Positions 1 through 33,051 of a stretch of 33,051 nucleotides of DNA are shown one piece after another. The notes under the pieces were generated by a model, which was not told where the DNA came from, ran no database searches, and worked only from the letters and a program-made list of their open reading frames with translations. Origin of the DNA: an uncultured Gammaproteobacteria bacterium (lineage in GTDB: Bacteria; Pseudomonadota; Gammaproteobacteria; CAMYKB01). Numbering within the stretch: the stretch's first letter is position 1; each line of letters opens with the position of its first letter. Where the stretch lies: positions 1 to 33,051 of the forward strand of contig CAMYKB010000029.1 in assembly GCA_947258875.1 (NCBI GenBank), given 5' to 3'. Both the position numbers and the translations under genes were made by a program.

Positions 1-1355
1 TGGCTGTCGAGCACCACCGTGAAGTCGGCGGTGGTGCCGGTCTCACTGGTGCTCAAGGTAATCGGGTTCACCGTCACGCCCACCGCATCGTCGTCGGTGA
101 TAGTACCAGTCGCAGTATCGCTAGCATCCACACCCGCGGTTGTGGTCGCCAGACTTACAGTGAAGACTTCATTATTTTCATCAAAGGCGTCATCAATAAT
201 CGGTACCGCGAATGTCACGCTTTGACCTGCACTACCATCAAAATTCAGCGTGCCTGCCGTAGAGTTATAATCGACTCCGCCTCCTATAGCAGTACCATCA
301 GTAAAGCTGTAATCAACTGTATATGCTCCGGCAGCAACAGCATTGTCTGCTGTCACAGTGAAGATTGCGTTACCGGCGGCTTCGTCTACAGTGACGTTTT
401 CTATGATAAGCGTGGTGGCGTCGTCATCGCTGATGGTGACCGTGGCGCTGCCCGCCGTGGTGCTGAGCGTGCCGTTGTCGGTGGTGTCCAGCGTGACGAT
501 CACGCCCTCGCTGCCTTCCACCAGGCTGTCGTCGAGCACCGCAACGTCGATCACGGCGCTCGTACTGTTGGCCGGGATCACCACCGTGCCGCTGAGGGCG
601 GTGTAATCGGTGCCGCTCGTGGCCGTGCCGGTCACGCTGTAGGTGACGGTGGTGTCGGTCGCAACCGGGTTCGTCAGGCTGACCGTGAACTGGCCATTGG
701 TGGCCGGCTCGGCGCCGTCACTGGTCGCCGCGATGCTTACCTCGGTGGCGTCGTCATTGGTAATGGTGTACGTGTTAATGCTCTGGACTGCGTTATCTTG
801 GCCAGCATCACCGATGACCAGGCCAGTGCTTGGGTTTTGCAGGACAAAATCGATTGTTTCATCGGTTTCGACCAACGTTTCATCAATAATGGCCAGATTT
901 ATGGGAACGGCTGTCGTGAAGGTGCCGAGATAGGTGCCCGCTGGAATAGTTACGAGCGTGGTGTTTGTAAAGTCAGCACCACCTGTTGCAGTAGAAGCGG
1001 TAACCGCGACTTCGATGATCTGGTCTGTAGCAAGCGTACCCAGAATCAAAAGCAGGGGGATGTCGCCACCATTGGCTTCCACATCAGAATTTGTCGCAGC
1101 GGCAAATTCAATAAGGGGTTGTAATGCATTACCGTCAGACGCTGAATTGTTACTCGCGTCTGTATCCACTACACCGGCCGGGGCAGTTACAGTGGCTGTG
1201 TTTACTAGTGGGTCCGGATAAGCCGCATACAGCAAGCTGGGGCTGAGAATAGACGCAAACACCACGACAAGCAGGGCAAATAAACGGCCAGCCGTCAGCT
1301 TATTATTTAAAGCTGATACTAAGGTAAAACGTGATGTATTGAATAATGAGCCCAT
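1..1355 (-). CDS. Exported Calx-beta repeat protein, partial (C-terminus beyond window)
   Basis: The frame is open from an ATG at 1355 to the window edge (about 451 residues visible), with AAGGA four bases before the ATG. Residues 1-44 form a signal peptide: basic N-region, hydrophobic core around LFALLVVVFASIL, likely cleavage after LLYA. The mature chain opens with AYPDPLVNTATVTAPAG and ends that segment at NNSASD near residue 74. This matches the last part of a DUF11 domain, not a domain start. Calx-beta-like units follow, each with a DYTALSGTVVIPAN-type stretch, an acidic DDSLVEGSE-type stretch and a closing ISDDDA or ITNDDA. Such repeats usually form extracellular, calcium-binding beta sandwiches. 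Function is unknown; a surface adhesin or matrix role is an inference. Two same-strand genes upstream (1909-2967, 3214-5118) end exactly where this mature N-terminus would continue them. Confidence 0.85.
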   Translation of the reverse strand, partial: MGSLFNTSRFTLVSALNNKLTAGRLFALLVVVFASILSPSLLYAAYPDPLVNTATVTAPAGVVDTDASNNSASDGNALQPLIEFAAATNSDVEANGGDIPLLLILGTLATDQIIEVAVTASTATGGADFTNTTLVTIPAGTYLGTFTTAVPINLAIIDETLVETDETIDFVLQNPSTGLVIGDAGQDNAVQSINTYTITNDDATEVSIAATSDGAEPATNGQFTVSLTNPVATDTTVTYSVTGTATSGTDYTALSGTVVIPANSTSAVIDVAVLDDSLVEGSEGVIVTLDTTDNGTLSTTAGSATVTISDDDATTLIIENVTVDEAAGNAIFTVTADNAVAAGAYTVDYSFTDGTAIGGGVDYNSTAGTLNFDGSAGQSVTFAVPIIDDAFDENNEVFTVSLATTTAGVDASDTATGTITDDDAVGVTVNPITLSTSETGTTADFTVVLDS

Positions 1356-1908
1356 AGGTTCCTTGGTTACACGCGCTTCCCGCATCCCTGTTTGTTACGT
1401 CGTTGTAGCTAGCGCATCGCCCTTATCGCCCGGTGCCTACACTAGATGCCCCCGAGAGATATCAAGTGAATAATATACTACCGAGAATCAGATTTTTGTA
1501 TTTAAATCAATAATTAACAATTATTCACAAACAATTTTTATACAATATAAACGAGTCTTATCGCGCAGAGCACAGGCTCAGCAATACTGTGGATTTTATT
1601 GTACGGTGGAAGCAAGTATCTGCGATTGTGGCTCATGGAGCTGACTTCCCTACTTATCACATATCGTGCAATCCATTTGCACATCACGTTGCACCAAGAG
1701 ACTGGGTGAACAGCTACAATTTCTCGTTAGTTTTCTTTATTGCTGCCGTAAGCCTATACGGTAGAATATTAGGAATGCATAATATGTTCTTGTGTCGCAC
1801 ATTTCCAGACAATGTAATGATATATCACATTAAATAGACCTAAGTGCCGTAAATCACTGATAAACGGGCTAAAGTTTTCAGTGAACAGTTCGCGCAAATG
1901 AAGTTAGC
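1356..1908. other. AT-rich intergenic region upstream of the Calx-beta gene
   Basis: No convincing gene lies here. The region is much richer in A and T than its neighbours and presumably carries the promoter of the leftward gene starting at 1355. A perfect 7-3-7 inverted repeat (AATAATT aac AATTATT) sits at 1509-1525, about 155-170 bases before that start, and could be an operator. An open frame on the plus strand at 1589-1837 has no recognisable motif, signal or ribosome site and was not called. Confidence 0.5.
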
Positions 1909-2967
1909 TTAGTAAGCCCCCGGGTCTGAGGAAAAGGATACCGGCACCGTAAACACCACCGAGGACCCTGCCGGAATATCCACCTGCTGATTGATATTGC
2001 CGGTACCACTGGCTAGCGCACTTACGCTCCCACTGATACAGCTCGCGGAACCTGAAGGCGTACAGCTCCAGCTTCCATTGATGCTTACACCCGCAGGCAA
2101 GGTGTCAGACACCAGTGCATTTACTGCATCATCTGGCCCGGAATTGTTCACTGTCAGTGTATAGCTTGATGTACCACCTGGCGTATAGATTAGCGCGCCG
2201 TCATCCTTGATGACCGACAAGTTTACCTGCGGGTAATCAAACGAAATATCGTGCAGCGTTATCGCCTGGGTGCCAGGCGTTGTCGTCACCGCCTGGTTCG
2301 AGTAAACAATGGTAATTTGCTGGATGGCCACCTGGTCGAAGGTAAATGTAACATTACCAGCTGTACCGTTATTGGGTGAGGTACAGGTGCCTTGTACAGT
2401 ATTAGCATTCACTTGGGTATTGCAGCCGCTAGTCGTAATGCTTGCTGGATTCAGTGCATTGCTGCTGGTATCCGTCGCGGTCACAACAGCTTGATCGATA
2501 AAGTTTGCTCCGGTATCTATATCGTAGAGATTAAACTGGACATTTGATACGCCAACCGTGTGATCAAAGCTGATCGTAATGGTGATGGTTTCGCCAGTGT
2601 TTGAAAATTGCAGAAAATGATCAAGCACCCGCTCACCGGTACCGCCGGTATCAATTGTATTGATTTCGGGCGTATTGAGGAGGAACCTGTTGGTAGCACC
2701 CGTCTGCTGGATAGTGATATTGCCGCCGGTTACCGGATAGCTATTCGGCCCGGTAGATCCCCCCGGCCAGGTTACGACGTCCCAATCCTGTAACCCAGGG
2801 ACGGCATAGGCATTGCCTGCGACTATAGAGAAAATTACAACCAACACGCTGCGCTTAGCGATGCCTGCGCAGCGCCGAAAAAACGGGGCCAAACCAGTAA
2901 GACCCGGCGAAGCGTCCATCCTCCCCAAGGCATCGCCCGCTGTATTTATTATCCAGTTGACACGCAT
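1909..2967 (-). CDS. Exported protein ending in a truncated DUF11 domain
   Basis: 352 residues. The ATG at 2967 was chosen because AGGAGA lies six bases before it; in-frame ATGs at 2991 and 3003 lack this. A long N-region (about 40 residues with FFRR and KRS) leads to a hydrophobic stretch ending GNAYA, a likely signal-peptide site. Residues about 45-245 are a beta-rich domain I cannot name. Residues 247-352 are a DUF11 (Ig-like) domain containing DTLPAGVSINGSW and two cysteines in SWSC and ASCISG. The protein stops (TAA) at FSSDPGAY, before the final NTATVTA/NNSAS strands usual in this family. By hand count its last 106 residues match those of the 3214-5118 product ungapped at about 70 positions, and both stop at the same column. 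Function unknown. Confidence 0.85.
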   Translation of the reverse strand: MRVNWIINTAGDALGRMDASPGLTGLAPFFRRCAGIAKRSVLVVIFSIVAGNAYAVPGLQDWDVVTWPGGSTGPNSYPVTGGNITIQQTGATNRFLLNTPEINTIDTGGTGERVLDHFLQFSNTGETITITISFDHTVGVSNVQFNLYDIDTGANFIDQAVVTATDTSSNALNPASITTSGCNTQVNANTVQGTCTSPNNGTAGNVTFTFDQVAIQQITIVYSNQAVTTTPGTQAITLHDISFDYPQVNLSVIKDDGALIYTPGGTSSYTLTVNNSGPDDAVNALVSDTLPAGVSINGSWSCTPSGSASCISGSVSALASGTGNINQQVDIPAGSSVVFTVPVSFSSDPGAY

Positions 2968-3213
2968 GCATTTTCTCCTAAATTTGCACATGATTTTAGC
3001 CATCGATCATTCGTAATACTAAGACAACAGCAGCTCATCCTTGAAAACATGTCCAACGCTGTGCGCCGGGGTTACTGGCTAACTATAGCCTAAAATCCTG
3101 TCCCCACTAAATACGGTAAGCTATTGATACACAAAAATTTACAATCAACACGGCCTATCGCTGCAATGTCGCGACCGACAATCACAAAACTTATTGTTTA
3201 AGATTGTGACGAG

Positions 3214-5118
3214 CTAATAATCAGCAGGGTCGGATGAAAACAAAACCGGCACAGTAAAAATGACTAAGCCCCCAACCGGTATATCCACCAGTTGACTGAT
3301 ATCTCCGGCACCCGTATCGGTGGCAGCTACACTGCCACTGATGCAACTGGCGCCAGCGGAGGACGCACATGTCCAGCTTCCGTTAATGGAGACACCCGCG
3401 GGAAGCGTGTCTGTCACTACTGCAGCGATCGCGTCATCTGGCCCTGCGTTACTGACAGTAATCGTGTACGCCGCGTTATCACCGGGTATATAAGTTAATG
3501 CGCCATCATCCTTGGTAATGCTGAGATCAACCTGCGCATCGGAAATCGTCCCTAGGCCCTGTGCGTCGAAGCTAATTGCGGTATTGCTGACATTAGTCAA
3601 ATCAACTGTATACGTTTCACTCCCTTCAAGCAGCGCATCCGTCAGAATCGGTACGACAATTATGAGGGTCTCAGTATCAGTACCGGTGAAGGTCAGCGTA
3701 CCGCTGGTTGCAGTGTAGTCGAACCCGGCGGTAGCGGTACCGTCGGTGGTGATGTAATCAATGGTGAAACCATCCTGCACTGCGCCACTCAGGGTTACCG
3801 TGAACGTGGCGGTACCCGCAAACTCATCAACACTGATATCATCGATGGTCAATGATGCAGTGTCGTCGTCAGTAATCGTTGCGCTATCAGTATTAGCGCC
3901 TAATTCAACATCGACAGCGGTGTTGTTCGTACCCGTTAGCGTAACTGTAACCGTTTCCTCAGCTTCAAGTATGAAATCATCGATCACCTCCACCGGTAAA
4001 GCAACGCTGCTGCTGCCGGCCGGAATAACCACCGAACCAATCAAGTTGCTGTAATCGCTGCCGTTAGTCGCCGTGCCTGTTATCGAGTAATTTACAGTGA
4101 GATCACTCGTTAGGGTGCCGCCACTTAGGGTAACGACGAATTCACCATTATCAGCAGGCTCGCCCGCAGCAGGATCTGTCGCAGCAATTGAGACCTGGAA
4201 CGCACACACTTTTATACCAGAGCGCATGTAGTCCTTTAGCTGCGCTGACTTCGAAGTGGAACTTCGCGATTCATGGAGAATTGTATTGAAACAGCTAGGC
4301 GTTCTATTCACGTCGGGCCTGCGGAACAAGGCGCTGACGTTTAACCCATACTCAAAATATTTACCTGTGGGAACCTGGTCCTGCGTGCTGTTCTCGTCGG
4401 GATCATAACTCCAGCCCACACTGATGGGCGCGGTGTTCGCGATACCGCAAATGACTTGATTACCCCCCGAGCACGTTGGCGCACCACTGATGATATTATT
4501 TAGCCCACCGATCCCCGCGTCCCATATATCGACATCGATTGTTACCGCACCGCTACCGGCAATGTCGGCCTGCACCAACACGTCTCCATCCACGTGATCC
4601 CCGTTCCAACTGGTTCCTGCTCCGGGTGCTACACTGCCGTCCTGCAACAACCAGAAACTGACTGATACAGAGCCGGCACTTGGAATGGTATCCAGACCAA
4701 TATAAAAAATAGTGTCGCCCGCCAGATGCACGGTGCCATCTGAGCCGGTCAGACTTGGCCCTGTGTAAGTGTAGTTGGATGCGAAGCCGTGATAGATATC
4801 GTTCTTGGTGTTGACGTTACCGCTGGTCTGCTGCCAGAAAGATACTGCCTCAGTATCTTTGGAGCCACCACCGGTAAAAATTGTATTGTCGTTAGTGCTG
4901 ACATCGATGTCGTCGGTAGCAAACAACTGTAAAGTCGCGGTGCCCGAGGTACCCGCCTGGATCGTGTCGAAATCATCCCCGGAACCGGCTGAATCAGCTG
5001 AATTGGCATCAAGCTCGAACAGGCCAAGATTATCGACTGCATGGGCGTACGGGGTTGCAACTAGCAGGATAGGCAAACACAGCAACACGCCTATCAGCAA
5101 CTGGCAGGCATGAGACAT
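3214..5118 (-). CDS. Exported Calx-beta protein ending in a truncated DUF11 domain
   Basis: 634 residues. The ATG at 5118, with AAGGG a few bases upstream, is preferred over an in-frame GTG at 5163 because it places a normal signal peptide (LLIGVLLCLPILLVATPYAHA) at the N-terminus. Residues about 28-305 form an N-terminal domain with FTGGGSKD and an ESRSSTSKSAQLKDY segment. I have seen this pattern at the front of large DUF11 or Calx-beta surface proteins but cannot name it. Two Calx-beta units follow (about 310-420 and 420-528), with acidic EAEETVTVTL and LLEGSETYTV stretches. Residues 529-634 are a DUF11 domain that stops (TAG) at FSSDPADY, without its usual last strands. It lies between the beta-barrel gene and the other two DUF11-related genes, on the same strand. 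Confidence 0.87.
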   Translation of the reverse strand: MSHACQLLIGVLLCLPILLVATPYAHAVDNLGLFELDANSADSAGSGDDFDTIQAGTSGTATLQLFATDDIDVSTNDNTIFTGGGSKDTEAVSFWQQTSGNVNTKNDIYHGFASNYTYTGPSLTGSDGTVHLAGDTIFYIGLDTIPSAGSVSVSFWLLQDGSVAPGAGTSWNGDHVDGDVLVQADIAGSGAVTIDVDIWDAGIGGLNNIISGAPTCSGGNQVICGIANTAPISVGWSYDPDENSTQDQVPTGKYFEYGLNVSALFRRPDVNRTPSCFNTILHESRSSTSKSAQLKDYMRSGIKVCAFQVSIAATDPAAGEPADNGEFVVTLSGGTLTSDLTVNYSITGTATNGSDYSNLIGSVVIPAGSSSVALPVEVIDDFILEAEETVTVTLTGTNNTAVDVELGANTDSATITDDDTASLTIDDISVDEFAGTATFTVTLSGAVQDGFTIDYITTDGTATAGFDYTATSGTLTFTGTDTETLIIVVPILTDALLEGSETYTVDLTNVSNTAISFDAQGLGTISDAQVDLSITKDDGALTYIPGDNAAYTITVSNAGPDDAIAAVVTDTLPAGVSINGSWTCASSAGASCISGSVAATDTGAGDISQLVDIPVGGLVIFTVPVLFSSDPADY

Positions 5119-5468
5119 CGCACCCTTAACGGGGCGGCGGTATATAACTAAGGGGTAGAGCACTGCCTGTTACACCAACCTGAAAAGTCCTTTTGTTACA
5201 TCGATATCACGCGGACTGGCCCGCTGCACATAGTCATCGGGGGTTCCACATCTGAACTTAGCGGGATAATACAGCAATTAACACCTAAACTATTGCTTGT
5301 AAGCACCTGATTTACTGAAATTTACAATCGTTTCTGCTTAAACAACACATTAAACCGACAGATGACCTAAAGTTTTACTCTGACACTTAATGTTCCCGAG
5401 GCAGGTGGTCGCGAAGCCGGCTGTGCAGCTTTCGGTGTACAGAAATTCTATCCAGTCAATCCGGGGGG
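5119..5468. other. Intergenic region upstream of the Calx-beta/DUF11 gene
   Basis: No gene seen. The stretch separates the beta-barrel gene (stop at 5469) from the leftward gene starting at 5118 and should hold the latter's promoter. The 12-mer AAATTTACAATC at 5318-5329 recurs at 3135-3146 upstream of the next gene in the cluster. The run TTTTGTTACATCG near 5192-5204 resembles TTTGTTACGTCG upstream of the gene starting at 1355. Both shared words are candidates for common regulation. Confidence 0.4.
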
Positions 5469-6968
5469 TCAGTACTTGCCGGCGAGGCTGACGAACCAGC
5501 CACCGTTATTGAAATTGAAATCGGTGAGATCGTCTTTAAGACGCGCCGAACTGTAGCCGACACCCAGCCGCAGGTCATTCCGCAGATTACGATAGATCGT
5601 CACCTTACGGTTATGCTGTTCATGCTCTGCATTACTGTCATCAAGCCAGCGATACTCTGCCTGTGCATTCCAGCGCTCGGGAATTTGATAATCCATGGCC
5701 AATTTTGCGGATGCCGTCTCGGAATGGTTCCAGAAACCCAAAACGCGGTCCTGACGAATCGACGACAGCCCGTAATCAAGGTTCCCGCTTAGCCTCCATG
5801 CATCGAGAATGTGGTAACTGCCTTTGAATGACAACATCTGCAAGCGCTTGCCTGGGATTGTATCCTGCAACCAACTTGGTTGGTCATATAAATAACGATA
5901 TCTTCCTGAGACCTTGAACAAATTGCTTCCCATTGGTAACCCGACAATAGTCAAATCGACTTTATATTTCTGCGCGTCCCTATACCCCGTGGATCGATCA
6001 AAACTTACAAAATAGTCGAGCTGGCCTGTAAGTGTCAGATTGTCACTCGCCTTGAAGCTGCTTCCACTTGTGTATAACCACTGATCAACACTGAACAACT
6101 CCTTGTCACCACGCGCATATTCAAGCTGGTGTTGCAGAGACACACGATGATGCCGGTAGTCAGTTGTTAGGCTTAGAGCTTCAAAATGCTGGTTCGCGTT
6201 ATCAGCTGCTCGAATTCCACTGGTTTTGGCGGATATCTTAAATCCAAGCTTGTTTGACGCTGTATATCCCAAACCTAATTCACTACCTGTGTTTTCCTGT
6301 TTGTCATCGCTATCAAAATTGTTCTTATGAAAGCCGTACACACGTTTACCGAGGGCAAGCTTGCCCTCCACCTGCATTTTATTATGCCGGGCACTGCCAT
6401 TCCTTGATGACGATTGATACTTGCTGCTGATGTGGTAGTTTTTGTTGGGTTTATAGTTAAGACCCAATGCCAGCTTATCACTCCGAACAGAGTTTACCGC
6501 TTCGGCCTGTACAGCCATGTGATCACTGATGCGCATTTTTGCGCCCAGGCTATAAACAGCGCTATCGTCAACAACACTGTCGTTGCCAAACTTTGACTGG
6601 GCCGCACCGTAAATAGCAATATTAGGTGCAATGCTATAATCCATGTTGACTGCACCCTGTAGCGATACCTCGTCCTTATCTGTATTTATATTACTAAGTT
6701 GGCGTAATTCTGATTTCAGGACCAACCTGTCGTCGATTCGATAGCTGCCCTGCTGTTGGTAGTGTTGTTGAAGACCATCAGCTGCCCTGACAATACCAGC
6801 CTGACCGACGGATGCATAAGACGGATACGGGTAGGCCAATACCAGCAACAAACATGAAAAGATGAATGGTGATCGTTCACCATAAAAGACCGACGTGTAG
6901 GTAGGGGCTACAGTGTTGCCAAGGGATGTCCGCCCCACTGGAATGATGTTGGTGCCGGGATACTGCAT
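5469..6968 (-). CDS. Outer-membrane beta-barrel protein
   Basis: 499 residues. The ATG at 6968 has AAGGA four bases upstream. An unusually long N-region (about 33 residues) precedes a hydrophobic stretch FIFSCLLLVLAYPYPSYA, probably the signal peptide. From about residue 70 to the end the sequence alternates polar and hydrophobic residues with recurring aromatic strand ends, and it finishes GGWFVSLAGKY, a C-terminal aromatic strand typical of outer-membrane barrels. The last 40 residues (LGVGYSSARLKDDLTDFNFN) resemble the barrel often fused to the end of very large DUF11/SdrD-like repeat proteins. Here the barrel stands alone, and repeat proteins are encoded just downstream on the same strand. 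A role as anchor or export partner for them is an inference. Confidence 0.75.
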   Translation of the reverse strand: MQYPGTNIIPVGRTSLGNTVAPTYTSVFYGERSPFIFSCLLLVLAYPYPSYASVGQAGIVRAADGLQQHYQQQGSYRIDDRLVLKSELRQLSNINTDKDEVSLQGAVNMDYSIAPNIAIYGAAQSKFGNDSVVDDSAVYSLGAKMRISDHMAVQAEAVNSVRSDKLALGLNYKPNKNYHISSKYQSSSRNGSARHNKMQVEGKLALGKRVYGFHKNNFDSDDKQENTGSELGLGYTASNKLGFKISAKTSGIRAADNANQHFEALSLTTDYRHHRVSLQHQLEYARGDKELFSVDQWLYTSGSSFKASDNLTLTGQLDYFVSFDRSTGYRDAQKYKVDLTIVGLPMGSNLFKVSGRYRYLYDQPSWLQDTIPGKRLQMLSFKGSYHILDAWRLSGNLDYGLSSIRQDRVLGFWNHSETASAKLAMDYQIPERWNAQAEYRWLDDSNAEHEQHNRKVTIYRNLRNDLRLGVGYSSARLKDDLTDFNFNNGGWFVSLAGKY

Positions 6969-7211
6969 GCATCCTTGCCCTGTACATATTCGTTAGAACC
7001 AAACGCTTTTCGTACTCAGGTCGATTTGCTTTTTTACAAACAATCGACAAGCACACACAGCGAACCGAAAGGCTAAGGTATCAGGCTTAGAATTAATTGA
7101 TATAACCAGAAGATCCAGCTGATAGAATTATCAGACAGGCCGACCGAAGTCGCGAAATTTACGGATAGATGGTCGTTGTTATGTCAATGGCGTATGTATT
7201 GGGCACAATAC

Positions 7212-9371
7212 TCATAAGGCCTGCAAGTTCGCATAGGCGAGCACCAGCCACTTACTGCCGGTCTGTTCGAAATTCACTTGTACACGCGCACTACTGCCAC
7301 GACCTTCGCTACCCAGTACTATTCCTTCGCCGAACTTACTGTGTGTAACGCGTTGTCCGACGGCAATGCCAGTCTCCGCTGCATCTTCGATAGCTGGAGC
7401 CTGGTACATCGGTTGGCTAATCATCGCCCGGGGACGAATCTCGGCCACGAGTGCTGCAGGGATCTCACCGATGAAACGTGACGGCGGGTTGTAGTTATCC
7501 GATCCATAGTGACGACGTATCTCTGCATACGAGACAAACAGTTGTTGCCGTGCGCGCGTTATACCGACATAACAAAGACGTCGCTCCTCTTCGATACGCC
7601 CGGGCTCTTCCGCCGACATGCTGTGCGGGAACATGCCTTCTTCCAAACCCACCATGAAGACCAGCGGAAACTCCAGTCCCTTTGCGGAATGCAATGTCAT
7701 GAGTTGTACGCAATCTTCCCATGCATTGCCCTGTCCTTCACCTGCCTCCAATGCCGCATGCGCAAGAAATGCATCCAGGGGTGACATCTCGCCATGCTCT
7801 TCGGGTTGAAAGATAAACCCGCGTGCCGCTGTCACCAGTTCTTCCAGATTTTCTACACGCGCCTGGCCTTTCTCTCCCGCCTCTTTTCCATGATGCTCCT
7901 TTAACTTACTGAATTGAATTACATGATCGACCTGTTCTTCCAGCGACAAGTCCTCCAGGCCTTGCGCCATGCGACTGACCAACCCAAGAAAACCCGCCAG
8001 AGCATTAGAAGCCCGCGCATTAAGTTGCCCGGATTCAATGACTGCGTTTGTCGCCTGCCACAGCGTCAGTTCATGCGTGCGCGCATGGTCGCGCACCTGG
8101 CTTAATGTCCGTTCACCAATACCCCGCGTCGGCATGTTAACGATACGCTCAAATGATGCGTCATCATTGTGGTTTGTTGCCAGGCGCAGATAGGCGAGCG
8201 CGTCCTTGATTTCAGCGCGTTCGAAAAAGCGTAACCCACCATAGACACGGTAAGGAATGCTTTGCGCGATGAAGACTTCCTCAAATACACGCGATTGCGC
8301 ATTGGAGCGATATAGCACTGCAACCTCGCTACGCGGGTTGCCCTGCGCAACCCAGTCCTGCAGCTTGTCTGCGACGAAACGCGCCTCATCCTGTTCGTTA
8401 AAGGCAGCGTATAAATAAATGGGCTCGCCCTCGCCGTCATCTGTCCACAGGTTTTTGCCCATACGGCCCGAGTTATGTGCAATCAGTCCGTTTGCTGCCG
8501 ACAGGATGGTACCGGTTGATCGATAATTCTGTTCCAGACGATAGGTAATTACATTGGCGAAATCCTTACTGAAGCTCTGGATGTTTTCAATACGCGCGCC
8601 ACGCCAGCCATAAATAGATTGATCGTCATCACCCACCGCAAATACCGGTGTACACTCACCGGCCAACAGTCGTAACCACGCATATTGAATGGTGTTGGTA
8701 TCCTGGAACTCGTCCACCAGGATATGCCGGAAACGCTCTCGGTAATGCGCCTGTATAGCCTTGTTGTCACGAACAAGTTCCAAAGAGCGCAACAAAAGTT
8801 CGGCAAAATCCACCAGCCCGGCACGCTCGCACGCCGCCTCGTAGGCAGCATAGATACGGATCAACTGGCGGTTGACTGGATCATCACCATCATCCATGTG
8901 TTGCGGGCGTATCCCCTCGTCTTTACGCCCGTTGATAAACCATTGTGCCTGACGTGGCGGCCATTTACTGTCATCCAGGCCCAGGCCTTTGAGTATGCGT
9001 TTAATCAGCCGGAACTGGTCATCAGAATCGAGGATCTGAAATGCCTGCGGTAGCCTGGCTTCCTGCCAGTGTGCGCGCAACATGCGGTGCGCGAGACCGT
9101 GAAATGTCCCCACCCACATGCCACCAACTGACAGACCCAATAACCCCTCGACACGACCCCGCATTTCGGCGGCGGCCTTGTTGGTAAAGGTCACGGCCAA
9201 AACACTGTAGGGTGAAACCGTTTCCACCTGACACAACCAGGCGATGCGGTGCACCAACACGCGTGTCTTGCCACTGCCCGCGCCCGCCAGCACCAACGCA
9301 TGACCGGGCGGCGAAGCAACGGCCTCACGCTGGGCGTCGTTTAAAGGGTAAAGAATAGGGGAAACATCCAT
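7212..9371 (-). CDS. uvrD: DNA helicase II (UvrD/Rep family, SF1A)
   Basis: 719 residues, the usual UvrD length. It unwinds DNA 3' to 5' in nucleotide-excision and mismatch repair. The N-terminus MDVSPILYPLNDAQREAV matches UvrD, with Q14 of the Q motif and Walker A AGAGSGKT at 29-36. Further motifs are FTNKAAAEMR (Ia), VDEFQDTN (II), GDDDQSIYGWRGA (III), LEQNYRST (IV), LMTLHSAKGLEFP (V) and YVGITRARQ (VI). The C-terminus has the Tudor-like VTHSKFGEGIVL stretch found in UvrD and PcrA. It has its own transcription unit: the next minus-strand gene upstream, ubiB, is separated by the inverted-repeat element at 9398-9621. Confidence 0.97.
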   Translation of the reverse strand: MDVSPILYPLNDAQREAVASPPGHALVLAGAGSGKTRVLVHRIAWLCQVETVSPYSVLAVTFTNKAAAEMRGRVEGLLGLSVGGMWVGTFHGLAHRMLRAHWQEARLPQAFQILDSDDQFRLIKRILKGLGLDDSKWPPRQAQWFINGRKDEGIRPQHMDDGDDPVNRQLIRIYAAYEAACERAGLVDFAELLLRSLELVRDNKAIQAHYRERFRHILVDEFQDTNTIQYAWLRLLAGECTPVFAVGDDDQSIYGWRGARIENIQSFSKDFANVITYRLEQNYRSTGTILSAANGLIAHNSGRMGKNLWTDDGEGEPIYLYAAFNEQDEARFVADKLQDWVAQGNPRSEVAVLYRSNAQSRVFEEVFIAQSIPYRVYGGLRFFERAEIKDALAYLRLATNHNDDASFERIVNMPTRGIGERTLSQVRDHARTHELTLWQATNAVIESGQLNARASNALAGFLGLVSRMAQGLEDLSLEEQVDHVIQFSKLKEHHGKEAGEKGQARVENLEELVTAARGFIFQPEEHGEMSPLDAFLAHAALEAGEGQGNAWEDCVQLMTLHSAKGLEFPLVFMVGLEEGMFPHSMSAEEPGRIEEERRLCYVGITRARQQLFVSYAEIRRHYGSDNYNPPSRFIGEIPAALVAEIRPRAMISQPMYQAPAIEDAAETGIAVGQRVTHSKFGEGIVLGSEGRGSSARVQVNFEQTGSKWLVLAYANLQAL

Positions 9372-9397
9372 GCTGGCATTGTATCAAAAAAAGATTG

Positions 9398-9621
9398 TTC
9401 ACCGCAGAAACGCAAGGGACGTAGAGAAAACCAAGTTGTTGCTTCTCATCCCCCATCCACCGCGTGGGAATGCATACCTTGGTCTTGGCTAACCCCGGTA
9501 TGGGTTCCCACGGAGACCATGGAAACCCGAAAAAAGAGCTGACATAGCGCAAAGGATGCAAAGTAAAGATCAAAAAATATGTTACGAACTTTCTTTGCGT
9601 CGTTTGCGCCTTCGCGGTGAA
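9398..9621. repeat. Non-coding inverted-repeat element (MITE-like)
   Basis: The 29-base left end (9398-9426, TTCACCGCAGAAACGCAAGG...) is an imperfect inverted copy of the right end (9593-9621), with about 21 of 29 positions matching by eye. Inside are two further pairings. AGCGCAAAGGATGCAAAGTAAA (about 9546-9567) pairs imperfectly with the right end. CCGCGTGGGAATGCATACC (about 9461-9479) pairs with GGTATGGGTTCCCACGG (about 9498-9514). No reading frame or transposase is evident. Related GCAAAGGACGCAAAG and CGTGGGAATGCATAC words are, from memory, common dispersed intergenic repeats in gammaproteobacteria. It lies between uvrD and ubiB. Confidence 0.6.
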
Positions 9622-9628
9622 ATCTTCC

Positions 9629-11191
9629 TCAAAAAATCAGAATCGCAGCTACCACCAACACCGCGGCCCCCAGAATTGCGAGCACCGTGCGCCGGTTGGC
9701 GGTCTCGATTTCCTTGCGTATCTTTTTCAATTCCTCGCTGTGCCACTCGACCCTGGCTTGCCCGGCCTCTGCCTGCTTCATCAGCGAATAAATCATCTCG
9801 GGCATTTCCGGCAGTTTCTCTGCCAACATCGGCAGGTTTTTCTTCACACCTTTCAACAAACCGCGCATGCCAATCTGCTCGCTCATCCAGCGATCAAGGA
9901 AAGGCTTGGCGGTTTGCCACAGATCAAGTTCGGGATCGAGCTGGCGACCAAGACCCTCAATATTCAACAGGGTTTTCTGCAACAGCACTAACTGCGGTTG
10001 TACTTCCATATTGAATCGCCGCGCCGTCTGGAACAAGCGCAACAACAAATTTCCGAAAGAAATTTCATTTAAGGGTTTTTGAAAAATCGGCTCGCAGACG
10101 GTACGAATAGCCGACTCGAACTCATCTACACGTGTATCACCCGGCACCCAGCCGGACTCCAGATGTAATTCCGCAACACGCCGGTAATCACGGTTGAAAA
10201 AGGCGACAAAATTGCCGGCAAGATAACGCTGATCGGAAGGCGACAACGTTCCCATAATGCCAAAATCCACCGCAAGGTATTTTGGATTTTGCGGGTTATC
10301 ATAAGACACAAAAATATTACCGGGATGCATATCAGCATGAAAAAAATTATGCTGGAACACCTGCGTGAAGAATATCTTTACACCCCGCGCAGACAGCCTT
10401 TTCAGATCAACCCCATACTCACGTAACTTGCTTATATCACTGATCGGAATGCCATGGATGCGCTCCATAACAATGACATTGCGCCGCACATAGGGCCAAT
10501 AGACATCCGGCACATACAGGTCATCCGAATCCTCGAAGTTGCGACGCAACTGGCTTGCATTACCAGCCTCTCGCATCAGATCAAGTTCGTCTAGTATCGT
10601 TTTCTCATATTCGGCAACGACCTCTACCGGCCGCAGGCGCTGACCGTCAGCCCAGTAGCGTTGCGCCAATCGTGCGATCACGTACAGCAAACTAAGATCA
10701 CGTTTGATGATGACTTCTACATCCGGGCGCAGCACCTTTACCACAACATCGGAACCATCATCCATCTGCGCCGCATGTACCTGCGCAATAGACGCAGAAG
10801 CCAGCGCATTGATATCGAATGATTTGAAGATCTGGCTTACCGGCTTGTCGTAAGCCTTTTCAATGATTAGTTGCGCCTGCTCACCGGGAAACGGCGGCAC
10901 ACTATCCTGTAATTTCGCGAGCTCAATAGCAATATCGTCCGGTAGCAAATCTCGCCGGGTCGACAACATCTGTCCGAACTTTACGAAGATCGGGCCCAAG
11001 TCCTCCAACGTTCGCCGAATGCGTGCAGCATGAGAGAGTTTCTCTTTGCGGAACCAGTGCCACGGCAACAAATAGAGTAGGAAACGCACCGGCCGAAACA
11101 GGTGGATCGCAAGCACAACCTCTTCCAAACCGTGGCGCACCAACACAATATTAATGTGTATCAAGCGCAGTATCTGACCGGGGCGCAGCAA
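9629..11191 (-). CDS. ubiB: UbiB, ubiquinone-biosynthesis atypical kinase/ATPase
   Basis: 520 residues from a TTG at 11191. UbiB is an ABC1/ADCK-family protein supporting ubiquinone synthesis at the membrane. The longer frame (to 11305) adds 38 residues unlike UbiB and lies wholly inside ubiJ. From the TTG the protein begins LLRPGQILRLIHINIVL, as family members do, and GGGGAG lies eight bases upstream. The family KxGQ motif is seen in FVKFGQMLSTRRDLLP, the Ala-rich nucleotide loop in ALASASIAQVHAA, and DFG in AVDFGIMG. The C-terminus has a transmembrane segment (TVLAILGAAVLVVAAILI). The TTG follows the ubiJ stop by one base, so translation of the two is probably coupled. Confidence 0.93.
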   Translation of the reverse strand: MLRPGQILRLIHINIVLVRHGLEEVVLAIHLFRPVRFLLYLLPWHWFRKEKLSHAARIRRTLEDLGPIFVKFGQMLSTRRDLLPDDIAIELAKLQDSVPPFPGEQAQLIIEKAYDKPVSQIFKSFDINALASASIAQVHAAQMDDGSDVVVKVLRPDVEVIIKRDLSLLYVIARLAQRYWADGQRLRPVEVVAEYEKTILDELDLMREAGNASQLRRNFEDSDDLYVPDVYWPYVRRNVIVMERIHGIPISDISKLREYGVDLKRLSARGVKIFFTQVFQHNFFHADMHPGNIFVSYDNPQNPKYLAVDFGIMGTLSPSDQRYLAGNFVAFFNRDYRRVAELHLESGWVPGDTRVDEFESAIRTVCEPIFQKPLNEISFGNLLLRLFQTARRFNMEVQPQLVLLQKTLLNIEGLGRQLDPELDLWQTAKPFLDRWMSEQIGMRGLLKGVKKNLPMLAEKLPEMPEMIYSLMKQAEAGQARVEWHSEELKKIRKEIETANRRTVLAILGAAVLVVAAILIF

Positions 11192-11192
11192 C

Positions 11193-11822
11193 CTAGTTCT
11201 CCCCGACCACGCCCATTTTCCGCTTGACACGTTCAAACCGTGCCTGCAGACGTTCGACATCGTCGCGCAGGGCATCGGCCTCGTCCATGAACTGCTCAAC
11301 CTCAAAACGTGTCGGCATCAGGCGTGCTTCTTCCTGCAGATATTCAGACAAATCCATACGCAATGAACTACGCGCATGTCCCATCCAGGATTTCACGCCA
11401 CGTATAAAATTGCCAAACTGGTGCGCCGCAGTGTCACCCATCGCCTTGGATACCAGTTCTTCCCAATCGATTTCCACCGAACCCAGAATAACGCTGAAGC
11501 TGGTGCCCAGCGCTGTATCGCCACTGATTTCTATACTGCCATCGGCAAACTGACGGCTCTTGTCTTTACTCATACCCAGGCGCGCCAACGCCATGGGGCC
11601 ACCACTGATCACGGCGTCCGCCTCGCCTTCATAATCGGCAAGCACCTGCACAGCATTGTCGACGGGTAATATATAAAGAGTGATCTCCAGGCCCCTGATC
11701 TCGAGGGCAATGACATTGTCATCCAGTTCTGCCAGGCGTGCCGCGGCATCGGCGTCCAGGCGCAGATAGCGGTTAATTGCTGTTTCTACTATTGAGGCTA
11801 CCAGGCTAGCGGCAGGAGTCAT
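11193..11822 (-). CDS. ubiJ: UbiJ, ubiquinone-biosynthesis accessory factor (SCP2 domain)
   Basis: 209 residues from the ATG at 11822, close to the usual length of about 200. AGCAGG lies upstream, and a GTG three codons earlier is possible. An upstream extension to 11912 would overlap ubiE and gives no UbiJ-like sequence. Residues about 15-110 look like the SCP2 lipid-binding fold (VIALEIRGLEITLYILP, ADAVISGGPMALARL). The C-terminal third is charged and helical, probably coiled coil (ADALRDDVERLQARFERV). UbiJ is a scaffold of the soluble Ubi complex. Its position between ubiE and ubiB is the standard gammaproteobacterial order. Confidence 0.9.
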   Translation of the reverse strand: MTPAASLVASIVETAINRYLRLDADAAARLAELDDNVIALEIRGLEITLYILPVDNAVQVLADYEGEADAVISGGPMALARLGMSKDKSRQFADGSIEISGDTALGTSFSVILGSVEIDWEELVSKAMGDTAAHQFGNFIRGVKSWMGHARSSLRMDLSEYLQEEARLMPTRFEVEQFMDEADALRDDVERLQARFERVKRKMGVVGEN

Positions 11823-11844
11823 CAGGTTTACCTGCTCATCATGG

Positions 11845-12588
11845 TCACAGCTTAAAGCCGCGATGCACGGCCACGATACCGCCGCTAAGATTGTAGTATT
11901 CGCAGCGCTCAAAACCGGCGTTCTGCATCATGTCCTTGAGTGTTTCCTGATCCGGGTGCATGCGGATGGACTCCGCCAGGTAACGGTAACTGTCGGCATC
12001 GCGCGCTACCACCTTACCCATAAGCGGCAACAGATTAAATGAGTAAAGATCGTAGGCCGGTTTCAACCAGTCATGCGGTTTGGAAAATTCCAGCACCAGC
12101 ACGCGGCCACCGGGCTTGAGCACTCGCTGTATAGCTTGCAGCGCGTTTTCCTTGCGAGTGACATTGCGTAGACCAAAAGCCATGGTGACACAATCAAAAT
12201 AATCGTCTGCGAAGGGCAGCGACTCTGCATCCGCCTGCACGTAACGCACATTTCCTGCGATCCCTTCATCAACCAACCGCTCGCGCCCACAGCACAGCAT
12301 GGAGGCATTGATATCCGACAACACCACTTCCCCCTGAGTACCCACCATGCGCGCCAGGCGTAGCGCAAGATCGCCGGTGCCGCCCGCCAGGTCAAGGATA
12401 CGCTGTCCTTTTTTGGCGCCGCTCAAGGACAGGGCATAGCGTTTCCATAAGCGATGCACGCCTAACGACATCAGGTCATTCATGACATCGTACTTGTCGG
12501 CAACCGAATGAAACACCTCGGCGACCTTGTGCACCTTTTCGTCTTCCGGTACCTGTTTGTAGCCGAAGTGGGTGGTTTTTTTAGTCAC
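11845..12588 (-). CDS. ubiE: UbiE, ubiquinone/menaquinone C-methyltransferase
   Basis: 247 residues. It methylates the benzoquinol (and demethylmenaquinol) ring using S-adenosylmethionine. Class I methyltransferase motif I is [14 protein letters not shown] at about 66-79. The family signatures [18 protein letters not shown] near the N-terminus and [15 protein letters not shown] in the middle are present, and the C-terminus is [12 protein letters not shown] as in most UbiE proteins. It heads ubiE-ubiJ-ubiB on the minus strand, with ubiJ starting 22 bases beyond its stop. Length and start agree with the family. Confidence 0.97.
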
Positions 12589-12654
12589 TGAATTACCTGT
12601 AGATTTTTCATAATTAATAGCATCAAAACACCAGTTACAGCGGTCTTTTCTTTG

Positions 12655-12690
12655 GGTGATTTCTTTGTTGCTGTTGACAAAGAAATCACC
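12655..12690. repeat. Perfect 14-base inverted repeat between the DUF971 gene and ubiE
   Basis: GGTGATTTCTTTGT (12655-12668) and ACAAAGAAATCACC (12677-12690) are exact reverse complements around an eight-base loop. No T-run follows on either strand, so it is not an ordinary intrinsic terminator. The flanks (GAAGCGAAACAGAC and TTCGCAGCC words) look like a dispersed repeat rather than unique intergenic sequence. Confidence 0.6.
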
Positions 12691-12763
12691 TCGCCCGTGG
12701 CTGCGAATAGCCGCATGAAATTATCTCGCGAAGCGAAACAGACTTCTGCTTTGGCGTTAAAGT

Positions 12764-13129
12764 TCAAGCATCCACCTTGCGTTTATAACCGGTCTCTTCG
12801 AGGCGTTTTAAATAACTGCGCCAGTTCTCTTCCTGCTCCACGCCCAGTTTATAGAGATACTCCCAGGAAAAAATACCGGAATCGTGGCCATCATCAAACA
12901 CCAGTTTGATGGCGTAATGTCCCACCGGCTCGACTTCATTGATATTGACATCTTCCTTACCGATCTGCAGCACTTCCTGGCCCGGACCATGGCCCTGTAC
13001 TTCCGCGGAGGGTGAATTCACGCGCAGGTATTCGGCGGTCATTTCAAAATGCGAGCCGTCGTCGAATTTAATTTCCAGAACCCGCGATTTCTGGTGCAAC
13101 TGGATTTCTGTTGGTCTGGCCTTAGCCAT
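12764..13129 (-). CDS. DUF971 (GBBH-like N-terminal) protein
   Basis: 121 residues, with AGGAGA six bases before the ATG. The family is a small domain also found at the N-terminus of gamma-butyrobetaine hydroxylase, where it binds zinc, and in Fe-S carrier proteins. Visible family features are the start PTEIQLHQKSRVLEIKFDDG, the central AEYLRVNSPSAEVQGHG, and HDSGIFSWEYLYKLG near the C-terminus. The cellular role of the stand-alone form is not established. It sits 36 bases after hslU, probably co-transcribed with it, and hslVU-DUF971-ubiE is a common neighbourhood in these bacteria. Confidence 0.88.
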   Translation of the reverse strand: MAKARPTEIQLHQKSRVLEIKFDDGSHFEMTAEYLRVNSPSAEVQGHGPGQEVLQIGKEDVNINEVEPVGHYAIKLVFDDGHDSGIFSWEYLYKLGVEQEENWRSYLKRLEETGYKRKVDA

Positions 13130-13165
13130 GCTTTTCTCCTGGAATATATACTGTAAGTAGCGTAG

Positions 13166-14500
13166 CTATAGTATGTAGCGGCTGAGATCTTCATTTTTAG
13201 CCAGGTCACCAAGATGGGTATCCACATAGGTGGCATCGATGGTGACTGACTGCCCTGACTGGTCAGGTGCTGAGTAGGAAATGTCCTCAAGCAGACGTTC
13301 CATGACGGTATGCAGGCGGCGAGCCCCAATATTCTCGGTACTCTCGTTGACCTGGAAAGCAACCTGTGCGACCCGTTCCACGCCATCTTTCGAAAACGTC
13401 ACATCCAGGCCTTCGGTACCCATCAGGGCGATATACTGCTCGGTAAGCGAGGCATCCGGCTCGGTGAGGATACGGATAAAGTCCTCCGTCGTCAGCGCCT
13501 GTAATTCCACGCGGATCGGCAAACGCCCCTGCAATTCGGGTACCAGGTCGGAGGGTTTGGAAAGATGAAATGCGCCTGAGGCAATAAATAGCACATGATC
13601 CGTCTTCACTACGCCATACTTGGTGCTGACAGTGCAACCTTCCACTAATGGTAGCAGGTCCCGCTGCACACCTTCACGCGACACATCGGTACCACTGTAC
13701 TCCCCGCGCTTGGCAACCTTGTCGATTTCATCAATGAACACGATTCCATTTTGCTCGACATTATTAAGCGCCTGGGTTTTGAGGTCTTCTTCATTGATCA
13801 TCTTGTGCGCTTCTTCGTCGGTGAGTAACTTAAACGCCTTTTTCACCGGCATCTTGCGCAAGTTGGTGCGCCCGGAACCCATGTTCTGAAACATGTTTTG
13901 CAGTTGCCCCGCCATTTCCTCCATACCCGGCGGCGTCATGATCTCAACTCCAAGCGGCGTGGCCGACACCTCGATTTCTATCTCCTTATCATCAAGGTCA
14001 CCTTCACGCAATTTCTTACGAAATTTCTGCCGGGTTTCGGAATCGTCATGCACCGGCGTCTCGGTTTCAAACCCCATGCCGCGCGGACGCGGCAACAAAA
14101 CATCGAGGATGCGCTCTTCCGCGGCATCTTCAGCACGATGACGCAATTTCTCGACTTCAATTTCGCGCGTCATCTTTACCGCGGTTTCAACCAGGTCACG
14201 TATTATGGATTCGACATCTCGCCCAACATAACCCACCTCGGTAAATTTAGTGGCTTCCACTTTAATGAAAGGCGCATTGGCAAGTTTTGCCAGACGGCGG
14301 GCGATCTCGGTTTTACCGACGCCGGTCGGTCCGATCATTAAAATATTTTTGGGTGTGACCTCAACGCGTAGCGCTTCCGGCAACTGCAAACGCCGCCAGC
14401 GATCACGCAAGGCAATCGCAACGGCGCGCTTTGCGCTATCCTGGCCGATGATATGTTTGTCCAGTTCCTGGACGATTTCTCTGGGTGTCATTTGTGTCAT
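13166..14500 (-). CDS. hslU: HslU, ATPase subunit of the HslVU protease
   Basis: 444 residues from the ATG at 14500, which gives the family N-terminus [20 protein letters not shown]. An in-frame GTG at 14539 would add 13 residues ([13 protein letters not shown]) not typical of HslU. Neither start has a strong ribosome site, so the choice rests on family comparison. This AAA+ unfoldase feeds substrates to HslV. Walker A is GPTGVGKTE, Walker B is [10 protein letters not shown], the pore-loop GYVGRD is present, and the protein ends DLSRYIL, the tail that inserts into HslV. A gap of 221 bases separates it from hslV, longer than usual for this pair and enough for an internal promoter, though none is clear. 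Confidence 0.95.
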
Positions 14501-14721
14501 TAGTTTGTATCGATCACGGAATTCCTGGGGTTTACCCACTATTCCGTAGTTAAGAAGTCAAGAGTTACGCCGAATGATAAGACCTACGCCATACACCATA
14601 AAATAATACATTGACCGGTGTGGCCCAGCCGTCCTCAGTAACTGCTCCTGCGCTGTCCTAATTACGGGCTTCCTGCCCTAATGCGCTACTCTATCTCCTC
14701 TATCCATGGAGTCGTCTGTGA

Positions 14722-15255
14722 CTAGAGCTCCTCTATTGAAAGATTACGATTAGTATAAATGCAGATATCAGCGGCAATATTCAATGCCTTCTCTACAATT
14801 TCACGGGCATCGAAATCGGTGTTCTCCAACAAGGCACGTGCCGCGGCCTGTGCAAACGGACCACCAGACCCCATAGCCACCAGGTTGCCCTCCGGCTCGA
14901 TCACGTCCCCGTTACCTGAAATGATCAATGAGGTATTACTATCGGCAACCGCCAGCAGGGCCTCCAATCGCCGTAACATGCGGTCGGTACGCCAATCTTT
15001 CGCCAATTCCACCGCCGCCCGAGTCAAATTGCCGCTGTGCTTTTCGAGTTTGCCCTCGAAGCGCTCAAACAGGGTGAAGGCATCGGCAGTACCCCCGGCA
15101 AAACCAGCGATGACGCTATCTTTGTAAAGACGGCGCACCTTGCTCGCATTGCCCTTCATAACGGTATTGCCCAGGGTCACCTGGCCGTCGCCACCCAGCA
15201 CCACCTTGCCGTTACGGCGTACTGATACGATAGTTGTTCCGCGATATTGTTCCAA
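14722..15255 (-). CDS. hslV: HslV, peptidase subunit of the HslVU protease
   Basis: 177 residues starting at a TTG at 15255; no in-frame ATG lies close upstream and GGAGA is seven bases before the TTG. HslV is a proteasome-like threonine peptidase. The N-terminus [13 protein letters not shown] contains the nucleophile Thr exposed by removal of a short propeptide. [34 protein letters not shown] and [16 protein letters not shown] are family signatures. It lies between xerC (84 bases upstream) and hslU (221 bases downstream), all on the minus strand. Confidence 0.96.
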
Positions 15256-15339
15256 AACCGGGTCTCCATCATTTCCCCATAAATCAGGGGAAGGTAGTGT
15301 ACACGATGGCGCGCACCGAGGCCTTAGCCGCGTTAACCA

Positions 15340-16257
15340 TTACTTGGGCGGACGTTTCTTGCCGCCGCGGGCGCGAGGATGAGCCTCGTCATAAACCCTG
15401 GCCAAGTGCTGGAAATCAAGGTGGGTATAGACTTGGGTGGTACTGATATCCGCATGGCCCAGCAATTCCTGCACGGCACGCAGATCACCGGAAGATTCCA
15501 GGAGATGACTGGCGAAAGAGTGGCGCAGCATGTGCGGATGCACGCTCTGGTCCATGCCCTGCTGCAAGGCCCATTTGCGTAGCCGTTGCTGCACACTGCG
15601 CGGTTGCAGGCGGCCACCCCGCTGGCTTACGAATAGTGCGACTTCATCCACGCCAGCGATGTCGGCGCGCACTTGCAACCAGCGCCGCAAGGCCTGACGT
15701 GCCATGCGACCCACTGGCACATCACGGGTCTTGTTACCCTTGCCGGTAACGCGTGCTAGACCACCAGCCAGGTCGATGTCGTGATTGTTCAGTGAAATTA
15801 TTTCCGCCAGGCGCAATCCGGATGAATACAATAACTCCAACATAGCATGGTCGCGCAATGACAGAGGGTCATCCCTATCATTCGTTAACAACCTGCTCAC
15901 CTCGTCTGCATCCAACACCGAAGGCAGTTTGCGCGCCGTCTTGGGAGCCCGTACATCCGCCGCCGGATTGTATCTGACCTGCTTTTCACGCGAGAGAAAA
16001 CGATAATAACTGCGAATCGCTGAGAGCTTGCGCTGCAGGCTGCGGCCTGACATACCCTGGCGATGGAGTTGGGCGGCATAGGCGCGCACCAGATGTGTAT
16101 CCACATCCGACCACTGCGTGATGTTTTGTGAATCGGCAAACTCGGCGAAGCGAGTTAGGTCACGTTGGTAATTACTGAGGGTATGCCCGGAATAACGGCG
16201 TTCATCGGCAAGATAACGCAGGTAGCGCTGCAACCATGCATGCGCCTCTTTATCCAC
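15340..16257 (-). CDS. xerC: XerC, site-specific tyrosine recombinase
   Basis: 305 residues from a GTG at 16257; no ATG is available near the N-terminus. With XerD it resolves chromosome dimers at dif. The N-terminal SAM-like DNA-binding domain occupies about 1-105. The catalytic set of tyrosine recombinases is complete: R149 (SSGLRLAE), K173 (TGKGNK), H242 and R245 (HMLRHSFASHLL), H268 (LLGHADIST) and Y277 (TQVYTHLD). The start lies six bases after the DUF484 stop. DUF484-xerC adjacency is typical of gammaproteobacteria and supports XerC rather than XerD or an integrase. No dif-like site was recognised nearby. Confidence 0.96.
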   Translation of the reverse strand: MDKEAHAWLQRYLRYLADERRYSGHTLSNYQRDLTRFAEFADSQNITQWSDVDTHLVRAYAAQLHRQGMSGRSLQRKLSAIRSYYRFLSREKQVRYNPAADVRAPKTARKLPSVLDADEVSRLLTNDRDDPLSLRDHAMLELLYSSGLRLAEIISLNNHDIDLAGGLARVTGKGNKTRDVPVGRMARQALRRWLQVRADIAGVDEVALFVSQRGGRLQPRSVQQRLRKWALQQGMDQSVHPHMLRHSFASHLLESSGDLRAVQELLGHADISTTQVYTHLDFQHLARVYDEAHPRARGGKKRPPK

Positions 16258-16263
16258 AGCAGG

Positions 16264-16968
16264 TTATGAGAGATGCGCCCGTACTGCGCAGCTGATCAGT
16301 TCGCCCAAATAACCCAGGAATAGGGTACCCATGCCACTGCGGAAACGGTCGTTATCAGCGCTGCCCATGGCGAGCACGCCCAGATCCTGGGTATCGCTTA
16401 CCAACGGGACCATCACGGAAGATGCCACTTCAGGTACTACGTCTGGAAACAGGTATGCGAGTTGTGGGTCACCGGGGCGGGTGCAGGCCGGACGCTTGCT
16501 CTCAAACAACTGGTCGAACATGGCTGCTTCAGGTTGATCGCTGCGCATGAAGTGCAGGCTGGCATCGTCATCGCCCTGCACAATATCAAGTAAGCGGATG
16601 GCAACATGCGTATGCGTAAATTCGTTGCGCAGGATTTCCTTACTAATAGAAACCACATCATCAAGCGTTTCGGCTTCCATCAGTCCCAGCGCGAGGCGAT
16701 GCAGGCGTGAGCTGAGACCTTCATTGTCACGCGCAACCTCAACCAGGTCCATCAATTTACGTTCAAGTCGGTTGTTTTTAGCACGCAAGACCTCGACTTG
16801 ACGTTCTACCAGTGATACCACGCCACCGCTAGCAGGATGCGGCAATTTAATCATTTCCAGCAATCCAGTGTGGCGCTCGAAAAAATCAGGATGGGCGCGC
16901 AGGTAGCGCACAATGTCGTCTTCGTTCAGACCCTCATGATTGAGGCCCGATGTACTGTTACTGGTCAT
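16264..16968 (-). CDS. DUF484 family protein (GAF-like)
   Basis: 234 residues. The family is conserved beside xerC in gammaproteobacteria; its function is not established. The N-terminal part contains the family signature [20 protein letters not shown], followed by a coiled-coil-like stretch ([21 protein letters not shown]). The C-terminal half looks like a GAF domain ([21 protein letters not shown]). The ATG at 16968 overlaps the dapF stop by four bases, so translation is probably coupled with dapF. Confidence 0.92.
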
Positions 16969-17789
16969 ATATTAATAGTGCCCTCGAACACCCGAGTTGC
17001 CGGGCCGGTCATAATGACCGGCGTACCCTCGCCTTGCCAGCTTATCATAAGCCGGCCACCGGGAAGATCAACCGCCACCCGCCTGTCGAGTAAGCCCTGA
17101 ATCTGTCCGGCAACCACTGCAGCGCAAGCGCCGGTACCACAGGCCAGGGTCTCGCCAACCCCACGCTCATAGACGCGCAGGCGAATACGCTCTCGGTCAA
17201 CAACCTCCATAAACCCCACATTAACACGCGCCGGAAAATGCGCGTCGGCTTCCAGCCGGGGCCCTAACTCAGTCACAGGGGCGGTCTGAACATTATCCAC
17301 GCGCAACACCATATGAGGATTTCCCATCGACACGGCGCCAAATTCGATCACCTCATCTTCGACCTCAAGCCGGTAGTTTGTGGCTCTCGCATCCATTTTA
17401 AGCGGAATTTCATCTGGCATCAGTTTTGGCGTCCCCATATCGACTGTAACCTGATCGTCCGCTTCGAGCGTCAATTCGATAAGCCCCGCCGCGGTTTCGA
17501 CCCTGGTGTGCGCCTTGTCGGCCAAACCCTCGTCACGCACGAAACGGGCAAAAGCGCGCGCGCCGTTACCGCATTGCTCCACTTCGTTGCCGTCCGCATT
17601 AAAAATACGGTAACGAAAATCAGCGTCCGGAGTCTGTGGCTGTTCAACCAGCAACACCTGGTCACAACCCACACCAAGCCGCCGGTTGGCGATGAACCGG
17701 AGCTGCTCGGGGCTCAGATCAACCGCCTGATTAATGCCATCAATCACGACGAAATCATTTCCCAAACCATGCATTTTGGTGAATTTCAT
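16965..17789 (-). CDS. dapF: Diaminopimelate epimerase
   Basis: 274 residues from the ATG at 17789 ([18 protein letters not shown], the family start); a GTG at 17798 would add three residues. It converts LL- to meso-diaminopimelate for lysine and peptidoglycan synthesis. Both active-site cysteines are visible, in [13 protein letters not shown] and [13 protein letters not shown], as is SMGNPHMVL. It leads the dapF-DUF484-xerC unit. In many relatives lysA lies immediately upstream of dapF; here lysA is about 9.4 kb away, with an accessory block between. Confidence 0.96.
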
Positions 17790-17966
17790 GCTGCTCACTA
17801 TCTACCAATTGATCCAAATCCAAACCGGGCTCGTATCATTTTTTGTGACCGATGTTGCCAGATTATGACGGCTTTACCGGTCTTTTCCCAATGCAGGCCC
17901 AGTTTCGACTTGCAGGCCTGCTATATAGATATGCGATATACCCCAAAATCCTATAGGAGAGAAGCA
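17790..17966. promoter_or_regulatory. Divergent control region between dapF and bufA
   Basis: The 177 bases separate leftward dapF from rightward bufA and must hold both promoters. A perfect ten-base palindrome GCAGGCCTGC lies at 17912-17921, followed by an AT-rich stretch CTATATAGATATGCGATATA that could hold the bufA -10 element. TGTGACC near 17845 could be part of an ECF-type -35 element. These are candidates by eye only. Confidence 0.35.
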
Positions 17967-18236
17967 ATGAATAACTCTAAGACCACTGCCAGCACTGCAA
18001 TCGCTGGCGTAATCGCTCTCGGTATGATGGCCGCTTCAGGCAACGCCCTTGCCGGCAAGCCGGGTTTCGAGAAATGCCAGGGTATTGCCAAGACGGGAAT
18101 GAATGATTGCGGCACCAGCAAGCACTCTTGCGCAGGCCAGGCCAAGACCGACGGCGATGCCGAAGAGTGGGTGTATGTACCTGAAGGGACCTGCAAAAAG
18201 ATTGTCGGCGGCACAATCAAGCAAGCCAAAAAATAA
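17967..18236 (+). CDS. bufA: BufA, bufferin-type RiPP precursor (DUF2282)
   Basis: 89 residues from the ATG at 17967, with AGGAGA six bases upstream; the longer open frame to 17313 is a shadow across dapF. Residues 1-29 are a signal peptide ending GNALA. The short mature peptide has four cysteines, C37, C48, C55 and C76, in the DUF2282 contexts [21 protein letters not shown] and VPEGTC. Bufferins are copper-binding peptides whose cysteines are partly converted to thiooxazole rings by a DUF692 enzyme; as I recall, the two central cysteines are modified and the outer two form a disulfide. The next two genes encode the expected DUF692 and DUF2063 proteins. The mature peptide is expected in the periplasm, binding copper. 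Confidence 0.9.
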
Positions 18237-18243
18237 TCCTGTT

Positions 18244-19104
18244 ATGCACCCAAGACCCCAAGCGGGGTTGAACTATGAACCGATCCCGGCGCGTGCCGGG
18301 ATCGGTCTGCGTTCGCCACATTACCAACAGCTGCTCACTGAAACGCCGGACATCGGCTGGCTGGAAGCGCATGCTGAAAACTATTTCGGTGCGGGCGGAC
18401 AACCACTCTACTTCCTTGAACAGCTCCGCGGGCATTACCCACTGAGCCTGCACGGTGTCGGTCTCTCGCCCGGCAGCGCCGAGCCACTAAATAAAACACA
18501 TTTGCGTAAACTAAAAACCATTATCGATCGCTTCCAGCCATCGCTGGTATCCGAACACCTATGCTGGAACGCCATTGGCGGAACACACCTCAATGACTTA
18601 TTGCCTTTGCCATACACGGAAGAGGCGCTGGCGCATATCAGCGCCCGCCTGAGTCATATCCAGGAATATCTGGGACGACAAATCCTGATTGAAAATCTGT
18701 CCAGCTACCTGCAATTCAAACACTCGACCATTCCGGAATGGGAATTTATCAACGAAACCGCCAAACGTAGTGGTTGCGGCATCCTGCTCGATGTCAACAA
18801 CATCTATGTCAATGCCTGCAACCATGGCTTCGATTCACAAAACTATCTCACCGCGATTGACACCCGACACGTACAGGAAATCCATCTAGCTGGTTTTGAT
18901 GAACGCGAAAAAATTTTGATAGACACCCATAGCAAGCGCGTCGATGCGGCGGTGTGGGACCTATATCGCAAGGCGATTGACCGTTTTGGTGCAACACCAA
19001 CCCTGATTGAATGGGATACCGATATCCCGGCATTGTCGGTGTTACTCGACGAAGCCCGCAAAGCGGAAGCAATCCTGGAGGCGCAGCATGCCGCAGTTGC
19101 GTGA
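18244..19104 (+). CDS. bufB: BufB, DUF692 multinuclear iron oxidative enzyme (MNIO)
   Basis: 286 residues from the ATG at 18244, seven bases after the bufA stop; the frame upstream overlaps bufA. DUF692 proteins adopt a TIM-barrel fold, bind two or three iron ions and oxidise cysteines of RiPP precursors. Candidate metal ligands appear in LEAHAENYF, LSLHGVGLSPGS, VSEHLCW, ILIENLSSYL, LLDVNNIYVNACNHG, EIHLAGF, IDTHSKRVD and LIEWDTDIP. It is placed as BufB rather than methanobactin MbnB because its partner is a DUF2282 precursor and a DUF2063 protein follows. The likely substrate is the adjacent BufA, modified in the cytoplasm before export. Confidence 0.92.
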   Translation: MHPRPQAGLNYEPIPARAGIGLRSPHYQQLLTETPDIGWLEAHAENYFGAGGQPLYFLEQLRGHYPLSLHGVGLSPGSAEPLNKTHLRKLKTIIDRFQPSLVSEHLCWNAIGGTHLNDLLPLPYTEEALAHISARLSHIQEYLGRQILIENLSSYLQFKHSTIPEWEFINETAKRSGCGILLDVNNIYVNACNHGFDSQNYLTAIDTRHVQEIHLAGFDEREKILIDTHSKRVDAAVWDLYRKAIDRFGATPTLIEWDTDIPALSVLLDEARKAEAILEAQHAAVA

Positions 19105-19855
19105 ACTTCAACAGACTTTTTGCGATGACATTTACCGCAAACAATCATCCCTCGCCGAAAATATAGTCTATGCAAACAACTGGGATGGCAAACAGCGCCT
19201 GGCGCTTTATCGCTCCAGTGTGTTCGGCATCCTGACCGATGCACTGGCAGCCGTCTATCCAGTAGTACAAAACCTTGTCGGCGAACTTTTTTTTGAGCAC
19301 CTGGCAAATCGTTATATTGCAGCTCATCCTTCACGCTCGGGCGACCTGCATCATTACGGTGAACTCATGGCGGAATTTTTAAGCCAGTTTGAACCCGTGC
19401 AGGAATTGGTTTACCTGCCGGATGTGGCGCAGCTGGAATGGCATTATCACCGTGTGTTTCATGCCGCTGATGCAACACCATTCAATATTGATATGCTGTC
19501 TGAGCTAGCCCCTGCGCAACAGGAATCTTTGTGCCTGGCACTACACCCTGCCGCGCGCCTAATGATTTCCGATTACCCGCTTGATGTCATCTGGCAGAGC
19601 AACATTGACAATAAACACGACGATGTGACTATCGATCTCGACACAGGCGGCACAGCATTGTTGGTAATACGCCCACAGTTACAGGTAGAGGTTCAACCAA
19701 TAACCCTTGCCGAATACGCACTGTTGGACAAGCTCCAGCAAGGCGCAGCATTACAATCTGCTTGCGAGCACAGTCTCACGGTTGATGTGGATTTTGATAT
19801 TTCATGCGCCTTATACAAGCACATCACTCAAGGCACATTCATCGCCGCTCGATAA
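19088..19855 (+). CDS. bufC: BufC, DUF2063 partner protein
   Basis: 255 residues from the ATG at 19088, with GGAGG six bases upstream; it overlaps bufB by 17 bases. The DUF2063 domain is at the N-terminus (LRELQQTFCDDIYRK, YRSSVFGILTDALAAVYPVV, LVGELFFEHLANRYIAAHPS, LVYLPDVAQLEWHYHRVFHA). Its family is the usual partner of DUF692 enzymes, thought to recognise the precursor peptide and deliver it to the MNIO. The C-terminal half (about 150-255) resembles a second beta-rich domain seen in BufC-type proteins. The overlap with bufB suggests coupled translation and a stable complex. Confidence 0.92.
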   Translation: MPQLRELQQTFCDDIYRKQSSLAENIVYANNWDGKQRLALYRSSVFGILTDALAAVYPVVQNLVGELFFEHLANRYIAAHPSRSGDLHHYGELMAEFLSQFEPVQELVYLPDVAQLEWHYHRVFHAADATPFNIDMLSELAPAQQESLCLALHPAARLMISDYPLDVIWQSNIDNKHDDVTIDLDTGGTALLVIRPQLQVEVQPITLAEYALLDKLQQGAALQSACEHSLTVDVDFDISCALYKHITQGTFIAAR

Positions 19856-19883
19856 GTCACCTGGAGGAACAACCGTTTTGAGT

Positions 19884-20340
19884 ATGGCGTCCGCATTGCA
19901 GGAAAAAATGATCAACCCCAGCATCAAGCTGCTGGACTGGTTGAACCCTGCATTGGATCTTGCGATCCGACTCTATGTCGCATCGATATTCTGGAATATC
20001 AGGACTCACCAAGATTGCATCCTGGGAATCAACCTTAGCGTTATTCGAATATGAGTACGCGGTACCGATCTTGCCTCCCGGGATCGCAGCGCCGCTATCC
20101 ATTGTTGTTGAGTTGCTGGCGCCGGTATTACTGGTCGTTGGCCTGGGCACACGTTACACAGCCATCGTACTGTTTGTTTTTAACATTATCGCCGCTATTT
20201 CATACCCGGATATCAGCGATGCCGGCATCAAGGATCATAGTTTCTGGGGTATGCTAATTGCGGTGCTCATTTTTCATGGGCCTGGCAAACTGTCACTGGA
20301 TCAGTTTATCTATAAAAAATTCTCATCATTGGGAGCATGA
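19884..20340 (+). pseudogene. DoxX-family membrane protein, frameshifted
   Basis: The reading begins at the ATG at 19884 (or a TTG at 19878), after GGAGG: MASALQEKMINPSIKLLDW, then LDLAIRLYVASIFW. At about 19995-20000 the frame changes. The same frame goes on as NIRTHQDC and soon stops, while the next frame gives SGLTKIASWESTLALFEYEY, the expected DoxX continuation, and runs to the stop at 20340. One extra base near 19998 explains this. DoxX proteins have four membrane segments; the bufferin operon usually has one as its fourth gene (bufD), perhaps linked to quinone or redox exchange. Both halves are otherwise well conserved, so either the break is recent or it is a sequencing error. Confidence 0.8.
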
Positions 20341-21161
20341 ACATGTTTAATGTGATTACACGTTTAGGGTTGTTGTTATTGATAAGTCTTCCATTACATG
20401 CAGAAATGGTAACGGTACCCGCCGGTGAATTTCAGATGGGCTGCTCCAAAAATGATGATGCCTGCGAAAAGGATGAGGGGCCCGCGGGCGGCACCGAGGT
20501 TAATGTACCGGCATTCAAAATCGACACGCATGAGGTGACGGTAGCCGAATACCGAGCCTGCGTTACATCCGGCAAATGCAGCAACCCCAAAGATCACAGC
20601 GCCAACCAGTACTGCAACTATGGCGCCCCGGGTCGCAGCCAGCACCCTATGAACTGTGTCGACTGGGACCAGGCAGTTGCCTATTGTGAATCACAAGGCA
20701 AACGTCTGCCCTCAGAGGCAGAGTGGGAAAAGGCCGCACGCGCCGGCAGCAACACGCGTTATCCCTGGGGGCAGCAGGTCAGTTGTGAGCAGGCGATCCT
20801 GGATGACGGCAAGACGCACGGCACAATCAAAGTGAGTCCGACCGAATTCGAACGCGATGGTTGCGGTATGGACCGCAGCTGGCGGGTAGGCAGCCGTGCT
20901 CCGAATGCATTAGGCCTATATGACATGCACGGCAATGCCGGTGAATGGACCGCTAACTGGTACGCTGGTAACGCCATCAGCGCGCTTTACGCCAAGGGAG
21001 ATTTATCCGGTCCCGTGACCAGCAAACAGCGTGTTGCGCGCGGTGGTTCATGGGATGAAAACCGCGCCAACCTGCGCAGTTCATTCCGCAACGTTAAACC
21101 ACCCAAACAGGGTAAATCAATTTATGGATCGATTGGTTTTCGTTGTGCCGCAGACCTTTGA
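20337..21161 (+). CDS. Periplasmic FGE-sulfatase (SUMF1-like) domain protein, non-catalytic
   Basis: 274 residues. The ATG at 20337 overlaps the DoxX stop; an ATG at 20343 fits the ribosome site GGGAG better and would remove two residues. A signal peptide (LGLLLLISLPLHA) precedes an FGE-fold domain: VPAGEFQMGC at the start, DTHEVTVAEYRACV, RLPSEAEWEKAARAG, LGLYDMHGNAGEWTANW, RGGSWDENRANLR and SIGFRCA at the end. Formylglycine-generating enzyme uses a cysteine pair between the RGGSW and GFRC motifs; here that stretch (LRSSFRNVKPP) has none, so sulfatase activation is unlikely. There are ten cysteines in all, suggesting several disulfides. Its position at the end of the bufferin operon suggests a binding or structural role in copper handling, by inference only. 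Confidence 0.85.
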   Translation: MNMFNVITRLGLLLLISLPLHAEMVTVPAGEFQMGCSKNDDACEKDEGPAGGTEVNVPAFKIDTHEVTVAEYRACVTSGKCSNPKDHSANQYCNYGAPGRSQHPMNCVDWDQAVAYCESQGKRLPSEAEWEKAARAGSNTRYPWGQQVSCEQAILDDGKTHGTIKVSPTEFERDGCGMDRSWRVGSRAPNALGLYDMHGNAGEWTANWYAGNAISALYAKGDLSGPVTSKQRVARGGSWDENRANLRSSFRNVKPPKQGKSIYGSIGFRCAADL

Positions 21162-21174
21162 ACAGACAAGAATC

Positions 21175-21206
21175 ATTGCCCGTTGTTTGCCAGCCTGGCG
21201 GGTAAT
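21175..21206. terminator. Possible bidirectional terminator between convergent genes
   Basis: ATTGCCCG (21175-21182) pairs with CGGGTAAT (21199-21206) apart from one G-U, with an inner GCCAG-c-CTGGC stem between. It lies between the FGE-like gene (plus) and the P19-like gene (minus), where a shared terminator would be expected. No long T-run follows. Confidence 0.35.
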
Positions 21207-21223
21207 TCGCAAATAAACATGTA

Positions 21224-21760
21224 TCAATAGCCGCCCTTCTTTCCCGTGCCGACATAGATGAAATCCCACTCAACATCGAATGGCACCCACCATTCGGCAA
21301 CACCGGTTTCCTTATCCGTATGGCGGTGGAAGGCGTGGTAGGCAGGGGGCTTGATGTGGTAAGTCAGATGATATTTCCCGGCCCCATTTAGTTTAATATT
21401 GTCGGCATAGTGTGGACCATCAGATGCCGCCATGGGCATCAGTGATCCTGTTATAGACCAATCCGAATCTTTTTTGCTCAGGGTGAACGTAATATCCAGA
21501 TAGGGTATCCAGCCCCCTTCTCTGAAACCATGCGGATTGCCTATGAGCGCATGGATGTCGGCCTCCAGGTGCACGTCGTATGGATGCTTCATGCCCGGCA
21601 ACATGGGTTCCATTGTAACCGGTTGGATGTAGACCGCACCGACTTCCATGCCGTTCTTTTTTATACTGCCTATTTCAACATCACCGGCGAACGCCATGCC
21701 TGAGGACAACAGGCAACACAGAATTAAAACAAGACTCACATGACCAGATCGTATATTCAT
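21224..21760 (-). CDS. P19/FtrA-like periplasmic iron (copper) binding protein
   Basis: 178 residues from the ATG at 21760, with AGAGGAAG upstream; the longer frame to 21847 overlaps the next gene and has no signal. Residues 1-23 are a signal peptide ending GMAFA. The family (P19, FtrA, FetP, Tp34) binds Fe and Cu at the surface of an Ig-like dimer using Met, Glu and His. Matching segments are GMEVGAVYIQPVTMEPML, HPYDVHLEADIHAL and a His-rich AYHAFHRHTDKETG, then EWWVPFDVEWDF near the C-terminus. It follows the FtrD-like gene by 62 bases on the same strand and is probably co-transcribed behind the Fur box. The FTR1 permease usual in Ftr systems is not in this window. Confidence 0.85.
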   Translation of the reverse strand: MNIRSGHVSLVLILCCLLSSGMAFAGDVEIGSIKKNGMEVGAVYIQPVTMEPMLPGMKHPYDVHLEADIHALIGNPHGFREGGWIPYLDITFTLSKKDSDWSITGSLMPMAASDGPHYADNIKLNGAGKYHLTYHIKPPAYHAFHRHTDKETGVAEWWVPFDVEWDFIYVGTGKKGGY

Positions 21761-21822
21761 CAGCATCTTCCTCTGTACAACGCATAAAACAGCATCACAA
21801 CCCTTGCGGTTGCCACCAGGAA

Positions 21823-23271
21823 TCACAGTCCAAATATCGCCGGCCACCAGGCCAGCCCAACAAGAGCGCTACCAAACAGACCGGGCACCAACGCGAGCCA
21901 GCGCTTCGTGGTTATTACACCTTGCCGTGCCAGGATCCTGTTGCCAAGATGTATACTCCACAACAGGCTGCCCACGAATAACATACCTTTCACATAGCCT
22001 ATGTCGCGATCCCCTAACCCCAGATATTGCATTGAATCAAACAACTCTCCACCCAGGCCAATTATCAACGACACCATCGCAACGGGCGCGTACTGATAAC
22101 CCAGCTCTACAAAACGTTTGCGTAAATTCAAATCCGCGCCCATCTTTCCAGCAAAGTACGCCGACAGCGCCGTTGTTGCCGACAATATCGCAGCGAGTGC
22201 TACAGTACATGCCAACATAAAGCCCACGATCATGATGAAATCCAGCCACAAGAACACCTCACGACGCTCGGGGTGCACGCTCATCAGCCACACAGGGCCC
22301 GACTCGCCGACCCAATACAAACCCTGCTCGATAAACCATTCGCCGACCCGCTGCCGTAGTAGTTTATAAAATGGCAATACCAGCCACAGAAAACCGCCCA
22401 ACGCAGCCCCCGTGCCTATAAACAGGAACCAAACCTCAGCCAGGTTGGGGTTATGATCGCGAATTTGCTCAACCTCCTCACCAGGGTGGCGCAAGCGCAG
22501 AAATAATCCACCTCTTGATTTAGGATTTACACAACGGAAACATTCGATGCAGTGGCGTGATTCTTCTTTGCGATTGATATCGATCATGGTTGGGCAAATG
22601 CCTTTCTCGATATAGGCGTCGCCACCATGCCGCTTGATCTTAGGCCAGAACTGTACGGCGCCCAGCCGTGAGAACACACCAAGCAACAGACCAATGGGAC
22701 ACATATGCCGGCACCATGCCCGTTTCATGCGACCAAACATAAAACCCAGCAGGATTGCTGCCGCGAGAGTTCCACCAAATATGATCGCTATAGCTTCAGG
22801 GTGATCGCGGACCCCGATCGTCTGCCCCAAGACAGTGATAATGAGAAAACTTACGATGGGCGTGCCTGGCCACCTGACCCAGGCCGGAATGGTTCGCTGC
22901 AAACCGTGTTTATTAGCATATTCCGATGCCGCCCCCATGGGGCACAACAGGCCACACCAACTTCGCCCGGTAAAAATAACGGACAGGAATACCAGTGGGA
23001 ACCAGACGCCCCACATGATGTAGTTTGCGAAGCTCGTGAAGTGGCTTAGCGGCGTCGCGTGCTCAGGTGGCTCGGAAAGCACCAAGGGCAGAAACAATAG
23101 TGCTAGAAAACCCAGGAACATAACACTGTGGAGCCACATCAATCGCGAGCGATGACGCGCCATGAACATCTCTATGGCTGCGGTCAGGTTTGCGCGCTTT
23201 GTACTGCCCCGAGTGGAGACGACTCTGACAGGAATGTCTCCCAGCCCTACGCTTTTAATCTCTGTGCTCAT
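21823..23271 (-). CDS. FtrD/NapH-like membrane polyferredoxin
   Basis: 482 residues from the ATG at 23271 (a GTG at 23274 is also possible). It is a membrane protein with several hydrophobic segments, for example WLHSVMFLGFLALLFLPLVL and WGVWFPLVFLSVIFTG. Two CxxxCP motifs characteristic of the NapH/CcoG/FtrD family are present, SWCGLLCPMGAA and AWCRHMCPIGLL, plus a ferredoxin-like HCIECFRCVNP. Such proteins pass electrons across the membrane; FtrD is thought to supply or accept electrons during periplasmic iron uptake. The adjacent P19-like gene and the Fur box upstream favour the FtrD role over nitrate respiration. The C-terminal part (about 290-482) adds further membrane helices. Confidence 0.85.
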   Translation of the reverse strand: MSTEIKSVGLGDIPVRVVSTRGSTKRANLTAAIEMFMARHRSRLMWLHSVMFLGFLALLFLPLVLSEPPEHATPLSHFTSFANYIMWGVWFPLVFLSVIFTGRSWCGLLCPMGAASEYANKHGLQRTIPAWVRWPGTPIVSFLIITVLGQTIGVRDHPEAIAIIFGGTLAAAILLGFMFGRMKRAWCRHMCPIGLLLGVFSRLGAVQFWPKIKRHGGDAYIEKGICPTMIDINRKEESRHCIECFRCVNPKSRGGLFLRLRHPGEEVEQIRDHNPNLAEVWFLFIGTGAALGGFLWLVLPFYKLLRQRVGEWFIEQGLYWVGESGPVWLMSVHPERREVFLWLDFIMIVGFMLACTVALAAILSATTALSAYFAGKMGADLNLRKRFVELGYQYAPVAMVSLIIGLGGELFDSMQYLGLGDRDIGYVKGMLFVGSLLWSIHLGNRILARQGVITTKRWLALVPGLFGSALVGLAWWPAIFGL

Positions 23272-23383
23272 CACCGCGTATTCGCGCTCTAGCCCCAGAA
23301 TTTAAATCAATTCAATGCGTTATTGTCCCTGTAGCGAATCAGGCCAGAGACCTCGGCCTGAAGTGCGTCCATTTAATGCAAAT

Positions 23384-23402
23384 ATAAATGATAATCATTC
23401 GT
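23384..23402. promoter_or_regulatory. fur_box: Fur box upstream of the P19/FtrD-like operon
   Basis: The 19 bases are centred on ATGATAATCAT (23388-23398), an exact match to the core of the Fur consensus GATAATGATAATCATTATC, with partial matches in the flanks. It lies about 115-130 bases before the FtrD-like start. Repression by iron-loaded Fur is the expected consequence. Confidence 0.85.
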
Positions 23403-23614
23403 ATGTCAATTCTTAAATATGACCCAGCAGACATAATGCCAAGAAGCTTTGAAAGCCTACAGATATCCTCAAACCGCCCTCTCCCTTATCGGCAATGTCA
23501 CAGAGGGATGCACCAGCACCGGAAAAGGCCGGCAGACAAGCAACTGGCTCTATCCCTGGTAGGGCATGCGGCCCGTCGCATTATCTCTTCAGCTGTCACC
23601 CTTTGCCTGTAACA

Positions 23615-23628
23615 TGACCGGGCGGTCA
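23615..23628. promoter_or_regulatory. TetR-type palindromic operator candidate
   Basis: TGACCG-GG-CGGTCA is a perfect 6-2-6 palindrome of the kind bound by many TetR-family repressors. It lies about 130 bases upstream of the SRPBCC gene. No TetR-family gene is in the window, so the regulator would be elsewhere. Confidence 0.4.
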
Positions 23629-23756
23629 GGCTCGAACATTGTTATGTGATCACTTATCAACGGCTAGAATGAGGATGCCCGTCAGCGTCGGCAAGAGCTT
23701 AAGCCGTGTGAAATCTGGGCTAAACTGTAGCTATATAAGAAGCTCGGGGAACAGAC

Positions 23757-24284
23757 ATGAAATGGCTCAAACGTATTTTTATCACACTGCTGTTGCTGGT
23801 TGGTATTTTTGTCATCGTGGGTTTTCTACTGCCCACCGACTATGCTATTGGACGCTCGGTCACCATCAAGGCCAGTCCGGCCCAGGTGCATGAATATGTC
23901 GGGGATATTGAAAAATGGCCACAGTGGTCTCCATGGGAAGAGGCCGATCCCAGTATTAAGGTCACGCCGGGCGATATAACAACCGGCGTGGGTGCCAGCC
24001 AGTCATGGATCGGGGACAGCGGCGGCGGCCGCCTGACCTTTACCTATTCAGACCCGGACAATGGCATCAAATATGATCTGTATTTTGATGGCGATCCGGA
24101 AAAAAACATCAGCGCCATGACCTACACACCAACAGCGGAGGGCACACAAGTGACCTGGTCGATGCAAGGCAAGATTGGCATGCCGGTTATCGGCGGCTAC
24201 TTTGCCATGATGATGGACTCTCTCGCCGGCGAGATGTTTGCCAGTGGACTTAACAAGTTAAAACAAGTTGTCGAGAACCCATAA
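23757..24284 (+). CDS. SRPBCC-family protein with N-terminal membrane anchor
   Basis: 175 residues, with GGGGAA six bases before the ATG. One membrane segment (IFITLLLLVGIFVIVGFLLP) is followed by an SRPBCC/polyketide-cyclase-like domain. The family start YAIGRSVTIKASPAQVHEYV, then IEKWPQWSPWEEADPSI, and the long C-terminal helix MMMDSLAGEMFASGLNKLKQ are all typical. The helix-grip fold binds hydrophobic ligands; the specific ligand is unknown. The gene is convergent with the anti-sigma gene, 25 bases apart. Confidence 0.88.
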   Translation: MKWLKRIFITLLLLVGIFVIVGFLLPTDYAIGRSVTIKASPAQVHEYVGDIEKWPQWSPWEEADPSIKVTPGDITTGVGASQSWIGDSGGGRLTFTYSDPDNGIKYDLYFDGDPEKNISAMTYTPTAEGTQVTWSMQGKIGMPVIGGYFAMMMDSLAGEMFASGLNKLKQVVENP

Positions 24285-24309
24285 CCAGATTGGTACCGCA
24301 CACAGCCCT

Positions 24310-25077
24310 TTACATCCGCCATACAACATTATCCTGTAACGTTTCGACAATCTGCTCGACGGCCTCGCCCCTCTCACCGACGACAGCCAGGTTGCCGTGC
24401 TCAAGCGGGATTACCAGCCCAGTAAATCGCGGGTCATCAATATTGACGGGCTTTTCAAGTGCCTTGTCTGCAATATAGAGCACGGTAACCGGGCCCTGCC
24501 TGCCTTCCAACACCATATGCATCCCTTCGCGATTATTAATCTCACACATGCCCGCGTAGCTCACTTCGCCGACCTCTCCCCTTAGCTCGGCTCCAAATCT
24601 TGCTAATAAAGCCTTCACCTCACCCGTCTCAACATCATCATGAGCCTCAAGATGATCACGCTCGGCATTGATGTGGTTAACTACCATGGTTTGCAAGCCA
24701 TCGGCATACTGCAGACTTATCATATGATAGGCCAGCAGACCCCCGAAGCCGGCTGCAAACGCAAGCCCCGCGGCCATCGCATAAGGTATGAACCAGTGAC
24801 GCCGCTTTGATAGTGTATTGCCTTGCCGGGCAGTCTCGCTTATTTCGCCGAATTGATCGCTCCCAATAGACCCATCAGTAGCAATCTGTTTGAGGCGGGC
24901 TGCAAGCCCTGTCGGCACATCGATTGCCGCCGCCGCTGCTACTTGCCGATTGAAGCGGGCCTCTTCGTCAGCAAAATTTTGGCATGCACTACACTCACGC
25001 ATATGGCGCGCAAGCTCCAGATCTTTTACATCTGGATCAGCGACCAACCTGGAGCGAAATTCTTCACACTTCATCAT
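24310..25077 (-). CDS. Membrane zinc-type anti-sigma factor (DUF3379-like)
   Basis: 255 residues. The N-terminal domain has the zinc anti-sigma motif H25-x3-C29-x2-C32 (ARHMRECSACQNF), followed by VPTGLAARLKQIA, which resembles DUF3379 proteins. One transmembrane segment lies at about 95-120 (PYAMAAGLAFAAGFGGLLAY). The C-terminal periplasmic domain of about 135 residues should sense the signal; it includes SYAGMCEINNREGMHMVLEG and one Cys. The ATG overlaps the sigma-factor stop by four bases, so the two are translationally coupled, as for cognate sigma/anti-sigma pairs. Its signal is not known. Confidence 0.85.
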   Translation of the reverse strand: MMKCEEFRSRLVADPDVKDLELARHMRECSACQNFADEEARFNRQVAAAAAIDVPTGLAARLKQIATDGSIGSDQFGEISETARQGNTLSKRRHWFIPYAMAAGLAFAAGFGGLLAYHMISLQYADGLQTMVVNHINAERDHLEAHDDVETGEVKALLARFGAELRGEVGEVSYAGMCEINNREGMHMVLEGRQGPVTVLYIADKALEKPVNIDDPRFTGLVIPLEHGNLAVVGERGEAVEQIVETLQDNVVWRM

Positions 25078-25583
25078 ACTGCCTCACTGCGTTTGTGCTG
25101 ATCTTCCGATAGCATGTCTCGTAATTGCTTGCGCGCACGTGATACCCGTGTCATCACCGCGCTCACACTTAAATCGAGCATGCCTGAAATTTCATCACAA
25201 CTAAAACCACCCAACACCTGCAACAGCAGCGGTTCACGATATTTATCGGCGAGTTTCGCCAGCGCATTTCTCAACGCAAACGCCTCCGTGCTTGTGTCGT
25301 AAAAATTGTGATCCATGACCTGGCTGGTATCGATACCACCGGTCTCCGGTCGTTCACGCTCATACAAGCGTGCGTTTTCACGCCGAATGATTGTAAATAA
25401 CCAGCTCTTGGCGGCTCCGTCACTCTTTAATTTGTCTAGCGATCTCCACGCACGCATATATGTTTCCTGGACTAAATCTTCCGCTGTTGCTTTGTTGCCG
25501 CACAACCATATGGCATAGCGGAAAAGGTCATTCGAAAATTGATCGACCAGCGCTTCAAAGCGGTGCTGTCGGGAGTCGGACAT
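25074..25583 (-). CDS. ECF-family RNA polymerase sigma factor
   Basis: 169 residues. Region 2 is at about 12-75 (LFRYAIWLCGNKATAEDLVQ, then ETYMRAWRSLDKL and SWLFTIIRREN). Region 4 is at about 105-160 with a helix-turn-helix (GFSCDEISGMLDLSVSAVMT, RVSRARKQLRDML). It directs RNA polymerase to a small regulon when released from the downstream anti-sigma. In Caulobacter a sigma factor of this kind (SigF) controls bufferin genes, so control of bufA at 17967 is plausible, but I could not find a convincing shared promoter by eye. Confidence 0.93.
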   Translation of the reverse strand: MSDSRQHRFEALVDQFSNDLFRYAIWLCGNKATAEDLVQETYMRAWRSLDKLKSDGAAKSWLFTIIRRENARLYERERPETGGIDTSQVMDHNFYDTSTEAFALRNALAKLADKYREPLLLQVLGGFSCDEISGMLDLSVSAVMTRVSRARKQLRDMLSEDQHKRSEAV

Positions 25584-25663
25584 AGATAACCATTACTCGC
25601 GTGTAATTAGAATTTCACCATGCTTACCGATGTAGCTGTACTACCCGGCAAGTTTATGGCAAC

Positions 25664-25680
25664 TCGTATCAGGTATACGA
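25664..25680. promoter_or_regulatory. Inverted repeat upstream of the sigma-factor gene
   Basis: TCGTAT-caggt-ATACGA is a perfect 6-5-6 inverted repeat, 81-97 bases before the sigma-factor start. It could be an operator. No regulator can be assigned. Confidence 0.3.
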
Positions 25681-25736
25681 CGTGAAACATCGCTTAGACG
25701 CAGCGTGGTTTGTCTATATTTGTCCGCAACCAAAAG

Positions 25737-25771
25737 GCGACATCCTTGGGTGAAAAACCCCGGGATGTCGC
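25737..25771 (-). terminator. Probable terminator after the exported-peptide gene
   Basis: GCGACATCC (25737-25745) and GGATGTCGC (25763-25771) pair perfectly, with an inner GGGT-gaaa-aACCC stem. On the minus strand a short CTTTT run follows. It lies about 50 bases beyond the stop of the peptide gene at 25823, before the sigma-factor promoter. Confidence 0.5.
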
Positions 25772-25822
25772 TGTTAACAAAAGCATCCGTGCTTATTCGC
25801 CATTTATGGCTTCCATTGCTGA

Positions 25823-25975
25823 TCAATGATCTTCCAACTCAGGCAAATCATGTGCAAAATCACCTGACACAACCTGTGACGTTTTCTCGCAATCTGCTGC
25901 AGAAGCAGCGCCGGCCGAGAACAACAACCCCATTGAAACAAACAGCGCAAACAATAACTGGCTCAGGGTTTTCAT
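25823..25975 (-). CDS. Small exported peptide, 50 residues
   Basis: The ATG at 25975 has a strong ribosome site (GAGGAGAG, five bases upstream), and a hairpin terminator follows the stop. Residues 1-26 are a textbook signal peptide: MKTLSQ, then LLFALFVSMGLLFSA, ending ASA. The mature part is only about 24 residues, with a single cysteine (ADCEKTSQVVSG) and an acidic tail (DLPELEDH). I do not recognise the family. It lies on the same strand as, and just upstream of, the ECF sigma/anti-sigma pair, with its own apparent promoter. It could be a regulon member or a signal for the anti-sigma. It carries one Cys and no leader of the methanobactin type, so a RiPP role has no direct support. Confidence 0.75.
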   Translation of the reverse strand: MKTLSQLLFALFVSMGLLFSAGAASAADCEKTSQVVSGDFAHDLPELEDH

Positions 25976-26131
25976 GGTTTCTCTCCTCATCGTAGTTAGT
26001 GTGAACCTGGACTGGTATTACTGGTTAGATAACCAACAGAATTAAACTGTCCTGTTACATACAAGACCGTACGAGGCCGAAAAACCTGACAGGGAAATTA
26101 CGGGGAAGGAGAGTTTGCCCGTGGCAACATA

Positions 26132-26554
26132 TCAATTGCCGAGCAATTTCTGATAATCTTTATAGATGCAGCGATCCATGATGACGGTTATGCCATGTTG
26201 TTGCGCCTTGCGCGCGGCATCGAGGTTAATCACACCCTCCTGTAACCACAGGACCTTGATGCCCTGTTCTATAGCCTGATCAACAATCGGCATGACGTGT
26301 TCCGGCGCACGAAACACATCTACAATATCGACCTGTTGATCAACATCGGCGAGCTCCCGAAATGCCGGCTCGCCCAATACTTGCTTTACACCGGGACGCA
26401 CTGGAATAATTTTGTAACCAAAACCCTGCATGGCCTTTGCCACTCGGTTACTTGGCCTTGCTTCCTTTGGCGAGAGACCAATCACCGCTAGCGTCTTGGC
26501 TTGACTGAGTATTGTTCTGATCTCTACGGGTGCCGGGTTGATAAACTCATTCAT
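26132..26554 (-). CDS. CoA-binding (YccU-like) protein
   Basis: 140 residues forming one CoA-binding Rossmann domain. The nucleotide-binding start is KTLAVIGLSPKEARPSNRVA, followed by YKIIPVRPG and FRAPEHVMPIVDQAI, with KVLWLQEGV and IVMDRCIYKDY at the C-terminal end, all in family positions. Proteins of this kind bind CoA but their cellular role is not settled. The ATG overlaps the methyltransferase stop by four bases, making it the last gene of lptM-lysA-methyltransferase-CoA-binding. Confidence 0.92.
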   Translation of the reverse strand: MNEFINPAPVEIRTILSQAKTLAVIGLSPKEARPSNRVAKAMQGFGYKIIPVRPGVKQVLGEPAFRELADVDQQVDIVDVFRAPEHVMPIVDQAIEQGIKVLWLQEGVINLDAARKAQQHGITVIMDRCIYKDYQKLLGN

Positions 26555-27216
26555 GGTTTACGTCCATAAACTATAAGATGTCGGTCACTTATGGGTTCAA
26601 CATGCAGATACTCAAGGCCAGCAATTTTGAGTTGCGCCGCAATTTCTTGCGGAGTAAAGGCAGCCAGCAATGAATTATAAAAATCCCGCTGTAGTACTTC
26701 AGGTTCCCCAGCTGCATTTGCATCGACCAGCGCCTGCGCCGATTGTGGGCTGTCCGGGCGCATCAGATCCACAACATAGATATAGCAACCGGACCCGGCA
26801 GCTGTGTTAATAGCATCCCAGAGCACCGCCGGTTGATGTAAATGATGCAGCAGGCTATTGGAGATAATCGCGTCATAGTGCGCCAACGGCAATTCATCCG
26901 TGGGCAAATAACAACACTTGAGATTGATACGTCCTTCAAGACTTTCGCGCAGCAGGCGCTGACGGCCAAATGATAACATCGCCTCAGCACCATCAATACC
27001 ATCAATCACGCAGGCCGGGTGACGTTTCGCAAAACGCACCGATATGTCTGCGGGACCACAACCCAGATCTAAAACGCGGCCGCTGATCAGTACACCGGGA
27101 AACACCCTCGAGAAATAATCAATGATGGTTTCATGCGCAGCCTCGAAATCAGCCTCCGCATAAGCACGCGCCTGTTCGGCCTCATCCATTAATTCGGGTT
27201 CGGGTATGCGTTGCAT
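26551..27216 (-). CDS. Class I SAM-dependent methyltransferase
   Basis: 221 residues from the ATG at 27216, four bases after the lysA stop; the longer frame to 27399 runs inside lysA. Motif I is GRVLDLGCGPADISVRFA, motif II is CVIDGIDGAEAML and motif IV is YDAIISNSLLHHLHQP, so cofactor binding is well supported. The substrate is unknown. The mid-region LMRPDSPQSAQALVD is shared with several small-molecule methyltransferases. It is co-transcribed with lysA and the CoA-binding gene. Confidence 0.9.
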   Translation of the reverse strand: MQRIPEPELMDEAEQARAYAEADFEAAHETIIDYFSRVFPGVLISGRVLDLGCGPADISVRFAKRHPACVIDGIDGAEAMLSFGRQRLLRESLEGRINLKCCYLPTDELPLAHYDAIISNSLLHHLHQPAVLWDAINTAAGSGCYIYVVDLMRPDSPQSAQALVDANAAGEPEVLQRDFYNSLLAAFTPQEIAAQLKIAGLEYLHVEPISDRHLIVYGRKP

Positions 27217-27220
27217 ATTT

Positions 27221-28471
27221 TTATCCCGGCAGGATATGTTCGCCTTGCACCAGCTGCTCGATGGTCTCCCGTTCACGAACCAGGTATGCCTTGTCTGCGT
27301 CAACCATAACTTCTGCGCTACGTGGGCGGCTGTTGTAGTTGCTCGACATACAGAACCCATAGGCGCCGGAAGAACGTACCGCCAGCAGGTCTCCCTCATT
27401 AATTTTCAGTTCACGGTCTTTACCCAGAAAGTCCCCACTCTCGCAAACGGGTCCGACTATGTCATAACTGCGCGTCTGTACCGCGGCAATCTCCTCTGCG
27501 GGGATGATGGCTTGCCAGGCGTCATACAATGCGGGCCGAATCAGGTCGTTCATGGCAGCATCGACCACTGCAAAATTTTTATGCGATGTCAGTTTGAGGT
27601 ACTGCACGCGCGTCAGCAGGATGCCGGCATTGCCCATAATCGCGCGCCCCGGCTCCAACATGATTTCATAATCGCTATCCTTAAGCTGCTCGAACAGAGC
27701 CTTGGCATAATCCGCCGGCAGCGGTGGCTGCTCATCATCATAGGGGATGCCCAGACCGCCACCGAGGTCAAGGTGCTCGATAGCCATGCCTTCCGTCCTG
27801 AGGGTTTCAGCCAGCGCCAACACGCGTTGCAATGCATCGACGAAAGGAGACAGTTCCGTCAATTGCGAACCAATGTGACAGTCCACACCGACAACCCGCA
27901 GGTGCGGCAATGCGTGCGCATGCCGGTAGACATCCGCGGCACGTACAATATCGATACCGAACTTGTTTTCCTTAAGCCCGGTGGAAATGTAGGGATGAGT
28001 CTTGGCGTCGACATCCGGATTGACGCGCAGCGACACCGGCGCAACCGCGCCCTCTTCGCCGGCCACCCGGTTTAACAATTCCAGCTCGGGCTCAGACTCG
28101 ACATTGAAACAGCGTATGCCAACCTCCAGCGCCCGCCGCATTTCATCTTCGCGCTTGCCAAGGCCCGAGAAAATAATGCGCGAGGGCTCGCCACCAGCGA
28201 GCAGCACACGCTCCAACTCACCAATCGAGACTATATCGAAACCCGAGCCGAGCCGGGCCAGAACATTTAATACGGCAATATTAGAGTTGGCTTTGACCGC
28301 GTAACAAATAAGGTGTGGGTGATCGCCCAGGGCATCATTAAAGGCATGCCAGTGGCGCTCCAATGTGGCCCGTGAATAAACATAGCAGGGTGTGCCATAG
28401 GATTTGGCAATCTCGGACACATCGACATCTTCGGCGTGCAGACCTCCGTTACGATAATTGAAATAATCCAT
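27221..28471 (-). CDS. lysA: Diaminopimelate decarboxylase
   Basis: 416 residues, the normal length. It forms lysine from meso-diaminopimelate using PLP. The PLP lysine is K60 in CYAVKANSN. Other landmarks are HIGSQLTEL, LDLGGGLGIPY, EPGRAIMGNAGIL and the catalytic VCESGDFL; YGFCMSSNYNSRPR lies near the end. The ATG is five bases after the lptM stop. The substrate-producing gene dapF, often its direct neighbour, is about 9.4 kb away on the same strand. Confidence 0.97.
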   Translation of the reverse strand: MDYFNYRNGGLHAEDVDVSEIAKSYGTPCYVYSRATLERHWHAFNDALGDHPHLICYAVKANSNIAVLNVLARLGSGFDIVSIGELERVLLAGGEPSRIIFSGLGKREDEMRRALEVGIRCFNVESEPELELLNRVAGEEGAVAPVSLRVNPDVDAKTHPYISTGLKENKFGIDIVRAADVYRHAHALPHLRVVGVDCHIGSQLTELSPFVDALQRVLALAETLRTEGMAIEHLDLGGGLGIPYDDEQPPLPADYAKALFEQLKDSDYEIMLEPGRAIMGNAGILLTRVQYLKLTSHKNFAVVDAAMNDLIRPALYDAWQAIIPAEEIAAVQTRSYDIVGPVCESGDFLGKDRELKINEGDLLAVRSSGAYGFCMSSNYNSRPRSAEVMVDADKAYLVRERETIEQLVQGEHILPG

Positions 28472-28476
28472 GGTAA

Positions 28477-28602
28477 TTAATTCGCTTTCTTTTCTTTTTC
28501 TGGCTCATCACCGGGTAGATACAAAGGTCCTTTCTGACCACAGGCGGAAAGGGCTCCGGTAATCAAAAAAAACGACAAAAGCAGTGCAAGTAGACGTTTC
28601 AT
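28477..28602 (-). CDS. lptM: LptM (YifL-like) small lipoprotein
   Basis: 41 residues, read directly from the sequence. The lipoprotein signal MKRLLALLLSFFLITG is followed by the lipobox ALSAC, with the lipidated cysteine at 21, then the family core GQKGPLYLPGD and a charged tail EKEKKAN. LptM assists maturation of the LPS translocon LptD in the outer membrane. An in-frame ATG two codons earlier (28608) is possible. It sits directly upstream of lysA, the typical gammaproteobacterial location. Confidence 0.9.
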   Translation of the reverse strand: MKRLLALLLSFFLITGALSACGQKGPLYLPGDEPEKEKKAN

Positions 28603-28847
28603 TGGCATGATCAAAAGACCGTTCTAAACGGGCCCGGTTTAACAAATCTGCATTTGTTGGGTGTCCCTGGCATCAGCGGAAATAACACGAATTCGGAGTA
28701 GTCGTGGGAAGTATATCGTTTTAAGGACATGTAATGCGAAACAGTTTGATGGATCTGGCCTGTTTTCTATTACGAACGGCCTTGACCTGCCCGGACCGCT
28801 TGTCGATAGTGATACATTATACGAGACAAAACCCCACGATTTAATAT

Positions 28848-29492
28848 ATGAACGTGATCATCATTAGTTTTGCCGCTATTGGGGCCCTGTTCCTGCTATT
28901 GGCCGTCTTGCGCCTGCGCCGTCGCAGGTTCATCGCCGCAGGCAGCCATACTGTCTCTGGGCTTGCACTGCTGGCCTTTGCCGGCCTGTTCAGCGCCATC
29001 GCCATGAATATTCACACCTATGAGCGCCTCACCTATGAGCGCCCTATTGCTGAATTACGTTTCACGCAAATTGCCCCAAACCAATTCCAGGCTCATCTGC
29101 GTTACCCTTCCGGCAAAACCCGACTATTCGATATGCTGGGTGACGAATGGCAACTGGATGCGCGCATCCTCAAGTGGCAAGGCTTTGCGAACGTGCTTGG
29201 CATGGACAGCCAATACCGCCTGGAACGCATCAGCGGCCGTTATCGTAATCTCCATGAAGAACGCAACGGTACTCGCAGCGTACATGCGCTGGCAGATGAT
29301 GCTGGACTCGATCTCTGGCAGATCAGCCAACGCCACCAGCGCTGGCTACCCTGGTTAGACGCACGCTACGGCAGCGCCACCTATCTACCCATGACGGACG
29401 GCGCCGTGTTTGAAGTTCACCTCACCCAGTCCGGGTTGCTGGCACGTCCCAGTAACCCGGATGCACGTGATGCCGTGCGCGACTGGCCCTAG
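28848..29492 (+). CDS. Small membrane protein of unknown function
   Basis: 214 residues. Two membrane segments lie at the N-terminus (VIIISFAAIGALFLLLAVL and VSGLALLAFAGLFSAIAM), separated by a basic loop (RLRRRRF). The remaining 150 residues are probably periplasmic, with YERPIAELRFTQ, LFDMLGDEWQLDARILKWQG and FEVHLTQSGLLARPS. I do not recognise a named family; relatives have been labelled vaguely as multidrug efflux-related, which the sequence does not support. It ends two bases before the sensor kinase TTG start, so it likely belongs to the same operon and may assist sensing. Confidence 0.75.
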   Translation: MNVIIISFAAIGALFLLLAVLRLRRRRFIAAGSHTVSGLALLAFAGLFSAIAMNIHTYERLTYERPIAELRFTQIAPNQFQAHLRYPSGKTRLFDMLGDEWQLDARILKWQGFANVLGMDSQYRLERISGRYRNLHEERNGTRSVHALADDAGLDLWQISQRHQRWLPWLDARYGSATYLPMTDGAVFEVHLTQSGLLARPSNPDARDAVRDWP

Positions 29493-29494
29493 CC

Positions 29495-31408
29495 TTGCGC
29501 CTTCAAACCTATTTTTTCCTGTGGGCGTTGTTTGCAACCGTGTTGCCCTTGGCGTTGCTCGGCCTCTTCGCGACTACTTACAGCCAACACCTGCACCAGC
29601 AAGAAGTCGACCGTGAAATCACCTCCGGGCTGAATTACATCATCTCGGAACTCGACAGCCGCCTCAGTTTTGAACGCGATACCATCAAGGCACTGGCGAA
29701 ATCGCCCGCAGTACAGAACTACATCCCTGTGTTACAGGCCGCAGAACGGGGTGAATTTCATCCCGAATTCCGTGAGCGCACTGAAAAACTCAATCTTGCA
29801 CTTGAGGAATACCAGTCGGTCCTGCCCAGCACCGGCAGTATCCGTGTGCTGGACGCCTGGGGCAATTCACTGGCCAAGGTCAGCTTCGGTCAACGCACAC
29901 GCACAGTCTATGATGGCATCGACCCCTACCCGCTGGTAGAAGAGGACCTCGACGATGAGGAGTTTGCCAATACCCTGTCATCGCTACCTGAAGGAGAGGT
30001 GAACTATGTATTGGTACCCGAATCTCGCCATGACTTTCGCGGTTTCGGCCTGGCGCCGATGCTGGAAGCAGTGGTGACCCTGGACGGGTCAGGTTATCTT
30101 GTGGTCAACGAAACCGGGGCCCCGGTTGATCGCGTCCTGGAACTGACACCACGGCTAAAAAAGGGCCGCCTGTTTGTCGCTGAACTCAATCCCGATAATC
30201 CGGAGCGCGATGGTATGTTGCTCTTCGACGACGCGCAGCACATGGTCGTCAGCCGTGCCAAGCAGAGCAACAACAAACTCGATGCCATATTCAATGGCCA
30301 GTTGCGCGGCAGCCTCAACAAGCAACCTTTTGGCGCTGTTAACATGTCGGAAAAGAATGTACGCGTTTATTACGCTGAATATTTGCCTTACCCAAACCAG
30401 CTCATCAGCTGGGTTATCGGTACCGAAGTCGATCGCAGCGAGATTACATCACCCTTCAAACGTATTCGTATAGGCATGGGACTGTTTGTCGCCACAGCCT
30501 TTTTATTGAGCCTGTTGCTGGCGCGGTTTGCTGCCAAACGTATGTCGCAGCCGATCAAGCAGCTCACTCACAGGATCAAGGCATATGCGCTCGGCAGGCG
30601 CGAAACTGTCATGACCACTGCCACCACCAATGAGGTGCGTGCACTCAATCAAGCGTTTGATGACATGGCCGACAGACTGGAGGCCACCGAAGCAGAACGC
30701 AGCAAAGCAGAAGAGAAACTCGTGCAATCGAAAAAACTTGCCTCGATAGGCGAGATGGCGGCCGGCATCGGTCATGAGATCAACAATCCACTCAATAACA
30801 TTCTTTCACTCGCGAAGCTCATCAAACAAGACCTGCCGACACAACAACAAGAAACCCTGAGCGACATTGACTCACTGACCGATGAAACCAGGCGTGCCTC
30901 ACGCATCGTCGCCGGGGTACTCGACTTTGCGCGCCAGGTACCGCTGAATTACAGCAACTTCGATGCGCGCGCCTGGCTACAGGACAGCTGCAGACTAACA
31001 ACGCAACAAGCCGCTCAACATGGGGTAAAAATTGAACTGGAAACACAGCAGGGATTGCGTATCGAGGGCGATCGTAACCAGCTACAACAGGTAATGATTA
31101 ATTTACTGATCAACGCCATTCAAGCCAGCAAAAACGGTAGTCGTATTGTGATCAGGGCAAAGACTAACGAACAGCATGATGTCATCATAGATGTTATCGA
31201 TGAAGGCTACGGCATAACTGATGACGCCCAGGACAAGCTCTTCGACCCTTTCTTTACGACCAAGGGCCCGGGACAGGGCAGCGGCCTGGGATTATCAGTG
31301 AGCCTGGGCATTGTGGAACAACATGGTGGCCACATCATGCTGCAAAATAACCCGACTCGCGGCACAACTGCTACTATTGTACTGCCACGCAACTCAGCCG
31401 CAGTTTAG
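29495..31408 (+). CDS. Membrane sensor histidine kinase (NtrB-type)
   Basis: 637 residues from a TTG at 29495, two bases after the previous stop; no ATG gives a better N-terminus. The first membrane segment is at about 6-27 and the second at 328-347 (MGLFVATAFLLSLLLARF). Between them a periplasmic domain of about 300 residues, probably Cache-like, should sense the stimulus. A HAMP linker and short coiled coil follow. The phosphorylated histidine is H427 in GIGHEINNPLNNILS. The ATPase domain shows NLLINAIQASKNG, IDEGYGI and GSGLGLSVSLGIVEQHGG. This architecture pairs with sigma-54-type regulators, and one follows two bases downstream. Confidence 0.94.
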   Translation: MRLQTYFFLWALFATVLPLALLGLFATTYSQHLHQQEVDREITSGLNYIISELDSRLSFERDTIKALAKSPAVQNYIPVLQAAERGEFHPEFRERTEKLNLALEEYQSVLPSTGSIRVLDAWGNSLAKVSFGQRTRTVYDGIDPYPLVEEDLDDEEFANTLSSLPEGEVNYVLVPESRHDFRGFGLAPMLEAVVTLDGSGYLVVNETGAPVDRVLELTPRLKKGRLFVAELNPDNPERDGMLLFDDAQHMVVSRAKQSNNKLDAIFNGQLRGSLNKQPFGAVNMSEKNVRVYYAEYLPYPNQLISWVIGTEVDRSEITSPFKRIRIGMGLFVATAFLLSLLLARFAAKRMSQPIKQLTHRIKAYALGRRETVMTTATTNEVRALNQAFDDMADRLEATEAERSKAEEKLVQSKKLASIGEMAAGIGHEINNPLNNILSLAKLIKQDLPTQQQETLSDIDSLTDETRRASRIVAGVLDFARQVPLNYSNFDARAWLQDSCRLTTQQAAQHGVKIELETQQGLRIEGDRNQLQQVMINLLINAIQASKNGSRIVIRAKTNEQHDVIIDVIDEGYGITDDAQDKLFDPFFTTKGPGQGSGLGLSVSLGIVEQHGGHIMLQNNPTRGTTATIVLPRNSAAV

Positions 31409-31410
31409 TA

Positions 31411-32769
31411 ATGACAGATAAATCCCGCATCATCTTCGTCGACGACGACCCCAAAGCCGGGGAGCTGTTTGCACGCTTCAGCCATAAATACCCATTCGAG
31501 AGCCTTATTTACCAGGATCCCGAGGCCGCCCTGCAAAACGTGCTCGATGACGGCGCAGAGCTGATCATCACCGACCTCAACATGCCCGGCATGACCGGCA
31601 TGCAATTATTGCAAGGCGTTCGCGAACATGGCCTGGAGATACCCGTGATTATCATTACCGGTTATTCCAGCGTCGATAATGCTATCGAAGCACTGCGCCT
31701 GGGTGCCAGCGACTTTATCAAGAAACCTTATGATATGGAGGAATTGCTGTTACAGGTCGAGCGCAACCTGGAGCATGTCCGCTTGCGCGAGGAAAACCGC
31801 TTGCTCAAACGGCAACTCATGGATGAACAGCTACGTTTTGGCATGATCGGCGAAAGCGCAGCGATTAAAAAGGTCTTCTCTATCATCGATAAGATTTCGG
31901 ACATCCGCTGCAGCGTCATCATCGAGGGTGAGTCTGGCACCGGCAAGGAGCTGGTGGCGCGTGCCATACACCAGCAGAGCCAGTTTGCTGAGGAGCCCTT
32001 TATCGTTATTGATTGTGGTGCACTTACCGACACACTCCTGGAAAGCGAATTGTTCGGTCATGAAAAAGGCGCCTTCACGGGTGCCGACAAGGTTAAACAG
32101 GGCCTGCTTGAGGCCGCTTCCGGCGGCACGGTATTCCTCGACGAGATATGCAACATCTCCGAGGCCATGCAAACCAAACTGCTGCGTGTCGTCCAGGAAC
32201 AACAGGTCACGCGTGTTGGCGGTATACGGCCCAATGATATCGATGTGCGTTTCATTGCCGCCACCAACCGCAATATCGAAGCCATGGTCGAGGCCGGCGA
32301 GTTTCGGCATGACCTTTATCATCGACTGAATGTCGTCAAGATTACGGTGCCACCGCTACGCGCGCGCAAAGACGATATCCCGTTATTGGCCGACGCCTTT
32401 ATCAAACAGTTTGCTGAACAGTTTCACCGCGATGTCGAGGCTTTCGATAGTGCCTCAATGACCCGGCTCCTCGACTATGCCTGGCCTGGTAATGTGCGCG
32501 AGCTAAGAAACCTGATCGAGCGCTATGTCGCGCTGGCCGATGCCCCCCTGATAACACTCGACGAGGAACTCGGCTCACCCATGGCTCAGCCTGACACTAT
32601 CGATAGTGACCTGCCAGACCTGTCAACCCTTGAACAGCGCTATATCCATAAACTGCTGGCACATTTCAACGACAACCGCGAACAGACTGCACAAGCGCTG
32701 GGTATCAACAAATCTACGCTGTGGCGCAAACTGCAGCAATCCAGCAAAGACGACGCTAACTCCGGATAA
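31411..32769 (+). CDS. NtrC-family sigma-54 response regulator
   Basis: 452 residues. The receiver domain has the acidic cluster D11-D12-D13 and phosphorylation site D55 (IITDLNMPGMTG), with the conserved lysine in FIKKPYD. The AAA+ domain has Walker A GESGTGKE at 173-180 and the sigma-54 contact loop GAFTGA at 220-225, so it should activate -24/-12 promoters. The C-terminal Fis-type helix-turn-helix is LDYAWPGNVRELRNLI followed by NREQTAQALGINKSTLWRKL. It starts two bases after the kinase. A strong -24/-12 promoter and palindromes lie just downstream, in front of the soxY-like gene. Confidence 0.95.
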   Translation: MTDKSRIIFVDDDPKAGELFARFSHKYPFESLIYQDPEAALQNVLDDGAELIITDLNMPGMTGMQLLQGVREHGLEIPVIIITGYSSVDNAIEALRLGASDFIKKPYDMEELLLQVERNLEHVRLREENRLLKRQLMDEQLRFGMIGESAAIKKVFSIIDKISDIRCSVIIEGESGTGKELVARAIHQQSQFAEEPFIVIDCGALTDTLLESELFGHEKGAFTGADKVKQGLLEAASGGTVFLDEICNISEAMQTKLLRVVQEQQVTRVGGIRPNDIDVRFIAATNRNIEAMVEAGEFRHDLYHRLNVVKITVPPLRARKDDIPLLADAFIKQFAEQFHRDVEAFDSASMTRLLDYAWPGNVRELRNLIERYVALADAPLITLDEELGSPMAQPDTIDSDLPDLSTLEQRYIHKLLAHFNDNREQTAQALGINKSTLWRKLQQSSKDDANSG

Positions 32770-32780
32770 GCACTTCAAAA

Positions 32781-32807
32781 TGCAACGGGGGCATTGCATT
32801 TTGCAAT
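32781..32807. promoter_or_regulatory. Palindromic upstream activator sites (TGCAA/TTGCA)
   Basis: Two overlapping inverted repeats share the half-site TTGCA. They are TGCAA-n8-TTGCA (32781-32798) and the perfect ATTGCA-ttt-TGCAAT (32793-32807). They lie 66-92 bases upstream of the -24 element, the normal distance for binding sites of NtrC-type activators. The likely binder is the regulator encoded at 31411-32769. Confidence 0.6.
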
Positions 32808-32872
32808 CCAACACTACGGCGATCTCTTCTCACTCAATCATAACTCACTGTTTTTAATAGATATTTATTGTC

Positions 32873-32888
32873 TGGCATGGCCATTGCA
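32873..32888 (+). promoter_or_regulatory. Sigma-54 (-24/-12) promoter for soxY
   Basis: TGGCATG-gcca-TTGCA matches the RpoN consensus TGGCACG-n4-TTGCW at every position but one. It lies 55 bases before the soxY start, with the GG and GC dinucleotides at the correct spacing. Confidence 0.88.
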
Positions 32889-32943
32889 ACATCACCGTGT
32901 ACAACCAGAACACCCTGGACCAACAACCAAGGAGTTAGCTTAA

Positions 32944-33051
32944 ATGAACCCCAAACGCAGACTATTCATGAAAACAGGCGTTGCCGCCAGTGCGGTCACC
33001 GTCGCTGTTGGCGCCGGCCTGTTGACCCCGGGCAGCGTGCTCGCCGCCTGG
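32944..33051 (+). CDS. soxY: SoxY-like thiosulfate-oxidation carrier protein, partial (N-terminus only)
   Basis: 36 residues are visible before the window ends. AAGGAG precedes the ATG. The N-terminus carries a Tat signal with twin arginine (NPKRRLFMKTG), an alanine-rich core and the segment GAGLLTPGSVLAAW, which closely resembles SoxY precursors. SoxY with SoxZ carries sulfur intermediates on a C-terminal cysteine in the periplasm. That C-terminal GGCG motif lies beyond the window, so the assignment rests on the signal region alone. Confidence 0.65.
   Translation, partial: MNPKRRLFMKTGVAASAVTVAVGAGLLTPGSVLAAW

Follow-up and report, generated by a model that had tools for sequence, protein, structure and literature searches.

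A DUF11 domain divided between separately secreted proteins: a probable natural split isopeptide domain joining adhesin tips to an outer-membrane stalk

Two secreted proteins end inside the same domain

The 33,051-nucleotide contig CAMYKB010000029.1 of an uncultured gammaproteobacterium (assembly GCA_947258875.1), hereafter called the window, encodes two neighbouring secreted proteins that stop within a DUF11 ('CLIPPER') domain. Are these truncated domains remnants of a longer protein or are they completed by another one? The two genes, B and C (Table 1), halt at an identical column (position 108 of the B/C alignment) and use different stop codons, as the first-pass annotation had claimed; we read their C-termini as ...FTVPVSFSSDPGAY-TAA for B and ...FTVPVLFSSDPADY-TAG for C. 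The match to the Pfam DUF11 profile (PF01345, 114 positions, score cut-off 24.6 bits) covers positions 3-97 in B (37.0 bits) and 1-77 in C (44.3 bits). A full Ig-like sandwich of seven to nine strands in one chain is thus not attained, since the acceptors, as we call these two proteins, stop at profile positions 77-97 of 114. The shared end is not a matter of chance because this genome contains a third copy, now decayed (G000:C1:42376-42597), that stops at this column too, with FSADPNDY-TAA, as do homologues elsewhere (see below). The other DUF11 matches in this genome are an intact domain on contig C20 and a non-significant one on contig C7.

The missing part is found at the start of a third gene, A, the donor. 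A 40-residue N-terminal segment of its product matches, on its own, DUF11 profile positions 90-111, precisely the part missing from the acceptors, and joining the pieces raises the DUF11 score from 41.7 to 50.7 bits for B and from 50.1 to 57.7 bits for C. Across the putative signal-peptide cleavage site, the product reads ...SPSLLYA followed by AYPDPLVNTATVTAPAGVVDTDASNNSASD, which bears out the earlier proposal that the mature N-terminus of A after LLYA continues past the column where B and C end. At the sequence level, the strands absent from the acceptor domain therefore come from the gene of another chain, which meets the criterion for donor-strand complementation. The halves of the B-A pair are out of frame with each other. 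The ends of the genes share no direct or inverted DNA repeats, and an origin of the arrangement by recombination or a shufflon was rejected. The start codons are placed slightly differently from those of the first-pass annotation (C at 5163, B at 3003, and A at 1385).

Table 1. Coordinates of the split-domain genes and their neighbour in the window.
Feature	Position	Strand	Description
Gene C, acceptor 1	3214..5163	minus	649 aa from GTG, ATG start at 5118 also possible; stop TAG; signal peptide, N-terminal region without Pfam match, two Calx-beta, C-terminal DUF11/CLIPPER lacking the last two strands
Acceptor half-domain of C	3217..3534	minus	End FSSDPADY; conserved Lys codon 3511-3513, conserved Asp codon 3409-3411
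Gene B, acceptor 2	1909..3003	minus	364 aa; stop TAA; signal peptide, N-terminal domain without Pfam match, C-terminal DUF11/CLIPPER lacking the last two strands
Acceptor half-domain of B	1912..2229	minus	End FSSDPGAY; conserved Lys codon 2206-2208, conserved Asp codon 2104-2106
Gene A, donor	1..1385, running below 1	minus	461 aa within the window; signal peptide, donor segment, Calx-beta repeats
Signal peptide region of A	1224..1385	minus	...FALLVVVFASILSPSLLYA (sequence reading)
Donor segment of A	1104..1223	minus	Mature N-terminus, last two DUF11 strands, AYPDPLVNTATVTAPAGVVDTDASNNSASDGNALQPLIEF; conserved Asn codon 1200-1202
Outer-membrane beta-barrel protein	5469..6968	minus	499 aa; directly upstream of C, same strand

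As the window is the whole contig and A leaves it at the left end, the C-terminus of the donor cannot be read. We infer that contig C20 probably continues gene A: its ORF matches the C-terminal module of donors and also the barrel encoded by gene three of the Xanthomonad operon (39-41% over 1150 aa). The surface anchor of the window system would accordingly lie on C20 and not in the window. The barrel protein upstream of C is paralogous to the C-terminal barrel of the C20 protein (31% identity over 445 aa, E 1e-70), and its participation in the adhesin system has not been shown.

The split is conserved, as are both of its halves

A first scan of genome contigs with the B/C alignment revealed no relatives, and neither did a scan of viral sequences. 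When the Tyr-stop end was searched as a DNA pattern among 369 relatives of the class, only this genome matched, apart from one chance match. Relatives were recovered by a second genome scan, with a query joining both halves; one locus, L063, was set aside as an unrelated match. Xanthomonadaceae share the split: among 35 acceptor ends, 32 lie exactly at the Tyr-stop, two have Tyr plus two residues, and one has a Phe-stop. In 17 of these 35 cases a donor gene, with a signal peptide followed by the DUF11 tail, comes directly after the acceptor; a reverse search starting from donors added four linked pairs. The search that the first-pass annotation had proposed, for DUF11 proteins ending at this column and for signal-peptide proteins starting with the remainder, thus recovered both, in acceptor-then-donor order, at 21 further loci in Xanthomonadaceae. 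The annotation had also held that relatives encoding one continuous gene would refute its reading; no relative with acceptor and donor fused in this way was found.

Linkage is not universal, 18 Xanthomonad acceptors having no adjoining donor. Among the five genomes with unlinked acceptors, a donor is present in four, as a single unlinked gene in G652 and G672 and as a linked one in G622 and G636; G695 is the only one with an acceptor where no donor was detected. In the order sample, a donor also occurs in 16 of 17 acceptor-bearing genomes. Up to six acceptors per donor coexist in one genome, and some acceptors contain a CshA_NR2 adhesin domain. Donors, for their part, possess OmpA domains and stalks made of DUF11 or Calx-beta domains (Pfam).

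Predicted fold of the rejoined domain

We modelled with AlphaFold2 a Stenotrophomonas pair as one artificial chain, in which the stop codons were read through and the signal peptide became part of the linker; this test was neither a two-chain prediction nor carried out on the window pair, and no Lys-Asn distance was derived from it. Chained to the acceptor, the donor segment forms two strands (pLDDT 75/94/88/73), whereas the same segment without the acceptor, modelled with its own next domain, is disordered (pLDDT 40/47/38/44). The acceptor residues have pLDDT values of 93-97, always in the presence of the donor. Foldseek ranks 9IFR first among PDB structures, in an alignment of 220 columns to a target of 123 residues, so that it takes both halves, one on each side of the linker, to produce the match. 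The single-chain model and the fold match support the insertion of the donor strands into the acceptor sandwich; the two-chain complex is inferred from them.

The earlier suggestion of an Ig-like fold completed in trans gains support from the conserved column, the adjacent pairs, the unlinked donors, the absence of a fused relative, and this single-chain model.

An isopeptide triad divided between two chains

The structure 9IFR is that of a DUF11 ('CLIPPER') domain from the Acinetobacter fibrillar adhesin B9T28_05395, in which an isopeptide bond links Lys715 to Asn806, with Asp748 as presumed catalyst; some DUF11 domains lack such a bond (PMC12617251). Acceptors without exception have the equivalent Lys and Asp (37/37), and an Asn is invariant across the 12 rows of the donor alignment and present in unlinked donors as well. 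The triad is thus complete but divided, with Lys and Asp on the acceptor and Asn on the donor. At the sequence level, 9IFR aligns only weakly (E about 0.06); the acceptor Asp comes to lie one residue off the published Asp748, and the last strands of the joined domain fail to align. The equivalence of the Asn is therefore based on the order of the strands and on the fold match. Because intact CLIPPER domains conserve the same triad, its conservation cannot by itself demonstrate an interchain bond. Considered together, the fold match to 9IFR and the invariant residues imply that the split domain should form an intermolecular isopeptide bond. Since the CLIPPER triad is divided between chains, the two proteins are probably joined covalently and not by donor-strand complementation alone, although this bond is inferred and lacks physical evidence. 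The division of the triad and the capacity of one donor to serve several acceptors were points absent from the first-pass annotation.

Alternative explanations

The association might be purely non-covalent, the Lys, Asp, and Asn being simply inherited from an intact DUF11 domain. The pairing, synteny, and folding evidence is equally compatible with this possibility, and the DUF11 domains known without the bond (PMC12617251) provide a precedent. However, it does not readily account for the invariance of all three residues across two genes and very diverged sequences, and an unpaired buried lysine would, we infer, be costly; we regard it as unlikely without dismissing it. Another reading, in which the acceptor domain is already complete at its Tyr-stop and the donor tail, as an N-terminal extension, packs on the donor's next domain, could draw on the high pLDDT of the acceptor and the 18 Xanthomonad acceptors without adjoining donor. 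That confidence was only ever obtained with the donor present, while the donor segment is disordered beside its own next domain, the acceptor Lys finds no Asn to pair with in its own chain, the Pfam match breaks off early and the donor tail supplies exactly the remainder, and acceptor-bearing genomes in the order sample nearly all have a donor, which makes this reading quite improbable.

Gene fission, decay, or domain shuffling, the plain alternative of the first-pass annotation, would make the acceptor stump and the donor tail leftovers devoid of joint function. Adhesins commonly undergo domain shuffling and the third copy on C1 has indeed decayed, yet leftovers should drift or be lost, whereas here the break falls at one column in many species and both halves are conserved, each with a signal peptide. 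As this explanation leaves unaccounted for the conserved column, the 21 adjacent pairs, and the donors, even unlinked ones, in four of the five genomes with unlinked acceptors, we consider it very improbable. Finally, stop-codon read-through or frameshifting could yield one protein with a continuous domain: the donor is in the acceptor's frame at six loci, with a single TAG or TGA as the sole interruption in five of them. But other pairs are out of frame, the stops vary (TAA, TAG, and TGA), a whole signal peptide stands between the two halves, and these are unlinked in some genomes; we give this possibility almost no credence.

A probable two-protein adhesin

We consider it quite likely that these genes specify a fibrillar adhesin made of two proteins, in which a single DUF11/CLIPPER domain, encoded by two genes and isopeptide-linked after export, connects tip and stalk. 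The acceptors C and B would be secreted with a C-terminal CLIPPER domain two strands short. In the donor A, presumably a giant surface protein, removal of the signal peptide would expose the missing last two strands as the mature N-terminus. After export, by a route that we only infer, these strands would fill out the acceptor beta-sandwich and set its Lys and catalytic Asp against the donor Asn, and an autocatalytic Lys-Asn isopeptide bond should then link both chains. The donor C-terminus is probably held in the outer membrane via an OmpA-like domain and a beta-barrel. With the donor anchored in this way, the adhesive domains of the acceptors would be covalently fixed, interchangeable tips, a function that is itself inferred, B and C of the window having no adhesive role assigned to them. 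That this is a natural split isopeptide domain, by which separately secreted tips are spontaneously and covalently ligated to an outer-membrane stalk, with several interchangeable tips for one stalk, is the interpretation that we favour, with somewhat more reserve.

If correct, Gram-negative bacteria would fix adhesive heads, exchangeable on one stalk, to long stalks by a natural tag/catcher reaction that involves no sortase, chaperone, or usher. This would be a new way of assembling surface structures covalently and would provide a new orthogonal pair for protein ligation. It would also explain the truncated look of some DUF11 proteins and allow annotators to connect acceptor genes to donors elsewhere in the genome.

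Comparison with known systems

Our literature search found no description of such a split-domain, two-part adhesin. The closest relative is the CLIPPER domain 9IFR, of the same Pfam family and fold, with a Lys-Asn isopeptide and an Asp catalyst; such domains occur in OmpA-like fibrillar adhesins of Gram-negative bacteria (PMC12617251). In 9IFR, however, all strands and the triad belong to one chain and the bond is intramolecular, whereas in the window system the last two strands and the Asn reside on a second protein. Chaperone-usher and type V pili, TasA, and archaeal bundling pili likewise finish an incomplete Ig-like domain with N-terminal-extension strands of another subunit. The window system differs from them by its single donor stalk, separate tip proteins, two supplied strands, and predicted covalent bond, and no polymer is seen; a Pfam scan restricted to the locus neighbours (acceptor, donor, and barrel) gave no usher match, and no chaperone or usher gene is adjacent. 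The Saci_0406 threads of Sulfolobus acidocaldarius combine donor-strand complementation with a proposed intermolecular isopeptide bond, but they are homopolymers of an unrelated protein family, whose proposed bond connects the N-terminal Asp24 with Asn57 at a distance of two subunits and is not part of a classical Lys-Asn isopeptide domain (PMC9715654). HK97-type phage capsids do form natural autocatalytic Lys-Asn isopeptide bonds between separate chains, though in a Glu-catalysed capsid fold and not in a split surface-adhesin domain.

SpyTag/SpyCatcher, DogTag/DogCatcher, and related engineered pairs also consist of an isopeptide domain in two pieces, a large catcher and a small tag contributing a strand, which come together again. 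They were split artificially, from CnaB-type or other streptococcal domains, whereas in the window system a CnaA-like CLIPPER domain is split naturally; its tag comprises two strands and lies at a mature N-terminus, and a spontaneous cross-link is predicted only from the divided triad. The split DUF11 pair is likely a natural counterpart of the laboratory SpyTag/SpyCatcher glue.

The split DUF11 domain

The window is the entire contig C29 (33,051 bases) of a gammaproteobacterial draft genome of 3.01 Mb in 67 contigs. Three genes follow one another on its minus strand in the order C, B, A. As the first-pass annotation had stated, the DUF11 domains of the secreted proteins B and C (the acceptors) stop at one column of their alignment with different stop codons. 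The mature N-terminus of A (the donor), AYPDPLVNTATVTAPAGVVDTDASNNSASD, is a DUF11 tail, and the accompanying claim that A begins with the strands absent from B and C was borne out: on the Pfam DUF11 profile (114 positions) B covers 3-97 and C 1-77, the A segment on its own matches 90-111, and joining it to an acceptor raises the score up to 50.7 bits (B+A) and 57.7 bits (C+A). Besides DUF11, Pfam recognizes two Calx-beta domains in C and leaves one domain of B without assignment. A third, decayed acceptor copy lies elsewhere in the genome, next to a LexA/S24-like gene; despite the decay, its end (FSADPNDY-TAA) falls in the Tyr-stop column of B and C.

Coordinates of the split-domain genes and associated features
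Feature	Location	Strand	Description
Gene C	5163-3214	minus	acceptor; DUF11 end FSSDPADY-TAG
Gene B	3003-1909	minus	acceptor; DUF11 end FSSDPGAY-TAA
Gene A	1385 to beyond position 1	minus	donor; signal peptide, then DUF11 tail
Short barrel gene	5469-6968		499-residue outer-membrane barrel protein
C20 ORF (L058)	G000:C20:1-7741		2579 residues, open at contig start
Decayed acceptor half-domain	G000:C1:42376-42597 (L004, about 6376-6600)		internal TGA stop, no start
Broken acceptor, Stenotrophomonas sp. 278	L062, 2586-4655		frame broken near 3' end

Conservation and pairing of the two halves

With both halves joined as query, a search that covered each species by one genome led to Stenotrophomonas and Pseudoxanthomonas loci in which the acceptor gene ends ...TVPVSFSADPAAY-stop and the gene after it, in the same orientation, encodes a signal peptide and, immediately behind this, a segment such as QAYRNPLVNTATVTAPADISDPTPGNNTASDSNAL. 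The 398 genomes searched in the Xanthomonad order yielded 32 acceptors in 17 genomes, all of one family; with three of the first-found loci and the window's two these make a set of 37, ending exactly at Tyr-stop in 34 cases, at Tyr plus VP in two and at Phe-stop in one. Among the DUF11 matches in the fetched ORFs, 39 end precisely at the split column, and the 20 residues before and after it contain almost no other ends; the count is biased by the choice of loci, but the edge is sharp. Both kinds of protein that the first-pass annotation had suggested looking for, DUF11 proteins ending at this column and signal-peptide proteins starting with the remainder, were found in Xanthomonadaceae. Beyond this family and the window's genome, no split arrangement was detected in phylum and class samples of ~400 genomes each.

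The donor is the next gene after the acceptor in 17 Xanthomonadaceae loci; the acceptor end and the donor segment are 141-243 bases apart there, which is the room required by a signal peptide. Conversely, a search starting from donors (245 genomes of Xanthomonadaceae) recovered 16 true donors, 13 of them with an acceptor just upstream, including four in genomes new to the analysis. In one genus (genomes G622, G636, G652 and G672) each genome contains three to six acceptors, mostly distant from donors; a linked donor is also present in G622 and G636, and G652 and G672 have one unlinked donor each and no more. Since such multi-acceptor genomes can possess a single donor, as does the window with its two acceptors, one donor appears to serve several acceptors. 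Genome G695 is the sole acceptor-bearing one without a detected donor and the one exception to co-occurrence; its acceptor (L110, G695:C88) ends ...SSNPGDF-stop. In loci from one Xanthomonadaceae genus (L115, L116 and L122), acceptor genes adjoin two in a row with no donor, their N-terminal adhesin domains varying between copies and their C-terminal half-domain being retained, as expected for interchangeable tips. The broken acceptor of Stenotrophomonas sp. 278, which adjoins a retained donor, could reflect a sequencing error or a real loss.

Domain architecture of acceptors and donors

Acceptors of other species contain CshA_NR2, a known ligand-binding adhesin domain, as well as GEVED and prealbumin-like domains. 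Xanthomonad donors measure 946-4530 aa as read, one of them being shortened by its frame; at their C-terminal end a conserved module precedes OmpA-like sequence. Where readable, the gene after them encodes a ~1240-aa barrel protein. Together, these architectures support a role as tip for the acceptor and as stalk for the donor, without experimental evidence. The C20 ORF encodes, in order, Big_13 repeats, an SdrD-B-like region, one intact DUF11, a donor-type module and, fused to it, a 1150-residue outer-membrane barrel with 39-41% identity over 1150 residues to the Xanthomonad barrel protein. Gene A breaks off just as a Calx-beta-type repeat begins, and C20 opens near the end of one, so we infer that they are probably one gene broken within its repeats, with C20 as the 3' part. 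The short stand-alone barrel gene lies beside the acceptor genes, directly upstream of C, and is paralogous to the barrel ending the C20 protein.

A divided isopeptide triad and its predicted structure

DUF11 was renamed 'CLIPPER' in the work that yielded 9IFR, the crystal structure of an intact domain from an Acinetobacter fibrillar adhesin, where Lys715 (first strand) forms an intramolecular bond with Asn806 (near the end), Asp748 being the presumed catalyst; the word 'split' is absent from that paper (PMC12617251). All 37 acceptors share the Lys in LSITK and the Asp in VTDTLPAG. The aligned donors have an invariant Asn, that in LVNTATV, which the unlinked donors also retain. Intact CLIPPER domains of the same loci carry the triad in one chain (all three residues in 62 of 70), invariantly so in the donors' first intact domain. 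With the triad divided between genes, the donor Asn has no Lys and Asp partners within its chain, and the acceptor Lys has no Asn. Most simply, this would lead to a Lys-Asn bond linking the two chains, an inference made without experiment. Equivalence to the 9IFR residues is likewise inferred, from strand order and fold, because the sequences align too weakly over the last strands; in that alignment the acceptor Asp falls one residue off the published number.

Because acceptor and donor share a reading frame in several pairs, such a pair can be modelled as a single chain with stops read through; the resulting linker is artificial, and we claim no read-through. In an AlphaFold2 model of a Stenotrophomonas pair (relatives, not B and A themselves; 29-row alignment), pLDDT was mostly 93-97 for the acceptor domain block and <50 for the linker. 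The donor segment, with strands at 188-195 and 209-216, reached 75, 94, 88 and 73 in four blocks, against 40, 47, 38 and 44 when it was modelled without the acceptor, together with the domain that follows it in the donor. The top PDB match of the linked chain was 9IFR, whose 123-residue domain aligned over 220 columns with a TM-score of 0.69 (normalized to target length), so both halves are placed as in the intact domain. The in-trans completion of the fold proposed in the first-pass annotation is supported, on the structural side by a single-chain model of a relative pair in which the donor strands are ordered only with the acceptor; that the acceptor domain alone would be incomplete is deduced from sequence. 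In donors of one genus (L113, L114, L153 and L154) the two donor strands are separated by an insertion with two cysteines (SCTGAG...CSSTD or CTANGG...CSATD), possibly a disulphide in the donor hairpin.

Comparison with known systems

CLIPPER domains, donor-strand complementation, autocatalytic isopeptide bonds and engineered split pairs are all known already. The literature searched, which did not extend to subscription literature, described neither a CLIPPER domain split in nature nor a natural adhesin of the tag/catcher kind. Archaeal threads resemble the proposed split CLIPPER in that strands are donated and an isopeptide bond between subunits has been proposed, but they are homopolymers and their chemistry is different (PMC9715654).
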